In this document: piece by piece, positions 1 to 64,000 of the stretch
Layout: each line of letters begins with the position of its first letter
Numbering within the stretch: position 1 is the stretch's first letter
Origin: a bacterium BMS3Abin06
GTDB lineage: Bacteria; Nitrospirota; Thermodesulfovibrionia; UBA6902
Assembly: GCA_002897895.1 (NCBI GenBank)
Contig: BDSY01000022.1
Coordinates: 1-64,000 of the forward strand
Direction: 5' to 3'
DNA: 64,000 bases
Program-made: the position numbers and the translations under genes
The notes under the pieces: generated by a model
What the model was told of the DNA's origin: nothing
Database searches by the model: none
What the model saw: the letters and a program-made list of their open reading frames with translations, nothing else

Positions 1-43
1 TAATAATGTTTGCTTCCTCTGAAAATATGGAAGCATGTAAAAA

Positions 44-68
44 ACCGTGAACCGTGAACCGTGAACCG
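44..68. repeat. GTGAACC heptamer tandem repeat
   Basis: About three and a half copies of a 7-bp unit (gtgaacc) lie just past the stop codon of the two-CW gene. Related GTGAACC/GGTTCAC units recur at 33.5, 42.4 and 57.3 kb. The flanking tgcttcc/ggaagca pair at 11-35 can form a 7-bp hairpin, but no T-run follows it on the minus strand, so I do not call a terminator. Confidence 0.8.
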
Positions 69-71
69 CTT

Positions 72-383
72 TTATTTTGCAACAGCCTGGTAAACCTGCC
101 CCGGTTTTAATAAGATAAAATTTTCCGCCCCTTCTTCAGATTTAATCTGTTTGAAAACTTCACAGGACATGCAGGATACGGATTTCCGGGCAAAGTCACC
201 CTGTACCTTGCCGCCGCAGAATGTTCCGGATATGGCCCAGCATATGCGGCCCGCATTTTTGCCGCTGTTGATTCCATTGCAGGATGCATCCTTTGCAGCG
301 GGGCAGATTCCAAGTTCACCGCCTTTGTTTCCACCCGGCTCCCTGCCGCATTTTAAAATCTCCCAACAATTAGGTTTCGGCAC
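72..383 (-). CDS. Two-CW domain small cysteine-rich protein
   Basis: A 103-residue protein with ten cysteines. It opens with a CWEILKCGREPGG-type block and has a second ICWAISGTFCGGK block, the paired Cys-Trp pattern of two-CW proteins. The cysteine spacing suggests metal binding, but no function is established that I know of. There is no signal peptide, so it is probably cytoplasmic. The start is GTG with a strong GGAGG seven bases upstream; an ATG nearby is out of frame. It is the last gene of the minus-strand chemotaxis operon, 84 bp after cheB, so a role in signalling or redox sensing is only inferred from context. Confidence 0.75.
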   Translation of the reverse strand: MPKPNCWEILKCGREPGGNKGGELGICPAAKDASCNGINSGKNAGRICWAISGTFCGGKVQGDFARKSVSCMSCEVFKQIKSEEGAENFILLKPGQVYQAVAK

Positions 384-467
384 TCCATACCCTCCTTTTC
401 CTGTTGTTTATCTTATTACGAATCCATTTTCATATCGGTTTTTCTCATGAAATCTTTAGCGCTTCAC

Positions 468-1508
468 CTAAACCGAATTAATAATCTCGCCTGCTATTTC
501 GTCAAGAGGCACGATTTTATCTGCAATGCCTGCGTTGACAACCGCCTTCGGCATGCCGTACACAACACATGTTTCTTCGCTCTCAGCAATGGTCTTGCCG
601 CCTTTATTCTTGATTTCTCCCATCCCTTTTTCACCGTCATTGCCAAGGCCGGTAAGGATTACGCCGAGCACATATGCGGAGAAATTTTGCGCAATTGAAA
701 GCATGAGCATATCTACGGAAGGTCTGTATATATATTCTCCCACGTCTTCTGAAATAGCTATGCAGGTTTCTATTGATTTTTTACGTTTTACTTCCATATG
801 CCCTCCCCCGGGCGCTATAAATACTGTCCCTTTTTTAAGAGGTTCACCGTCTTCAGCTTCCTTGACTTTAATCTTGCTCAATTGATTCAATCGTTCCGCA
901 AATGCCCCGGTAAAAGACGCAGGCATATGCTGGGCAATGAGAATAGGGACAGGAAAATCTTCAGGGAACTGGGTAATTATGTTTTGCAATGCCCTGGGTC
1001 CTCCTGTGGAGGAACCTATTGTAACAATACTTATTCTCCGTTGAGATGTGTACTGTGACGCTTTCGGCATCCGGAGAGGTTTATATGAGTGTTTTATAAT
1101 TCTTCTTGCCGGTCTTTTTTTGCCGATACCCTTGATTTTTTCTACCAGGATTTCCCTGATTTTGACTATGTTGACAGAGAGATCAGAGAGATTCTTGGGG
1201 ATAAAATCAACGGCGCCGATCTCAAGGGCGTCAAGTGTTGCCTTTGCGCCTTCAGTAGTCAGCGAACTGACCATCAAGACCGGCACGGGGTTTTTCGCCA
1301 TTATATGTTTAAGGGCCTCAACTCCGTCCATCCTCGGCATTTCAATGTCCAGGGTAACAACATCAGGATTGAGTGAAGATACTTTTTCAACAGCTTCAAT
1401 TCCGTCCCTTGCGGTGCCGATAACCCGGAGACCGGGATCGGATGAAATCATGCTGGAGAGGGTGTTTCTCATAAAAGCCGAGTCATCGACAATCAGGACA
1501 TTAATCAT
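468..1508 (-). CDS. cheB: CheB receptor methylesterase/deamidase
   Basis: CheB removes methyl groups from chemoreceptor glutamates and is switched on by phosphorylation from CheA, giving adaptation. The 346-residue protein has an N-terminal receiver domain (about 1-120) with phospho-acceptor Asp54 in TLDIEMPRMDG, a basic linker, and a C-terminal esterase domain (about 155-346). The catalytic serine is Ser167 in GSSTGG, the histidine is His194 in AQHMP and the aspartate is Asp291 in GLGNDG, so the triad is complete. Length matches the family. It follows cheW by 84 bp in the same operon. No chemoreceptor gene is present in this window. Confidence 0.96.
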   Translation of the reverse strand: MINVLIVDDSAFMRNTLSSMISSDPGLRVIGTARDGIEAVEKVSSLNPDVVTLDIEMPRMDGVEALKHIMAKNPVPVLMVSSLTTEGAKATLDALEIGAVDFIPKNLSDLSVNIVKIREILVEKIKGIGKKRPARRIIKHSYKPLRMPKASQYTSQRRISIVTIGSSTGGPRALQNIITQFPEDFPVPILIAQHMPASFTGAFAERLNQLSKIKVKEAEDGEPLKKGTVFIAPGGGHMEVKRKKSIETCIAISEDVGEYIYRPSVDMLMLSIAQNFSAYVLGVILTGLGNDGEKGMGEIKNKGGKTIAESEETCVVYGMPKAVVNAGIADKIVPLDEIAGEIINSV

Positions 1509-1592
1509 TTTTGTGCCTTTTTATAAAAAATGTAACTACTCACAGGATATATTTCCCCCATTATAAAATCCCCCTTAATCCCCTTGATTTGC

Positions 1593-2048
1593 CTACAGTT
1601 GCACAGCTTCTCCCATCAACTTATCGATATCAATGAGAATTATGAGTCTTTTTTCGAGTTTTGCTATTCCTTTTATAAACATCCTGCTCGTGTTTGATGT
1701 CACGGGAGGAGAGGGTTCCACTATATCTGATGGTATTCTCAGTACTTCTGATACAGAATCAACAATAAGCCCGTTTGTCACCCCCTGTATATCCATTATT
1801 ATTATTCTTGTTGTGTCATCGGCATTTTTTTCAGGAAGTCCGAATTTCTTTCTGAGGTTTATCACAGGGATGACTCTTCCCCTGAGATTCACCACTCCCT
1901 CCACATACCCCGGCGCATTCGGAACATTTGTGATCTCTGTTGTTCTGTTTATTTCCTGAACATTCAGGATGTCGACCGCATATTCTTCATTGGCGAGTGT
2001 GAAAGTAACAAGCTGCAATACCTGTTCTGTTACTGTTGAAGTTTCCAT
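1593..2048 (-). CDS. cheW: CheW coupling protein
   Basis: A single CheW domain of 151 residues that links chemoreceptors to CheA in the signalling array. The family blocks are clear: NLRGRVIPVINLRKKFG in the middle and KLEKRLIILIDIDKL near the end. A strong AGAGGAGG ribosome site sits eight bases before the ATG. It is the second CheW-type domain in the operon; the first is the N-terminus of the CheW-CheZ fusion just upstream. The 95-bp gap between them holds an 18-bp inverted repeat. Confidence 0.95.
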   Translation of the reverse strand: METSTVTEQVLQLVTFTLANEEYAVDILNVQEINRTTEITNVPNAPGYVEGVVNLRGRVIPVINLRKKFGLPEKNADDTTRIIIMDIQGVTNGLIVDSVSEVLRIPSDIVEPSPPVTSNTSRMFIKGIAKLEKRLIILIDIDKLMGEAVQL

Positions 2049-2067
2049 CTTTGTTTCCTCCTCTTGA

Positions 2068-2132
2068 AAATGAGAAATAAGAAGCGCCGGGTTATGAGCC
2101 TGGAATTTCCATATGCTTCTTATTTCCCATTT
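2068..2132 (-). other. Inverted repeat between cheW-cheZ fusion and cheW
   Basis: The 18-base arms aaatgagaaataagaagc and gcttcttatttcccattt pair with one mismatch around a 29-base loop. On the transcribed strand the second arm ends a few bases before the cheW ribosome site, and no T-run follows. It could stabilise or process the mRNA so that cheW and the upstream part are made at different levels. The arms resemble the heptamer-type repeats elsewhere in the window. Confidence 0.55.
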
Positions 2133-2143
2133 CTGTTATTTCT

Positions 2144-3382
2144 TTAAAAACCAAAATCATTCAAAAGCGCTTCAACATCGGATTGAGTAACTTTTTCCAC
2201 GGATTCTTCTTCGCCACCTGCGGCATTAGCCTCGTCTCCGCCGGTTAAGGCAGCGGCCTGTTCAGTATCACCCTTTATTGAGACGCCGAATTGTGTTATC
2301 AGTCTCAACAGCTCGGCTTCAACACTATTTACAAGATCAATGACCTTTTTTATGGTTTGCCCTGTGATGTCCTGAAACTGCTGCGCGGTAAGAATCGTTG
2401 TCAGGTCAGCCTCGAGTGAATCCTTGAATGCATTCAGATATCTGACGTCTTCATCATGGCCCTTTATGTTTTTAATATGCCCTGAAAGCTCATCAGAGTT
2501 TTCTAAATATGTCTCAACTATTCCCATTGTTTTGTTAGCGGCATCTTCTGTTTTTGAGATCACAAACTCCAGTTTGTCAACCGCGTTAGGAACATCATCC
2601 CTGGTCAGTTTTTGAAGGCCGTGGTCAACAGCCCCCTTGAAGTCCTGGAGTGAGTTATGAAGTTTCCTCGTTATCTTTCCGACTTCCATGAAAAGCTCGT
2701 TGTCTGTTTCATTGACAAGCTGTTCAACAATACCTTCCACCTTTTGATATTCCTGGTTTGCCAGGGCGTCCATGAAAGTCAGCATTGTGTCAAACACATT
2801 GTGTTTCGGGTCATTTTTTTCGAACTTGTCCCCGAAGAACTCTTTTGCATCATGCAGTTCCTTAACAGTGACTTTCCCGGCAATAGTGTCTACTTCTTTG
2901 ATTACTTCAACGATATTTTCATTGCCTGTCTCTTTTACATCAATTATTGCATCTTCCAGCAGACTCATATCATCGAGAGGGAGCAGCTTCCTGATATCGA
3001 GAAGGACTATAAGTTTGTTATCGATTTTTGCAACTCCTTCTATGTTTTCTACATTGGTATTAAAAAATTTTTCGGGAGGCTCTATCTGTGATTCATCTGC
3101 GTTGATGACACCTGTTATCCCGTCTACGATGATTCCGAATATTATTTTCCCGGAGGCAAGAACTATTACGGTATTGCCGGTATTTTCATCAAATGCGGCA
3201 TTCAGGAGGTTTTTAAGGTTTACTATTGGAATAATGGACCCTCTGAGGTTTGATATGCCTTTCACATACGGCGGCAGTTCAGGCAATGCAGTAACGGAAG
3301 GCATGCCGATTATTTCGCGCACCGTTAAGATCGGAATCATGTATTCACCCGTGCCGACATTAAATCCTATATATTGTTGCAT
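2144..3382 (-). CDS. CheW-CheZ fusion: array-anchored CheY phosphatase
   Basis: A 412-residue protein that joins two chemotaxis functions. Residues 1-145 form a CheW domain (NLRGSIIPIVNLKNLL at 45-60, KIDNKLIVLLDIRKLL at 119-134). Residues from about 195 to the end look like CheZ, the phosphatase that dephosphorylates CheY-P: a long helical hairpin, the catalytic block QQFQDITGQ with Asp338 and Gln342 at the positions of E. coli Asp143 and Gln147, an acidic linker, and the terminal CheY-binding helix TQSDVEALLNDFGF. A 50-residue linker joins the parts. The gene follows cheA by 20 bp. The fusion would fix the phosphatase to the receptor-CheA array, as CheA-short does in enterics. Domain identities are read from motifs; the array placement is inference. 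Confidence 0.9.
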   Translation of the reverse strand: MQQYIGFNVGTGEYMIPILTVREIIGMPSVTALPELPPYVKGISNLRGSIIPIVNLKNLLNAAFDENTGNTVIVLASGKIIFGIIVDGITGVINADESQIEPPEKFFNTNVENIEGVAKIDNKLIVLLDIRKLLPLDDMSLLEDAIIDVKETGNENIVEVIKEVDTIAGKVTVKELHDAKEFFGDKFEKNDPKHNVFDTMLTFMDALANQEYQKVEGIVEQLVNETDNELFMEVGKITRKLHNSLQDFKGAVDHGLQKLTRDDVPNAVDKLEFVISKTEDAANKTMGIVETYLENSDELSGHIKNIKGHDEDVRYLNAFKDSLEADLTTILTAQQFQDITGQTIKKVIDLVNSVEAELLRLITQFGVSIKGDTEQAAALTGGDEANAAGGEEESVEKVTQSDVEALLNDFGF

Positions 3383-3402
3383 GGAATCTCTCCTTTCTTT
3401 CC

Positions 3403-5262
3403 CTATACCTTGGTCAGTTCAAATATATTTCTGGACATACCCGAGACATCAAGAATAAAAACAACTTTTCCATCCCCCGTTATGGTTGCCCCGAGCACAT
3501 ACGAAGAGGTTGTATCTATGCCGTCAAGTGTCTTTATAACAACTTCCTCCTGGCCCAGGAGACTGTCGACGGCAATACAGAATCTCTTGTCGCCCATTGC
3601 AATAACGACTATATATTTGTGATCCGGCTCATTGCCGTTATTTCCGATAGATCCGTTGCCGAGGAGGCTGTTAAGCTCAAACAGGGGGCAGACCTTATCG
3701 CGAATAACTATTACATTCTGGCCTGTGATATTCTCGATTTCATCTTTTGAAACCTTCAGGGTTTCTTCTATGGGCGAGAGCGGTATGGCGTACTTGGCCC
3801 CGGAGACCTCAATCATTAATGCCTGAATTATGGCAAGTGTCAAGGGTATGCAGATTTTAAATGTTGTGCCTGCGTTTTTTTCAGTTGATACCTCGACATA
3901 GCCGTTTAGCAGGGATATGTTGGTTTTTACGACATCCATCCCGACCCCTCGTCCGCTGAGTTCTGTTGCAACTGCTTTTGTGGAAGAACCGGGCATAAAT
4001 ATAATGTCGGTAGCAGCCTCATCGGACATTTTCCGGGCTTCTTCTTCTGTTAGGAGCCCTTTTTCAATTGCCTTCTGTTTCAGCTTTTCTATATTTATGC
4101 CTTGCCCGTCATCTGAAACTTCAATAACGATCTGGTTGCCTTTCTGGAAGATGTTTATGACGATCCTGCCTTTTGGCGGCTTGCCTTTGGCTATCCTTTC
4201 CTCTGTTGATTCAAGTCCGTGGTCAATTGAATTTCTTAATATATGGGTCATGGGATCCCCTATATGCTCTATCACCGATTTATCAACTTCAGTGCCTTCC
4301 CCGGAAATTATGAGTTCAACCTCTTTATTGACTGAAGCCGATATATCCCTCACGAGTCTCGGGAACTTGCTTAAAACCTTTTTAATGGGCTGCATCCGTA
4401 TCTTCATCACTGCGAGCTGCAGATCGGACGTCACACGATCCAAAAATGAAACCGTTTCCATCAGCATCTCTGTTTGCGAATCAGCGCTGTAATTCTGATT
4501 AAAGTAGTTTGATATGTTTAAAAGCCTGTTTCTTACGAGAACCACTTCACCTGCAAGGTCCATTACCTTGTCGATTCTTTCAACATCCACCCGTAGATTC
4601 TGAGCGGTCTCTTTCGGCTTTTGAGCGTTATCTTTTATTTCTTGTGCAACTTCTCCGGGTTTTTGTTCACCGGCTGAGGGAGACTCTGTTTTCGCATCGG
4701 GATTTTGCGAACTTTCGGGAATCCCTGCTATTTCAGGGGCTTCCTGAGGTTCAATATTTTCAGCAACAGGTGCAGCGGTTTCAGATTCAGTCGGTTTTAT
4801 TTCCTGTCCGCCGGTTGAATCCTCCACCGGCTCTTCAGATTCTTCAGAGGCAGTTGTTCCGGATATTGCGGTATTCAAGGCATCTTCCAGTTCCCTGACT
4901 AAGGGAGCAATATCCTCTTCTATCCCGTCTTTTGCTTTTAAATGCTCCAGCAGTAATCTGAGCATATCGATAGACTTGAGGATTACATCCATTAACTCTT
5001 TTGATAAAGAGAATTCTCCATCCCGGAGTTTCTTCATAATATTTTCTGATGAATGTGCGACCTTCACTATTAACTGAAACCCCAGGAATCCTGCTGCGCC
5101 TTTGATGGTGTGCATGGACCTGAAGATATCATTAAGCATATCCCTGTCCTGCCCCTTCTGTTCAAGCTCTACAAACAGGGGTTCGATCTTCTCAAGCGAT
5201 TCCTCGGCTTCGGTAATAAACTCGATTATTATTTCTTCCATTTCATCCATTTCATCAGTCAT
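3403..5262 (-). CDS. cheA: CheA chemotaxis histidine kinase
   Basis: CheA phosphorylates CheY and CheB in response to receptors. The 619-residue protein has an Hpt domain (1-125) with phospho-accepting His51 in MHTIKGAAGFLGF, a Glu/Pro-rich linker (about 130-220), a dimerisation segment beginning near DVERIDKVMDLAGEVV, an ATPase domain with N box HILRNSIDHGLE, DDGQGI and GRGVGMDVVK, and a C-terminal CheW-like P5 domain. There is no recognisable P2 domain for docking CheY; the low-complexity linker sits in its place. It lies 30 bp after cheY and 20 bp before the CheW-CheZ fusion. Confidence 0.96.
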   Translation of the reverse strand: MTDEMDEMEEIIIEFITEAEESLEKIEPLFVELEQKGQDRDMLNDIFRSMHTIKGAAGFLGFQLIVKVAHSSENIMKKLRDGEFSLSKELMDVILKSIDMLRLLLEHLKAKDGIEEDIAPLVRELEDALNTAISGTTASEESEEPVEDSTGGQEIKPTESETAAPVAENIEPQEAPEIAGIPESSQNPDAKTESPSAGEQKPGEVAQEIKDNAQKPKETAQNLRVDVERIDKVMDLAGEVVLVRNRLLNISNYFNQNYSADSQTEMLMETVSFLDRVTSDLQLAVMKIRMQPIKKVLSKFPRLVRDISASVNKEVELIISGEGTEVDKSVIEHIGDPMTHILRNSIDHGLESTEERIAKGKPPKGRIVINIFQKGNQIVIEVSDDGQGINIEKLKQKAIEKGLLTEEEARKMSDEAATDIIFMPGSSTKAVATELSGRGVGMDVVKTNISLLNGYVEVSTEKNAGTTFKICIPLTLAIIQALMIEVSGAKYAIPLSPIEETLKVSKDEIENITGQNVIVIRDKVCPLFELNSLLGNGSIGNNGNEPDHKYIVVIAMGDKRFCIAVDSLLGQEEVVIKTLDGIDTTSSYVLGATITGDGKVVFILDVSGMSRNIFELTKV

Positions 5263-5292
5263 GCTTTATCTCCCCAAAGAGTCGGTTGTTGA

Positions 5293-5682
5293 TTATGAAT
5301 TAATCTTCTCAAGTATCTTGTCCATCTTCTCTTTTAAGACCTCTCCTGTAAAAGGTTTGACGATATAGTTGTTGACGCCTGCCTGGATGGCTGTCACGAC
5401 TTTTTCTTTTTCCGCCTCGGCAGTGACCATCAGGACTGGTATGTCTTTTAATTCATCGTCGCTTCTTATTTTTTTCAAAAGTTCGAGGCCGTCCATATTG
5501 GGCATGTTCCAGTCACTCACTACAAAACCGAATCCATTGCCTTTTAATTTTGAATAGGCCTGTGCTCCGTCTTCAGCTTCTTCGATATTTGCATATCCTA
5601 TTTGCCTGAGAAGGTTCTTGACTATTCTTCTCATGGTGGAGAAATCATCGACCACGAGTATTTTCATGTTTAAATCAGACAT
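5293..5682 (-). CDS. cheY: CheY chemotaxis response regulator
   Basis: A stand-alone receiver domain of 129 residues that carries the signal from CheA to the flagellar switch. It is strikingly like E. coli CheY: phospho-acceptor Asp57 in [15 protein letters not shown], Thr87 and Lys109 in YIVKPF are all at the same numbers. That similarity fits a CheZ-regulated CheY that binds FliM. It sits two bases downstream of a second receiver gene and 30 bp before cheA. Confidence 0.95.
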
Positions 5683-5684
5683 TT

Positions 5685-6065
5685 TTATCCTCCTTTAGCA
5701 AACATCTGCTTTATGATAGATTTTATGTTTGCAGCAATTGCATCTGCTGTCACGGGCTTGACAATATATCCATTGGCCCCGTTACTGAATGCCTTTTTTC
5801 TTTCCGCTTCATCGTTTTCAGTTGTAACCATCAGGATCGGTATTTCCGATAAATTCGGATCTGCACGCAGGGTTTTTACAAGCTCCATGCCGTCCATATA
5901 CGGCATGTTAAGGTCTGTCATTACGAGGTTGACGCTGTCCATACTCAGCTTTTCAATTGCATCGAGACCGTTCTCGGCAAACACTACGGAATATCCCCTT
6001 GATTTCAGATAATGCCCTAAAAGTCTTCTTGTTGTCTGACAATCGTCGACAATCATTATTTTCAT
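5685..6065 (-). CDS. Second CheY-like receiver protein
   Basis: A 126-residue single receiver domain. Acidic residues near the start (VDD), the phospho-acceptor Asp51 in [11 protein letters not shown], the TT pair in MVTTEND and the Lys in YIVKP are intact, so it should be phosphorylated. It is less like enteric CheY than its neighbour and could act as a phosphate sink or a second output; which one cannot be told from sequence. The gene is two bases upstream of cheY and 70 bp after cheR. Confidence 0.9.
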
Positions 6066-6135
6066 TATGCTACCCCCACCTCTCCCCGAAAATTAGTGGC
6101 TATTAAATATATTAATAATCCGCTTGCTTTCATTT

Positions 6136-6960
6136 TCAAACCTTCTGGTACATAATTACTTTATCAACAACATTCGGCCTTAAAGCCCTCGTTACACTGT
6201 GGAGACTTTCCGAGGACCCTATAAACAGGTATCCGCCGGGATTCAGGCTGTCATAAAGGTTTGACACAGCTCGCTGTTTTGCCCTGGTGTCAAAGTAAAT
6301 CAGTACGTTGCGGCAGAAGATAATATCCATGCCCCTCAGTTGTTTGATGTTTTTATCTTCAATCAGATTTACCTTCATGAACTTAACCGTGTTTTTGACG
6401 GAAGAGCTGAGCGTGTAAGACTGGCCACTGTTTGAGAAATATTTTTTGAGATAAGGTTCGGGCAGGTTTCTGATGGAATAGGAATTGTAGACAGCCTGTT
6501 TTGCTGAATCCAGAACCCCTTCACTCAGGTCCGATCCGTAAATCTCAAATTGTTTTTGTAAATAGCCTTTTTCCATAAGCATCAATGAAATTGTATAGGG
6601 CTCCTCGCCTGTCGAACATGCGGCGGACCATATTCTGACATTCTTTGCCCCCTTCTTTTGTGCCAGTATCCTGGGCATTATTCCCTCTACACATACATTG
6701 AGCTGCCGGGGTTCCCTGAAAAAATACGTCTCATTAGTGGTCACGGCATCAAAAAGCCTGTTGAGATCATTCCCGTTTCTGCTCTGCTTTATAAGCTTGA
6801 GGTAATCCTCGAAGCTGTTTAACTTATTTTCCCGGATTATTCTTGAAAGCCTGTTTTCGATGAGATATTTCTTTGTATCGGATATATAGATACCGCTTTT
6901 TTCATATATATAGTCCCTGATATCTCTAAATGTAGATTCAGAGAGAGGCAAGTTCAGCAT
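6136..6960 (-). CDS. cheR: CheR chemoreceptor methyltransferase
   Basis: CheR methylates receptor glutamates using S-adenosylmethionine, opposing CheB. The 274-residue protein has an N-terminal helical domain (1-75), the conserved TNETYFFREPRQ block (about 75-86), the SAM-binding loop WSAACSTGEEPYT (111-123) and the DIIFCRNVLIYFD motif in the second half. No tetratricopeptide extension is present. Its start codon overlaps the end of the HEAT-repeat gene by 7 bp, so the two are probably translationally coupled. Confidence 0.96.
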   Translation of the reverse strand: MLNLPLSESTFRDIRDYIYEKSGIYISDTKKYLIENRLSRIIRENKLNSFEDYLKLIKQSRNGNDLNRLFDAVTTNETYFFREPRQLNVCVEGIMPRILAQKKGAKNVRIWSAACSTGEEPYTISLMLMEKGYLQKQFEIYGSDLSEGVLDSAKQAVYNSYSIRNLPEPYLKKYFSNSGQSYTLSSSVKNTVKFMKVNLIEDKNIKQLRGMDIIFCRNVLIYFDTRAKQRAVSNLYDSLNPGGYLFIGSSESLHSVTRALRPNVVDKVIMYQKV

Positions 6961-8378
6961 GAAACCTCCGAAGTGGAGTTTGAAGCATATCTTGACGCAA
7001 TCTCCCGGATATCGGCATTGAATTCATCAAGGCGCGATATAAACTCCCTGGAATTAATGCTTAGCAGTGAATTAATAAATTCATCAATGACATCGTTGTA
7101 TTTTTCATCATGAAGCAATTTTATCAGAGGTTCAAACGCAGCCGCTTCACCTATCCTTCCGAGTGCGGCAACCGCTGTTTTCCTGACGTGGCTGTCATGG
7201 TCATAAATTGCATCCATAAGGCTTTCTCTGGCCTGATCGTCGTCTATCTCGCCAAGTGATTTGACGCTTGATCTTCTGACATCCCTGTATTCGCTCTTCA
7301 GTAATTTTATGAGAGCGGGAACCGCCTCCGCGCACTTTAATTCTCCAATAATTTCTATAGCTACGGACTTTCCCCTGTATTTAATGGAACTGTCGTTGAG
7401 CAGATCTATGAGCAGGTTATTACAGCCAATGCTCCGGATAGCTTCTTTAAGCGCATACAGCTTGTCTTCATTTTCAGGATCGGACAGGTCTAAAGAACCT
7501 GCTGCATCAACCATATGATAAATTGCTTTTCCGGATTTGAGGGCAGCCAGCCCTTTGACGGCAATGAATTTATCTTCCCAATCCTCATCCTTCAGCATAT
7601 CAATCAATGCGTCTTCCATACCCGGCACATCGGGAAAAGATCCAATCAGTGCAAGGCTTTTTATAGCAGCGAGCTTTTCAAAACCCTCAGCTTCCGATAA
7701 ATGTCCGGTCAGGTATTGAGCAGCTTCAGGAGAGGCTATTCCCCCGAGCGCTTCAATTGCTGCAAATCTGATTGCCTCCGAAGGGCTTTTCAGGAGGGTG
7801 ATAATAGAGTTTATTGACCTTTCATCATTTAAGCCGGTAAGCGCTTCAATGGCAGAGAAACATACCCATTCATCATCATCTAATGCCTTTATGAGCTGGG
7901 GGATTGCCTTCCTGTACTGTAATGTGCCTAATGCCTTTGCCGCAGCTGCCCTTACATTTGCGTTTGAATCTCCTGTGAGCATTTCAACTAATTTTTCGGG
8001 GTAATTGCAATATCCGACATCGTTTATTATGTCCAGGGCGAATTTTCTGACATCATCGTCTTTATCATTTAACAGGATATAAAGAAGGGGGACAGCGATT
8101 TCCCCCATCTCTCTCAGAATTACGAGCGCAGTGTTTCTCAGAAAGGAATTTTCCCTGAGAAGCGGAAGTATCATATAAGCCGTAGTCTCTCCCTTTATTT
8201 CCATAAGAGAGTGCATTGCCGCATCCTGTACTCCTAAATTCTCATCCCTCAATGCTTTGATCAGCGGATATATAGCCCTTTCATCTCCTTCTGCGAGCGC
8301 CTCGGCAGCAGAGCGTCTCTTTGACGCATCTTCATCGTTAATAGTTCTCAGTAATCTTTTAAGTTTTGCTGTGTGCAT
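6954..8378 (-). CDS. HEAT-repeat protein heading the chemotaxis operon
   Basis: A 474-residue all-helical solenoid built from roughly a dozen HEAT (PBS-lyase type) repeats of about 31 residues, for example DVRKFALDIINDVG, NVRAAAAKALGTL, HVRKTAVAALGRIGE. No enzyme motif, signal peptide or membrane segment is visible, so it is probably a cytoplasmic scaffold or docking protein. It is the first gene of the chemotaxis operon and overlaps cheR by 7 bp. That coupling suggests it works with CheR or the receptor array, but this is inference from position only. Confidence 0.85.
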   Translation of the reverse strand: MHTAKLKRLLRTINDEDASKRRSAAEALAEGDERAIYPLIKALRDENLGVQDAAMHSLMEIKGETTAYMILPLLRENSFLRNTALVILREMGEIAVPLLYILLNDKDDDVRKFALDIINDVGYCNYPEKLVEMLTGDSNANVRAAAAKALGTLQYRKAIPQLIKALDDDEWVCFSAIEALTGLNDERSINSIITLLKSPSEAIRFAAIEALGGIASPEAAQYLTGHLSEAEGFEKLAAIKSLALIGSFPDVPGMEDALIDMLKDEDWEDKFIAVKGLAALKSGKAIYHMVDAAGSLDLSDPENEDKLYALKEAIRSIGCNNLLIDLLNDSSIKYRGKSVAIEIIGELKCAEAVPALIKLLKSEYRDVRRSSVKSLGEIDDDQARESLMDAIYDHDSHVRKTAVAALGRIGEAAAFEPLIKLLHDEKYNDVIDEFINSLLSINSREFISRLDEFNADIREIASRYASNSTSEVSC

Positions 8379-8666
8379 TATTGGCCTCGAATTATCTTTG
8401 ATTTATTTCTCTGAATATGATCCGGTCTCAAGTTACAGCACATTTAAGCTTGAAAATAAATCAAAAATCCTATGTTGCGCTTATGCATTGTATCGGAATT
8501 TTATTCTCATTACTTTACAAAGGGCCAATAATTCATTCTTAAGTCATTTTTTTGACGAGGTAAATATATTGCAAATTGATATTTTTCAATGTGTTTCAGC
8601 GGGCATGATATTTGAATATAAGAGGGCAAATAATTAATAACGATCTTAACGGGAGGACGGGTAAGA
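8379..8666. promoter_or_regulatory. Divergent intergenic region between chemotaxis and flagellar operons
   Basis: This 288-bp A+T-rich stretch separates the minus-strand chemotaxis operon from the plus-strand flagellar operon and must hold promoters for both. I see no convincing sigma-28 box. A weak sigma-54-like pair (GG at 8559, GC at 8571, in gaggtaaatatattgcaaa) has the right spacing but a poor -24 half. A good ribosome site, GGGAGGACGGG, precedes fliL. Confidence 0.4.
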
Positions 8667-9158
8667 ATGGCAGATGAAAAAGACGATCTTCAGGAAGAAG
8701 CTGCTGAGGAGACAAAGAAAAAGGGCGGCAGTAAAAAACTCCTTATAATTATTGTTGCCGCCGGCATTGTCCTCGGTGCAGGAGGATTTGCCGGCTACAA
8801 GTTATTAGCGGGCAAAAAAAGCGATGAGAATGTTAAAGAGGAAAAGGTTGATACCAATACTTCTATTTTTGCGCTTGCCCCTTTTGTTTTAAATCTTTCA
8901 GACCACGGCAGATACCTTAAAGTAACAATACAGTTTGAGGTAACCGATGAGTCCCTTTTAGATATGGTAGAGGCAAAAACCCCCCAGTTAAGAGATACGA
9001 TCATAACGCTCGTAAGCAGTAAATCTTTAAATTCCATAGCAAGTCCGGAGGGGAAATTTCAGCTCAAGGATGAACTGCTTTTCAGGGCAAACCAGGTAAT
9101 GGGTGTTGATAAGGATGTCTTTAAGAACCTTTATTTTACAGAATTTGTAATGCAATGA
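8667..9158 (+). CDS. fliL: FliL flagellar basal-body-associated protein
   Basis: FliL surrounds the stator units at the flagellar base and supports motor torque. The 163-residue protein has a charged cytoplasmic N-terminus (1-22), one membrane helix (about 24-44, LLIIIVAAGIVLGAGGFAGY) and a periplasmic FliL domain with FVLNLSDHGRYLKVTIQFEV. It is the first gene of the flagellar run and its end overlaps the fliM start by 4 bp. Confidence 0.94.
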   Translation: MADEKDDLQEEAAEETKKKGGSKKLLIIIVAAGIVLGAGGFAGYKLLAGKKSDENVKEEKVDTNTSIFALAPFVLNLSDHGRYLKVTIQFEVTDESLLDMVEAKTPQLRDTIITLVSSKSLNSIASPEGKFQLKDELLFRANQVMGVDKDVFKNLYFTEFVMQ

Positions 9159-10129
9159 CAGAAAAAGTACTTTCACAGGATGAAGTAGATGCCCTGCTCA
9201 AGGGTGTGGCATCAGGCGAGATAGACACGGATGAAGCAAAGGACAAAATACTCGCAGGAGTAAGGCCTTATGACTTCACAAGCCAGGAGCGCATTATTCG
9301 TGGGAAAATGCCCGGCCTTGAGATGATAAATGATTCATTTTCAAGGGCACTCAGGAACTCCATTTCTTCTTTTATCATGAAATATACCGACGTAAATATC
9401 CAGAGTGTCGACACAATAAAATACAGTGATTTCATGAAGACCATCCCCATGCCCTCCAGTATAAATCTTTTTACGATGGACCCGCTTAAGGGATATGCAT
9501 TACTTGTGCTGGAAGCCCCGCTCGTTTTTGCATTTATTGAATTTTTCTTCGGCGGCAGCAGCGCACAGCATGTGAAATCCGAAGGGAGGGCGTTTACGCT
9601 CATTGAACAGAGGGTTATTCAAAAAATAGTTAATATTGCATTGGGGGATATGACAACGGCATGGAATGCAATAGCTCCGATAAAACCTGAATATGTCGGT
9701 TCGGAGATAAATCCGCAATTTGTCTCTATTGTTACGCCTGCTGAAATCGTAATTAAGATAGAGATATATATAGAGATAGAAGATTTTGCAGGCAAGATGT
9801 TTATCTGCATTCCGTATTCAATGATTGAACCGGTAAAGGAAAAACTTTATTCAGGCATACACGGCGATAAATTCGAGACAGACCACAGATGGATGGAAGT
9901 GATGAAAGAGGCATTGAAAGAGGCCCGGGTAAATTTGACGGTAGAGCTTGGAAGGCTGGTTCTTTCGTTTAAAGACCTGTTGAATTTCGAGGTCGGCAAT
10001 GTTATCAATCTCGCCCAATCGGTATCGGATGAACTGACTGTGAATGTTGAGGGTATTGAGAAATTTAAATGTACGGCGGGTTACAGAAGGGGGAATCAGG
10101 CGATAAAATTAACAGGGTTTATTGAATGA
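9155..10129 (+). CDS. fliM: FliM flagellar motor switch protein
   Basis: FliM is the C-ring protein that binds CheY-P and reverses the motor. The 324-residue protein starts with the CheY-docking peptide VLSQDEVDALLKG (5-17), followed by the linker, the CheC-like middle domain with the LEMINDSFSRALRN block, and a C-terminal SpoA domain ending near KFKCTAGYRRGNQAIKLTG. The ATGA overlap with fliL indicates coupling. The N-terminal peptide resembles the last helix of the CheW-CheZ fusion, as expected for two proteins that bind the same CheY. Confidence 0.96.
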   Translation: MTEKVLSQDEVDALLKGVASGEIDTDEAKDKILAGVRPYDFTSQERIIRGKMPGLEMINDSFSRALRNSISSFIMKYTDVNIQSVDTIKYSDFMKTIPMPSSINLFTMDPLKGYALLVLEAPLVFAFIEFFFGGSSAQHVKSEGRAFTLIEQRVIQKIVNIALGDMTTAWNAIAPIKPEYVGSEINPQFVSIVTPAEIVIKIEIYIEIEDFAGKMFICIPYSMIEPVKEKLYSGIHGDKFETDHRWMEVMKEALKEARVNLTVELGRLVLSFKDLLNFEVGNVINLAQSVSDELTVNVEGIEKFKCTAGYRRGNQAIKLTGFIE

Positions 10130-10189
10130 TACGGTTTCACAGCAGGTTATTCATTCAATAGATAACAAATTTCATGGAAAGGAGTTCTT

Positions 10190-10567
10190 ATGGAAGCACA
10201 GGATGAACAGAAGGGAGCCGTTAAGGAGAAGGAAGACGGCGCTCAGGGGAACGATATTCAACAGCACGAATTTAATGACCTGAACGATGGAGACAAACAA
10301 ACCGTCTCAAGGGACATTGAATTTCTGCTTGATATCCCTGTTGAGATCACCGTTCAGCTCGGCATGACAAGAATGCTTATAAAAGAACTCCTGCAGCTTG
10401 GCCAGGGATCGGTTGTTGAACTGGATAAGCTTGCGGGAGAACCGATGGAGATACTGGCTAACAACAGACTTGTTGCAAGGGGAGAAGTAGTGGTGGTAAA
10501 TGAAAAATTCGGTGTGAGGCTTACAGACATTATCAGCCCCACGGAAAGGCTGACAAGGTTGAAATGA
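10190..10567 (+). CDS. fliN: FliN flagellar motor switch protein
   Basis: FliN forms the lower part of the C-ring and helps dock the export apparatus. The 125-residue protein has a charged N-terminal tail (1-40) and a C-terminal SpoA domain (about 45-125) with LLDIPVEITVQLGMTRMLIKELL, VVELDKLAGEPMEILAN and GVRLTDIISP. A GGAAAGGAG ribosome site is present 60 bp after fliM. It overlaps fliO by 4 bp. Confidence 0.95.
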   Translation: MEAQDEQKGAVKEKEDGAQGNDIQQHEFNDLNDGDKQTVSRDIEFLLDIPVEITVQLGMTRMLIKELLQLGQGSVVELDKLAGEPMEILANNRLVARGEVVVVNEKFGVRLTDIISPTERLTRLK

Positions 10568-10875
10568 CGGGAACGTATATCCAGACGGCGGCGGCCCTTG
10601 TTTTTGTAATTCTTCTGATATTAGGCGCTGGATATATCATGCGGAAAAAACAGAACAGGTTTGGTCTGATGAGTATTGTCGGTTATCAGCCGTTCGGCCC
10701 CAAAAAGGGGGTTGCCGCATTAAAAATAGGGAAAGAGGTATTGATACTGGGAGTTACACCCAATGAAATGAGACTCCTGAAGATTTTTAAAGACAGCGAA
10801 CTTGACCTGGAGGAAATTGACGGGTTTCAGGGTAAGCTGGAAAAGATAAGAAAGATGGGAGCGCAAAGAAATTGA
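10564..10875 (+). CDS. fliO: FliO flagellar export assembly factor
   Basis: FliO is a small membrane chaperone for assembly of the FliP ring of the flagellar export gate. This 103-residue protein has one N-terminal membrane helix (about 7-27) and a small cytoplasmic domain with PFGPKKGVAALKIGKEVLILGVTPNEMRLL, the usual FliO pattern. The start overlaps fliN (ATGA) and the end overlaps the TTG start of fliP. Confidence 0.88.
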   Translation: MTGTYIQTAAALVFVILLILGAGYIMRKKQNRFGLMSIVGYQPFGPKKGVAALKIGKEVLILGVTPNEMRLLKIFKDSELDLEEIDGFQGKLEKIRKMGAQRN

Positions 10876-11639
10876 AAACCGGGAAATTCAAAACGCAAAT
10901 TGCAGGTTTTCAACCGCGCGGCTCCGGGTTTAAAAAATCTGTTATGACGGCTGCCTTTCTCTGGACTTTCATCTTCATTATGGCGTCTCCTGCTTATGCA
11001 ATTGATTTCAAGCAAATAAACAGCCCCCTGATTGAGATATTCCTTATCATCAGCTTTCTTTCTTTTTTGCCCGCAGTGCTTATCATGTTTACTTCTTTTA
11101 CCCGTATTGTTGTTGTACTCTCCTTTCTGCGGCATGCATTCGGAGGACAGCAGATACCGCCGAATCCGGTAATTATCGGACTTTCCTTATTCCTGACTTT
11201 TTTTGTTATGTCTCCTACGATAAATGTAATTAATGAGAAAGCACTGACTCCCTATATAGAAGAAGAGGTGAGTTTTGGAGATGCAATTGATGAGGCTGTG
11301 CCGCCGCTGAAGGAATTTATGCTGAGACAGACGAGGCAAAAGGATATTGCATTGTTTGCCGGCCTCTCAAAGAGGAAGATTCCTCAATCGCCTATGGAAT
11401 TATCAATGAGCGTTCTTGTCCCTGCCTTTGCAATAAGTGAATTAAAGACAGCATTTGAAATAGGTTTTTTGCTCTTTCTGCCTTTTTTGATAGTAGATAT
11501 GGTAGTAGCAAGCATACTTCTGAGTATGGGAATGATGATGCTGCCGCCCGTGATGATTTCACTTCCTTTTAAACTGCTTCTATTTGTGCTTGTTGACGGG
11601 TGGAACCTGATTGTAGGATCAATGATGAGGAGTTTCTGA
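10872..11639 (+). CDS. fliP: FliP flagellar export gate protein
   Basis: FliP forms the core of the flagellar type III export gate with FliQ and FliR. The 255-residue protein has the family block MFTSFTRIVVVLSFLRHAFGGQQIPPNPVIIGLSLFLTFF and LVPAFAISELKTAFEIGFLLFLPFLIVDMVV. The frame opens at TTG 10872 overlapping fliO; an internal ATG at 10944 would give a more typical short signal peptide (MTAAFLWTFIFIMASPAYA). The intervening 24 residues are coded by repeat-like DNA, so the later start is possible, but it lacks a good ribosome site. Confidence 0.95.
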   Translation: MKTGKFKTQIAGFQPRGSGFKKSVMTAAFLWTFIFIMASPAYAIDFKQINSPLIEIFLIISFLSFLPAVLIMFTSFTRIVVVLSFLRHAFGGQQIPPNPVIIGLSLFLTFFVMSPTINVINEKALTPYIEEEVSFGDAIDEAVPPLKEFMLRQTRQKDIALFAGLSKRKIPQSPMELSMSVLVPAFAISELKTAFEIGFLLFLPFLIVDMVVASILLSMGMMMLPPVMISLPFKLLLFVLVDGWNLIVGSMMRSF

Positions 11640-11908
11640 TGACACTTGATCTTGTTAAAGAGATATCGGCAGATGTATTCAGAACTGTTTTATACGTGGC
11701 CGGGCCTCCGCTTCTCGCAGGTCTGGCAATAGGGCTTCTTGTCGGTTTTTTCCAGACCATAACGCAGATACAGGAAATGACGCTGACATTTGTGCCGAAA
11801 ATGCTGGTGGTTTTTGCATGCCTTTTTTTCCTTATGCCCTGGATGTCGGAAAAACTTATGACATTTACGACAAACCTCATAACGAATATACCGTCTTATA
11901 TAAGATGA
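11639..11908 (+). CDS. fliQ: FliQ flagellar export gate protein
   Basis: An 89-residue, two-helix membrane protein of the export gate. I start it at ATG 11639, which overlaps the fliP stop (TGATG); the ORF track extends 13 residues further upstream inside fliP. From this start the sequence MTLDLVKEISADVFRT and the following AGPPLLAGLAIGLLVGFFQTITQIQE match FliQ in both length and motif. Confidence 0.95.
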   Translation: MTLDLVKEISADVFRTVLYVAGPPLLAGLAIGLLVGFFQTITQIQEMTLTFVPKMLVVFACLFFLMPWMSEKLMTFTTNLITNIPSYIR

Positions 11909-11937
11909 GAACTATTAGGAATAAGCAATAACGAACG

Positions 11938-12714
11938 ATGAACGAACTTATGCTGAATGACATGGAGACTTTTTCTAAATACATACCGGCTTTTCTGTTT
12001 ATCCTGCTCAGGGTGGGGATATTTATCAATCTGTTCCCGGTTATCGGAGCTAAACAGCTGCCTGTACAATTCAGAATAGGTCTGGCGGTTTTTATAGCGT
12101 TTCTTTTGACGCCGGTTGTGAAATTTGAAATTGTGGAAAACAATATTCCGATGATGATTGTCAGGGAGATTTTTATGGGTCTGGCCCTCGGACTCACTGT
12201 CCGGTTTCTTTTTTTAGCGGTAAATATGGCCGGGACATTTATCAGCCATACCATGGGGATGTCGATTGCCACGACATTTAACCCGGAGATAGGTCAGTCC
12301 ACACAGATTTCAGAGGCTTACGGCATTATGGCCATGCTTTTTTTTCTCGTAACGGACATCCATCATGATCTGATTTTTATTATTGTGAAAAGCTTTGAAT
12401 TACTGCCTGCCGGACAGTTGAATATCAAACCCATGATATTGCAGGTGCTCTCCCTCTGTAACACCCTCTTTGTTATCGGGCTGAAAATCGGTGCGCCTGT
12501 TATGGTTGGTATAGTTGTGATTTACCTGCTGTCGGGATTTTTATACAAGGCAGCGCCGCAGATGAACATATTTTTTGTAATTATGCCACTGAATATTTTC
12601 GTAGGGTTCCTGTTGATAATACTGAGTATCCCTGTTTTTGAATATGTCCTTAATATGGAGTTCAGTAATATGCGGAGAGAAATGATGCGTCTTATTATGA
12701 TGGCGAAAGGGTGA
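11938..12714 (+). CDS. fliR: FliR flagellar export gate protein
   Basis: FliR is the third export-gate component and pairs with FlhB. The 258-residue protein has about six membrane helices and the family blocks FLLRVGIFINLFPVIG-like near the start and VNMAGTFISHTMGMSIATTFNPEIGQ in the middle. The 29-bp gap after fliQ and the first codons contain imperfect 7-bp repeats (ataagcaataacgaacgatgaacgaac), so ATG 11938 or ATG 11950 could be used. Confidence 0.94.
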   Translation: MNELMLNDMETFSKYIPAFLFILLRVGIFINLFPVIGAKQLPVQFRIGLAVFIAFLLTPVVKFEIVENNIPMMIVREIFMGLALGLTVRFLFLAVNMAGTFISHTMGMSIATTFNPEIGQSTQISEAYGIMAMLFFLVTDIHHDLIFIIVKSFELLPAGQLNIKPMILQVLSLCNTLFVIGLKIGAPVMVGIVVIYLLSGFLYKAAPQMNIFFVIMPLNIFVGFLLIILSIPVFEYVLNMEFSNMRREMMRLIMMAKG

Positions 12715-12723
12715 AGAATTATG

Positions 12724-12748
12724 AATTACGAATTACGAATTACGAATT
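12724..12748. repeat. AATTACG heptamer tandem repeat
   Basis: Three perfect 7-bp units (aattacg) and a partial one lie between fliR and flhB. The same unit occurs at 18.9 kb, and its relatives aattagg/cctaatt at 19.85 and 39.1 kb. Confidence 0.85.
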
Positions 12749-12791
12749 TATGACGGCATATTAAATGGATTTAAGAGTTAAAGGATAGAAA

Positions 12792-13832
12792 ATGGCGGAT
12801 GATAGTTTTCAGGAAAAAACAGAACAGGCGACTTCGCAAAAGAAGCAGAAGGCGAAGGATAAGGGGCAGGTTGCAAGAAGCCGCGATCTTACTTCGATGT
12901 TTGCCATGGGCGGAATAGTCATGATTTTTTATTTTGGCGGAAAATATTTTTTTATAAACCTGGCTGATATGATGGGTGGAATTTTGAGTTTCCGGTATGG
13001 AAGCAATCCCACGCATGTGACCGGGATTGCGGTTCTGCAGGGCATGCAGATACTTGCTCCTTTTTTCCTGGTTTCATTAGTATCGGTTATTTTCATAAGC
13101 GTGGTACAGGGAGGGTTTGTAAAAAAGGAGATCAAGATTGAGATAGAAAAGCTTAATCCCGTTGAAGGGATTAAGAAACTGTTTTCCATAAAAGGCCTGA
13201 CCGAGCTATTAAAAAGCATGTTGAAGTTTTCTGTCGGAGGATGGATTACCTATTACATTATCAAGAAAGATATGAAGGTGCTGCCGACGCTTTCGGCTAT
13301 GGCGACGAATGACATGATAAGAATGTCGGGTAAATTGATTATGGATGCCATTATCACAGCTTTTTTTTACTTCATGGTTATAGCCATCATCAGCTATTTT
13401 CTGGAAAAATGGCAATTTGAACGGTCTTTAAGAATGACAAAACAGGAGATCAAAGAGGAACAAAAAGAAATCGATGGGGATCCATTGATAAAGTCAAGAA
13501 TAAGGAGCATCCAGAGGGAAGCGGCAAGAAAACGTATGATGCAGGAAGTGCCGAAGGCAACCGTAGTAATCACCAACCCGCAGCATTTAGCCATTGCGAT
13601 TAAATATGTTGACAAGGAAATGTCTGCGCCTAAGATCGTGGCAAAAGGAGCGGGTGTTATAGCCGCAAAGATAAAAGAGATCGCGGCAGAGAATGGTGTT
13701 CCGGTTGTTGAAGATAAGCCTGTTGCGAGGGCCCTGTTTAAGCTTGAATTGAATGCATTTATCCCGCAGGAGCTTTACGTGGCTGTTGCCAGGGTACTGG
13801 CATATATCTATAAACTTAAAGGACGGATATGA
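12792..13832 (+). CDS. flhB: FlhB export substrate-specificity switch protein
   Basis: FlhB switches the export apparatus from hook to filament substrates after self-cleavage in its cytoplasmic domain. The 346-residue protein has the N-terminal EKTEQATSQKKQKAKDKGQVARSRDL block, four membrane helices and a C-terminal domain. The cleavage motif, normally NPTH, reads NPQH (262-265, in VVITNPQHLAIAIKY). Asn and Pro, which frame the cut, and the His are kept. Its stop overlaps flhA by 4 bp. Confidence 0.95.
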   Translation: MADDSFQEKTEQATSQKKQKAKDKGQVARSRDLTSMFAMGGIVMIFYFGGKYFFINLADMMGGILSFRYGSNPTHVTGIAVLQGMQILAPFFLVSLVSVIFISVVQGGFVKKEIKIEIEKLNPVEGIKKLFSIKGLTELLKSMLKFSVGGWITYYIIKKDMKVLPTLSAMATNDMIRMSGKLIMDAIITAFFYFMVIAIISYFLEKWQFERSLRMTKQEIKEEQKEIDGDPLIKSRIRSIQREAARKRMMQEVPKATVVITNPQHLAIAIKYVDKEMSAPKIVAKGAGVIAAKIKEIAAENGVPVVEDKPVARALFKLELNAFIPQELYVAVARVLAYIYKLKGRI

Positions 13833-15862
13833 AATTTTTAGCATTGCTTCGAAACAGACAGGATATAATCGTTGCCGTATTGATGGTATCGGTCATTGGC
13901 GTGATGATTCTTCCTGTGCCGCCTTTTTTACTTGATATATTGCTGACACTTTCAATCTCGCTCTCGATAACGATTCTTATCACATCAATTTATATTAAAA
14001 AACCCCTTGAATTTTCCGTTCTGCCTTCAGTGCTTCTTATGGCCACACTTTACAGGCTTTCGCTGAACGTTGCGACTACAAGATTAATACTCTTAAAGGG
14101 GAACGAGGGAGTGGATGCAGCAGGACAGGTTATCAAATCTTTCGGGAGCTTTGTGGTTGGCGGGAACTATGCGGTCGGGATAATAATCTTCCTGATACTG
14201 GTTATCGTTAATTTTGTTGTCATAACAAAAGGGTCCGGCAGGATAGCTGAGGTTGCGGCAAGATTTACACTCGATGCAATGCCGGGCAAGCAGATGGCCA
14301 TTGATGCTGATCTGAACAGCGGCCTTATAGATGATGCCGAGGCCCGTATGCGGAGGGAGCTCATTGCAAAGGAGGCCGACTATTACGGGTCCATGGACGG
14401 GGCCAGCAAGTTCGTAAGGGGTGATGCGGTCGCAGGACTGATTATAACTGCAATCAACATAATCGGCGGACTTATCATCGGTACATTACAATTAGGCATG
14501 CCGGTTGTAGATGCCGCGACTACATATACTATACTTACCATCGGTGACGGACTTGTCTCCCAGATTCCGGCGCTTTTAATATCAACCGCATCGGGCATAG
14601 TGGTCAGCCGTGCAGGCTCGGACAGCGACATCGGGAAGGATATCAGCGAACAGGTGCTGGTAAATCCAAAAGTGCTTGTTACGGTAGCCGGAGTCCTGAT
14701 GGCTCTCGCTTTTGTCCCCGGACTCCCTCATGTGCCTTTTTTTCTTATATCGGCAGCCTCCGGGGGAATGGCATATATTCTGATAAAAATGCCTCCCGAG
14801 GAAGAGGAGACCGCTGAGGCCCCTGCAGAACCGGCATCAGAGGAACCGCAAATAGAATCTTTTCTTGAGCTTGACCCGCTCAGTCTTGAAATCGGTTACG
14901 GACTCATCCCGCTTGTTGATGAAAGCAGCGGGGAGCTGCTTGGAAAGATCAAGGCAATGAGAAGACAGCTTGCGTCGGAGTTCGGCTTTATCGTGCCGCC
15001 TATTCATATTAAGGACAACCTTCAATTGAGACCGCATGAATACAGTTTCATGATCCGTGGAATCGAGATTGCAAAGGGCGAAGTGATGATGGGACACTGG
15101 CTTGCTGTCGAATCCGGCGATGCCGAGAAAATTGAAGGTATTCCAACCAAGGAGCCGGCATTCGGGCTTCCGGCTTACTGGATTGATAAAAATAATGTAG
15201 AGAAGGCACAGCTCTCCGGGTATATGGTGGTGGATCCGGCTACTATCATCGGCACACACATTACCGAACTTATCAGAGAATATTCATGGGAGCTCCTCAC
15301 AAGGGCTGAAACTCAAAGCCTGCTGGATAACATTTCAAAGACTTATCCAAAGATTGTTGAAGAGCTTATTCCGGCAAATCTCACACTCGGCGCTGTTCAG
15401 CGTGTACTTCAGAATCTCCTGAAAGAGAGAGTGCCTATCAAGGATATTATGGCAATTTTTGATACTTTGCTTGATTACTCTCCGAAAATAAAAGATCCTG
15501 AAGTGCTTACCGAGTATGTACGCCAGGCCCTCTCCAGGACGATTACAAAGCAGTATGTGAATGATAACGGCAGGCTGCCCGTCTTTACGCTTGATCCGGT
15601 ATTTGAGAGAATGCTGTCTCAGGCTGAGGGAGGGAATATCAACCCTGATGTCATAAGCAGACTTGCAAAGAGCATAGAGGGGGTTCTTTCTTCAGGCAGG
15701 ATTAAAGGCTCACAGCCTGTTATCCTCTGCTCTTCCAATATCAGGAGATACCTCCGGAAGATTGTAGAACGGATTTCATCTGCTATTGTGGTGCTTTCAA
15801 GTGCGGAAATTATATCCACCACAAATCTGGATATAATGGGGATGGTGAAGTATGAGAATTAA
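13829..15862 (+). CDS. flhA: FlhA flagellar export gate protein
   Basis: FlhA is the large ring protein of the export gate; it binds substrate-chaperone complexes and conducts protons. The 677-residue protein has about eight N-terminal membrane helices (1-320), the cytoplasmic FHIPEP-type block RIAEVAARFTLDAMPGKQMAIDADLNSG, an acidic Glu/Pro/Ala linker near 330-350 and a C-terminal cytoplasmic domain. It overlaps flhB by 4 bp and flhF by 11 bp. Confidence 0.97.
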   Translation: MKFLALLRNRQDIIVAVLMVSVIGVMILPVPPFLLDILLTLSISLSITILITSIYIKKPLEFSVLPSVLLMATLYRLSLNVATTRLILLKGNEGVDAAGQVIKSFGSFVVGGNYAVGIIIFLILVIVNFVVITKGSGRIAEVAARFTLDAMPGKQMAIDADLNSGLIDDAEARMRRELIAKEADYYGSMDGASKFVRGDAVAGLIITAINIIGGLIIGTLQLGMPVVDAATTYTILTIGDGLVSQIPALLISTASGIVVSRAGSDSDIGKDISEQVLVNPKVLVTVAGVLMALAFVPGLPHVPFFLISAASGGMAYILIKMPPEEEETAEAPAEPASEEPQIESFLELDPLSLEIGYGLIPLVDESSGELLGKIKAMRRQLASEFGFIVPPIHIKDNLQLRPHEYSFMIRGIEIAKGEVMMGHWLAVESGDAEKIEGIPTKEPAFGLPAYWIDKNNVEKAQLSGYMVVDPATIIGTHITELIREYSWELLTRAETQSLLDNISKTYPKIVEELIPANLTLGAVQRVLQNLLKERVPIKDIMAIFDTLLDYSPKIKDPEVLTEYVRQALSRTITKQYVNDNGRLPVFTLDPVFERMLSQAEGGNINPDVISRLAKSIEGVLSSGRIKGSQPVILCSSNIRRYLRKIVERISSAIVVLSSAEIISTTNLDIMGMVKYEN

Positions 15863-16931
15863 AAAAATACAGGCGAAAAATTTCAGGCAGGCCCTTGCAC
15901 TCGTAAAAAAGGAACTTGGAGCGGATGCAGTAATTCTCTCATCAGAAGACAAAAAAGGATCGAGACCGTATGTGGAGGTTACGGCGGCAATTGATTATGA
16001 CTTAGAGACGGACAATAGCGGGAGTTATTCTCCGGCGACGGTATCTTCAGCCGGTATCAGCAGTAAAAGCGAATTTGCAGAATTGAAAAAAGAAATAAAA
16101 AGTCTGATGGAATGTATTGAGACAATGCGAAGCAGTGGTTTTGAATTGAGGCTGCCGGAGGAAAGAAAAAAAATGTTCAATTTCCTGAGAGAAAGATCAA
16201 TAAAAGATGAGTTTGCTCTCAAACTTGCAGCAAAGGCTGAGGATACGGATGATCTTGAAGCGCTCATCTCCAAAGAGATAAATTTCCTGCCCCCTTTCAG
16301 GAGTAAGTCGCCGGGCGAAGAAAAAGTATCTTTTAATGGCGGCAAAAGGATAGCAATGCTTATCGGGCCTACCGGGGTGGGAAAGACAACCACTATTGCA
16401 AAGCTCGCTTCAAAGGCAATAAAGGAAGGCCGGAAGGTGGGAATGATCAGCATCGATTCATACAAGATAGGCGCTGCTGAACAGATACGGATATATGCAA
16501 GGATGATAGGTATTCCTCTTGATATAGTCTCGAATGTGGAAAGTTTAGAGGAAAGCATAAAGAAATTTTACGACAGGGATATCGTGCTTATAGATACAAG
16601 CGGCCGGAACCCCGAAGACAGGGAATATATCAAAGGGCTTAAGGATATTTACAGCACAGGGTTGCCCATTGAGACCCAGCTGTTATTGAGCACATCAAGT
16701 GACTGTGATTTTCTCATGAGTACACACGAATATTACAGGTCTCTGCCGATAGATTATATAGCCTTTACAAAAACAGACGAGGCTGTGAAATTAGGCTCTA
16801 TATATAACCTGTGCCGTCTTTATCAGAAGCCGGTTGCATATATAACCACAGGGCAGAGGGTGCCGGGTAATATTGAGTTTGCGGACAGCAGAAGGTTGAC
16901 AAATCTCATTTTAAGAACAGGGAGTGCATAA
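15852..16931 (+). CDS. flhF: FlhF SRP-family GTPase for flagellar placement
   Basis: FlhF is an SRP-type GTPase that sets the site of polar flagellum assembly. The 359-residue protein has an N-terminal basic/B domain, a helical N domain and a G domain with P-loop MLIGPTGVGKTTTIAKLAS (about residue 173), the DSYKIGAAEQIRIYA block, VLIDTSGR and the FTKTDEAV motif. The 11-bp overlap with flhA and 1-bp junction with flhG indicate coupled translation. It suggests a polar flagellum. Confidence 0.95.
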   Translation: MRIKKIQAKNFRQALALVKKELGADAVILSSEDKKGSRPYVEVTAAIDYDLETDNSGSYSPATVSSAGISSKSEFAELKKEIKSLMECIETMRSSGFELRLPEERKKMFNFLRERSIKDEFALKLAAKAEDTDDLEALISKEINFLPPFRSKSPGEEKVSFNGGKRIAMLIGPTGVGKTTTIAKLASKAIKEGRKVGMISIDSYKIGAAEQIRIYARMIGIPLDIVSNVESLEESIKKFYDRDIVLIDTSGRNPEDREYIKGLKDIYSTGLPIETQLLLSTSSDCDFLMSTHEYYRSLPIDYIAFTKTDEAVKLGSIYNLCRLYQKPVAYITTGQRVPGNIEFADSRRLTNLILRTGSA

Positions 16932-17752
16932 TGAATACTGCAGAGAGAAAAGTGGTTAGAACAATAGCTGTGGCCAGCGGTAAAGGAGGTGTCGGAAAGA
17001 CGAATATTACTGCAAATCTTGCAATAGGCTTCAGTAAACTCAACAAAAAGGTGCTGGTCTTTGATGCTGATCTCGGGCTCAGCAATATCGATGTTATTCT
17101 GAATCTCGCCACGAAATATAACATCAAACACCTGTTCAGCGGAGAAAAAAAATTGAAGGATCTCATTGTTGACGGTCCCCAGGGGATAAAGGTGCTTCCT
17201 GCAAGTTCCGGTGTCCAGGAGCTGACCGAGCTTGATGAGTTCCAGAGGTTGCGGCTTGTTGAGGAGTTTGAGTCATATGACGGCGGAGTGGATTACCTTT
17301 TAATTGATACATCGTCAGGCATATCTTCAAATGTTGCATTTTTCTGTGTGGCTGCGCAGGAGATTATTATTGTCGCTTCGCCCGAACCTACGGCGCTGAC
17401 CGATGCATATGCGCTGATAAAGGTCCTTTTTACAAAATATCAGGAAAAGAATTTCAAGGTGCTGGTTAATGATGTAAAAGATGAAAAAGAGGCGGCTGAT
17501 GTCTACAGAAGGCTTTCGACTGCAGCGGAAAGGTTTCTGAGTATATCTCTCGATTACACCGGTTATGTGCCCCATGACGAACATGTACCGAAGGCCGTTC
17601 GCCGGCAAAAGGCGCTGATTGATATTTATCCTGACAGTAAAGCAGCAAAGAGTTTGTTGAGGATTTCGGAAAGACTCATGAATGACGACAGCAGCAATGT
17701 CAAAGGAACGCTGCAATTTTTTCTCGGAGGTCTTCTGAACGCAAAATGTTAA
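16931..17752 (+). CDS. flhG: FlhG MinD-like ATPase regulating flagellar number
   Basis: FlhG (FleN, YlxH) is a MinD-like ATPase that limits flagellar number and stimulates FlhF. The 273-residue protein has the deviant Walker A ASGKGGVGKTNITANLAIGF at about 14-33, Walker A-prime KVLVFDADLGLSN and Walker B YLLIDTSSG. It begins on the last base of flhF and overlaps fliA by 7 bp. In polar flagellates the partner of FlhG is often the FleQ/FlrA regulator, which is not in this window. Confidence 0.94.
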   Translation: MNTAERKVVRTIAVASGKGGVGKTNITANLAIGFSKLNKKVLVFDADLGLSNIDVILNLATKYNIKHLFSGEKKLKDLIVDGPQGIKVLPASSGVQELTELDEFQRLRLVEEFESYDGGVDYLLIDTSSGISSNVAFFCVAAQEIIIVASPEPTALTDAYALIKVLFTKYQEKNFKVLVNDVKDEKEAADVYRRLSTAAERFLSISLDYTGYVPHDEHVPKAVRRQKALIDIYPDSKAAKSLLRISERLMNDDSSNVKGTLQFFLGGLLNAKC

Positions 17753-18483
17753 AGTACAAAGAAGAAATAAAAGAAGAAAGAAAAGAGCAGGTAATAAAGG
17801 AATTTTTGCCTTATATCAAATATACTGCTTACAGGTTTTCCTGGAAACTGCCCCGGCATGTAACCATAGACGATCTTATAAGTGTCGGCCTTATGGGGCT
17901 GATGGACGCACTTAGCCGCTTTCAGCCCGGCAAGGTTAAACTGAAAACTTATGCTGAATTGCGTATAAAAGGCGCAATGATCGATGAACTGAGGGCAACG
18001 GCGTGGATACCGAGGTCAATGAGGAAAAAAATTGAGGGAATTAACAATGCCCGCATGAAGCTTGAAAAGAAACATGGCAGAAAGCCCGATGATGTCGAGG
18101 TTGCAAAGTCAATGAAAATGCCCCTTAAGGATTATTTCAAAATACTTCAATACGCAACCTGCTCAAATCCTGTAAGACTGGAGGACTTTAAAAACAGCAA
18201 ATATGCAGACAGCGATCTGAATATAACAGAGTGCATAGCCGATCCCAAGGCAAAGAGCCCACTCAGTATACTTGAAGAAAAGGATACAAAGAAAAGGCTG
18301 GGAGGGTTAATAGATACCCTGCCCCACAAAGAGAAAATGGTTCTGGCTCTTTATTACTATGAGGAACTTACAATGCAGGAGATAGGGAGGGTGCTGAATA
18401 TTACAGAATCACGGGTCTGTCAGATTCACAGCCAGGCTCTTGGAAAACTTAAGGAAAAGATTAAAAAAGAAGTGAAGAACTGA
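17746..18483 (+). CDS. fliA: FliA flagellar sigma factor (sigma-28)
   Basis: FliA directs RNA polymerase to late flagellar and chemotaxis promoters. The 245-residue protein has region 2 (DDLISVGLMGLMDALSRF, then AELRIKGAMIDELRATAWIPRSMRKK), region 3 and a region 4 helix-turn-helix (LTMQEIGRVLNITESRVCQIHSQAL). It overlaps flhG by 7 bp. Its expected target, TAAAGTT-N12-GCCGATAA, appears upstream of flgM at 23625, and its antagonist FlgM is encoded there. Confidence 0.96.
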   Translation: MLKYKEEIKEERKEQVIKEFLPYIKYTAYRFSWKLPRHVTIDDLISVGLMGLMDALSRFQPGKVKLKTYAELRIKGAMIDELRATAWIPRSMRKKIEGINNARMKLEKKHGRKPDDVEVAKSMKMPLKDYFKILQYATCSNPVRLEDFKNSKYADSDLNITECIADPKAKSPLSILEEKDTKKRLGGLIDTLPHKEKMVLALYYYEELTMQEIGRVLNITESRVCQIHSQALGKLKEKIKKEVKN

Positions 18484-18497
18484 ATGGCAAGAGTATG

Positions 18498-18630
18498 GTA
18501 ACTATTCAGGCAGGCACAAAGGCACATAGTGGCAAAGGCACAAAGTGAAAAAAAGGATGAAAAACTTTTCTTGTATTTCTGTAACCCTTTGTGCCTATGT
18601 GCCTTTGCCACTTTGCGCCTGAGTAGTTAC
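18498..18630. repeat. GTAAC-bounded GGCACAAA heptamer palindrome, copy 1
   Basis: A 133-bp imperfect palindrome starting gtaactattcaggc and ending gcctgagtagttac. The arms are made of 7-bp-period units (ggcacaa, aggcaca, gtggcaa) and flank an A-rich then T-rich centre. A second copy of the same design lies at 41600-41727. It sits 15 bp after the fliA stop and could fold as a long hairpin in RNA. Confidence 0.85.
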
Positions 18631-18697
18631 ACAGTATGAAAAAAGTCCCCTTTTAACTTTCCCATAGTCATGGGGGAGGGGGGGTGATTATTTAAAC

Positions 18698-18865
18698 ATG
18701 GCGATTGAAGGATTGGGAAACACATACGGGATCCCGGCAATAAAAAAGGAAGAGGAGCCTGTGATGAATCAGAGGAGAAAGCAAAAGAAGGATTCCGGGA
18801 AAGGCAGGAAAAGAGAAAATGATGAAAAGAAAAAAAAGCAGGGGAAAATTGATATCAGGGTATAG
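18698..18865 (+). CDS. Small basic protein between fliA and flgF
   Basis: A 55-residue ORF, too short for the ORF track. It begins MAIEGLGNTYGIPAIKKEEE, continues into a strongly basic stretch (QRRKQKKDSGKGRKREND) and ends GKIDIRV. A GGGGGAGGGGGGG ribosome site lies about ten bases upstream. Short basic proteins with a similar GKIDIRV-like tail occur in flagellar operons as far as I recall, but I know no function. Because of the strong ribosome site and position I favour a real gene; the competing 102-codon ORF at 18819 in another frame is coded largely by repeats. Confidence 0.55.
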   Translation: MAIEGLGNTYGIPAIKKEEEPVMNQRRKQKKDSGKGRKRENDEKKKKQGKIDIRV

Positions 18866-18909
18866 GGGATATTTTCCCTGCATGGGAAAAAGTTTCCCGG
18901 CTGATACTG

Positions 18910-18942
18910 AATTAGGAATTACGAATTACGAATTACGAATTA
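18910..18942. repeat. AATTAGG/AATTACG heptamer repeat
   Basis: One aattagg unit followed by three aattacg units and a partial unit, 7-bp period, between the small basic gene and the flgF promoter. Confidence 0.85.
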
Positions 18943-19104
18943 TTCAGAGGATATTAACAAGTCATGAAATGTTGCTGGATATGATGCTGAACCGGCTTCA
19001 GCATAAGATAAAACTACTTAATTACAGGAACCTGGATCAGATACGGGATGGCGGTTTAAAGGCTCGTGTCCGCTATTGCGGATTGGCGGTGGGTTTTATT
19101 CAGT

Positions 19105-19120
19105 CTGGCACAGGGTTTGC
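19105..19120 (+). promoter_or_regulatory. Sigma-54 promoter for flgF
   Basis: The sequence cTGGCACagggtTTGCa matches the sigma-54 consensus TGGCAC-N5-TTGC with exact spacing. The -12 C is at 19120, so the expected start of transcription is at about 19132, three bases before the flgF ATG. This makes flgF-G-A-H-I-J probable class III (RpoN-dependent) genes. RpoN and its activator are not in the window. Confidence 0.8.
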
Positions 19121-19134
19121 ATTATAACTGAATT

Positions 19135-19842
19135 ATGTATAAGGGAATCTACATAGCGCTCTCAGGGGCAATGCTGAAAAGCAGGCATATGGATATCTTT
19201 GCCCAGAATATTGCTAACGCAAATACAACAGGCTACAAGAAGGAGCGGATTTCTTTCAGGGACTATATAATCCCGGTGGATAACAACCCCGGTTCCAGGC
19301 CGGACGGACGGGTAATGACTGAACTTTCGGGCATAGTAACCGATTTTTCCGAAGGCAGTCTTATAATGACGGGCAATCCTCTTGACCTTGCTATAAACGG
19401 TGAAGGCTTTTTTACGCTCGAAGGGGACAGATACACAAGGAATGGGAATTTCAGGATCAGCAGTGACGGTTACCTTGTAACCCAGGACGGGGTAAAGGTT
19501 CTGGGCGACGGCGGTCCGATTGCCGTACAGGGAAGCAATATAGATATCACCCCGTCGGGAGAGATCATTGTAGATGACATATCCGTGGGCAGGCTGAAGA
19601 TAGCCGGTTTCCCTGACAAGGGAGTTCTTTCAAAATTGAGCGGGGGAATGTTTACTGCAAAGAAGGGTGGAGTAAGAGTAGATTCCGGTATCAGCCAGGG
19701 CTTTTTGGAAGGTTCGAATCTGAATGTGATCCGGGAGATGGTACGGATGCTGAAGTCTCTCAGGGAATTTGAGAGTTATCAGAAGATGATTCAGGTCTTT
19801 GATGAAGCGGCATCAAAGACAATAAATGAAATGGGACGGTAA
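19135..19842 (+). CDS. flgF: FlgF proximal rod protein
   Basis: FlgF forms part of the proximal rod of the basal body. The 235-residue protein starts MYKGIYIALSGAMLKSRHMD, has the rod/hook signature FAQNIANANTTGYKKERISF, and ends with the D0 helix EMVRMLKSLREFESYQKMIQVFDEA. An in-frame stop six bases upstream fixes the start at ATG 19135. No ribosome site is present in front of it, and the sigma-54 site predicts transcription from about 19132, so translation may be leaderless. Confidence 0.93.
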   Translation: MYKGIYIALSGAMLKSRHMDIFAQNIANANTTGYKKERISFRDYIIPVDNNPGSRPDGRVMTELSGIVTDFSEGSLIMTGNPLDLAINGEGFFTLEGDRYTRNGNFRISSDGYLVTQDGVKVLGDGGPIAVQGSNIDITPSGEIIVDDISVGRLKIAGFPDKGVLSKLSGGMFTAKKGGVRVDSGISQGFLEGSNLNVIREMVRMLKSLREFESYQKMIQVFDEAASKTINEMGR

Positions 19843-19848
19843 TAATAT

Positions 19849-19869
19849 AATTAGGAATTAGGAATTAGG
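19849..19869. repeat. AATTAGG heptamer repeat
   Basis: Three perfect aattagg units between flgF and flgG, followed by an intact flgG ribosome site (TAGGGGGG). Confidence 0.85.
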
Positions 19870-19898
19870 AATAAAAATTTGACGTAGGGGGGTATTGA

Positions 19899-20687
19899 AT
19901 GGACAGAGCATTGTTTATAGCGGCAACCGGGATGGAGGCTCAGAGAATCAATATAGATGTAATATCCAATAATCTTGCGAATGTAAACACAGGAGGATTC
20001 AAAAAGAGCAGGGCCGATTTTCAGGAATTATTGTATCAGAGCATCAGAACGGCCGGGGCTGTATCAGCAGAAGGCACTGAAGTTCCGACAGGCATACAGA
20101 TAGGCCTCGGAGTCAAACCGGCGGCTGTTCAGAAGATTTTCACACAGGGTGATTTCGTATCTACGGGGAATGACCTTGACCTTGTTATAGAGGGCAAGGG
20201 TTTTTTCCAGGTCTCTACACCTGACGGAGAAATTGCTTACACACGCTCCGGCGCCTTCAAACTTGACAGTGAAGGGAAAATCGTAAACTCGGACGGATAT
20301 GCAATGGAACCCTCAATAACTATCCCTTCCAATACACTGGAACTTTCTATAACGCCTGACGGCACGGTCTCTGTGCTTCAGGCAGGAAGCAACACTACTT
20401 CAGAGGTAGGGCAGATAGAAATTGCGCAATTTATAAATCCGGGGGGGCTCAAGGCCCTCGGGAAAAACCTGTTTTCCCCTACAGGCTCGTCAGGTGATGC
20501 AGCGACCGGCAATCCGGGCTCAGAAGGCCTCGGGGCAATCAATCAGGGATTTCTTGAAATGAGCAATGTCAATGTCGTTGAAGAGATGGTAAACATGATT
20601 ATAAGCCAGAGGGCATATGAGCTTAATTCAAAGGCCATACAGACAGCGGATGAAATGCTTCAATTAGCAAACAATATCAAGAGGTAA
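19899..20687 (+). CDS. flgG: FlgG distal rod protein
   Basis: FlgG builds the distal rod of the flagellar shaft. The 262-residue protein has the N-terminal signature [41 protein letters not shown], the core block [16 protein letters not shown], and the C-terminal helix [26 protein letters not shown]. Length and both termini match FlgG. It lies two bases before flgA. Confidence 0.97.
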
Positions 20688-20689
20688 TA

Positions 20690-21382
20690 ATGAAAGATAA
20701 AAAAATACTGAACAGGAGAATGAATTTACTGGCTTTTGTCTGCGTTTTGTTGTCTGTCTTCTGCATTCTATCATCTGCTGTGTCTGCTTCGTGGAGTCCG
20801 GAAGATGTACTGAGATCATACCTGGTGAAAAATTATCCGTGGGAAGAGATAGAAGTGAGCAATGTACAGGTGGCCGGCAAGATCAGTGATTCTCTCCCTG
20901 AAAAGATTATTGTTGAAAAAGGCCCGATAGGAAGGGCGGCCTTTTCATTTGTATTCAGCAATGGTAAAAGAGTTATAGTACGCGCAAATGTCAGGGTGTT
21001 CGCTATGGTTGTTAAAAGCAGAAGGCCGTTCAGGAAGAGTCATATTATTCAGTATGAAGATATATATCTTGAGAAAATAGATATCAGGAAAATGCCGAAT
21101 GGTTCAGTGACGGATCCGTCAAAGATAACGGGAAAATCCTTGAAGAGATCCATCGCCGCAAATATACCCATTGTAGAAGGCATGATTGAGGCCTCTGAGG
21201 TAGTGGCGAGGGGCAGGAGGGTGGTGTTGTTAATAAATTATAACGGGTTGAATATCAGGGCTGCCGGCAAGACAAAAGAGAGGGGATACGTAGGCATGAC
21301 CGTGAGGGCGATTAATCTTTCTTCCAAAAGAGAAGTCAGCGGTATATTGATAGATAAAAATACTGTGAGAGTGGAGATTTAA
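20690..21382 (+). CDS. flgA: FlgA P-ring assembly chaperone
   Basis: FlgA is a periplasmic chaperone for FlgI polymerisation into the P-ring. The 230-residue protein has a signal peptide (about 10-34, LLAFVCVLLSVFCILSSAVSA) and a C-terminal SAF-type domain (about 105-230) with KSHIIQYEDIYLEKIDIRKMP and a closing RAINLSSKREVSGILIDKNTVRV. It is followed by its partner genes flgH and flgI. Confidence 0.93.
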   Translation: MKDKKILNRRMNLLAFVCVLLSVFCILSSAVSASWSPEDVLRSYLVKNYPWEEIEVSNVQVAGKISDSLPEKIIVEKGPIGRAAFSFVFSNGKRVIVRANVRVFAMVVKSRRPFRKSHIIQYEDIYLEKIDIRKMPNGSVTDPSKITGKSLKRSIAANIPIVEGMIEASEVVARGRRVVLLINYNGLNIRAAGKTKERGYVGMTVRAINLSSKREVSGILIDKNTVRVEI

Positions 21383-21383
21383 A

Positions 21384-22157
21384 ATGCAGAATCCAGAAGA
21401 CAGAATCCGGAAGACAGAATCCGGAAGGCAGAAGATATATTCTTTCTCTTCAGTCTGTGCTCTGTGTTCTTTTCTCTTTGCTCTGTCTTTAACCGGTTGT
21501 GCCACGCCTGCTTCAAAGCTGCCACCGCCACCGCCGAAATATGTTAATCAGACAGAGGAGGCGGTGGAGGTCTCATCAATTAATTCACTCTGGAATGAAA
21601 AAGAGAATTTATTTGAAGACAGAAAGGCGCGGAGGCTCAATGACCTTGTAACAATAAACATTGATGAAAGCTTCTCCGGCTCGGGCAAGGCAGATACCGC
21701 CACAAGCCGGGAATCGTCTATTGATTTTGAGTTAGCCAAGTTCCTGGGTATGAATAAAGATTTTAATCTTCAAAATGCCTTTGGCATAAAGGATTTGTAT
21801 AAGGGTGCAAATGTTTTTGATCCGGCTGTAAAAAGCACCTCCAAATCTGCATTTAAAGGGAAAGGCGACACAAACAGGGAAGGGACGCTTGTTGCGACTA
21901 TAACGGCAAAGGTTGTAGAAGTAATGCCCAACGGCAATCTTGTTTTAGAGGCAAGAAAAGAACTGACAATAAACAGCGAGAAACAGATACTTGTGCTCAG
22001 CGGCATGGTGAGGCCGGATGACATTTCATCCGATAATACTATAGCAAGCAGCAAGATTGCGGATGCGCAGGTATATTATGTAGGAGACGGTGTGATCCAG
22101 GAAAAACAGAGCCCCGGCTGGATGGTCAGGACGCTCGATTATGTATGGCCGTTCTGA
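21384..22157 (+). CDS. flgH: FlgH L-ring lipoprotein
   Basis: FlgH forms the outer-membrane L-ring. The 257-residue protein has a lipoprotein signal with lipobox LTGC (Cys at about 39), the SLWNEKENLFEDRKARRLNDLVTINIDESF block and the C-terminal VRPDDISSDNTIASSKIADAQVYYVGDG. The first 17 residues are an unusual charged leader coded by a 14-bp repeat (two heptamers, about three copies) that starts directly after the ATG. Confidence 0.96.
   Translation: MQNPEDRIRKTESGRQKIYSFSSVCALCSFLFALSLTGCATPASKLPPPPPKYVNQTEEAVEVSSINSLWNEKENLFEDRKARRLNDLVTINIDESFSGSGKADTATSRESSIDFELAKFLGMNKDFNLQNAFGIKDLYKGANVFDPAVKSTSKSAFKGKGDTNREGTLVATITAKVVEVMPNGNLVLEARKELTINSEKQILVLSGMVRPDDISSDNTIASSKIADAQVYYVGDGVIQEKQSPGWMVRTLDYVWPF
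21387..21428. repeat. 14-bp tandem repeat in the flgH 5-prime coding end
   Basis: Three near-identical 14-bp units (cagaatccggaaga) code for residues 2-15 of FlgH. Each unit is two heptamers, in line with the 7-bp periodicity seen elsewhere. A change of one unit would shift the reading frame. Confidence 0.85.
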
Positions 22158-22191
22158 TGAGAGTTATGAGTCAAGAGTTAAGGATTAGGGT

Positions 22192-23298
22192 ATGAAAAAA
22201 ATCATATTGTTTATAACATTATTTTCACTTTTCACTTTTCACTTTTCACTTTTCACTTATTCATACGCCGAGCGTATCAAGGATATAGCGAAGTTTGAAG
22301 GAGTAAGGGACAATCAGCTTATCGGATACGGGCTTGTAGTCGGACTTGACGGTTCGGGTGATAAGGGGAAGACGGCTGTGCAGAGTATATCGAGTATGCT
22401 GAAGAGAATGGGAGTGACCGTTGCCCCGGATGATATTACAACTAAAAGTATAGCGGCGGTTATAATTACCGCTACACTCCCGCCGTTTGCAAAACCGGGC
22501 ATGAAGATTGACGCTCTTGTATCGACCATTGGCGACGCCAAAAGTATTCAAGGAGGAACACTGCTTCTTACCCCCCTGAAAGGTCCTGACGGCAAGGTTT
22601 ACGGCCTTGCCCAGGGGCCTGTTTCCATAGGCGGTTTTGCAGCGGAAGGAGAAGGTGCGTCTTCACAAAAAAACCATCCCACGGCAGGCAAGGTACCTGA
22701 AGGCATAACAATAGAGAGGGAGCCTCACTTTGTCCTGGGCAACGGGCATGAAATAAGACTCTTCCTTCAAAAAGCCGACTTTGCCACAGTAGAGAATATT
22801 TCAAAAAAAATCAATGAAGCATTTGAAGGAGAGTATGCCTTCCCTGTTGATCCTTCGTCTGTGAAGGTAGTAATACCGGATGCGTACAGGGATAACATCG
22901 TCGGAATGATAACCAGGGTTGAATATCTGGAAGTGCCCGTTGATATGACGGCGAAGGTAGTCATAAATGAAAGGACAGGGACAATCATTATCGGGAGTAA
23001 TGTAACGATCTCCCCGGTTGCCATTGCCCACGGTTCACTGGCTATTGAAATAAAAGAACAGCCGCTGGTTTCCCAGCCCCCGCCGTTTGCTCCGGAAAAT
23101 GCGGAAACAACGGTTGTCCCGAGGACGGATATATCGGTCAGGGAACAGAAGGCATCTCTCGTTCAGATTTCCGGGATTACACTCGGACAGGTTGTGAGGG
23201 CATTAAATGCGCTGGGTGTAACGCCGCGTGATTTAATATCCATTCTTCAGGCATTAAAGGCATCAGGCGCATTACGGGCGGAACTGGAGATAATATGA
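22192..23298 (+). CDS. flgI: FlgI P-ring protein
   Basis: FlgI forms the periplasmic P-ring around the rod. The 368-residue protein has a signal peptide (1-26, cleaved after YSYA), then ERIKDIAKFEGVRDNQLIGYGLVVGLDGSGD, the family start, and the C-terminal SLVQISGITLGQVVRALNALGVTPRDLISILQALKASGAL. The hydrophobic core of the signal peptide is coded by five perfect TTTTCAC heptamers. Confidence 0.97.
   Translation: MKKIILFITLFSLFTFHFSLFTYSYAERIKDIAKFEGVRDNQLIGYGLVVGLDGSGDKGKTAVQSISSMLKRMGVTVAPDDITTKSIAAVIITATLPPFAKPGMKIDALVSTIGDAKSIQGGTLLLTPLKGPDGKVYGLAQGPVSIGGFAAEGEGASSQKNHPTAGKVPEGITIEREPHFVLGNGHEIRLFLQKADFATVENISKKINEAFEGEYAFPVDPSSVKVVIPDAYRDNIVGMITRVEYLEVPVDMTAKVVINERTGTIIIGSNVTISPVAIAHGSLAIEIKEQPLVSQPPPFAPENAETTVVPRTDISVREQKASLVQISGITLGQVVRALNALGVTPRDLISILQALKASGALRAELEII
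22222..22256. repeat. Five TTTTCAC heptamers inside flgI signal sequence
   Basis: Five perfect 7-bp units, 35 bp, at codons 11-22 of flgI. Because seven is not a multiple of three, gain or loss of one unit would change the reading frame, as in phase-variable contingency loci. Confidence 0.9.
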
Positions 23299-23627
23299 TA
23301 AATCAGCTTTCAGCTTTGAGCAATCTGCAATCAGTGGAAAGAGGGCAGCCGGCTGAAGGAACGGACAAAAGGCATGCTGAGTTTAAGAAGGTTGCAAAGG
23401 AGATGGAGTCTCTTTTTGCTTATCAGTTGCTGAAGGTAATGAGAGAAACAGCCAACAGTATGACAGACGATAAAAAAGGGAATGGTTATAATACGTACAT
23501 GAGCCTTTTTGATATGGAGATGTCCAGGGTCTTTGCCGACAGAGGACTCGGGCTCCAGGATGCCATTATTAACTGGCTTGAAAGAACGCCGCAAATAAAT
23601 AAGAATGATACTGATATAAATGGCTAA
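23295..23627 (+). CDS. flgJ: FlgJ-type rod-binding protein, N-terminal domain only
   Basis: A 110-residue protein equal to the rod-capping N-terminal domain of FlgJ; the muramidase domain found in enteric FlgJ is absent, as in many other phyla. The block FKKVAKEMESLFAYQLLKVMRETA and YNTYMSLFDMEMSRVFADRGLGLQDAI are typical. It overlaps flgI by 4 bp. Its TAA stop doubles as the first bases of the sigma-28 promoter for flgM. Confidence 0.9.
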   Translation: MINQLSALSNLQSVERGQPAEGTDKRHAEFKKVAKEMESLFAYQLLKVMRETANSMTDDKKGNGYNTYMSLFDMEMSRVFADRGLGLQDAIINWLERTPQINKNDTDING

Positions 23628-23651
23628 AGTTATTTCAGAAAAAGCCGATAA
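23625..23651 (+). promoter_or_regulatory. Sigma-28 (FliA) promoter for flgM
   Basis: TAAAGTT at 23625-23631 and GCCGATAA at 23644-23651, with 15 bases between TAAA and GCCGATAA, fit the FliA consensus perfectly. The expected transcript start is near 23658, about 112 bases before flgM. This would drive flgM-flgN-flgK-flgL and perhaps csrA-fliW as late genes under FliA and its inhibitor FlgM. Confidence 0.88.
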
Positions 23652-23660
23652 TATAATCAA

Positions 23661-23704
23661 GAAGTGTAAAATTCCTTTACACTTCCATAAAGTGTAAAGG
23701 AATT
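23661..23704 (+). promoter_or_regulatory. Competing hairpins in the flgM 5-prime leader
   Basis: Three complementary arms lie in a row: gaagtgtaaa (23661-23670), tttacacttc (23676-23685) and aagtgtaaa (23690-23698). The middle arm can pair with the first (10-bp stem, 5-base loop) or, through the longer aattcctttacactt/aagtgtaaaggaatt, with the last (perfect 15-bp stem, 5-base loop, 23670-23704). The two folds exclude each other. An 11-codon ORF (ATG 23719 to TAA 23754) follows before flgM. Confidence 0.65.
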
Positions 23705-23770
23705 GAGAGTTAACGAATATGAAAGCAGATCAAGCAGAAACAGCGTTTATGTAAAAAAGGGGGTGTAAAA

Positions 23771-24067
23771 ATGATTATAGATGGAAATGGTCCGATTGAT
23801 GGAAAGAAGCTTTATAGCAAGGTGCAGGATCTGAATAAAAACCAGGATATTGAAAAGAAAGAAAATGCTCAAAAGACAGAAAGCGACAGGGACAAAATAA
23901 GCCTGTCAGGGAAGGCAAAGGAGATAAGTGAGCTCAAGGGTCTGATAAACGGACTTCCCGATGTAAGGAGAGATAAGGTTGATGCCATCAAAAAGGCAAT
24001 TGATGCCGGTACATATAACTTCGATGCTGCAAAAACAGTAGAAAAAATATTAGAAGAAGAATTTTAA
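23771..24067 (+). CDS. flgM: FlgM anti-sigma-28 factor
   Basis: FlgM holds FliA inactive until the hook is finished, then is exported. The 98-residue protein has a disordered N-terminus and the typical C-terminal sigma-binding part: DKISLSGKAKEISELKGLINGLPDVRRDKVDAIKKAIDAGTY. The GGGGGTG ribosome site is six bases from the ATG. It lies behind a consensus FliA promoter, giving the usual feedback loop, and its stop codon borders a MITE-like element. Confidence 0.93.
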   Translation: MIIDGNGPIDGKKLYSKVQDLNKNQDIEKKENAQKTESDRDKISLSGKAKEISELKGLINGLPDVRRDKVDAIKKAIDAGTYNFDAAKTVEKILEEEF

Positions 24068-24236
24068 CCTAAATTGAGCGATTCTTTAATGAGGACATTG
24101 ATAGGCAAAGCTTTTACGAAAGAAAGTAATCACCTAACAAGTGTCATTCCCGCTTGTCGGGAATCCTTCTGAAAACAGGGGAAGATTCCGGACAAGCCGG
24201 AATGACAAAACAGAGAATCGCTCAATTTAGGTTTAA
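24064..24236. mobile_element. MITE-like element with 20-bp perfect terminal inverted repeats
   Basis: The ends aacctaaattgagcgattct (24066-24085) and agaatcgctcaatttaggtt (24214-24233) are perfect inverted repeats. Inside are a TGTCATTCCCGC..GGGAATCC hairpin and an ATTCCGGACAAGCCGGAATGACA hairpin. There is no coding capacity. TTAA occurs at both edges and may be a target duplication. The left end overlaps the flgM stop codon. Confidence 0.75.
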
Positions 24237-24278
24237 ATCAATTTCTATTTATTGACGGCTGAATAAAGAGAAAAAAAT

Positions 24279-24734
24279 ATGACATCGGAACGAGCTATTA
24301 TCAGGATACTGAAAGAGCAGATCAATACTTATAAGATGCTTCATGATCTTCTTAAGAAGGAAAGGTTATGTCTTGTCGACATTAATGCGGAAAAGATAGC
24401 AGAGATTTCAAAGGAGAAAGATACGGTTATCATGAGGCTGAGACTGCTCGAAGAGGAAAGAATAAGGCTGATAACAAAATTCGGCGGGGACAATGAAATT
24501 AACGGTGAAATTAACCTTAATGATCTGGAAAAATTTACAGGTAACAATATGTTTAAGGTTTTGCGTTCCCAGCTGCTCTCACTCCTGCAGAATATAGAGG
24601 AGATGAATAAATTTAATTCTATCCTGATAGACCGCTCGATAAATTACCTCAGGACAACGTCAGGTTTTATCAATACATTAACAGACGGGAATATTTCGCA
24701 GACTACGGGTGTTCTCTTATCAAAGGAGACATAA
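24279..24734 (+). CDS. flgN: FlgN chaperone for FlgK and FlgL
   Basis: FlgN is the export chaperone for the hook-filament junction proteins. The 151-residue all-helical protein has the pattern LKEQINTYKMLHDLLKKERLCLVDINAEKIAEISKEKD and a C-terminal helix near NYLRTTSGFINTL, as in FlgN. It lies immediately before flgK with no gap, and behind flgM, the usual order. Confidence 0.85.
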   Translation: MTSERAIIRILKEQINTYKMLHDLLKKERLCLVDINAEKIAEISKEKDTVIMRLRLLEEERIRLITKFGGDNEINGEINLNDLEKFTGNNMFKVLRSQLLSLLQNIEEMNKFNSILIDRSINYLRTTSGFINTLTDGNISQTTGVLLSKET

Positions 24735-26375
24735 ATGTCCATCATGGGACTTTTCGACATAGGCAGGTCGGGAATCTTTGCAAATCAGCTGGCGCTCCGC
24801 GTAACGAGCAATAACATAGCCAATGTGAATACCCCGGGATACAGCCGGCAGGATGCAATTATGAAGGTAGCCAGCCCTGTTGAATTGAACGGCAAACATT
24901 TAGGCAGGGGGGTAGGCGATGTTGAAATAAGGAGGAGCTTTGATTCTTTTGTTTTTCTTCAGATACTTGGACAGCGCACCAGCTACGGGAGTGCGTATTC
25001 ACTTGAGAGCGGCTTAAGCCAGGTAGAGCAGATATTCAATGAAGTACAGGGCTTCGGGCTTTCAGGCTTTATGGAAGAGTATTTTAATGCATGGCAGGAT
25101 CTTGCAACCAATCCTGAAGAATCGGCGCAAAGGTCAACACTGCTGACAAAGGCACAGGCATTTGTCAATGCGGCTAAACAAATAGAGAGCGATCTTGTGA
25201 GAAATGTAAAATTCGTAAATGATGAAATAGGAGACACGGTTGACCAGATAAATGTGATAACAAAGAACATTGCCACGATCAACGGGAAAATAATAGGGAT
25301 AGAGGCAGGAGGCGCTGAAACAGCAAACGTGTTCAGGGATGACAGGGAAGAGTTAATGAAAAACCTTTCAGAACTGGTTGACTATGACTGGAGTGAGGCC
25401 TCTGACGGCTCTGTTACAATCGTTGCAGGCAGGAGAAGCATTGTTGCCGGCATAACGTCATACGATTTGAGCACCTCCATTAATCTGGAAGGGGACAGGG
25501 ATGTTTATAACGGAGGAGTAAAAGCAACCTCTTTCTTTCAGAGCGGCCAGCTCGGGGGGCTCATATCGCTCAGAGACAATATAAAGACAAATCCGTTATT
25601 CAGCCTGAGGAAACTGACCGCTTCAATAACAAAAGAAACCAATGTCCTGCACTACGCCGGATATGGCCTTGATAGTTCTACAAATAATGATTTTTTCAGT
25701 CCCCTGGAGTTGTATACCATGAAAAGCGTCTCAGGCACTTCTTCCACTGCTGATATAACGTTGGCGACCATTCCTGTTGCTACCCGTTCCTCACTTACCC
25801 TTGATGAATATGATATTAATCTTACTACGGCCACTGCCTATGAGGTGGTAAACCGGCAGACAGGGGCAACCGTCACAACCGGGACATACAACCCTTCAGG
25901 CACCACTATTACTTTTGAAGGGATTCAAGTGGCAATTTCCGGTACGGCTGTTGCAAATGACAGTTTTTTTATAAGTCCCCTGCAGAATGCTGTTCAGAAC
26001 TTCAGTGTATCTGTAACGGATAATCAAACGATTGCCGCTTCCTCTTCATTGACAACACTGCCCGGCGATAATACAAATGCGCTTAATATTATCAATAAGA
26101 ACGGATCAAAGATTTCCGACCTTAACAGTAGTACTTTCAACGATTACTATGCGGGAATAGTCTCAACCGTGGGATCATTAAGCCAGGCAGCATCGGACAG
26201 CCTTAGTTTTGAGGAGAATCTGCTGTTTGAGCTGAATAACAGGCGGGAATCGGTATCAGGTGTCTCTCTTGATGAAGAGGCTGCCAACCTTATAAGATTT
26301 CAGCGCGCTTTTGAAGCAGGGGCGCGGATTATTAAATTAACAGACGAACTATTGGAGACAATTATAAACCTGTGA
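24735..26375 (+). CDS. flgK: FlgK hook-filament junction protein 1
   Basis: FlgK joins hook to filament. The 546-residue protein has the N-terminal D0 signature MGLFDIGRSGIFANQLALRVTSNNIANVNTPGYSRQDAIM and the C-terminal VSLDEEAANLIRFQRAFEAGARIIKLTDELLETIINL. Its length is normal for the family. The start directly follows the flgN stop and the end overlaps flgL by 4 bp. Confidence 0.96.
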   Translation: MSIMGLFDIGRSGIFANQLALRVTSNNIANVNTPGYSRQDAIMKVASPVELNGKHLGRGVGDVEIRRSFDSFVFLQILGQRTSYGSAYSLESGLSQVEQIFNEVQGFGLSGFMEEYFNAWQDLATNPEESAQRSTLLTKAQAFVNAAKQIESDLVRNVKFVNDEIGDTVDQINVITKNIATINGKIIGIEAGGAETANVFRDDREELMKNLSELVDYDWSEASDGSVTIVAGRRSIVAGITSYDLSTSINLEGDRDVYNGGVKATSFFQSGQLGGLISLRDNIKTNPLFSLRKLTASITKETNVLHYAGYGLDSSTNNDFFSPLELYTMKSVSGTSSTADITLATIPVATRSSLTLDEYDINLTTATAYEVVNRQTGATVTTGTYNPSGTTITFEGIQVAISGTAVANDSFFISPLQNAVQNFSVSVTDNQTIAASSSLTTLPGDNTNALNIINKNGSKISDLNSSTFNDYYAGIVSTVGSLSQAASDSLSFEENLLFELNNRRESVSGVSLDEEAANLIRFQRAFEAGARIIKLTDELLETIINL

Positions 26376-27913
26376 GAATTACCGCATTCATGCTTTATAA
26401 CCAGTTTACAAGTTCACTGAGCAAAAACCTCAGTAAACTGGGCAAGTCGCAGGTGCAATTAAGCTCGGGCAAGAGGCTTACCAAACCCTCGGACGACGTA
26501 ATTGCAGCGCGCGGGGCCATGGCTTACAAGGTTTCTATCAATGAAATAAAGCAGTTTAACAGAAATATAGACGAAGGACTGAGCATGCTTGGCCTTACCG
26601 AGATCCAGTTGAGCGCATCTCTAAACATCCTTAACAGGGCAAGGGAGCTCGCTGTTGCCGAAAGCAATGATACGGCCACCGCCGAAACAAGAGAGATGAC
26701 ATCATATGAGATGCAGAATTTGTTTAGTGAACTGATTAGTATTGGTAACACCAAGCTGAAAAATAGATACATATTTTCCGGTTATCTGAGCAGCTCACAG
26801 GCATTTAATGCCTCGGGGGTATATCAGGGAGATACTAATAATTTAGAAGTTTACATAAGTGACGGGATAAAAACCGGGATAAATATAACCGGAGACACTG
26901 CCTTCACTGATAGTACCAAACAGCTTTCATCAGTTCTGGGCGGCACTGCTGGAATGGGGACGCTCAGGATTACATCGGGATCCGGCAATCCTGTAACTCT
27001 TCCCATAAAAGACACTCTGACAAATGCATCACCCCAGGAGGTAAGGGATGCAATTAATGCGCCAATGTCGGGACTCTATAACGCAGCGGATACAATAGGA
27101 ACAGGCACTCTGACTCTGACGGCAGGGACAGGCAGCCCCGTGACGTTGACAGTGGATGCAGCCAACAATACGCCGGCCCTTCTCCGGGACGCGGTAAACG
27201 CCCTGGATATGGGAATAGAGGCAAGACTTGCCACTGATACGGTCACCAATGAGGTACGGCTGTTTTTCAGGCCAACGACTGCCGGAGAAACTTTTGAAAT
27301 AGAGGTATCAGGCGATGGTGACGGAGAAGATACGGATTCCAACGGACTATCCGCACTGCTTCATACCGGCTTGCAATCAAACCTTACGACTACGGCCCTG
27401 GGCATAGAGGCTTTCGTAATAAATGATACTGCGGGTAAAAGGCTGCTTTTTGCTCCCACGACACCAAATACAAGCTATACTATCGAGGTTGATGAGGATG
27501 GAAACAGCAGTTTTTCAGATGCCGGGGATACGGATACTTCCGGGCTTTCACGCATTGCCTCAGGCAACCTGACCGGTTCCATTAATTTTTTCATGATCAT
27601 TGACCATATGAAAAACTCCCTGTCAAGTAATGACACAGCCGGTATCCAGGGAAGCATATTTCTCCTGGACGGGGCGCTTGACAGTAATATTAATACGACC
27701 GCAGATGTAGGCTCCAGGCTCAAATATCTGCTTGATCAGAAAGACAGACTGGAGGATAATGAGATTTCTTACATAGAAAACCTTTCCATACTTGAGGATG
27801 CGGACATAGCAGAAGTTGCTTTGGAAATAACAAAAATCGAGTCTACACTTGAGGCAATGAGGATTTCTTCGCTGAAGAGCCTGTCGCAGTCGCTTTTTGA
27901 TTTTTTAGCATAG
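26372..27913 (+). CDS. flgL: FlgL hook-filament junction protein 3, enlarged
   Basis: FlgL links FlgK to flagellin. The protein starts at GTG 26372 overlapping flgK. N-terminal D0/D1 (FTSSLSKNLSKLGKSQVQLSSGKRLTKPSDD) and C-terminal D0 are typical, but at 513 residues it is well beyond the usual 300 or so. The excess (about 185-400) contains two related Thr/Gly/Asp-rich modules: GTLRITSGSGNPVTL and GTLTLTAGTGSPVTL, then GIEARLATDT..TFEIEVSGDGDGED and GIEAFVINDT..SYTIEVDEDGNSS. They probably form extra surface domains. Confidence 0.92.
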   Translation: MRITAFMLYNQFTSSLSKNLSKLGKSQVQLSSGKRLTKPSDDVIAARGAMAYKVSINEIKQFNRNIDEGLSMLGLTEIQLSASLNILNRARELAVAESNDTATAETREMTSYEMQNLFSELISIGNTKLKNRYIFSGYLSSSQAFNASGVYQGDTNNLEVYISDGIKTGINITGDTAFTDSTKQLSSVLGGTAGMGTLRITSGSGNPVTLPIKDTLTNASPQEVRDAINAPMSGLYNAADTIGTGTLTLTAGTGSPVTLTVDAANNTPALLRDAVNALDMGIEARLATDTVTNEVRLFFRPTTAGETFEIEVSGDGDGEDTDSNGLSALLHTGLQSNLTTTALGIEAFVINDTAGKRLLFAPTTPNTSYTIEVDEDGNSSFSDAGDTDTSGLSRIASGNLTGSINFFMIIDHMKNSLSSNDTAGIQGSIFLLDGALDSNINTTADVGSRLKYLLDQKDRLEDNEISYIENLSILEDADIAEVALEITKIESTLEAMRISSLKSLSQSLFDFLA

Positions 27914-27949
27914 AGTAAAATTTTTTAATAAGAAAGAGATACCAATAAA

Positions 27950-28180
27950 ATGCTTGTCTTGACAAGGAAGTTGGGAGAAGTTTTAAGAATTGGCCAGGGA
28001 ATAACAGTCAGAATCATAGATATCAAAGGTAAGCATGTAAAGATAGGGATAGAAGCGCCGGCTGAACTCCTCATATACAGGGAAGAGATATATGAAAAGA
28101 TACAGGCTGAAAACCGTCTTTCATCAACATTATCAGTAGGCGAATTCGGGGAAATAAAGGAGGCATTTAAAAATAAATGA
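27950..28180 (+). CDS. csrA: CsrA translational regulator
   Basis: CsrA binds GGA motifs in mRNA leaders, commonly repressing flagellin translation in bacteria that have FliW. The 76-residue protein begins MLVLTRKLGEVLRIGQGITVRIIDIKGKHVKIGIEAP, the canonical fold. It overlaps fliW by 4 bp. No flagellin gene is in the window, so its main target lies elsewhere. Confidence 0.97.
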   Translation: MLVLTRKLGEVLRIGQGITVRIIDIKGKHVKIGIEAPAELLIYREEIYEKIQAENRLSSTLSVGEFGEIKEAFKNK

Positions 28181-28614
28181 TATCTTTTAATTCATCGCGG
28201 TTCGGAAGGCTTGAAGTAGCCAAAGACAGGGTTATCCATTTCCCGGGCGGACTAATGGGCTTTCCTGATATTAAGAGGTTCATTTTAATGGATTATAAAG
28301 ACACTTCACTCAAATGGCTCCAGGCTGTGGATGACCCGGATATTGCGTTTATAGTGATGCCGCCGTATGAAGTTTTTCCTGACTATTCACTGAAGATTGA
28401 TAAGTCGATATATAATCTTCTTGCATTGGAAAGTGAAGATGATCTGGTAATTTTTGTCATGTTGAGGGTCGAGGGGGGCAGGGTTACCGCCAATCTGCAG
28501 GGCCCGCTTGTACTAAACTCCATCAACAAAAGGGGTGTGCAGATTGTAAATGAGGATCCCCGTTTTTCCTGCAGGACGCCGCTCAAATCCTTAAATGCGC
28601 CTGCCGCAAAATAA
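28177..28614 (+). CDS. fliW: FliW flagellar assembly factor, CsrA antagonist
   Basis: FliW binds either flagellin or CsrA and so couples flagellin synthesis to its export. The 145-residue protein has the family blocks VIHFPGGLMGFPDIKRFILMDY, FKWLQAVDDPDIAFIVM-like and ANLQGPLVLNSINKRGVQIV. It is translationally coupled to csrA and ends the flagellar run. Confidence 0.96.
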   Translation: MISFNSSRFGRLEVAKDRVIHFPGGLMGFPDIKRFILMDYKDTSLKWLQAVDDPDIAFIVMPPYEVFPDYSLKIDKSIYNLLALESEDDLVIFVMLRVEGGRVTANLQGPLVLNSINKRGVQIVNEDPRFSCRTPLKSLNAPAAK

Positions 28615-28687
28615 CATCAGCTTCATCAAGTTCAATAAAGAAGCAAAAACTTTTCTGCAAGATACAAGACCCCCTGCCGTGCACTGA

Positions 28688-30382
28688 TTACTTGCGTGGT
28701 CTTATTGCCCTGAGGTTGAGCTGGAGATTTTTTGTGCCGTTCCATTCATTTATACATGGAATAAAGGCAATATCCAGAGAGGAAACCGAATCCGTATTTT
28801 TCAATTTCTCACCCATGCTGAAACCGATACTATCCATATTGATGCTATCCTGTTTGAGCTGCATCTTCAGGTGATTGTTGCCGACAATCTTTTTATTTAC
28901 AATCTCTATCGCTTTTGTGCCGAATACAGGCTGTTTATTTGAATCACCATAAGGTTCGAGAAGTGCCAATTCCTTTATAAGGTTAAAGTTTAAATCGGAA
29001 AACTTTACGGCAGCGTCTATTTTCAATGCCGGGATCATATCTTCTGCGCTGAGCTTTTCAGCCGCTATCCGGTTCATCTGATTCTTAAATGCAGGTAGAT
29101 TTCCAACATCAAGACTGAGCCCCGCTGCCATACGGTGGCCCCCGAAACCAAGCAGCAGGTCCGGACATTCGGCAATGGCCCTGTATAAATGAAACGGGGG
29201 GATCCCCCTTGCAGAGCCTTTTGCAACCGAATCCTTTATAGAAAAAAGAAACACGGGCCTGTAAAACATATCAACCAGCCGTGATGCAACAATGCCTATT
29301 ACACCGGGATGCCATTCATGGGATGAGAGAACAATTACATTCTCCATATCATCCGGATTTATCATATCAAGCGCTGTCTTCAATACATCCCCTTCAATTT
29401 TCTGCCTCTTCCTGTTTTGCTCTTCAAGGAGGTTTGCAATCCCTCTTGCCTTTGCTTCATCCCCTGTTAGAAAAAGCTCTACAACTTCACCTGCGTCATC
29501 AACTCTGCCCGCGGCATTAATCCTGGGAATCAGACTATAGGAAAGTGATCCTGCACGGCTGCTCCCGTCAACACCGGCTGCCTCTTTTAATGCCTGTATT
29601 CCTGTCCTGCCGGTACTGTTATTAATTCTCTTAAGCCCGTATGTTACAAAAATCCTGTTTTCTCCTAATAGTGGAACAGAATCGGCAATCGTTCCTAATG
29701 CAACCAGATCCAGAAGTTCAGTTAACTGTGACTCGTAATTCGCAACACGTAACTCCTGCAGAAGCGCCTGGATTAATTTAAATGCAACCCCGACTCCGGC
29801 GAGGTTTTTAAAGGGATAAGCGGAATCTGTTCTGTGCGGATCAATAACTGCTGTTACCGGAGGCAGTTTCTCAGGTGGTTCATGATGGTCAGTTACTATG
29901 ATATCCATTCCCATTGAAAGGGCGTTTGAAACTTCTGTTCCGGAACTTATGCCGCAATCAGCAGTTATGATAAGGTTTGCCCCGTTTGTCCCGGCTTTTT
30001 GTATTCCTTTATTACTGAGGCCGTACCCTTCGGTTATTCTGTTCGGGATATGATAGTAAGTTTTTAATCCTAATCCGCTTAGCGTAGAGACCAGAAGCGC
30101 TGTAGCCGTTATGCCGTCCGCATCATAATCGCCGTGTACAAGCACTGTCTCATCCCTTTCAACAGCGGTTTTCAGCCTCTCAACAGCCTTTGTCATGTCC
30201 GGCATGAGAAAAGGATCATGGAGATCGTTGAGGGATGGATGGAGAAAGTTTTTTATTGAACCGGCATCCTTGATACCCCTGTTTACAAGCACCTGGGCAA
30301 GCACGGGGGAGATGGAAAACCTGCTCGAAAGATGTTCCAGAAATTCGCGGTTGGTCCTGCTGACAAGCCAGTTACGATGCAT
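28688..30382 (-). CDS. recJ: RecJ single-strand DNA 5-prime exonuclease
   Basis: RecJ degrades single-stranded DNA 5-prime to 3-prime in recombination and repair. The 564-residue protein has the DHH-family motifs LVHGDYDADGITATALL, ITADCGISSG and IIVTDHHEPPE, then the DHHA1 motif GFGGHRMAAGLSL and a C-terminal OB-like region. It is convergent with fliW across a 73-bp gap in which I see no clear terminator, and lies 33 bp after secF. Confidence 0.96.
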   Translation of the reverse strand: MHRNWLVSRTNREFLEHLSSRFSISPVLAQVLVNRGIKDAGSIKNFLHPSLNDLHDPFLMPDMTKAVERLKTAVERDETVLVHGDYDADGITATALLVSTLSGLGLKTYYHIPNRITEGYGLSNKGIQKAGTNGANLIITADCGISSGTEVSNALSMGMDIIVTDHHEPPEKLPPVTAVIDPHRTDSAYPFKNLAGVGVAFKLIQALLQELRVANYESQLTELLDLVALGTIADSVPLLGENRIFVTYGLKRINNSTGRTGIQALKEAAGVDGSSRAGSLSYSLIPRINAAGRVDDAGEVVELFLTGDEAKARGIANLLEEQNRKRQKIEGDVLKTALDMINPDDMENVIVLSSHEWHPGVIGIVASRLVDMFYRPVFLFSIKDSVAKGSARGIPPFHLYRAIAECPDLLLGFGGHRMAAGLSLDVGNLPAFKNQMNRIAAEKLSAEDMIPALKIDAAVKFSDLNFNLIKELALLEPYGDSNKQPVFGTKAIEIVNKKIVGNNHLKMQLKQDSINMDSIGFSMGEKLKNTDSVSSLDIAFIPCINEWNGTKNLQLNLRAIRPRK

Positions 30383-30415
30383 AGAGAAAAATTGGGGAAA
30401 CCATTTTATTTATGT

Positions 30416-31339
30416 TTATTTGCGTTTTAATTTTTGCCTTAACGCCTTGCCCTCGCCTAACAACAGCACAATGGGGCTTGCCACAAACATGGAAGAATAA
30501 GTGCCGATGGCTATTCCCAGCATAATTGCCAGGGCAAAATCGTGGATAACTTCGCCGCCGAAAATAAATAGGGCGAATGTTGCAAAAAAAGTAGTCAAAG
30601 AGGTGATAATGGTTCTCGACAGCACCTCATTAATGCTCAAATTTACGATATCATAAATGGATTTTTTGTATTTGGTCCTCAGGTTCTCCCTTATCCTGTC
30701 AAAGACGACCACCGTATCAGTCAGGGAATACCCTGCAATCATAAGAAGGGCGCTTATGAGTATGAGATTTATCTCTTTGCCCATCAGATAAAAGAGACCG
30801 AGAACAGCAAGGACATCATGGAATGTAGCTATTGTGGCGCCTATGCTGAAATTGAACTGGAACCTCACTGTTATATAAATCAGAATGCCTATGAACGCTG
30901 CAATGATAGCCCAGAACGCATCCGTCCTCAGCCTTGCCCCTACCTTCGGGCCTATCTCTGTCGTTGAATCCACCACCAGATTATTTTGGGAATATTCTTC
31001 CGAGAGAATGGATATTATTTTTTTAGAGAGATTGCCGAGGGTCTGTTCGCCTTTTTTTATTCTGATGAGAATTTTGTTTTCCGTAGGCAGATCCTGAAGA
31101 TCAAAGCCGGTTATCCCGCCCTTTGTCAATGCCTCTCTGACATCCTGAAGCGGGATATTCTCGTTAAATCTGATCTGTACCGAAGTGCCGCCCGCGAAAT
31201 CGATCCCGAGATTCGCAGTGCCTCTTGCAATCTGAACAATTGCGAAAAGGCCGATTATCATTAATATCGATGAGAATGTGAAGGCAAAGTATCTCTTGCC
31301 CATAAAATCAATTTTTGTATTTTTAAGAATTGCAATCAT
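30416..31339 (-). CDS. secF: SecF protein-export membrane protein
   Basis: SecF works with SecD and YajC to drive protein export through SecYEG. From ATG 31339 it has 307 residues; this start overlaps the secD stop (ATGA) and is preferred over the track's start eight codons upstream. It has a first membrane helix, the periplasmic block [16 protein letters not shown], and five C-terminal helices with [20 protein letters not shown], the RND-type SecF signature. Confidence 0.95.
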
Positions 31340-32949
31340 ATGCTCAACCTCTTTACTTCCCATTTGGAGGTTATCAAGTCAAACACTGTCTTGGTTCCGA
31401 TAAGCGCTGTAAAGAGGTTAATAAGCACACCCCATCCGAGAGTTACTGCAAACCCCTTTATGGGGCCGGTGCCGAACTGGAAAAGCACTACGGCGGTAAT
31501 GAGTGTTGTGACGTGGGAGTCAAAAATAGTCCAGAATGCCTTATCATAGCCTGAGTCAATAGCCGCCCTCGGGGTTTTCCCGACCCTGAGTTCCTCCCTG
31601 ATTCTTTCAAACATGAGAACGTTACTGTCAACCGCCATGCCAACGGCAAGTATTATTCCTGCAATACCGGGCAGAGTCAGTGTTGCATTAAAAGCCGACA
31701 GTACACCGATAAGAAAGACAATATTCAACACAAGCGCAAAATCTGCAATCAGCCCCGACATTTTGTAATACACAATCATGAAAACAATAACGAGCAATGC
31801 ACCGATTAAGCCTGCATTGATCCCTGCATTGATAGAGTCCCTTCCAAGGGAGGGGCCGACTGTCACATTCTGAAGCATTTTCAATGGCGCGGGGAGGGAG
31901 CCTGATCTCAGGACAATAGCAAGATCCTTGGCTTCCTGCATGCTGAACGAGCCTGTGATCTGGGCGCTGCCGCCTGCGATTTTTTCCTGGATTACGGGCG
32001 CTGAATAGACATTATCATCAAGAATTATTGCAAGGCGTTTTTTTACATTATTGGCGGTAATCTGTTCAAAAAGCTTTGCGCCGGTAGAATTAAAGGTTAT
32101 TGAAACATAAGGTTCATTGTATCTCCGATCAATATTGACCCGAGCCTCTGTAAGAAACTCACCCGTCATGAGGGATTGCTTTTTGATCAGGTAAACCCGC
32201 ACTGTCTCCACGCCTGTTTCCTTGCTGCGGACTTTCCCGAAAAGAATTTCATCATCTTCAGGGATCTGACCGGCAAATTTTTTTAATACCTCTTTTTCTT
32301 CAGCAGGAGAAATGACGCCTGGAAGCTGCGCAGCTACAGGAGATTCATCGTCAAGGAGCTTGAATTCAAGGATTGCCGTTTTCCCGACAAGGTCAATTGC
32401 GCGTTTGGTGTCTTTTACTCCGGGCAACTGGATTACTATCTCATTCCCGGACTGCCTGTGTATTGTCGGTTCGGCAACGCCGAACTGGTCAACCCTGTTC
32501 CTGATTGTCTCTAACGCCTGGTCAACGGCGAAATTCTTTATCCTTTCAATTTCACGGTCAGTAAGCCTGTACACAAGTTTGCCATTGGACCGGCTGCTCA
32601 GTTCAAGGTTGGGGAACTCCTTTGAGACCGTATCCGATACCCCTGTATTGTCAGTTGATATGATAATGTCGGAGTTTTGCTTTTCAACCTTTGCCTCAAT
32701 CTTTTTTTCTTTAAAAATATTGGTCAGGCTGGAGGCAATTCGTTCAACAGTAATATCCACTGCCTTGTCACCGTCCACTTCATAAACCAGATGAACTCCC
32801 CCCTGAAGGTCAAGACCTAGCACTATGCCGTATTTTTGCAGCCAGTCAGGCAGTGATTCACGAAGGTCTGTTGAAGGCAGGTAAAATATTACTGAGAGCA
32901 GAGTTGCTGCTGCAATTAATGTAATGCGCCAGAAAAAGTTCTTTTTCAC
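31336..32949 (-). CDS. secD: SecD protein-export membrane protein
   Basis: SecD forms the proton-driven export motor with SecF. The 537-residue protein has an N-terminal helix, the block [20 protein letters not shown], a large periplasmic region with [28 protein letters not shown], and six C-terminal helices with [25 protein letters not shown]. It sits between yajC and secF in the standard order. Confidence 0.96.
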
Positions 32950-32955
32950 TTACTC

Positions 32956-33429
32956 CTATTCCCCTGTCCTCAGGCCGGCAATATAACTGCGGCCGACTCT
33001 GATCCTTACATCATCCTTAATGCCGACTTTCAGGGTTGCTGTGTTGGCATCAATATCTTCTATGATACCGTGTATACCGCCGGTTGTGATGATCTTGTCA
33101 CCCTTTTTAAGATTTTCCAGCATTTGTTTGTGCTCTTTTGCCTTTTTGGACTGGGGCCTTATAAGCAGGAAATAAAATATCACAAAAATCAATATCAGGG
33201 GCAAAAATGACTGAAACATCGCACCCGGCCCCTGGGTCCCGGCATCTCCGCCGCCCGGCTGGCCTGCCATTGCATAGACAATGTCTGAAAACCCTGCCAG
33301 CAGGCATATAATATATAGAGACACTCTTGAAAAATAGCCGGTGTATTGCTTTGCCCTGCACCGTAAAAGGCCGGCAATCCTGAATCGCGGGACGGAATGG
33401 TAAGGTTTGCTTTCTAAAGGGGTAGACAT
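32956..33429 (-). CDS. yajC: YajC preprotein translocase subunit
   Basis: YajC is the small SecDF partner. The conserved part (about 60-157) has the membrane helix FLPLILIFVIFYFLLIRPQSKKAKEHKQ and the domain LKKGDKIITTGGIHGIIEDI. The predicted protein is 157 residues, longer than usual, because of an N-terminal extension with a second hydrophobic segment (VSLYIICLLAGFSDIVYA). The ATG at 33429 has a strong GGAGGAG site, which supports the long form; an internal GTG could give a shorter one. Confidence 0.9.
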   Translation of the reverse strand: MSTPLESKPYHSVPRFRIAGLLRCRAKQYTGYFSRVSLYIICLLAGFSDIVYAMAGQPGGGDAGTQGPGAMFQSFLPLILIFVIFYFLLIRPQSKKAKEHKQMLENLKKGDKIITTGGIHGIIEDIDANTATLKVGIKDDVRIRVGRSYIAGLRTGE

Positions 33430-33503
33430 GATTTCTCCTCCGGATATTATTAGTTTACAATTAAATCGTGATACTATAACTTTTCAGTCTTTTTTAATCA
33501 AGG

Positions 33504-33851
33504 GTAACTGTTCACAGTTATCAGTTCACGGTTCACGGTTTCAAAATGCGTTGTATGCTTGATGCATTTTTGAAATTGACTTCAATTCGTTAATAAGTTC
33601 TTTACGCATCCCTGTCAGACAATACCTTGACCTCTCGTGAAATGTAAACACGATTCTTCCTTACTTCTAATTAGTGTCTGTGTATAAACTCAACAATTAA
33701 GCTGTCATTCCCGCGGTCCTTTGGGCGGGAATCCAGTCTTTTCAGTGAGTTCTGGATACCCGACTACAAACTTCGGGTATGACAAAAATAAAAAACAGCT
33801 ATTTATACACAGACTCTAATTAACCGTTAACTGTCAACCGTGAACGGTTAC
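33504..33851. repeat. GTAAC-bounded heptamer palindrome carrying a nested MITE-like element
   Basis: The outer arms gtaactgttcacagttatcagttcacgg and the reverse complement of ccgttaactgtcaaccgtgaacggttac are 7-bp-period sequences in inverted orientation. Between them is a second inverted-repeat element (33669-33821). The right edge touches the lptD stop codon, so TAG is followed directly by TAA of the element. The rest of the 33430-33850 gap holds no gene that I can support. Confidence 0.75.
33669..33821. mobile_element. MITE-like element with 20-bp terminal inverted repeats
   Basis: The ends aattagtgtctgtgtataaa and tttatacacagactctaatt are inverted repeats with one mismatch. The core carries GTCATTCCCGCGG..GGCGGGAATCCAG and a tail GGGTATGACA, like the core of the element at 24064-24236 although the ends differ. 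No ORF is present. Confidence 0.75.
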
Positions 33852-36022
33852 TAAAAAGACGGCCCTTTGTACCCGCCGCTACTGTAAGGATCGACAGACA
33901 GGCTTTTTCCTGAAGGATCGGAAAAGACTATCGGCATGTTCGGATATCCCATGCCCGCAGTTCCGATCCCTCTGATTTGAAATCCGAAAAATACCTGGTA
34001 TTCGTCAGGCTTTCTCGTAAATGAAACAATAAGGCCCCAGCATTGACTTGTATAAACCGAGTTTATATCTAATTGCTGCACACCGTTTCCGTTCATGTCG
34101 TACCACAGTTTCCCTGAAAGACTGACAGGGAACGATTTTTCATATATTTTGACAGGACTGTTAATGCCTGCCTCGGCAGTGAACTGGTCAAGCCCGGTTG
34201 AACGCCTGTAATTCTTGGCCAGACCGACAAAACCCTTTTTGCCATTGAACCTGACAGAGGCGATAGTCTCTGTTATTGTTGTGTCATAGACATCGTATGA
34301 AGCGTTAATGCTGAAATTTGTTCTTTCACTTGAGAGATTGCCTTCTGCCAGTAAAGGTGTAAACGGCTCATCACCGTCAAGAAAATCATAACTCTGGGAG
34401 ATTATAAATTTGGCTTCCAATCCGGAAGAGGCAAATCCTGTAAATATATTGCTGAAAGAGTAATTGAGATTGTTTGTTTTGGAGATTGAATCCGTAGAAT
34501 CAAAAACAGGGATATCGTTCTGGTTTACGGCAGGGGTATATGCGTATTCTAAAAAGGGTTCAACAATATGAACAAAGGAAGAATATCTTTTAAAGAATCT
34601 TGTTGTTAATGCTGTGCCGAGGTCATATGAAAACCTGTCTTCATATTTATCGGGTTCATTAAGAAAGTATACGGTTTCCCTCATACCGATTCTCTGTGTA
34701 ATATTCAACAGCCTTCCATAGCTGAAATATAAATTGGGATGGATGTCGAACCTCATGCCTCCCTGTCCCTCTTTTTCCCAGAAATTAACAGCTCTGAAAG
34801 CCATGTTATAAGAAAAAAACCTTTTTGACCGGGTATTAAGAATGAACCCTATTTCCGGCAGACTTTGCGGTATTTCGCTTGAGCTTCCTTCGAGGCTTTG
34901 CCTGCCCCTGGCCAGAAGGTATATCCTTCCATTGTAATATTGCTTTGATATCTGCATGTCTGATTCAAGATATTTTTGCAATCTTTCTTCTGATGCAATC
35001 CCGAACCGGGTAGGATGCCATGATGACAGCCCGAACCTGCCGGAGGAAGTTGAGTCCATGGTCTCATAATAATCGTCTTCATTTACTGCATGCACTTTTA
35101 GATAACCTGAAATATTGTATGGAAATTTTTGATTGTGGTAGGATTTGATTTCAGTAAGACTTCTGGTCGGCTGTTTGTCCCTCACGTGATACATCCATAA
35201 TTCACCGTTGGACTCAGGGGTCAATATATATCTGTAATCCAGACCCTCTCCGAACCCTTTTTGGCCGTAATAATCCAGGTATACAGTGGCGTCCTGATTC
35301 TCCTTTATGGCCCAGAAAAACCCCTGTTTGTAATAATAGCCTCTTGTACTGCTGTAGCCGAAGGACGGGAAAATGAGCCCTGTCTGGCGCTCCCTGAGAA
35401 GAGGCACCCAGAAATACGGCGTATAGAGAACAGGGGTGTTTTTAATGTTAAATACGCCGTGCCATCCCGTTATCTTTTCGTGTTGTGCGACTGATATGTC
35501 CTTGGCCGATATATGCCATGCAGGAGATTCTGTATCGCAGGTCGTAACAGTGGCTTTATCCAGGAAAAAGGTTTTTTCCCCTGTTTTCCTGATTTCCCCG
35601 CTGTGCAGATAAAAATTGTTTTTTTTATAAAAAATATCACTTTCGTATATAGTGCCGACTTTTGTTTTCAGATTTAATTCTATCCTGCCGGCGGTTATAA
35701 GGGCTTCAGAGTCCTGGTATGTGACATTGCCGACAGCCACAGCATCATACGTATTACCGTCTAACCGGACTTCATCCGCAGAGAGCGACGCATCTTTGAA
35801 AGTTATTTTTACAGAGCCCCTTGCTATGTATGTATTGCTTTGAGAAAGATATTCCAGATGGTCCGCGGAAATATTTGCAAAATCCTCTGCCGATGCAGGG
35901 CAGGTAAAGAAAAGGATGAGAAGGAGGGACGCGGTGAAACGGAGACACGGTGTTAAAAAAAGGCGGAGAATGGACGATATGATGTTATGTGCCTTTGCTT
36001 CACTGTTTCTCCTGTTTTTCAT
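33851..36022 (-). CDS. lptD: LptD (OstA) LPS assembly outer-membrane protein
   Basis: LptD inserts lipopolysaccharide into the outer leaflet of the outer membrane. The 723-residue protein has a signal peptide ending near FFTCPASA, an OstA/LptA-like beta-jellyroll (about 50-160, SADHLEYLSQSNTYIARGSVKITF), and a large LptD barrel domain with VPLLRERQTGLIFPSFGYSSTRGYYYKQGFFWAI. It shows that the organism has an LPS-type outer membrane. Its gene ends at the edge of a repeat cluster and begins three bases after folC. Confidence 0.95.
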   Translation of the reverse strand: MKNRRNSEAKAHNIISSILRLFLTPCLRFTASLLLILFFTCPASAEDFANISADHLEYLSQSNTYIARGSVKITFKDASLSADEVRLDGNTYDAVAVGNVTYQDSEALITAGRIELNLKTKVGTIYESDIFYKKNNFYLHSGEIRKTGEKTFFLDKATVTTCDTESPAWHISAKDISVAQHEKITGWHGVFNIKNTPVLYTPYFWVPLLRERQTGLIFPSFGYSSTRGYYYKQGFFWAIKENQDATVYLDYYGQKGFGEGLDYRYILTPESNGELWMYHVRDKQPTRSLTEIKSYHNQKFPYNISGYLKVHAVNEDDYYETMDSTSSGRFGLSSWHPTRFGIASEERLQKYLESDMQISKQYYNGRIYLLARGRQSLEGSSSEIPQSLPEIGFILNTRSKRFFSYNMAFRAVNFWEKEGQGGMRFDIHPNLYFSYGRLLNITQRIGMRETVYFLNEPDKYEDRFSYDLGTALTTRFFKRYSSFVHIVEPFLEYAYTPAVNQNDIPVFDSTDSISKTNNLNYSFSNIFTGFASSGLEAKFIISQSYDFLDGDEPFTPLLAEGNLSSERTNFSINASYDVYDTTITETIASVRFNGKKGFVGLAKNYRRSTGLDQFTAEAGINSPVKIYEKSFPVSLSGKLWYDMNGNGVQQLDINSVYTSQCWGLIVSFTRKPDEYQVFFGFQIRGIGTAGMGYPNMPIVFSDPSGKSLSVDPYSSGGYKGPSF

Positions 36023-36025
36023 TTC

Positions 36026-37372
36026 TCAGATTATTTCCCTTAGCCTTGGTAAAACACTCTCATAGCCCAGTGCTTCCTTAACTTCACCGGCAGTGTAAAA
36101 AGAACCGGCAACAAGTATGATATTCTCTTTCCGGTAAAGTGATTTCGCAAGATCAACGGCCCCGGTAACGGTGTCGGTCTTATGTATTGAGACATGGCCG
36201 GCATTTGCTCCGGGCTCCTTGAATGTTGCCATAATTTCCTTCATCTTTTCAGGCGATGCCGCCCTCTCGTACCCGGTTTTTGTTAATATTACAGTTTCAG
36301 CAACCTGAATAAGAGGATGAAGAATTCCCCGGATATCCTTATCATCCATAATACCGGCAACAAGGATAATTTTTTTGCCGGCAAAGAGTTTTTTTACTGA
36401 AAGCGCAAGAGATTTTGCAGCTTCCGGGTTATGGGCGCTGTCAAGGATTACGGGAGGGTCGTGCGATACCCATTCAAGCCGCCCTTCAAGACTCATGTTC
36501 TGCAAACCTGTTTTTATAGATGTATCTGATATTTGAAACCCTTTTTGCCTTAATATCTCACAGGCCCTGACCGCCGTGCAGATATTGTAGAGCTGATATT
36601 CACCGGTGAGAGGGACTGTCAGGTTTTTATAATTTTTATAACCCGAATAATCCAGAGTTATATGCCTCTCATCCATTCTGACTATGGATCCTCTGAAATC
36701 TTTATTATAGACGTGAATCTCTGCATTACGGCTTTTTGCCATGTCTGTTAATTGTTTAACTGTATCAGGTGCCAGGGAGGAGGTTATTAAGGGAACACCG
36801 GTTTTTATTATCCCTGCCTTTTCATAAGTAATACCGGAGATATTATTGCCGAGAAATTCACAATGGTCACGGCTTATATTTGTGATAACAGTTACATCAG
36901 GATGAATTACATTAGTTGCGTCAAGCCTCCCGCCCATACCGGTTTCAACTACTGCCCAATCAATATTTTTACCTGCAAAATAATAAAATGCCATTGCAGT
37001 GACAAACTCGAAAAAGGTCGGGTTCAAATCTGTATTGCTGATAGAATTGTAAGTTTCAGATGCCAGGTCTATAACTTCAGATTCAGTTATACGCCGGTTA
37101 TCGACCCTTATACGTTCGGTGAAGCTCACAAGGTGAGGTGATGTAAAAAGACCGGTACTGAGCCCGTTTTCAGTGAGAATGGAAGCTATTGCAGTAGCTG
37201 TGGAACCCTTTCCATTCGTCCCTGCAACATGGATGGAATGGAAGGATTTGTGGGGCTCTCCGAGTATGCCCATTAATGTTTTTATATTTGCCAGCCCCAG
37301 CTTTATACCGTGTTTTTGCAGGCTGTACAGGTAATTTACGGTCTCATTATAATTTTTCAGGTTTGAGTGCAT
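36026..37372 (-). CDS. folC: FolC folylpolyglutamate/dihydrofolate synthase
   Basis: FolC adds glutamates to folates and makes dihydrofolate. It belongs to the Mur ligase family: the ATP loop IHVAGTNGKGSTATAIASIL is near residue 45, with SPHLVSFTERIRV and the NPDVT-like VIHPDVTVITNISRDHCEFLG block. I prefer ATG 37372 (448 residues); the track's frame opens 14 codons earlier at a TTG inside accD. Neither start has a clear ribosome site. It follows accD closely. Confidence 0.94.
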   Translation of the reverse strand: MHSNLKNYNETVNYLYSLQKHGIKLGLANIKTLMGILGEPHKSFHSIHVAGTNGKGSTATAIASILTENGLSTGLFTSPHLVSFTERIRVDNRRITESEVIDLASETYNSISNTDLNPTFFEFVTAMAFYYFAGKNIDWAVVETGMGGRLDATNVIHPDVTVITNISRDHCEFLGNNISGITYEKAGIIKTGVPLITSSLAPDTVKQLTDMAKSRNAEIHVYNKDFRGSIVRMDERHITLDYSGYKNYKNLTVPLTGEYQLYNICTAVRACEILRQKGFQISDTSIKTGLQNMSLEGRLEWVSHDPPVILDSAHNPEAAKSLALSVKKLFAGKKIILVAGIMDDKDIRGILHPLIQVAETVILTKTGYERAASPEKMKEIMATFKEPGANAGHVSIHKTDTVTGAVDLAKSLYRKENIILVAGSFYTAGEVKEALGYESVLPRLREII

Positions 37373-37403
37373 TGTGTGGCGATTTTTACGGGGTGGATTA
37401 TTT

Positions 37404-38240
37404 TTATTTTTCAACCAACAAGCTTAATAACTTAATAACAGTCTGCTTCAGTTCTTTTCTGTTAACAATCATATCTATCATTCCATGCTCAAGCAGGAAT
37501 TCTGCGGTCTGGAAATTTTCGGGAAGCTGCTGTTTGATTGTCTGCTCAATGACTCTCGGCCCGGCAAAACCTATCAGGCTCTTTGGCTCGGCAATGATTA
37601 TATCACCCAGCATCGCGAAACTTGCTGAAACTCCTCCAAAGGTCGGATCTGCAAGTATTGAAATAAACGGTAATCCCGTTTCTTTAAAACGGGCTAATGA
37701 CGCAGAGGTTTTTGCCATTTGCATGAGAGATACTATCCCTTCATGCATTCTGGCGCCTCCAGAGGATGCAACCGATATTAACGGCATTGCTTCCTCAGCA
37801 GCTTTTTCAGCAGCTATTACAAATTTTTCGCCTACAACAGAGCCCATGCTTCCGCCCATAAATGCGAAATCAAGGACTACAAGCATTGCCGGATGGTTCC
37901 CTATTAATGCCCGGCCGGCAGTTGCGGCTTCCTTGATATTTGTCTTCTTTTGCGAATCCTTGAGGCGTTCTTTATAAGTTATCTGGTCCTTGAAGTTCAG
38001 GGGGTCTTTTGATGCCAGGTACTGCCCCATTTCAGTAAAGCTACCGTTATCTGCGAGAAGGGATATACGTTGTCCTGCTGAAATCCTGAAGTGGTAGTTA
38101 CACTTGGGACATACCATCAGGTTCCGGTCAACCTCTTTTCGATAGATGATCTCCTTGCAGGAGTTGCACTTTACCCAGAGGCCCTCGGGTACCTTGACTT
38201 TTTTGGAGACTTTGTTTTTTTCTTTCTTGAACCAGGCCAT
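37404..38240 (-). CDS. accD: AccD acetyl-CoA carboxylase carboxyltransferase beta subunit
   Basis: AccD and AccA transfer carboxyl from biotin to acetyl-CoA, the first step of fatty acid synthesis. The 278-residue protein has an N-terminal zinc ribbon (CNSCKEIIYRKEVDRNLMVCPKC) and the crotonase-like domain with SASGGARMHEGIVSLMQMAKT and DPTFGGVSASFAMLGD. No ribosome site is visible: the bases before the ATG are ttttaaaaaa preceded by a heptamer repeat. Confidence 0.96.
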   Translation of the reverse strand: MAWFKKEKNKVSKKVKVPEGLWVKCNSCKEIIYRKEVDRNLMVCPKCNYHFRISAGQRISLLADNGSFTEMGQYLASKDPLNFKDQITYKERLKDSQKKTNIKEAATAGRALIGNHPAMLVVLDFAFMGGSMGSVVGEKFVIAAEKAAEEAMPLISVASSGGARMHEGIVSLMQMAKTSASLARFKETGLPFISILADPTFGGVSASFAMLGDIIIAEPKSLIGFAGPRVIEQTIKQQLPENFQTAEFLLEHGMIDMIVNRKELKQTVIKLLSLLVEK

Positions 38241-38250
38241 TTTTTTAAAA

Positions 38251-38315
38251 TAGTTGTCAGTTATCAGTTGTCAGTTGTCTTACTGCCCCCTGCCCCCTGA
38301 TTCCTGCCCCCTTAT
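38251..38315. repeat. CAGTTGT and CTGCCCC heptamer repeats
   Basis: Four cagttgt/cagttat units are followed by three ctgcccc-type units (tactgccccctgccccctgattcctgccccc), all 7-bp period, filling most of the gap between trpA and accD and reaching to about ten bases before the accD start. Confidence 0.8.
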
Positions 38316-38324
38316 AACTTACTT

Positions 38325-39095
38325 TCATACCGCCTTCCTGACAGCTTTAATAAAATTTTTAATGCTTTTCCCCTGAGAGATTAACTTTACAATAGCGCTT
38401 CCGATAATGACGCCGTCTGCCAGTTTTGCTACCTTTGATGCTTCTTCGGGATTGGAGATACCGAAGCCTGCTGCTACCGGTTTTTTTGTAACGCTCTTTA
38501 TGGAATCCAGTCTGTTTTTCATGGACTTGCCCACAGAGAGTTTAGCGCCTGTTATTCCGGTGATGGAAACGTAATAAATGAAGCCGGTTGATGCCTTTGC
38601 CACTCTGCTGATTCTTTCCCTGGTGCTTGTCGGGGCAAGGAGAAAGATTGTATCAAGCCTGTGCTGCCTTGCCAGACGGATAAAGTCCTCTGCTTCATCG
38701 GGAATTAAATCAGGGATTATCATTCCGTCAACGCCTGCTGAGACAGCTTTTTTTACAAATGCCCCTGTGCCATATTTGAAGACCGGATTATAATACGTCA
38801 TCAGAATCAGGGGAATTTCCGATTGCCGCCGTATTTCTTTCACAAGGGCAAGGACTTTTTTGAGGGTAGTGCCGTGCTGCAAAGCCCTCTCAGACGCCCT
38901 CTGAATGGTCGGCCCGTCAGCAAGAGGGTCACTGAATGGAACTCCAAGCTCAATAATGTCCGCCCCCGCTCTTTCAAGGTCAATAACAAACTTTTTCGTA
39001 GCATCAAGTGACGGGTCCCCGGCCATTATATAAGGTATAAGGGCCTTCCTGCCTTTTTTCTTTAAGTCCCTGAATGTCTGTTCTATTCTGCTCAT
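38325..39095 (-). CDS. trpA: TrpA tryptophan synthase alpha subunit
   Basis: TrpA cleaves indole-glycerol phosphate to indole and passes it to TrpB. The 256-residue TIM-barrel has the catalytic block ADIIELGVPFSDPLADGPTIQRASERAL with its Glu and Asp, and the phosphate-binding loop PVAAGFGISNPEEA. It is 46 bp after trpB. Confidence 0.97.
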   Translation of the reverse strand: MSRIEQTFRDLKKKGRKALIPYIMAGDPSLDATKKFVIDLERAGADIIELGVPFSDPLADGPTIQRASERALQHGTTLKKVLALVKEIRRQSEIPLILMTYYNPVFKYGTGAFVKKAVSAGVDGMIIPDLIPDEAEDFIRLARQHRLDTIFLLAPTSTRERISRVAKASTGFIYYVSITGITGAKLSVGKSMKNRLDSIKSVTKKPVAAGFGISNPEEASKVAKLADGVIIGSAIVKLISQGKSIKNFIKAVRKAV

Positions 39096-39114
39096 AATTA
39101 ATACTTCTTTTTTT

Positions 39115-39141
39115 TAATTCCTAATTCCTAATTCGTAATTC
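39115..39141. repeat. TAATTCC/TAATTCG heptamer repeat
   Basis: Four 7-bp units (taattcc twice, taattcg, taattct) between trpB and trpA; the reverse complement is the aattagg/aattacg unit found at 12.7, 18.9 and 19.85 kb. Confidence 0.85.
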
Positions 39142-40344
39142 TTACAAACGTATCCCCTTAATTCTCGCTACTTCCTGCACGTCTTTATCACCCCTGCCTG
39201 AGAGGTTGACGATAATTATGGATTTTTTGTTCATTGATGATGCTACTTTTACTGCCTCTGTAATTGCATGGGCAGATTCAAGCGCCGGAATTATTCCTTC
39301 GATTTTGCTTAAAAGTTCAAATGCCCTGAGCGCTTCCCTGTCTGTAGCATATGTATATTCTATTTTCCTGAGATCCCTCAGATAACAATGCTCGGGGCCT
39401 ACGGATGCGTAATCGAGTCCTGCGGAAACCGAATGAGTGCCAAGCACATTTCCATCCCTGTCCTGTAATAAATAACTCTTACAGCCCTGGAAAATTCCTA
39501 ATGAACCACCTGCAAACCGGGCTGCATGCTTTCCTGATTTAATTCCATGACCGCCGGCTTCAACCCCGATCATCCTTATATTGTCTTTGAGAAAGGCATG
39601 AAAAAGCCCGATTGAATTGCTGCCGCCCCCCACGCATGCAATGAGGCAGTCAGGTAATCTGTTTTCAGCTTTCATTATTTGCTCTCTTGCCTCAATGCCT
39701 ATTATTGACTGAAAATCCCTGACCATGACAGGGTATGGATGGGGGCCGAAGACTGTGCCTAACACATAATGAGTATTGCGGACATTAGTCGTCCAGTCCC
39801 GCAATGCCTCGTTTATCGCATCTTTTAATGTCTTTGATCCTAATGTAACTTCAGTAACCTTTGCGCCTAATAATTTCATCCTGAAGACGTTCAATGCCTG
39901 TCGTCTTATGTCTTCAGAACCCATATATATCTCGCATTCAAGTCCGGCAAGGGCAGCGCCTGTTGCAGTGGCAACGCCGTGCTGGCCTGCTCCGGTCTCG
40001 GCAATTAATCTTGTCTTGCCCATTCTTCTGGCAAGCAGGGCCTGGGCAATTGCATTATTGATCTTGTGGGCACCGGTGTGACAGAGATCTTCTCTTTTTA
40101 AATATATCTTCGGTCCCCCGAGATATTCGGATAAATTCCCGGCAAAATACAGTGGGGTCGGCCTTCCCACAAAATCTTTTTGAAGAATTTTGAGTTCCTG
40201 AAGAAAGTCTTTATTTTTCCTGTATTTCCTGTATGCTTTTTCAAGCTCAATAAGTGCAGGCATAAGGGTCTCCGGCACAAACCTCCCGCCATATTGGCCG
40301 AAATGTCCCTTGCTGTCCGGAACTTTATCAGATTTCTTATTCAT
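39142..40344 (-). CDS. trpB: TrpB tryptophan synthase beta subunit
   Basis: TrpB joins indole and serine to make tryptophan with pyridoxal phosphate. The 400-residue protein begins with [26 protein letters not shown], has the PLP lysine in [22 protein letters not shown] and the glycine-rich phosphate site [16 protein letters not shown]. Length and motifs fit TrpB1. Confidence 0.98.
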
Positions 40345-40423
40345 TTCTTACGGAATCTCTTTAAATATACAAAATTTGCAACGAAATATTATATCACAGG
40401 AGGAGGGAATAAAAATCAGGCAG

Positions 40424-41590
40424 TTACAACTTTTTTATGATCAGATAAAAGAACTTTTCCAGAACCTTCTGATAAAAGGGGCGTTTCACCCATGCGCCGG
40501 TATCTATCCTGAGTGAGTTCCGTATGTCCCTTTGAAAAAGTTCAACCATCTGCCGGCTGAAATCCCTGTCAAGAATCCCTACGTTGCTTTCTTCATTTCT
40601 GCGTAAAGACTGAAAGTCAAGATTTGCGGAGCCTATTATACTCCAGCATCCGTCAAAGACAGTTGTTTTGGCATGAAGTACGGCCCCCTGGTAGTTATAT
40701 ATTTCAATGCCTGCTTTTAATAACCTTGTATAATAACTTCGTCCGGCATAAAGTACCGGCATGACATCACTTTTTCCAGGGAGCAAAAGCCTTAGAGTGA
40801 CCCCTCTTCTGGCAGCGTGGATGAGTGCCCTTAAAATTCGTTTGCCCGGAATAAAATAGGCGGTTGTCAGAAAAATACTCTCTTTTGCATTTTTTATGCT
40901 GTAAATAAGGAGCTTTCTCATCTTTCTCCTTGCCCTGCCGGAATTTGCGAATATGGGTATAACCGGAACTCCGTGATTTAAGGCTTCGTGTTCGACATCG
41001 CAGTTTATTGACTCACCCTTCCATGTTGCCCAGCTTTTCCGGAATATATTGAGTAAAGTAGAAGCGATTGGCCCTTCGAGATAAATACCCGTATCCCGCC
41101 ATAAGGTCTTTCTTTTTTTGAAATACCCGTGATATTCGTCCGCTATATTGAAACCGCCTGTAAATGCCTTTTTACCGTCAATTACCAGAAGCTTTTTGTG
41201 ATTGCGATATATATAACCCCGCGGGGCCGACCATTTAAATGGATGAGATACCCTGATATTTACGCCTGCTTTTTTCAAATCAGACCAGAAACCGCGGGAA
41301 GTAAGAAAAGAGCCGAAATGGTCATAAAGCAGGTAAACCCTTACCCCCTGTTTTGCTTTTACCTTAAGCAGGTCCGCGAGTTTTTTGCCTGTGTCGTCGT
41401 CCTTAAAGATATAAAATTCAATGCAGATTATTTCCCGGGCAGATGATACGGAGTCGAGAATTTTTTGAAAGGTTTCCCGTCCGCTTTCCAAGAGTTTTAC
41501 CTTATTATTGTCAGTGAAGTGTATACCTAATATATTTTCAATAATAGATTTTTCAAATATGGATGAAGAAAATATTGAAGAATTACGCAT
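40424..41590 (-). CDS. Cardiolipin-synthase-like phospholipase D family protein
   Basis: A 388-residue protein with two PLD active-site motifs: HKKLLVIDGKKAFTGG and HAKTTVFDGCWSIIGSANLDFQS. The layout fits a bacterial cardiolipin synthase (Cls) that condenses phosphatidylglycerol, but there are no strong N-terminal membrane helices, so it is nearer ClsB or a truncated ClsA. It is inserted between trpF and trpB. A repeat element ends nine bases before its ATG, and no ribosome site is left. Confidence 0.85.
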   Translation of the reverse strand: MRNSSIFSSSIFEKSIIENILGIHFTDNNKVKLLESGRETFQKILDSVSSAREIICIEFYIFKDDDTGKKLADLLKVKAKQGVRVYLLYDHFGSFLTSRGFWSDLKKAGVNIRVSHPFKWSAPRGYIYRNHKKLLVIDGKKAFTGGFNIADEYHGYFKKRKTLWRDTGIYLEGPIASTLLNIFRKSWATWKGESINCDVEHEALNHGVPVIPIFANSGRARRKMRKLLIYSIKNAKESIFLTTAYFIPGKRILRALIHAARRGVTLRLLLPGKSDVMPVLYAGRSYYTRLLKAGIEIYNYQGAVLHAKTTVFDGCWSIIGSANLDFQSLRRNEESNVGILDRDFSRQMVELFQRDIRNSLRIDTGAWVKRPFYQKVLEKFFYLIIKKL

Positions 41591-41599
41591 ATATCATTG

Positions 41600-41727
41600 G
41601 TAACGGCTCAGGCACAAAGTAGCAAAGGCACAAAGGCACAAAGTTTAAAAAAATATAAGGAAAGTTTTTATCCTTTTCTTTCACTTTGTCCCTTTGCCAC
41701 TCTGTGCCTTTGTGCCTGTGTAGTTAC
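41600..41727. repeat. GTAAC-bounded GGCACAAA heptamer palindrome, copy 2
   Basis: A 128-bp imperfect palindrome from gtaacggctcaggcacaaag to ctttgtgcctgtgtagttac with heptamer arms and an A/T-rich centre; the design matches copy 1 at 18498. Its right arm codes for the last residues and stop of TrpF, and its left end lies nine bases from the cls-like start codon. Confidence 0.85.
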
Positions 41728-42337
41728 AATTTCTTGCCCTCTCAATGAATAATTTCAGTTTTCCGAGGTTTTTTACACCTTTTTTACTGCCCTCTATTCC
41801 GGTCGACACATCTACCCCATAGGGTTGAACAATTCTTACCGCCTCTTCAATATTATCCGGTGTAAGTCCGCCTGCAAGAATTATCCTGCCGAACTTTTTG
41901 GCTTCAACTGCGATTTCCCAGTTAAAAACCTTTCCGGTGCCGCCGATTGCATCAGGGGAATAAGTATCGAGAAGAAACGCTGAAACTGTTTTATAGAGCT
42001 TTAGAGGTTCAATATCAGCAAGATCCTTTACTCTTATGGCTTTGATGATTTTTTTACCGGCAACGCAATCCCCGGGAGGTTCGGAACCATGAAGCTGAAT
42101 TACATCAAGCCCTGTATACGAGGCTGTTTTCTCAAGATTTGCCATATCTTCATTAACAAAAACCCCTACAGTTGATATAAATGGCGGAAGTGAAGAGATG
42201 ATTGATTTTGCCGCTTCTGGAGTGATTGCCCGCGGGCTCCCCGGATAGAAGACAAATCCGAGTGCGTCAGCCCCGTATTCGATTGCCGTGAGAGCGTCTT
42301 TAATATTGGTTATTCCGCAGATTTTAACTTTGAGCAT
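41681..42337 (-). CDS. trpF: TrpF phosphoribosylanthranilate isomerase
   Basis: TrpF isomerises phosphoribosylanthranilate in tryptophan synthesis. The 218-residue TIM-barrel has the family start KVKICGITNIKDALTAIEYGADALGFVFYPGSPR with the catalytic Cys, DVIQLHGSE and ILAGGLTPDNI, and PYGVDVSTGIEGSKKGVKN. The last 14 residues (NYTGTKAQSGKGTK) are coded by the repeat element at 41600-41727 and are not part of the normal fold. Confidence 0.95.
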   Translation of the reverse strand: MLKVKICGITNIKDALTAIEYGADALGFVFYPGSPRAITPEAAKSIISSLPPFISTVGVFVNEDMANLEKTASYTGLDVIQLHGSEPPGDCVAGKKIIKAIRVKDLADIEPLKLYKTVSAFLLDTYSPDAIGGTGKVFNWEIAVEAKKFGRIILAGGLTPDNIEEAVRIVQPYGVDVSTGIEGSKKGVKNLGKLKLFIERARNCNYTGTKAQSGKGTK

Positions 42338-42608
42338 TGGATGTATTTTAACATATGGTTATGTTAATCTATATATTTGGTATCCTAATATACCAGGACG
42401 GCAAAGATTTTCAGTAACCGTTCACGATTGCCGGTTAACAGTTAGCGGTTTTAACTGCAAACCGTAAGCTGATAACTGTTAACGGTTACTTTATTTTTTT
42501 ATTAAGGGAAGTTAGAGGCATTTGATTTAAGAGGGCTTATGCAGATTTTTTTTACTAAAGAATTATATAATAAGTGATACAACCAAGCTTATAATCTAAT
42601 AACTAAAA
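42338..42608. promoter_or_regulatory. Divergent intergenic region upstream of the EPS locus
   Basis: A 271-bp gap between trpF (minus) and the first EPS gene (plus). It holds the heptamer palindrome at 42414-42489, a T-rich run after it, and a TATAAT-like hexamer at 42566 with no convincing -35. Promoters for both directions should be here, but I cannot place them firmly. Confidence 0.4.
42414..42489. repeat. GTAAC-bounded AACCGTT heptamer palindrome
   Basis: A 76-bp imperfect palindrome from gtaaccgttcacg to aactgttaacggttac. It is followed on the plus strand by tttattttttt, so its transcript would resemble an intrinsic terminator, although nothing on the plus strand lies upstream for it to stop. 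Confidence 0.75.
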
Positions 42609-43754
42609 GTGATATTAAAACATTCTCTTGCAATATTATCCATAGGCTTCTGGACAACTATTTTAATAGTGTTTTTAGCTTCCAGTAGTGTATCTGCTCG
42701 TGCATCTGCCATCAAATACAAAGGGTTAGACATAAAGATTAACACATCAATTGCCGAAATGTATGATGATAATATCACATATGCAAAAGAAGATAAAAAG
42801 GAGGACTTTATTACAACCCTGGGGCTTGGCCTGAATACAAAATACAAAGGCAGAAGACGTTCGCTGGATTTTGGGGGCCGGGTAAATTACCGGTTTAATG
42901 CCAGATACAAAGACATCAGAAATAACTCAGAGAATCTTAATATAAATTTCACAAACGAGTTTTCAGAATATGACACGGTTAAATTGAGATATACGTTTAA
43001 ACATTCCTATGTACCCGGGACTTTTGAGGAAGAACTGGACAGGACAACAGGGAGACGGGAAACCTTTGAAAACAGGTTTAATGCTGACTACACAAGGGAT
43101 ATCAGTGAACATCTCAACATTGGTACAAGATATGCGTACAGGCTGAAGAAATTTTCAGAGAAAAACAGGAGGGACTCGACACTGAACAGGATAGCCTTTG
43201 ATGTAAGATATAAGCCCGGCATAGCAACCATTTTTTTACTGACATATGGTTATGAAAGGAACAATCTGAATAACGAGATAAACCGCTATGCTGCGGGGGT
43301 GAAATATTATATAACCAGGAGGTTTTATTTTGATGGGAGAGCGGGTCTGGACAAAAGCGCTTTGAATAATACAGACAAATCCAGACTAAACATAAATGCT
43401 TCATTAACCGATGAAATAGACGAAAATTCAGTTGCAAATATTTCCTATAAAAAAGGGGAAGCGTTCGACTCCGGGGAAGGAAACATCTCCAGCACGTGGC
43501 AGATCAAAGGGCGTTTCAGCAGGAAGTTACTGGAGAAATTAGACAGTTCAGTGTCGGGCTATTATGGAGAGAGTACGTTTAATACATCAGAGACTACCAA
43601 TGCACTTGTGGGAGTAAACCTTTCACTTTTATACGAGCCGTGGGAAGATACGCGTCTTAATCTGCGTTATGCTTATTCTGATCTGGATTCAACCAATGAA
43701 AGCGTTGGATATACCAGAAATGCCGTAACATTAAGCTTGTCCCGGTCATTTTGA
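42609..43754 (+). CDS. Outer-membrane beta-barrel protein of the EPS locus
   Basis: A 381-residue protein starting at GTG with a signal peptide (about 1-32) followed by alternating beta-strand sequence rich in Tyr, Arg and Asn and a C-terminal aromatic residue (TLSLSRSF), the usual barrel signature. It resembles the barrel proteins found at the head of polysaccharide export loci and may form the outer-membrane secretion pore or an accessory. Its exact family I cannot name. It heads the plus-strand EPS region, 111 bp before the SLBB export gene. Confidence 0.75.
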   Translation: MILKHSLAILSIGFWTTILIVFLASSSVSARASAIKYKGLDIKINTSIAEMYDDNITYAKEDKKEDFITTLGLGLNTKYKGRRRSLDFGGRVNYRFNARYKDIRNNSENLNINFTNEFSEYDTVKLRYTFKHSYVPGTFEEELDRTTGRRETFENRFNADYTRDISEHLNIGTRYAYRLKKFSEKNRRDSTLNRIAFDVRYKPGIATIFLLTYGYERNNLNNEINRYAAGVKYYITRRFYFDGRAGLDKSALNNTDKSRLNINASLTDEIDENSVANISYKKGEAFDSGEGNISSTWQIKGRFSRKLLEKLDSSVSGYYGESTFNTSETTNALVGVNLSLLYEPWEDTRLNLRYAYSDLDSTNESVGYTRNAVTLSLSRSF

Positions 43755-43865
43755 TATGATAAAGGAACAGAGAAAAGTATTTATCAGAGTTCAGAGAGTT
43801 GCTGACCTTGATAATGGAAATTCCGGAAAATTTAGAAATCAAATAAATTCAGGAGGTGTTATATA

Positions 43866-45500
43866 ATGAGGCGCTTTTTAATCTTTTTTGTGATCATCGG
43901 TTTTGTTTTATCATCTATATCTTATGCAGGGGCTGATGTCACGTCGACCGACTTCTATAAGGTCGGGGTAGATGATATGATTGAGATAAAAGTGCTTGAT
44001 CATAATGACTTAAGAACTCTAACGACTGTGACATCGGATGGTACGATCACTTTTCCATATATAGGGACTATTAATGTTGAAAATATGAGCCTCTCGGAAA
44101 TTGCGGAAATGATAACCAAAAAGCTCAGTGAAGGTTATATAAAATATCCTGTGGTTACAGTAAGTCTGGTAAAATCCATGAGCAGAAAAATCTTTGCATA
44201 TGGTGAACTTTATAAGCGCGGGCAAATTCCTCTGGAAGAAAATATAACCCTGCTTAAAGCATTATCTTTGGCCGGCGGGATAACAGAAGAAGGAAGGTAC
44301 GGCCAGGTCAAGATCAGGCGCAAGAAAGAAGGCAAACCAGGATACCGGGATATAAAGGTAGACCTCCGGAGAGTAATAGAGGGCGGCGGGAAAGGTGATA
44401 TCCTGCTTCAGCCTGATGACATATTGATAGTAGAGCGCAACAAGACGTTTTTTGCCCACGGAGAGGTTGGAAGACCCGGAGAACATGTGCTTGAGAAGAA
44501 TATGACTGTAGTGAGGGCTTTATCGGCTGTTGGTGGAATACGGTCGGACGGTTTGTATGGAAAGGTAAAAATAAGGCGTAAACAGAAGGGCAAACGGGGG
44601 TATAAAGATATAGAGATAGATCTTAAAGCTATTGTTGAAGGCGGCAAGGCAGGAGATATGCTTCTAAAGCCGGATGATATATTGATTGTTGAGCGGAATA
44701 AAACATTCCTGATCCAGGGCGAGGTCAAGAACCGCGGCCGACTTATCCTTGAAGAAGATATGACAGTATTAAGGGCATTATTATGGGCCGGGGGTGTATC
44801 AGAAGATGGATTGTATGGCAAGATAAAGGTCAGGCGGAAGCAGGAGGGGGGATCTGGTGAATATAAAGATATTGCAGAGGCGAGGCTTAATGATGGAGTA
44901 ATAGAGAGCAGCGAGGTTGAAGATACGCTTCTAAAGCCGGATGATATATTGATTATTGAGCGGAATAAAACATTCCTGATCCAGGGCGAGGTTATGAAGC
45001 GCGGCCGGTTTGTCCTTGAGAAAGACATGACGGTGTTAAGGGCGCTGTTACAGGCCGGTGGCGTATCACAAGATGGTATGTACGGCAGGATAAAAGTCAG
45101 GCGGAAGCAGGAGAGTGAGTCAGGTGAATATAAAGATATTGTCGAGACGCGGCTGAATAATGGAGTAATAGAGAGCAGTGAGGTTGAAGATACTCTTCTT
45201 CAGCCGGATGATATATTGGTTATAGAACCGAATGAGAAGTTTTTAGTTTATGGAGAGATTTTGAAGCCCGGAGAATATGTGATTAAGAATGATATGACAG
45301 CTTTTAAGGCCATAACCCTTGCCGGAGGATTTACCAAATGGGGTTCTGAAAACCGGGTTAAGGTTTTAAGATCAAGTAAAAATAATGCCGGGTTTGAAAC
45401 AATCAGGGTAAACATTAATGATGTTATTGACGGCGATGCTTCTGCTGATGTTGCTCTTGAAGCGGGAGATATAGTGGTGGTTTCAGCGGGGGTTTTTTAA
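43866..45500 (+). CDS. Polysaccharide export protein with five SLBB domains
   Basis: A 544-residue periplasmic/outer-membrane export protein of the Wza/Poly_export family. It has a signal peptide without a lipobox cysteine, a Poly_export domain (about 28-105, FYKVGVDDMIEIKVLDHNDL), then five SLBB repeats of 85-90 residues, each with a (F/L)xxGE..(R)G..LEEDMT(V)LRAL..AGG pattern and ending in LLKPDDILIVERNKTF. The third and fourth repeats are nearly identical in DNA. A strong AGGAGG ribosome site precedes the ATG. More SLBB domains than usual may lengthen the channel across the periplasm. Confidence 0.9.
   Translation: MRRFLIFFVIIGFVLSSISYAGADVTSTDFYKVGVDDMIEIKVLDHNDLRTLTTVTSDGTITFPYIGTINVENMSLSEIAEMITKKLSEGYIKYPVVTVSLVKSMSRKIFAYGELYKRGQIPLEENITLLKALSLAGGITEEGRYGQVKIRRKKEGKPGYRDIKVDLRRVIEGGGKGDILLQPDDILIVERNKTFFAHGEVGRPGEHVLEKNMTVVRALSAVGGIRSDGLYGKVKIRRKQKGKRGYKDIEIDLKAIVEGGKAGDMLLKPDDILIVERNKTFLIQGEVKNRGRLILEEDMTVLRALLWAGGVSEDGLYGKIKVRRKQEGGSGEYKDIAEARLNDGVIESSEVEDTLLKPDDILIIERNKTFLIQGEVMKRGRFVLEKDMTVLRALLQAGGVSQDGMYGRIKVRRKQESESGEYKDIVETRLNNGVIESSEVEDTLLQPDDILVIEPNEKFLVYGEILKPGEYVIKNDMTAFKAITLAGGFTKWGSENRVKVLRSSKNNAGFETIRVNINDVIDGDASADVALEAGDIVVVSAGVF
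44664..45197 (+). repeat. Two 267-bp tandem repeats within the SLBB gene
   Basis: Units 44664-44930 and 44931-45197 (89 codons each) begin ctaaagccggatgatatattgatt and share long identical runs. They code for consecutive SLBB domains and look like a recent in-frame duplication. Confidence 0.85.
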
Positions 45501-45515
45501 AGGAGGGGATAATAA

Positions 45516-47084
45516 GTGGAAGTCGATACCAGCGTAAGGGATTACTTAAGAATTATTTTCAGACACAAAATTGTAATTATTGTGTCCGTGATTGTAGTAA
45601 TGCTAACAGTTTTTATGAAACTGGAACTTGATACTCCAGTTTACAATGCTCAGGTTAAAATGCTTCTTGCAGCAAGGTGGCAGACGGATGAAGAATATTA
45701 TAAGGGATTATACTACAGAACAGAAACGGCGGCCGAGTGGGTAACGTCACCCTATGTGATTAAACGTGTAGTTAAGTCTCTCAAACTTTATCAACGCCCA
45801 CTCGATTATGAAAAGCGTTTTGCTTCTAAACTTAAAGCCATATTAATAGAGTATAACGTTAACAGGCTTGAAGATGAACTTAAGGAAATGAGCCCGGAGC
45901 AAAGAGAGTCTTTTTTCTTTGAACAGGCTGTTGCGAATTTAATAGGTAATATATCCATTGATGTTCCGGAACAAAGTAACATATTTACGATAAATGTAAG
46001 TGATTATGATCCCCGGATGGCAATGTTAATTGCAAATTCATTAAGTCGTTCGTATCTCATATTTGATCTTGAGAAACAAATTGAAGAGACTCGGCTGCAA
46101 TATGGAGATAAGCATGCCCGCGTCATTCGATTACAGAAGTATGCTAAAAATTTATTGAAGACACTTGACGGCAAACCAATCTCTGACCTTGAAGCGGTTG
46201 GCCCTGCAAGTGTCAAGATCGTTGCACAAGCATTAGGTGCCGGGATATCGAAGACAACTAATAAAAATATCAGACTTATTATTGCTTTTTTTGTAAGTAT
46301 AATTTTAGGTGTTGCAATTGCTCTTGGGATTGAATATTTAAACCAGTCTTTTAGATCGACGCATGAAATAGAGAAATTTCTCAATATCCCCTGTTTATGG
46401 TCTATCCCGAAGAGGAAATCAAAAGAAGCGCTTCTTGTTAGCGATAGTAACCCGGCTAACACAAATTATACTCATTCGTATCAGATTTTATCTGATGAAA
46501 TCAGTTTGCTGATGAGGCATGGTAAATTTAAGACGCTATTAATAACTGATGCTGAAGGCACAGAGGAAACCTCCGGAGTTGTTGCTAATATAGGCAGTTA
46601 TCTATCCCGTAAAGGAGGTTATAAAGTACTTCTCATTGATGCAAATTTAAGAATGCCCTCTGTATCTAAAATTTTTAACATTTCAAATGATAAGGGTCTT
46701 GCTGAAATCCTGGAAGATAAAATTAAGTTTGAAGATGGAATCAAGCATATAGATTCTAACCTGGATTTTTTGCCGGCAGGGGAAACTATTTTTAATCCTG
46801 GTACTCTTTTAGATTCCTCTTTAATGTCAGGTATCATTGAAAAAGCAAAAAACCAATATGAGATCGTTTTAATTAATTGTGCAGACCTGAGAAATTTTAC
46901 AGATTCCACTGTGATTGCCTCTCAAACAGATGCTACAGCCATAGTTATAAATGAAGGTAAAGTTAGTCGATATGTTATTGAGCGAGCAATTAGTCCTTTA
47001 AGGCAGGAAAAAGTGCATATAATGGGAGTAATTTTTAATAACCGTACACATGTTATTCCTGAAATAATTTACAAAATGACATGA
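45516..47084 (+). CDS. Wzc/GumC-like chain-length protein with degenerate tyrosine-kinase domain
   Basis: A 522-residue inner-membrane protein with two membrane helices (about 17-36 and 252-272) around a periplasmic Wzz domain (about 40-245), then a cytoplasmic BY-kinase-like domain. The kinase site looks dead: the Walker A motif reads DAEGTEETSG (345-354) and lacks the GK(S/T) lysine, and Walker B reads VLINCADL (451-458) with Asn for Asp, while Walker A-prime LLIDANLRMP is kept. There is no C-terminal tyrosine cluster. It probably still controls chain length. The start is GTG with AAAGGAGGGG upstream, 15 bp after the export gene. Confidence 0.88.
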   Translation: MEVDTSVRDYLRIIFRHKIVIIVSVIVVMLTVFMKLELDTPVYNAQVKMLLAARWQTDEEYYKGLYYRTETAAEWVTSPYVIKRVVKSLKLYQRPLDYEKRFASKLKAILIEYNVNRLEDELKEMSPEQRESFFFEQAVANLIGNISIDVPEQSNIFTINVSDYDPRMAMLIANSLSRSYLIFDLEKQIEETRLQYGDKHARVIRLQKYAKNLLKTLDGKPISDLEAVGPASVKIVAQALGAGISKTTNKNIRLIIAFFVSIILGVAIALGIEYLNQSFRSTHEIEKFLNIPCLWSIPKRKSKEALLVSDSNPANTNYTHSYQILSDEISLLMRHGKFKTLLITDAEGTEETSGVVANIGSYLSRKGGYKVLLIDANLRMPSVSKIFNISNDKGLAEILEDKIKFEDGIKHIDSNLDFLPAGETIFNPGTLLDSSLMSGIIEKAKNQYEIVLINCADLRNFTDSTVIASQTDATAIVINEGKVSRYVIERAISPLRQEKVHIMGVIFNNRTHVIPEIIYKMT

Positions 47085-47097
47085 AGCCATCCTATAA

Positions 47098-47620
47098 ATG
47101 GGTACTATATATGTTCTGCAAAACTGTGTTAAACATAACGTCAGGAAAATAATTTTTGCCTCAAGTGATGACGCTATTTATGGAGAGCAGAAAGTTTTCG
47201 CTTGTGGAAATGCATCCTGAAAAACCAATCAGCCCATATGAAATAACCAAGCCTGCAGCCGAACATTACATGCACTATTATAAAAATGGATTGTGGATTG
47301 AACTATATATCATTTTATGTTATGCAAATGTTTATGGTCATCGACAGCACCCTTATGGCGATGCTGTAGTCATGGCTGTTTTTGCTGCCAAAATATTAAA
47401 AAGAGAACAGCCGCTTATCAGTGGAAACGGTAAGCAGACAAAAGATTATGTTTATGTTGGAGATGTTGTGCGATCTGAAATTTTAGTTATTTAAAGATAA
47501 TTCATCTAATTGTGATGAAACATGGCCCAAGCTGGCAAGGTGAACAACAAAGATTATTCAGAGGCAAAAGAAGTTTTGCATTGGGAACCCAACATTTTAC
47601 TTTTAAAAATAAAGACATGA
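47098..47620 (+). pseudogene. Decayed NAD-dependent sugar epimerase
   Basis: Pieces of a UDP-glucose 4-epimerase-like protein appear in different frames. GTIYVLQNCVKHNVRKIIFASSDDAIYGEQ (from 47101) runs into a stop; then HPEKPISPYEITKPAAEHYMHYY and CYANVYGHRQHPYGDAVVMAVF..DYVYVGDVVR (the track's 112-codon ORF) end at a stop at 47494; a further tail NKDYSEAKEVLHWEPN is near 47550. The N-terminal NAD-binding fold is missing. At least two frameshifts and a deletion make it non-functional. The remaining 150 bp to 47770 hold nothing I recognise. Confidence 0.8.
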
Positions 47621-47770
47621 ATTTCTCCCATTAACTATTATGGGGTTTATATTTAGATAAAAAGAGTGACATTAGTTGCGTTGTTTATGTAACTGAGAAA
47701 GCGAAGCAGTGCCGAAATCAGCAACAAACGACTTAAGTAAGGACTTCAATCGTAATTATGGTGTTAAAAA

Positions 47771-49231
47771 ATGAAAAATTTAAATGATTTTATATTAAAT
47801 TTTAGGGGGATTTTCCTGTTATTGTTTGTGATGTTTATATCATACACTGTTGCCAATATATTTTTGAGCATGGAACTAAATGATTTTCTTAAAAAGTTTT
47901 TGATTATAGTAATTTGCATATTATTTTTAAAAGTTGCTGCTTCAACATCGATGGAAAATTTAGTAATATTGCTAATTTTGATGTTACCATTTCCTATTTT
48001 TATAAATATAGGCAGCAAAGATGTCGGGACAACAAATACTTTAGCAATTTATTTAGTATTTATCATTTATGTTGTCAGGAAAATTATAAGAAAAGAACCC
48101 ATATTTTCAGATAGGCCACTTTTCTATATGGTATTATTTTTAATAGTTGCGTATGTAGTTTCTTTTGCTAACACCCCCTGGTTTGCAAGAGAATCAGCTT
48201 TGAGAAGGTTTTCCGTATTTATTTCATGCATTATTATTTTTTATTTGGTGATTAACAACGTGAAGACTAAAAAAACAATTGTAAGAATAATAGATGCTAT
48301 GAGTGTGGCCTCTTTTTTGGAGGCCATAGTAGTAATATATCAGTTGCTGTTTCCAACAAAATCAAGCTTTTTACAAATTTTTGGGACTAAAGTTATTGAT
48401 TTAGATCAGCGATATTCTGCTCTGGAGAATTTGAGGATTGCAGGCACGTTTGGTTTTGATTATGAGATAGTATCTGAATTTTTCGCGATAAACATTTTGA
48501 TACATTTTTTTATAATTCAAAAATTAAAAAAATCATTTAAAAGAAAACTTTACATCATGAATCTGGCATTTTTGGTTGTTGCGATGATTTCTACAGGGAC
48601 TCGTGGAGGCATAATCGCACTATTTGCAGTAATTATGTTGGTCTCATTTTTTGCTAAAAAAAATTTAAAAATTACAAAAAATTTTATTTTGATTTTTACT
48701 TTAGGAACGTTGTTTTTTGGAACTATTTTTTTCTTTTCAGAAAATATACCCTACCTGAAAAATCTTTATGAACGGTTTACAAAAACGGAGTTTCAAGGAA
48801 TTGTGCCGGATACAAGAATAGTTGTATGGAAAGTTGTATTGCCAATAATAATGGAAAATCCATGGATCGGTCATGGTCCGCAAGCAATAGGTGATGCTAA
48901 ACTCGTGAGATATGCGAACCCTCACAGTATGTATTTGTATTATCTTTTTAACATTGGAATCATAGGGACGGTAGGAGTGTTATGTTTTTTTGGCGCAGTA
49001 TTTTGGCGAGGTTATGCAACCATAAAAAGACATTGTGATAATGAAATAGTCTTTTTGACAATTGTACTGATCGGGGCTTTCATGGTCTTTGTTGTTGATG
49101 AATATAAGATAAGCTATCAAAGACATTCCAATATGCAGCAGTTTGTCTGGATTATTTTTGCTTTAATAGTGTCACTGTCAAGGGTTGCTGGCAGTGGAAA
49201 CGGCGATGACTCAAAAATCTTTAAATCTTAA
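47771..49231 (+). CDS. O-antigen ligase/polymerase family membrane protein
   Basis: A 486-residue protein with about twelve membrane helices. The Wzy_C-type region has STGTRGGIIALFAVIMLVSF and the later RIVVWKVVLPIIMENPWIGHGP followed by ANPHSMYLYYLFNIGIIG, typical of O-antigen ligases and polymerases. It would join glycan repeat units or transfer glycan to its acceptor on the periplasmic side. Base composition is clearly A+T-rich compared with the flagellar region. Which of the two roles it has cannot be decided here. Confidence 0.85.
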   Translation: MKNLNDFILNFRGIFLLLFVMFISYTVANIFLSMELNDFLKKFLIIVICILFLKVAASTSMENLVILLILMLPFPIFINIGSKDVGTTNTLAIYLVFIIYVVRKIIRKEPIFSDRPLFYMVLFLIVAYVVSFANTPWFARESALRRFSVFISCIIIFYLVINNVKTKKTIVRIIDAMSVASFLEAIVVIYQLLFPTKSSFLQIFGTKVIDLDQRYSALENLRIAGTFGFDYEIVSEFFAINILIHFFIIQKLKKSFKRKLYIMNLAFLVVAMISTGTRGGIIALFAVIMLVSFFAKKNLKITKNFILIFTLGTLFFGTIFFFSENIPYLKNLYERFTKTEFQGIVPDTRIVVWKVVLPIIMENPWIGHGPQAIGDAKLVRYANPHSMYLYYLFNIGIIGTVGVLCFFGAVFWRGYATIKRHCDNEIVFLTIVLIGAFMVFVVDEYKISYQRHSNMQQFVWIIFALIVSLSRVAGSGNGDDSKIFKS

Positions 49232-49476
49232 AAACTTTTTCCCTGAAATCTATCAGTGAACGTGTAAGATAATTGTTGAAGTTTTGTAATAAGTCAACCT
49301 ATTATCCCTTTTCTTTCATTTCTTTCTGTCATTTTGACCGAGCATGAGAAACCTTTTGGCATTTATATTGTCCATTATCCTGAGTAAGAGTTCTCACGTT
49401 TGTTCGAGAGGATAAGGGGACTGAACTATTACGATGTTTTTATATTATGTTTTCTTTGATTAAGGAACTATGATAT

Positions 49477-50751
49477 ATGATAAATATCTCAAAGAAAATT
49501 CTAAAAAGTAAGACAGTTACAGATTTTTACATAGTATTAGCAGATAGGGTTTTGTCCCGAGGAATTAATCTTGTCTTATTTCTTCTCATTGCAAGGACAT
49601 TAGGTCCGGAAAAATATGGTATTTATTCTTTAATAACTGTTTCTATTATATTTCTCGTTTCAATTTTTGATTTTGGAGCAGAAAATATTGCAGTACGTTT
49701 TTCGGGGAAGTATCAGGATAAACGAGAAAGCCTATTCGGAATTTACTTGTTAAGTAAGACGGCAATCGCAATACTTTTGTTTGTATTAATCACAATATTT
49801 CCTCAATTAATTATAAAACTTATTCATAAACCGGATGTACAAAAATACTTATTTATAATCTTAATCGGATTTGTTATAGACGGTTACCGGTTTCTTATGG
49901 CTATTTATTACCAGTCTTTAGAGAAATTTATTATAATGGCATTAATAAATATTGCCTCTTTTTTGTTACGGCTGACAGCTATATTCAGCTTGTTGCAGCT
50001 ATCAATTAATGATGTTAAAACTATTGCACTATTTTTCTCCCTTAGCGGTTTACCGGTTGTTTTCTTTTTCTTTAAAAAATATTTCAGTTTTTTTCGGGCG
50101 CTTATGTCATCAAAAATTGATCGGTCAATGATGGTGGAAATATTAGATTACGGGAAATGGATTGTTTTAGCAGCATTACCTATAAGTCTTATGATGAGGC
50201 TGGATTTCTATATGGTAACTAGTTTTGCAACATTTGAAGAAATGGGACTTTATAATTCTGCGGTTCAACTTGTCTCTTTTTTTGCTTATATTCCCGGTGT
50301 TTTTGGAACAGTATTCTTGCCAAAGGCTTCAAAATATAAGGATTTTGCCAGAATGCAACTATTTGTAAAAAAAATTATTAAAATCGGCATACCAATTACT
50401 ATTTTAATCCTTGGAGTAATCCCTTTCTCTGAATATTTGATACCTTTTATCCTGGGAGAAAAATTCGTTGAATCTATCCCGTTTTTTCAAGTGCTTTTAT
50501 GTGGATTTCTATTTTCGCTCTGGACTACAATGTTCGGGACTGTTTTTTACTCGTTAGGCAAGTCCAAGTATATGACCTTGGGTGCCTATATGCAACTGTT
50601 TGTCTTCATATGCAGTGCCCTGATTCTGACACCTTCTTTTGGGATAACTGGTATTGCCTGGAGTAAGGTACTGGCAAGGGCATCATTTTTGATCCTTGTT
50701 GTCTATATTCTGTTTTTTAATATTTATCATTCTTATTCGCAAAAAATATAG
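49477..50751 (+). CDS. Wzx-type polysaccharide flippase
   Basis: A 424-residue protein of the MATE/MVF oligosaccharide flippase superfamily with about twelve helices. The N-terminal DFYIVLADRVLSRGINLVLFLLIARTLGPEKYGIYSLITV is the usual family opening. It moves undecaprenyl-linked repeat units to the periplasm. The 245 bp before it contain no gene. It overlaps the uncorrected frame of the next ORF but not its likely start. Confidence 0.88.
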   Translation: MINISKKILKSKTVTDFYIVLADRVLSRGINLVLFLLIARTLGPEKYGIYSLITVSIIFLVSIFDFGAENIAVRFSGKYQDKRESLFGIYLLSKTAIAILLFVLITIFPQLIIKLIHKPDVQKYLFIILIGFVIDGYRFLMAIYYQSLEKFIIMALINIASFLLRLTAIFSLLQLSINDVKTIALFFSLSGLPVVFFFFKKYFSFFRALMSSKIDRSMMVEILDYGKWIVLAALPISLMMRLDFYMVTSFATFEEMGLYNSAVQLVSFFAYIPGVFGTVFLPKASKYKDFARMQLFVKKIIKIGIPITILILGVIPFSEYLIPFILGEKFVESIPFFQVLLCGFLFSLWTTMFGTVFYSLGKSKYMTLGAYMQLFVFICSALILTPSFGITGIAWSKVLARASFLILVVYILFFNIYHSYSQKI

Positions 50752-50761
50752 AACATTTATT

Positions 50762-51517
50762 GTGGATATAATTATGACATCGACGTGCAGAAAGACGATT
50801 GAAAGAACATTTCATAGTTTTTTTAAGTATGTTTCATGTGATGAAAAATTCCGTTTCATTGTGCATATAGATGTATTGAATCCTCGATATTTACCTGATC
50901 TAATGGACTTTTTAAAGAAAACGTCAGAGTCTTATGGAGTGGATATTATTCATAAAGTAAACAGTAATCCGTCGGCCAACTACTATGAAGCTCATTCAAG
51001 AGCAGTAGGTTATCTTTTCAGTTGTATTGAGTCACTACATTATTTCCACTTGGAAGATGACTGGATATTTTTGAAAAAGATAGACCTTAATCCACTAATT
51101 GTGTTAATGAAAAAATATCCATATATTGATCATATTCGCTTTAGCAAGAAGAATATCCCGGAGAGAAGCTGGTTGTATCACATTTCCGATGTCGTATCTG
51201 AAGAATTTTTGATACCAAATAAAGAAGTTATCATTGATGATATTACGCTGGTTGAGTTGCCATTATGGTCATTTAATCCTCACTTGGGAAGGACTTCAGT
51301 TGTTAAACATTTTACCGATCTGCCTATCCGGGAGAACCCTGAAAAATATATTTGCCATAAGTACTCTCATTTCGCGGAGAATGGCAAAATTTACATGTAT
51401 GGCAGAATTGGTGACGGTGCGTCTGTCAGAGACATAGGCAGAAACAGGCTCAGACAGAAGATTCGGAAATTAAAATATATACTCAAAGGTGGAAAATACG
51501 CAGAATATATCTTTTAG
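50762..51517 (+). CDS. Putative glycosyltransferase (GT-A-like)
   Basis: About 251 residues if begun at GTG 50762. The first strand VDIIMTSTCRKTIERTFHSFFKYV, the FIVHIDVLNP strand and the acidic FHLEDDWIFLKKIDL motif resemble a GT-A fold with a DXD-like site, so it may be a glycosyltransferase or a related enzyme. The track's start at 50696 lies in the flippase gene; ATG 50774 would remove the first strand. No ribosome site is visible. A basic C-terminus (RNRLRQKIRKLKYILKGGKY) suggests membrane contact. Confidence 0.6.
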   Translation: MDIIMTSTCRKTIERTFHSFFKYVSCDEKFRFIVHIDVLNPRYLPDLMDFLKKTSESYGVDIIHKVNSNPSANYYEAHSRAVGYLFSCIESLHYFHLEDDWIFLKKIDLNPLIVLMKKYPYIDHIRFSKKNIPERSWLYHISDVVSEEFLIPNKEVIIDDITLVELPLWSFNPHLGRTSVVKHFTDLPIRENPEKYICHKYSHFAENGKIYMYGRIGDGASVRDIGRNRLRQKIRKLKYILKGGKYAEYIF

Positions 51518-51656
51518 AAATCTGGTACTGATCTTATATGCCAGATTAGTTTATTAAATGAAAAAGATTTGGTTGTAATCACGCATTGACGTCTCATTCA
51601 ATGTTTACTTGTCTGAAAAATGAGTGGGATATTTAGACCCTTGGGAGGGAGTTATT

Positions 51657-52787
51657 ATGAAAATATGTTTCATTAATTTCGGTTTTTACCCGCAGAGTAG
51701 CCTGGCTGCTTTCTATGAATATACCCAGAGTTTGTCGAAAGTTGGTAACAACGTTACCGTATATTGTCGTGAAGAAGGTACGGATATATCGGAAATGAGG
51801 GGAAACATAACCGTAAAGGCATTGTGCCCCAACATTCACCTGACAAAGTATGCACGCTTGATTTTCTTATCTAAGCTAGTATTTTCCCTTAGAAAAGAGA
51901 AATATGACATAGTACACATATTTTGGGGGATGGGAGTATTCATTCTGCCGCTTCTTGTCGGCAGGAAACATACGAAATGGGTGCTTGACATTCGAAATTG
52001 TGATATACACGGTGGAATCAAAGGTATGTTCAGGGACAAGATGGCAGTATATGAATCTTATTTTTTTGATTCCGTGGCTGTATTAAGTGAGCTTCTCCGG
52101 CGAAGATTGTTTGGAGACAGATATTTGAAGTCGATGGTTATTTTCCCGATAGGAGTGAATCTGGAAAGGTTTAAATTTTATAAAAAAGATGAAAGTATTT
52201 TAAAGAAACTTGGCATTGGTAGTGAGGAGAGGGTACTGGTATACAGTGGAAAGCTGTCGCCTTCCAGAAAACTGGAAACAGTTCTACATGGTTTCCAGAG
52301 GGCGTCGAGGGATATAAAGAACATGATATTACTCATAGTTGGCGGCTCTGAGGATGACGTGACCCGACTCAAAAATATCGCAAAGCGGCTTTCCATTGAT
52401 GATAAGGTTATTTTTACAGGACTTGTTTCTTACAGGGATGTCCCAAAATATTTAAGTGTTGCCGATGCAGGCATTGCATATGTACCCAAAACTGAAGTGT
52501 ATGACGTACAAGTACCGCTCAAGACCATAGAATATCTGGCATGTTCCTTGCCATCTGTTGTAAGTAATACAAGCGGTAATAAAGAATGTGTTGTGAACGG
52601 ACATAACGGGCTTTTGTGCAGTGATAATCCCGAGTCTCTTGGAAAAGCGATAGTTAAACTCCTGAATGATGCGGATTTGTACAACAGCATAAAAAACAAT
52701 GCCCGAAAAAGCATAGCTCAATATGACTGGGGAATTATCGTCAGGGATCAATTGATTCCTTTATATCAGAAATTGACCAGTGAATAA
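51657..52787 (+). CDS. GT4-family glycosyltransferase
   Basis: A 376-residue GT-B glycosyltransferase. I start it at ATG 51657, which has GGGAGGGAG upstream, not at the track's 51624. Motifs: MKICFINFGFYPQSSLAAFYEYTQSL at the start, LVYSGKLSPSRKLETVLHGFQRA, KVIFTGLVSYRDVPKYLSVADAGIAYVP and PLKTIEYLACSLPSVVSN with the conserved Glu. The donor sugar cannot be predicted. Confidence 0.88.
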   Translation: MKICFINFGFYPQSSLAAFYEYTQSLSKVGNNVTVYCREEGTDISEMRGNITVKALCPNIHLTKYARLIFLSKLVFSLRKEKYDIVHIFWGMGVFILPLLVGRKHTKWVLDIRNCDIHGGIKGMFRDKMAVYESYFFDSVAVLSELLRRRLFGDRYLKSMVIFPIGVNLERFKFYKKDESILKKLGIGSEERVLVYSGKLSPSRKLETVLHGFQRASRDIKNMILLIVGGSEDDVTRLKNIAKRLSIDDKVIFTGLVSYRDVPKYLSVADAGIAYVPKTEVYDVQVPLKTIEYLACSLPSVVSNTSGNKECVVNGHNGLLCSDNPESLGKAIVKLLNDADLYNSIKNNARKSIAQYDWGIIVRDQLIPLYQKLTSE

Positions 52788-53005
52788 TTCCTCAAATACT
52801 AATATGCATTTCTATAGTAAAATAATTGCTATTATAGCAGTAGAATTGTAAAATAAATTTATAAAACGTAAACTGTGGCGTTACCTTACATTTTATCATC
52901 AGCGAGTTATTTATTCTCTTGTTGGCTCATGAATATCTTATCCGAATAAAGAGGTACAGACTACTCCCTCGTATGTTCATGGAAAATTATTAATGGAGGA
53001 AAGTG

Positions 53006-54247
53006 ATGAATAATAAAATTATCATATTCGGTGGCGATGGTTTTTGCGGCTGGCCAACGGCATTGTATTTGTCCATGCATGGTTATGATGTTACGATTGT
53101 AGATAATCTCAGCAGAAGGGATATAGATAATGAACTGGAAGCTTATTCATTGACCCCCATTCAACCAATGGGTACAAGACTCAAGACTTGGAAGGAAAAG
53201 ACCGGAAAGAGCATCAAATTCTTTAACTTCGATATAGCTATCAATTATTATCGGCTCTCTCGTTTATTAAAGGAGATGGAGCCTTTGGCAGTTGTACATT
53301 TTGCTGAACAGCGGGCTGCACCATATTCAATGAAATCATCATATCATAAAAGATATACTGTTTCGAACAACATCAATGCTACGCATAATATTCTTTGTGC
53401 GATAGTCGAGTCAGGACTTGATACTAATCTTATTCATCTCGGTACAATGGGAGTTTATGGTTACGGAACAGCAGGCATGAAAATACCGGAAGGTTACTTA
53501 AAGGTTGATGTTGATGTTGATGGAAAGAAGGTATCTTTGGAAATCCTGTACCCGGCAAATCCGGGAAGTGTCTATCACATGACAAAGACTCAGGATGCGC
53601 TCATGTTTCATTATTACAATAAAAATGACTTTTTGAGAATTACTGATCTTCATCAGGGTATTGTTTGGGGAACGAGTACCGATGAAACGCTCGTTGACGA
53701 ACGATTAATTAATCGGTTTGACTATGATGGTGATTACGGGACGGTTCTAAACCGATTTCTGATGCAAGCTGCTATCGGCCATCCATTGACGGTGCATGAT
53801 ACCGGCGGACAAACACGTGCATTCATACATATTCGCGATACCGTAAAATGTATTCGTCTTGCCATTGATAACCCTCCGGCCAAGGGAGATCGTGTGAAGA
53901 TATTTAATCAGGCTACAGAAACGCATACCGTCAAGTGGCTTGCAGAGAAAGTGTCTGAAATGACAGGGGCAGAGATCGTCTATTTGAAGAATCCGAGGAT
54001 AGAGGCCAATCAAAATGAACTTCAGGTTTCCAATGAGAAATTTCTGGGCTTAGGTCTTAATCCAATTACTCTGAGTGATGGTTTAATGGATGAGGTGATA
54101 ACCATTGCAGATAAGTATAAGGACAGATGTGATATATCAAAAATACTGTGCCGTTCCAAGTGGCGTAAAGATATTCAAATAGATGAGGAGGAGGAAGTTA
54201 CACAAACGACGGTATTTTATGAACATGTTCCTCGCAGAATGAAATAA
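53006..54247 (+). CDS. UDP-sulfoquinovose synthase-like (SQD1/SqdB/Agl3) enzyme
   Basis: A 413-residue extended short-chain dehydrogenase of the SQD1 group, which makes UDP-sulfoquinovose from UDP-glucose and sulfite. The diagnostic blocks are IIIFGGDGFCGWPTALYLS, the Thr in LGTMGVYG (Thr147), YHMTK (Tyr190, His191, Lys194), HQGIVWGTSTDETLVDERLINRFDYDGDYGTVLNRF, GHPLTVHDTGGQTRAFIHIRDTVKC and the C-terminal KILCRSKWRKD. ATG 53006 is preferred over GTG 53003 by spacing to GGAGG. In an EPS cluster it should supply a sulfonated sugar; a different NDP-sugar product is possible. Confidence 0.85.
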   Translation: MNNKIIIFGGDGFCGWPTALYLSMHGYDVTIVDNLSRRDIDNELEAYSLTPIQPMGTRLKTWKEKTGKSIKFFNFDIAINYYRLSRLLKEMEPLAVVHFAEQRAAPYSMKSSYHKRYTVSNNINATHNILCAIVESGLDTNLIHLGTMGVYGYGTAGMKIPEGYLKVDVDVDGKKVSLEILYPANPGSVYHMTKTQDALMFHYYNKNDFLRITDLHQGIVWGTSTDETLVDERLINRFDYDGDYGTVLNRFLMQAAIGHPLTVHDTGGQTRAFIHIRDTVKCIRLAIDNPPAKGDRVKIFNQATETHTVKWLAEKVSEMTGAEIVYLKNPRIEANQNELQVSNEKFLGLGLNPITLSDGLMDEVITIADKYKDRCDISKILCRSKWRKDIQIDEEEEVTQTTVFYEHVPRRMK

Positions 54248-54330
54248 AAGATAATACTTCAGCAATATGTCTTTGCGAGGGCTGATTTCTGATAGCTGAA
54301 CGCTTACAATAAAAGGAGTTTAATGATACA

Positions 54331-55338
54331 ATGTCCGAAATGAAGACCGATGGTAAAAACAGATGGTTAATAAGTGGTGGATGTGGATTTATAGGAATCA
54401 GTTTGCTTGCCTACCTGCTCGAAAAAAAACAGAATATTCAAATTAGGGTCCTCGACAACTTGACTGTTGGAACTAAAGATGATCTTTTGGAGGTAACGTC
54501 TTTCTCGGAAACAGACCTTGCAGCAATAAGTGGAAGCCCTAAGGGTGTGGAACTGGTAGTTGGAGATATCAGGGATTATAAAACCTGCTTGAAATGTTGT
54601 GATGGAATAGATATTATCGTGCATCTTGCAGCAAATACCGGAGTAGCACCGTCAGTTGAGAATCCGCGCTTGGACATGGAAAGTAATGTTGTTGGAATTT
54701 TTAATCTCATCGAGGCTGCTCGAACTAATAAAGTTGGACGGTTTGTATTTGCATCTTCCGGAGCAGCGGTCGGGGAAGTCGTCCCCCCAATCCATGAGGA
54801 AAAGACTCCCAGGCCTGTTTCACCGTATGGTGCAAGTAAGCTTGCCGGTGAGGCTTATTGCTCGGCATACAGCCGTACGTTTGGCATAAAGACCGTTTCA
54901 TTACGATTTGGAAATGTTTATGGGCCTCGATCAAAGCATAAGAGCAGTGTTGTCGCGAAGTTTATTAAACAGGCACTTGCAGGCAAAACACTTGAGATAT
55001 ATGGAGACGGGAGTCAAACGAGAGATTATATTTATATCGATGATTTAATTCAAGCGATAATTCTTTCTACGCAGACTGCTGTTGGAGGCGAAGTTTTTCA
55101 GATTGCAACGTATAAAGAGACGACCGTAAATGAGATTACGCACAAGATTAAGGCCTTAATAGAGAGTGACACGGGCAAGACTGTCAATATAATTTACGGA
55201 AAACCTCGACTGGGTGATGTAAGGCGAAATTACTCTGATATTTCAAAGGCTAAGCAAATTCTTGGATTTGTACCAAAGCATGATTTGACCGCTGGATTGA
55301 AAAATACCCTTGAATATTTTATGAGAATCGAGCGATAG
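54331..55338 (+). CDS. NAD-dependent sugar epimerase/dehydratase
   Basis: A 335-residue extended SDR enzyme with ISGGCGFIGISLLAYLLEK (NAD site), DIIVHLAANTGVAPSVENP, FASSGAAVG and the catalytic YGASK (in PVSPYGASKLAGEAYC), then RFGNVYGPRSKHKSSVV and GDGSQTRDYIYIDDL. It is probably a UDP-hexose 4-epimerase or related NDP-sugar enzyme; the substrate is not readable. It lies 83 bp after the SQD1-like gene and may replace the decayed epimerase at 47.1 kb. Confidence 0.88.
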   Translation: MSEMKTDGKNRWLISGGCGFIGISLLAYLLEKKQNIQIRVLDNLTVGTKDDLLEVTSFSETDLAAISGSPKGVELVVGDIRDYKTCLKCCDGIDIIVHLAANTGVAPSVENPRLDMESNVVGIFNLIEAARTNKVGRFVFASSGAAVGEVVPPIHEEKTPRPVSPYGASKLAGEAYCSAYSRTFGIKTVSLRFGNVYGPRSKHKSSVVAKFIKQALAGKTLEIYGDGSQTRDYIYIDDLIQAIILSTQTAVGGEVFQIATYKETTVNEITHKIKALIESDTGKTVNIIYGKPRLGDVRRNYSDISKAKQILGFVPKHDLTAGLKNTLEYFMRIER

Positions 55339-55345
55339 AATTAAT

Positions 55346-55369
55346 AGTTGCTATTTAACAGTAGCAACT
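55346..55369 (+). terminator. Small hairpin after the epimerase gene
   Basis: The arms agttgcta and tagcaact form an 8-bp perfect stem with an 8-base loop seven bases after the stop codon. A T-rich run comes only about 20 bases later, so termination is doubtful. Confidence 0.3.
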
Positions 55370-55960
55370 CAACTTAAGCATTCAATTATTTTTTCAAAAT
55401 ATCGTCAATAGATAATATCGACACGTGATTTACTATTCCTTTTCAAAAAAGTTTAATATTAGGAAGTCACTTGATCTATATACGCATTCTAACTGATTTT
55501 CAATAAAAGGAAATTAAGATGAAGATCATAGCGAAATCAAGAGAGTTAACCGCATGGATAGCTAATAGATAATTTATGGTTTGATTTGTATAGTTATTGT
55601 TCAGGTAGGCGACAGTTGCTTGTGATGAATAAATATGACCTTATTTATTCAGGAATGGATATATCCTGCCCTTACATAACGGAAAATTTTACACACGAAA
55701 GAATTTTCAAGTGACCATAAAATAAAGATGATTTTACTAATATGTAGTGATGATGATACTATAAATATTATTAATTTTTATGGTTATGCACTTCATTGAA
55801 ATAACTACATTATTTTGCGGGCTTTTCCAATAATTGAGCACAATATTTTTGGGAACTTTTTTGAATTTCAGGCAAATGTACAGCCATATTATTTATAGTG
55901 TCGTTCTGTTATCGGCAGAAAAGAATATTCCTGAAGTGTTTTCTATACCTTAAACAAATT
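55370..55960. other. A+T-rich gap before the paired glycosyltransferases
   Basis: About 590 bp without a supported gene. A good AAAGGAAAT ribosome site precedes a 17-codon ORF at 55519-55572 (MKIIAKSRELTAWIANR), perhaps the remains of a lost gene. I recognise no other fragment and no clear promoter. Confidence 0.4.
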
Positions 55961-57241
55961 ATGAAGATTCTACTCATTAATAACTTCTACTACAATCGTG
56001 GCGGTGACTGCACCTACCTTTTTTCCCTAAAAAATCTTTTAAAGGAAAATGGCCATAAAGTAAGTATATTTTCAATGCAGCATCCTAAAAACTTTGAATC
56101 TGATTGCTCTAAATATTTTGTAAGTTATATAAACTATGATGAAGAGGTGAAATCGAAATCTCTTTCTTCAGGGCTTAAGGTAGCCAAAAGAACTATTTAT
56201 TCAACAGAGGCGAGAAATAAAATTGAGGAACTTATCAAAGCTGAGAAGCCTGATATAGCCCACATTCAAAATATCCATCACCATATAACCCCGTCCATAT
56301 TTGGTATATTGAAAAAATACAATATTCCCATCATTTGGACATTGCATGATTATACAATTGTTTGCCCGAACACATCTTTTTTATCTCACGGCAAAGTATG
56401 CGAGAAGTGCAAAAGAAGGAAATACTTCTGGCCTCTCATTGTAAGATGCAAGAAAAATTCATTTGCAGCAAGCACAATGGCTGCGCTTGAAACAACAATA
56501 CATGTGGTTTTTGGATTCAATAAATTAGTAGATTTTTTTATTGCTCCAAGCAACTTTTTAAAAGAAAAACTTATGGAGTATGGGGTAAATGAAGAAAAAA
56601 TAATTCGTTTGAATAATTTTACCTGTTTCGTCGATCTTTCAAATGAAAAACCGAATATAGAGAATTATTTCATGTATCTCGGAAGGTTGTCGGAAGAGAA
56701 AGGAATAAAGACTCTAATCGACGCGGCAATGAAGGTTCTTTTAAATGGGGATAATGATACCGGGAGGTTTAACGATTATAAGCTAAAGATAGTAGGCGAT
56801 GGCCCTTTAAAGGAGGAAATGATTTCGTATGTGAAATTAAAAGGCGCTGAAAATAATATTGAATTTTTGGGGCACAAAAGCCATGAAGAAGCAATGAATA
56901 TCTTAAAGGGCAGTAAATTCCTTGTCATCCCATCTCAATGGTATGAAAACTTCCCTTATACTGTGCTTGAATCATTTACACTGGGAAAACCTGTGATTGC
57001 TTCAAGAATAGGCGGCATTCCGGAGCTTGTTAAAAATTGGGAGACGGGATTACTCGTTGATCCGGGCAACTCTGAACTCTTATCTTTAAAAATAAGCTTC
57101 CTGCTGAAGCATCCTGAAAAAGCTGAGGCTATAGGAAAAAATGCCGGGGAATTTATGTCCGGTGAAATTAATTCGGAAAATCATTATTTGAAACTGATGG
57201 AAGTTTACAGACAGGCGCTTGGAATGAATTCTTCCAAATAA
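55961..57241 (+). CDS. GT4-family glycosyltransferase, first of a pair
   Basis: A 426-residue GT-B glycosyltransferase, begun at ATG 55961 (MKILLINNFYYNRGGDCTYLFSL); the track's start 21 codons earlier lacks homology to its partner. It has the unusual cysteine group VCEKCKRRKYFWPLIVRCKK near 145-165, MYLGRLSEEKGIKTLIDAA, and the donor-site PSQWYENFPYTVLESFTLGKPVIASRIGGIPELV. It is clearly a paralogue of the next gene. Confidence 0.9.
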   Translation: MKILLINNFYYNRGGDCTYLFSLKNLLKENGHKVSIFSMQHPKNFESDCSKYFVSYINYDEEVKSKSLSSGLKVAKRTIYSTEARNKIEELIKAEKPDIAHIQNIHHHITPSIFGILKKYNIPIIWTLHDYTIVCPNTSFLSHGKVCEKCKRRKYFWPLIVRCKKNSFAASTMAALETTIHVVFGFNKLVDFFIAPSNFLKEKLMEYGVNEEKIIRLNNFTCFVDLSNEKPNIENYFMYLGRLSEEKGIKTLIDAAMKVLLNGDNDTGRFNDYKLKIVGDGPLKEEMISYVKLKGAENNIEFLGHKSHEEAMNILKGSKFLVIPSQWYENFPYTVLESFTLGKPVIASRIGGIPELVKNWETGLLVDPGNSELLSLKISFLLKHPEKAEAIGKNAGEFMSGEINSENHYLKLMEVYRQALGMNSSK

Positions 57242-57278
57242 AATGCCTGTTGATTAAAAAAACGCTGTTAACTTGTTA

Positions 57279-57355
57279 GTAACTGTTTACGGTTATCAGT
57301 TGACAGTGTACAGTTGTTTAAAAAAACCGTGAACCGGTAACCGTGAACTGTGAAC
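57279..57355. repeat. Heptamer palindrome between the paired glycosyltransferases
   Basis: A 77-bp array of gtaactg/tttacgg/ttatcag/ttgacag units followed by inverted aaccgtg/aaccggt/aaccgtg/aactgtg units, 7-bp period. It is the fourth member of the GTAAC..heptamer family in the window. Confidence 0.75.
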
Positions 57356-57381
57356 GTTTGTACTAATTAATTAAAATTAAT

Positions 57382-58608
57382 ATGAGAATCTTACTGGTTA
57401 ACAATTTTTATTATTATCGGGGAGGTGACTGTACGTATCTTTTCTCGCTAAAAAAGCTTTTGGAAGAGAAAGGACATGAGGTTAGTGTTTTTGCGATGCA
57501 TCATCCCCAGAACCTTGAGTCCGAGTATTCGAAATATTTCGTAAGTTATATAAATTATGATGAAGAAGTTAGAAATATAAACATTGTTTCCGGTTTTAAG
57601 GTATTAAACAGGACGATATACTCACGGGAAGCAAGAATAAAAGTAGAAAAACTTATTGAAATTGAAAAGCCTGATATAGCCCACATTCAGAATATTCATC
57701 ACCATATAACCCCATCAATATTCTATGTCTTAAAAAAACATAATATTCCTATTTTATGGACCCTTCACGATTACACACTTATTTGCCCGAATACATCATT
57801 CCTGTCTCACGGCAGGATATGTGAAAAGTGTAAAAATAATAAATATTTCAGGCCTTCTATTGAACGGTGCAAGAAAGATTCTTTTGGCGCCAGCACCATG
57901 GCTGCCCTTGAGACCACAATGCACAGGATAATGAGACTGACAGACATAGTGGATATTTTTATCGCTCCAAGTGAATTTTCAAGGAGAAAATTTCTTGAAT
58001 ACGGGTTTCCCGCAAATAAATTAGTTCGTCTCGATTTATTTACTGATATTGAATTGCCGGATAAAACAAAAGAATCTGATTATTATATATATGCCGGCAG
58101 GATGGCGCCGGAAAAAGGAATAAAGACTCTTATTGATGCTGCTGTTAAGATTGACTCATGTAAACTTAAAATTGTCGGCAGTGGTCCATTACTGCGAGAT
58201 ATGAAGGCGTATGCTTCTTCAAAAGACAAAAATAATGTAATAGAATTTTTAGGACATAAGGATCGTGAAGAGTTGATCAATCTTTATAAAAACTGCAAAT
58301 TTATAGTAGTTCCATCTGAGTGGTATGAGACATCGGGACTGATTATCTTTGAGGCGTTTGCCTGTGGTAAGCCTGTTGTTGGTTCAAGGATTGGCGGGAT
58401 CCCTGAGCTTGTAAAAGATACGGAAAGGGGTCTGATTTTTGAGCCCGGAGATGTTGAAGATTTGAGCGCTGCAATTAAATATTTGTTAAATAATCCTGAC
58501 TTGGTTGATGAGATGGGACAGAATGCCAAAAAGTTTCTTGAAGATGAAATGGGACCTGAAAAGCATTATGAGAAGTTGATGGAGATATATAATCAGGTTC
58601 TCTCGTAA
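57382..58608 (+). CDS. GT4-family glycosyltransferase, second of a pair
   Basis: A 408-residue paralogue of the preceding gene. MRILLVNNFYYYRGGDCTYLFSLKKLL, the same cysteine group (ICEKCKNNKYFRPSIERCKK), YIYAGRMAPEKGIKTLIDAAV and PSEWYETSGLIIFEAFACGKPVVGSRIGGIPELV are all in line with it. The two differ mostly in the acceptor half and in length, so they may make two related linkages. Tandem duplication is the likely origin. Confidence 0.9.
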   Translation: MRILLVNNFYYYRGGDCTYLFSLKKLLEEKGHEVSVFAMHHPQNLESEYSKYFVSYINYDEEVRNINIVSGFKVLNRTIYSREARIKVEKLIEIEKPDIAHIQNIHHHITPSIFYVLKKHNIPILWTLHDYTLICPNTSFLSHGRICEKCKNNKYFRPSIERCKKDSFGASTMAALETTMHRIMRLTDIVDIFIAPSEFSRRKFLEYGFPANKLVRLDLFTDIELPDKTKESDYYIYAGRMAPEKGIKTLIDAAVKIDSCKLKIVGSGPLLRDMKAYASSKDKNNVIEFLGHKDREELINLYKNCKFIVVPSEWYETSGLIIFEAFACGKPVVGSRIGGIPELVKDTERGLIFEPGDVEDLSAAIKYLLNNPDLVDEMGQNAKKFLEDEMGPEKHYEKLMEIYNQVLS

Positions 58609-58907
58609 GTAAAATAAAAAACTTCTATCTTAATTTTATAAAATTGAAAAATATTTAGACACTCCGTGAGGTTCTCAATTTTCAAAACTTGTTAATTGCA
58701 AAAAAGACCGAGAAAATGAGAGCTAAAAAATCTTTTCTTATCCTTAATGTTCATAAACATGGCAGGTGAGCTTGCCGCAAAACCTGTACAATGCGATAGC
58801 TACTCGGTAGTAAACACCTCAGGACTCCAAGAAACAAAAAAAGACGAAAATTCAAATCAAGGAATAAATTTTAAAGTTTTCAAGAATTTCAAAAAAGATA
58901 TTATTGA
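58609..58907. other. A+T-rich gap before the second Wzy-like gene
   Basis: About 300 bp without a supported gene. A weak inverted pair (attgaaaa..ttttcaa) surrounds 58650-58685. No repeat family member and no clear promoter are seen. Confidence 0.35.
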
Positions 58908-60314
58908 ATGAAAAATTGCGATGTAAAAATTTTAAATAATATTAAATATAAAGATATAATCAGGTGGTGGCTTACCTTTCTCCTTTGCTTCATCCCTTTT
59001 GAGTTCTATGTTGTCAAGAATACCGGATTATGGAGCAGTGATTTATCAGGTTTTATTAGACGACTTGATTTGATCACAATAATTATATTTTTCCCGATAG
59101 CATTAATAGAGCTTTATAAAAACAGGAGAATTTTCAACTGGTTATATCTTGGTTTATTACTCCCCATTATTTTTCTGGGGATATCAGGGCTTCTGTCCGG
59201 GATAATGAATGGGAATTCGTTATTTGTAACTTGTTACGGTATCTTTGATTATATACAAAATTTTCTTGTTATCTTTATATTTGCCGCTTTTTTCAGAGAA
59301 GTCGGTGAGTTAAATAAAATATTTCGTCTATTGTTGATAATAGCATTATTTCTTGTAATAACAGCTTTTATTCAAGAGCTTTGGGCTGTAGTGTCCAGAT
59401 ATATTTTAAATAAAGACATTAATGTCAGGGGGATTTACATCTTTCAATACCTTGAAGATGATGGAGCCCTCAAGGCTTTCTGGAGATTCGGAATTTATAG
59501 GGTAGCACCTTTTATGAATTCACCGATTATATTCGGACTTTACCTTCTGCTTGTTTTAACCATTTATCTTTTCCGCACAAAGAAATTAAAATTGCCTATC
59601 GTGTTGTCACTTTTAACAGGGAGTTTCTTGAGTATTTCAAGAATTGTTTATTTATGTATTACGTTATTAGTTGGGATACAAATTATTAAAGGCAGAAAAT
59701 GGTTTGTGATATTGCTAATCCCGTTAGTAGTGGCCATATTATATATGAGTTTCATGCCTGACTTAAATATCTGGAAATTGAAAGATGGTTCATCAGAGGT
59801 CGCTGAATATGCTAAATATACTGAAGATGCTGAAGATTTCGAAGGGGCATTTCGATTATACGCAAGAAATAAGGCAGTAACGATTTGGAAAGATCATCCT
59901 TTTTTGGGGGTTGGCCCCGGCATGTTTGGAGGGGTTGTTTCTGTTAAATATCGATCACATGTTTACGAAGAGTATAATTTTCCGATAAATAATCAATACT
60001 TGAATCGTATTTGGGGGATTGACCAGTTCTGGTTTCAGTCTCTTGCCGAGACGGGAGTTATCGGCATAGCTGCATTTGTAGGATTGTTTATCTCATTAAT
60101 TGCGGTTTTTCATAACTTAAATCAGCGGGCTGAATCATATGAGTTGAAGGGACTGTTTAAGGGACTAATATTATGTACGGGGATTATAGTCATTTATCCT
60201 TTTGGTATAACTTTGAATATACCCCCGGTTTTATTTACTTATTCAGCACTTGCAGGAATAGGATTAGGCTGTATGAATAATTCTGATAAAACAAGAGCCA
60301 AGCTATGTCAATGA
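58908..60314 (+). CDS. Second O-antigen polymerase/ligase family membrane protein
   Basis: A 468-residue protein with about eleven membrane helices. It has the Wzy_C-like GSFLSISRIVYLCITLLVG, a periplasmic loop with RNKAVTIWKDHPFLGVGPGMFGGVV and a late FWFQSLAETGVIGIAAFVGLF. It is a second candidate polymerase or ligase beside the gene at 47771; one of each would give a complete Wzx/Wzy pathway. It overlaps the glycosidase gene by 10 bp. Confidence 0.83.
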   Translation: MKNCDVKILNNIKYKDIIRWWLTFLLCFIPFEFYVVKNTGLWSSDLSGFIRRLDLITIIIFFPIALIELYKNRRIFNWLYLGLLLPIIFLGISGLLSGIMNGNSLFVTCYGIFDYIQNFLVIFIFAAFFREVGELNKIFRLLLIIALFLVITAFIQELWAVVSRYILNKDINVRGIYIFQYLEDDGALKAFWRFGIYRVAPFMNSPIIFGLYLLLVLTIYLFRTKKLKLPIVLSLLTGSFLSISRIVYLCITLLVGIQIIKGRKWFVILLIPLVVAILYMSFMPDLNIWKLKDGSSEVAEYAKYTEDAEDFEGAFRLYARNKAVTIWKDHPFLGVGPGMFGGVVSVKYRSHVYEEYNFPINNQYLNRIWGIDQFWFQSLAETGVIGIAAFVGLFISLIAVFHNLNQRAESYELKGLFKGLILCTGIIVIYPFGITLNIPPVLFTYSALAGIGLGCMNNSDKTRAKLCQ

Positions 60315-62416
60315 TTGGAAAAAATAATGTTCTTGTTTTATTCGTCGCAATTCTGCTTATTTTTTGTAGTGAATTGGCTTATGGCGAACAAAATATTATA
60401 ACTATATTCTATGACAGGGATATCGGGCAGATAAACAAATTGGTTTTTGGTAATAGTTTTTTGGGCTTTGATGCCTGCTCAAAACATAAAGATGGGAAAT
60501 GCCCCTGGGCGCCTAACTATATCCGGCAGGATTACGGCGCTGGAGTCTGGAATCCTAAAAGGAATGAATCAGTTAAAAAAGTTATTGCTTTAGCGAAAGA
60601 GGCGGGCTTAACCATCATTCGTTTCCCCGGAGGTTGTGGGAATCATCATTATGATTGGAAGAAGGCTATCGGTAAAAAAAGAAAGCATTTCCTGTTTGGA
60701 ATTGATGAGTTTTTTAAGACTGTTGAGGAAATAGGAGCAGAAGCAGTTATTCCTGTAAGTTATTTTACCGGTAATGCGCAGGATGCAGCAGATCTTGTGG
60801 AATATTTAAATGCTCCTTTTGACGGAGATCATCCGTGGGCGGAAAGAAGAGCTAAGAATGGACATCCAGAGCCATATGGAGTCAGATATTTCGAGTTTGG
60901 CAATGAAGTGATGCATGGTGACCATAGAAAGATAAAGAAGGTATATCCGGAAGAATATATGAAAAGATATCTTAACTACCAAAAAGCAATGAAAAAAATT
61001 GATCCAACAATTAAACTTGGCGCGGTTTTTTTTGAAAGGACATATTGGAATAATAAGCTAATAAAAGGAATAGGAGATAATGTCGATTTTGTGATACTGC
61101 ATATTTATCCTCCTTATGGTAAGAATAAGCATCTATCCAAAACATTGAGTCCGGAAAATTTGTTTGAAGTAGCTCTGGCATTACCGATTATTGATGATGA
61201 AATGTTTTTTCGAGATATATTAAAACTTATAGCAGAAAAAACTGGAAGAACAGATGTTCGTTTTGCAATCACAGAATACAATGGGGGGTTTGTTCAAGAC
61301 GAACCTGTGCCTTACAGATATACACTTGGAACTGCGTTAATAAATGCAGAACTCCTGAAAATTTTCATGAAACCCGAACATAAGGTACTCATGGCTAATC
61401 ACTTTAATTTCATTTATGATTATTTTGGAATGTTGAAGATAGCAGGAAATTTTATGAAAGATGACTACGGAAAACCAATGAATTATATTAAAAGGCCTAA
61501 TTTTTTAGTTTATGAACTTTATAACAAACATTTTGGTGATATATTGGTAAAAACTAAGATAACGGGCGATACATATGGTATAGATGGATATGAGTTATAT
61601 ATGAACGATTATAATAAGAGAATTCAAAGAATTAGATATGCTGTTATTAAAAACAATAACCTGCTGAGCGATAAGTGGGAAATAAAAACTGTTTCGGGTG
61701 TTTATGCTAATGGAAAAAAAGGAGTATTAGAAATAGATTTCCATAATTTTGTGACAAATTATTACCATTCTAAAAAGACAGCAAATATTGAACCCAATAC
61801 ATATTATAAATTATCAGGCTATATAAAAACAGACGGCTTGAATGATAAAGAAGGCGTATCTCTTGAAATTATAGATAGTAGAGGCTGGCAAGAGACGAGA
61901 TCTGCGGCAATGACAAATAAAATTACCGGAACAACTGACTGGGAGTATGTAGATGTTGCATATAAAACCTTGGCTGATGCTAAATTTGTTAATGTAGTAG
62001 CCAGAAGAATAGGCAAAAAAAGATCACTAAGGGGTAAAGCATTTTTTAAAGATGTACGACTGGAGAAATTTATACTTCCTGATATTCACTTACCATATCT
62101 TTCGGTTAATGCTAGTGTGAGCAATGATCGTAATAAACTGTATTTAATGGTGATAAACAAAAATATGTATGAAGCACAGACATCAATAATTGAATTTAAA
62201 GGTTTTCCTCTATCCGTAGAGAGCATGGCGACCCTCGGAGGAGACGCATTGCGAGCTGAGGCATGGATATTAAATGGTCCATCCGTAAGCGCTACGAATG
62301 AGAAAAAAAAGGATAACGTCAAGATAACTCATAAGCAAATTGAAATTGATAAGAATTATTTTAAGTTTTCATTCGAGCCGCATTCATTAACTGCCATAGA
62401 GATAAGCAATAGATGA
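60305..62416 (+). CDS. Secreted GH51-like alpha-L-arabinofuranosidase-type hydrolase with inserted CBM-like domain
   Basis: A 703-residue protein with a signal peptide (about 6-27). The N-terminal TIM-barrel resembles clan GH-A family 51/39: FPGGCGNHHYDW near 107-118, acid/base Glu201 in YFEFGNEVMHGD and nucleophile Glu324 in FAITEYNGGF. Residues about 460-640 look like a carbohydrate-binding jellyroll (EPNTYYKLSGYIKTDG, LEIIDSRGWQETR), followed by a C-terminal beta-domain. It overlaps the polymerase gene by 10 bp, so it probably trims or releases the locus's own glycan in the periplasm or outside. The exact substrate is unknown. Confidence 0.78.
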   Translation: MSMIGKNNVLVLFVAILLIFCSELAYGEQNIITIFYDRDIGQINKLVFGNSFLGFDACSKHKDGKCPWAPNYIRQDYGAGVWNPKRNESVKKVIALAKEAGLTIIRFPGGCGNHHYDWKKAIGKKRKHFLFGIDEFFKTVEEIGAEAVIPVSYFTGNAQDAADLVEYLNAPFDGDHPWAERRAKNGHPEPYGVRYFEFGNEVMHGDHRKIKKVYPEEYMKRYLNYQKAMKKIDPTIKLGAVFFERTYWNNKLIKGIGDNVDFVILHIYPPYGKNKHLSKTLSPENLFEVALALPIIDDEMFFRDILKLIAEKTGRTDVRFAITEYNGGFVQDEPVPYRYTLGTALINAELLKIFMKPEHKVLMANHFNFIYDYFGMLKIAGNFMKDDYGKPMNYIKRPNFLVYELYNKHFGDILVKTKITGDTYGIDGYELYMNDYNKRIQRIRYAVIKNNNLLSDKWEIKTVSGVYANGKKGVLEIDFHNFVTNYYHSKKTANIEPNTYYKLSGYIKTDGLNDKEGVSLEIIDSRGWQETRSAAMTNKITGTTDWEYVDVAYKTLADAKFVNVVARRIGKKRSLRGKAFFKDVRLEKFILPDIHLPYLSVNASVSNDRNKLYLMVINKNMYEAQTSIIEFKGFPLSVESMATLGGDALRAEAWILNGPSVSATNEKKKDNVKITHKQIEIDKNYFKFSFEPHSLTAIEISNR

Positions 62417-62627
62417 AAAACATTTGCAAATGTAGATGATATGAAATATAGAAATATTATTTTAGATGGAACTGATATAAGATAGAATGTACTACAGAAA
62501 GCCACACGGTCTTGGATATTATAAAGCAATTATATGAATAAAGAGAAAAAGTATAGAGAATTAAGAAGATAAGAAAATATTAACTATTGCATCTCACTTC
62601 TACGGCTAAATAAGAGAAAAAATTAAT

Positions 62628-63701
62628 ATGACATATGGAGTTCTTAAACAACAATCATATTTAAATATGTTAAATGAGAAAAAAAGTTTTGAGCATCCGA
62701 TAATATTTATAGTAGGAAACAGTAGAAGCGGTACTACCATGATGTCACGCATACTGGGGAATCACCCTAAAATATTCAAATTTCTGGAATTGCACTTCTT
62801 TGAAGAATTATGGACACCGCATGATAAAAACAAAATGATATCTAAATCTGATGCGGTCAGTATAGCTGCACGTTTACTTTGCGTCCAAAGAGAAGATTAT
62901 GTGCTTCAAGGTGATTTAAAGTATTTTAATGAAGAAGCAGAGAATATTATCAATGCCATGGGAATGGATACTTTCACTACAGAGCAAATATTCAAAACAT
63001 TTCTTTTTTATGAAACATTTAAAAATGGTAAGACAATTCCGTGTGAAAACACTCCTCGAAATGTTTTTTACATTGCTGAAATATTAGAGTTTTATCCTGA
63101 TGCCAGGGTTGTAAATATGATTCGCGATCCCAGAGATATCTTGTTGTCTCAAAAGAAGAAGTGGAGAAGGTGGAATTTAGCAGAGAGGGGTCTTCCTGTT
63201 AAAGAGGTAATCAGGCTGTTTAATAATTATCATCCAATTACTATTAGTAAACTCTGGAATTCATCTATAAGTGCTACAGAAAAATATGCTGATAATAAAA
63301 GAGTGTTATCGTTGCGATACGAAGATTTTATTGCTGAAGCGGAACAGAATCTAAACAAGATTTGTAATTTCATAGGTATAGACTTCAACGAACATTTGCT
63401 TGAAGTGACGCAAGGTGGTTCTTCATTTGCTAAAGACAATAGTGGACAAAAGGGTATAAGAAAGGATAGGGTAGGAAGATGGCAAAAAGGCGGATTAAAC
63501 TCAACAGAAATATATCTATGTCAAAGTATTACAAGTGTTTTCATGGAAAAGCATGGTTACTTTCCCGTTACAATCCAGCCTAATCCGATTAGGCTGATTT
63601 ACTATTTTATTTCTTTCCCTCTTAAGATAGCTTTGGCATTTTTTCTAAATTTAAAAAGAATGCGTAATGTGATAGAGACAATTAAAAGACGCCTTACATG
63701 A
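62628..63701 (+). CDS. PAPS-dependent sulfotransferase family protein
   Basis: A 357-residue protein of the sulfotransferase superfamily. The 5-prime phosphosulfate loop is IFIVGNSRSGTTMMSRILGNHP (residues about 26-47), and the 3-prime phosphate motif is RVVNMIRDPRDILLSQKKKWRRW. The C-terminal half has the GRW block (RKDRVGRWQKG) typical of the fold, then a hydrophobic, basic tail (LIYYFISFPLKIALAFFLNLKRM) that may bind membrane. In this locus it would sulfate a sugar of the exported glycan. Confidence 0.85.
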   Translation: MTYGVLKQQSYLNMLNEKKSFEHPIIFIVGNSRSGTTMMSRILGNHPKIFKFLELHFFEELWTPHDKNKMISKSDAVSIAARLLCVQREDYVLQGDLKYFNEEAENIINAMGMDTFTTEQIFKTFLFYETFKNGKTIPCENTPRNVFYIAEILEFYPDARVVNMIRDPRDILLSQKKKWRRWNLAERGLPVKEVIRLFNNYHPITISKLWNSSISATEKYADNKRVLSLRYEDFIAEAEQNLNKICNFIGIDFNEHLLEVTQGGSSFAKDNSGQKGIRKDRVGRWQKGGLNSTEIYLCQSITSVFMEKHGYFPVTIQPNPIRLIYYFISFPLKIALAFFLNLKRMRNVIETIKRRLT

Positions 63702-63760
63702 TTTTGGAGTGTATTTAGTTATGAATAGTACTTTTGTGAAGTATATGAAATGAGGTGACA

Positions 63761-64000
63761 ATGCAAAAAATAGAATCACAACCAAAAGAAATCTGCATAA
63801 TACTCACATACAGATGCAATGCAAAATGCAATATGTGTGATGTGTGGCATTATCCTACCAAGGCAGGCGAAGAAATTACGATAGAGGATATTAAAAAATT
63901 GCCTTCCGGATTACGGTTTATTAATATAACCGGCGGAGAGCCTTTTATCAGGCGTGACATCGAAGAGATTATCAAAGTAATTCGTCCAAAGACAGAGAGA
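63761..64000 (+). CDS. Radical SAM protein, N-terminal part, cut by the window edge
   Basis: An open frame of 80 codons from ATG 63761, with GAGGTG three bases upstream, running off the end; it is not on the ORF track. It has the iron-sulfur motif CNAKCNMC (CxxxCxxC) at about residues 19-26 and the SAM-binding GGEPFIRRDI. Radical SAM enzymes with a SPASM domain occur in polysaccharide loci, but the rest is needed to name it. Confidence 0.85.
   Translation, partial: MQKIESQPKEICIILTYRCNAKCNMCDVWHYPTKAGEEITIEDIKKLPSGLRFINITGGEPFIRRDIEEIIKVIRPKTER

Follow-up and report, generated by a model that had tools for sequence, protein, structure and literature searches.

A CheW-CheZ fusion protein appears to fix the CheY off-switch into the sensor lattice in a large group of Nitrospirota

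Where a cell places its CheY phosphatase is an old question of chemotaxis; in E. coli, CheZ docking at the array alters the dose response (discussed in PMC2673030), but it is partial and runs via CheA-short. The window (the whole stretch of DNA analysed, 64,000 nucleotides from the Nitrospirota bacterium BMS3Abin06) raises the question again, for on its minus strand a single uninterrupted open reading frame at 2144-3382, here called cheWZ, joins a CheW coupling domain to a CheZ phosphatase domain. Could this protein be a phosphatase built into the array itself? The gene and its parts are arranged as follows:

2144..3382, minus strand: cheWZ, CheW-CheZ fusion gene, 412 aa (Pfam, phmmer, family profile)
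2981..3376, minus strand: CheW domain, residues 3-134 (Pfam PF01584; Foldseek of the model)
2699..2980, minus strand: linker, residues 135-228 (model and family alignment)
2147..2698, minus strand: CheZ phosphatase domain, residues 229-412 (Pfam PF04344; profile against 1kmi_Z 12-214)
2357..2371, minus strand: catalytic DxxxQ motif, D338 and Q342, equivalent to E. coli D143 and Q147 (alignment)
2147..2185, minus strand: C-terminal CheY-binding helix QSDVEALLNDFGF, residues 400-412 (aligned with E. coli CheZ QDQVDDLLDSLGF; helix in the model)

The domain content agreed with the first-pass annotation of this DNA, which had described a complete CheW domain followed by CheZ and had named a profile search as the check. 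Pfam placed CheW at residues 3-134 (3.1e-33; 114.7 bits against a curated cut-off of 23.5) and found CheZ in the C-terminal part (4.1e-35; 122 bits against a curated cut-off of 30.7), with the CheZ match split into two stretches (2459-2698 and 2147-2425) and best over residues 320-412. In the phmmer alignment, residues 323-365 paired with residues 128-170 of E. coli CheZ (1kmi) at an offset of 195, so that D338 corresponds to D143 and Q342 to Q147, as had been proposed, and the C-terminus likewise aligned with the CheY-binding helix of E. coli CheZ. A family profile built from 64 CheWZ homologues covered residues 12-214 of E. coli CheZ (2.5e-29). Across these homologues Q337, D338, T340, G341, Q342 and, at the C-terminus, Q400 and L407 are invariant, and there is little or no variation in the FQD(L/I)TGQ motif around the catalytic residues or in the CheY-binding C-terminus. 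The fused CheW retains residues aligned to E. coli V36, E38, G57, R62, G63, G99 and V108, with R47 and G83 of CheWZ invariant in all 64 sequences, and a linker motif of the GG(E/K)..VKE type is conserved within the family. Jukes-Cantor-corrected dN/dS against the homologue L043 was about 0.17 for the CheW half and about 0.25 for the CheZ half; both halves are under purifying selection, and both look functional.

An AlphaFold2 model of CheWZ was of moderate confidence (mean pLDDT 67, pTM 0.35) and did not fix the relative placement of the domains. Residues 1-143 form the CheW double barrel, for which Foldseek gave a TM of 0.83, by target length, against E. coli CheW (6s1k_C), followed by short beta strands of low confidence in a conserved stretch (residues 144-188), a helical hairpin (192-226), two long helices (228-304 and 310-365) and the predicted C-terminal CheY-binding helix (400-409). 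Foldseek searches with the model returned useful significance for the CheW half only, and the CheZ half was identified via the sequence profile.

Upstream and downstream of cheWZ lies a minus-strand cluster in the order HEAT-repeat protein, cheR, cheY1, cheY2, cheA, cheWZ, cheW and cheB, adjoined by a plus-strand fli/flh operon of flagellar genes. Its other che genes are:

468..1508, minus strand: cheB (named from its translation; orthologues keep this place in related loci)
1593..2048, minus strand: separate cheW, downstream of cheWZ in the same cluster (Pfam CheW match)
3403..5262, minus strand: cheA kinase, 619 aa, 20 bp upstream of cheWZ (CheW-like P5 domain matched)
5293..5682, minus strand: cheY2, a motor-type CheY with the CheZ-contact lysine (E. 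coli K92; alignment)
5685..6065, minus strand: cheY1, CheY-like, without a K92 equivalent (alignment)
6136..6960, minus strand: cheR (named from its translation; orthologues keep this place in related loci)

The HEAT-repeat protein beside cheR (6954-8378) is kept in che clusters throughout the class and in one Syntrophorhabdaceae MAG. In the genome from which the window comes, cheWZ is the sole CheZ over the cut-off, alongside three CheA and three stand-alone CheW genes (the one downstream of cheWZ and two elsewhere). A search of this genome for a second stand-alone CheZ found none, the only other match falling in a receptor whose CheZ-like motif is weak (L003, contig C106, 802-2010). That receptor and four others (L208, L209, L210 and L211) are MCP-domain proteins ending in a conserved QFQDITRQ, a CheZ-like DxxxQ that Pfam scores under its CheZ cut-off (2.8e-5), possibly a phosphatase-like motif built into the receptor. 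The same genome also encodes, outside the window's cluster, a 213-residue protein of CheC/CheX type (L041, contig C54; CheC 2.6e-10, CheX 3.4e-8), predicted to be a second kind of CheY phosphatase.

How widely does the fusion occur? CheZ exceeded the cut-off in 170 of the 296 genomes sampled from the phylum. In the window's class CheZ frames run to about 390-480 residues, and the CheW-CheZ architecture is spread across Thermodesulfovibrionia, single-contig genomes included; carriers include Nitrospirota MAGs, Thermodesulfovibrio MAGs and Candidatus Magnetobacterium casense MYR-1. Both Pfam domains were present in 26/26 members of our alignment A1, three of which belong to family f20 from outside the class. 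Among 20 related genomes from 16 genera (completeness 93-100%), the fused frame is the sole CheZ over the cut-off; the remaining CheZ matches in this set are weak and come from longer frames that encode other proteins (receptors, in the cases checked), and one attains 31.5 bits, but only by summing with its neighbours.

Outside Nitrospirota, fusions were found in 4 of 297 sampled Desulfobacterota, and the CheZ loci opened in 399 Pseudomonadota (best matches and long frames, a selection that rare fusions could escape) yielded none. CheWZ-like genes also occur in MAGs labelled Methylococcaceae, Desulfuromonas, Nitrososphaeria and Micrarchaeota (L064, L072, L075 and L097), probably through binning errors, as L064 and L072 look near-identical. 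Long CheZ proteins of Desulfobacterota follow other plans: that of Desulfacinum infernum (L138, 1501-2934) and the similar L099 and L100, at about 470-480 aa, carry at the N-terminus, in place of CheW, 240 residues that weakly resemble Hpt (0.009), and in L187, L188, L192 and others (about 390-540 aa) a long insert of up to about 200 residues splits the CheZ halves.

We propose, with a probability of about 0.72, that CheWZ is the flagellar CheY-P phosphatase of Thermodesulfovibrionia and enters the CheA/CheW rings via its own CheW domain. The CheW domain would fill CheW positions in the CheA-P5/CheW rings beneath the receptors, competing with stand-alone CheW for array sites, while the CheZ part, on a linker of roughly 90 residues, would dephosphorylate CheY2-P where CheA produces it. 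An array-tethered phosphatase, as the first-pass annotation had it, is the natural reading of a protein that unites a complete CheW with a catalytically intact CheZ. We count the sole-CheZ status, the conserved cluster and the probable repeated origin in favour of CheWZ as array phosphatase, and its position in Magnetobacterium-type and f20 loci, where it takes the cheZ place flanked by cheY and cheA, in favour of its being the phosphatase. A further expectation, that the fusion sets how much phosphatase there is per coupling protein, found no support: besides the three separate cheW genes of its own genome, stand-alone CheW is present in 12/12 related genomes inventoried for CheW, none of which has CheWZ as its only CheW (the leanest, G209, has a single copy each of CheW, CheWZ and CheA), so that the ratio would hang on expression and competition.

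The CheY proteins suggest a substrate. In the E. coli complex, CheY K92 contacts CheZ D143, and a lysine is found at this position in CheY2 at 35/35 loci and in CheY1 at 0/34, which makes CheY2 the likely substrate of CheWZ; CheY1 is predicted not to be one. Compared with E. coli CheZ (1kmi, PF04344), with which it shares the phosphatase domain, D143/Q147, the C-terminal CheY-binding helix and a cheY-cheZ-cheA neighbourhood, CheWZ adds an N-terminal CheW domain and the 90-residue linker, but has lost the apical loop with W94/F98 (Pfam profile positions of about 79-110 are missing). E. coli CheZ binds CheA-short through this loop and its two aromatics (PMC7750401), and the CheA-short route is therefore unlikely for CheWZ, in which a CheW-based tether would substitute for it. 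Stand-alone CheZ of Nitrospira and Desulfobacterota are also without W94/F98, so that fused proteins are not alone in this loss.

A rival to be taken seriously, if a tentative one, is that the CheW domain of CheWZ is a targeting tag for CheZ and that the separate CheW does all of the ring coupling. Every genome inventoried supplies such a CheW, so the fused domain may not be necessary for coupling, and some lineages dropped the CheW half yet kept CheZ, which makes the tether dispensable in some hosts. Against a mere tag, the fused CheW has kept its fold and the residues aligned with those used for coupling in E. coli, it is under strong purifying selection, and several loci have no separate cheW in the main cluster; the single-contig genome G079, for example, has its stand-alone cheW at a distance of about 1.1 Mb.

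A stronger form of the ring-insertion reading follows from the dimer. E. coli CheZ is a dimer (1kmi), so a CheWZ dimer would probably bear two CheW domains and could fill two ring sites. That the homodimer, in the manner of CheA, plugs its two CheW-fold domains into neighbouring rings, and that such a protein arose independently at least twice, seems to us rather unlikely. If it were true, kinase and phosphatase would compete for lattice sites, and the array itself would set the balance between making and removing CheY-P.

How often the two domains were joined can be approached through locus order and trees. Sister Nitrospira lineages carry a stand-alone CheZ at the cheY-cheZ-cheA position, which is the ancestral one, and family f27 has a stand-alone CheZ of about 220 residues in the order cheR-cheY-cheZ-cheA-cheB (L134). 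Magnetobacterium-type and f20 loci (L087, L132 and L133) have CheWZ at that place of cheZ; in the window's relatives it stands after cheA. The CheW tree gathers the 46 fused domains of the core in a single clade (bootstrap 98, SH-aLRT 91) and puts those of f20, L101, L152 and L153 with stand-alone CheW; in the CheZ tree, a 100/100 branch splits these same outliers from the core. Stand-alone CheZ proteins also lie inside the fused clade (L092 and L098/L144, starred, and L086, whose position is not settled), and the N-terminal stretch of L086, L090 and L091 resembles the fusion linker; nesting and linker-like start together point to loss of the CheW half in L086, L090-L092 and L098/L144. Since both trees set some fusions apart from the main family, the join was probably made at least twice, with later splits in a few lineages.

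One ancient fusion at the base of Nitrospirota, followed by many losses, is in our view a doubtful alternative. Clear CheW losses are known (L086, L092 and L098/L144), and holding all fused CheW together was only borderline in the CheW half (p-AU 0.052). The CheZ half, however, rejects a single clade of all fusions and nested stand-alones (p-AU 0.0002, or 0.0008 without L101, values to be read with care because the grouping was named after quick trees had been seen), and in the CheW tree the core fused CheW makes up its own clade in every bootstrap tree, with f20, L101, L152 and L153 beside stand-alone CheW. Two further proteins were noted. L101 (5932-7083, Nitrospirota MAG), in which CheW, a weak HAMP-like segment and CheZ follow one another, is probably a separate fusion. 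In L124 (1625-2665; G044, family f28), a CheZ, the CheW-like N-terminus has diverged strongly and scores narrowly below the cut-off (8.7e-5); this protein may be a fusion in decay or yet another one.

Three kinds of published chemotaxis protein come nearest to CheWZ in build. CheV, a CheW with a receiver domain that coexists with classical CheW, shares with CheWZ the plan of a CheW domain bearing a second signalling domain; in CheWZ that second domain is a CheY-P phosphatase instead of a receiver, and Pfam found no receiver domain, the hallmark of CheV, in CheWZ. In Leptospirae, CheA is fused to CheC/CheX (PMC10542144), which likewise builds a CheY phosphatase into a core array component, but the CheWZ phosphatase belongs to an unrelated family and its partner is the coupling protein, where theirs is the kinase. 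In the F2 arrays of Spirochaetia, a CheW-CheR-like ring protein accompanies classical CheW, and its CheR-like half is judged inactive (PMC7666581). Both proteins combine CheW, a linker and the domain of an adaptation or termination enzyme, each within one bacterial class and with classical CheW present, and CheWZ might by this likeness be a ring component of the Treponema type, serving geometry, with phosphatase activity secondary or lost. We consider this improbable: residues essential to CheR are altered in Treponema, whereas CheWZ retains the catalytic D/Q pair, FQD(L/I)TGQ and the C-terminus, and it is the sole CheZ.

An artefact of assembly or gene prediction that fused adjacent genes can be dismissed with near certainty, for although cheW and cheZ are often neighbours, the fusion recurs in dozens of independent assemblies, single-contig genomes among them, its linker conserved and its frame free of stops. 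The first-pass annotation had already held that no frameshift was needed, and frameshift or misassembly is ruled out by the same one-frame architecture across many independent genomes.

The first-pass annotation had not counted the architecture as standard. A full-text literature search (with most subscription journals outside it) found no paper describing a CheW-CheZ fusion. The fusion is no curiosity of one genome; it is a class-wide and very probably repeatedly evolved trait. Domain databases may list the combination. An earlier survey limited CheZ to a length of 300 residues (PMC2829493), by which CheWZ would be excluded. A large Nitrospirota group appears to carry its CheY off-switch as a fixed part of the sensor lattice, with the phosphatase apparently hard-wired across a whole bacterial class and probably from more than one origin. 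CheWZ would thereby offer a clean system for testing why the source and the sink of CheY-P sit together.
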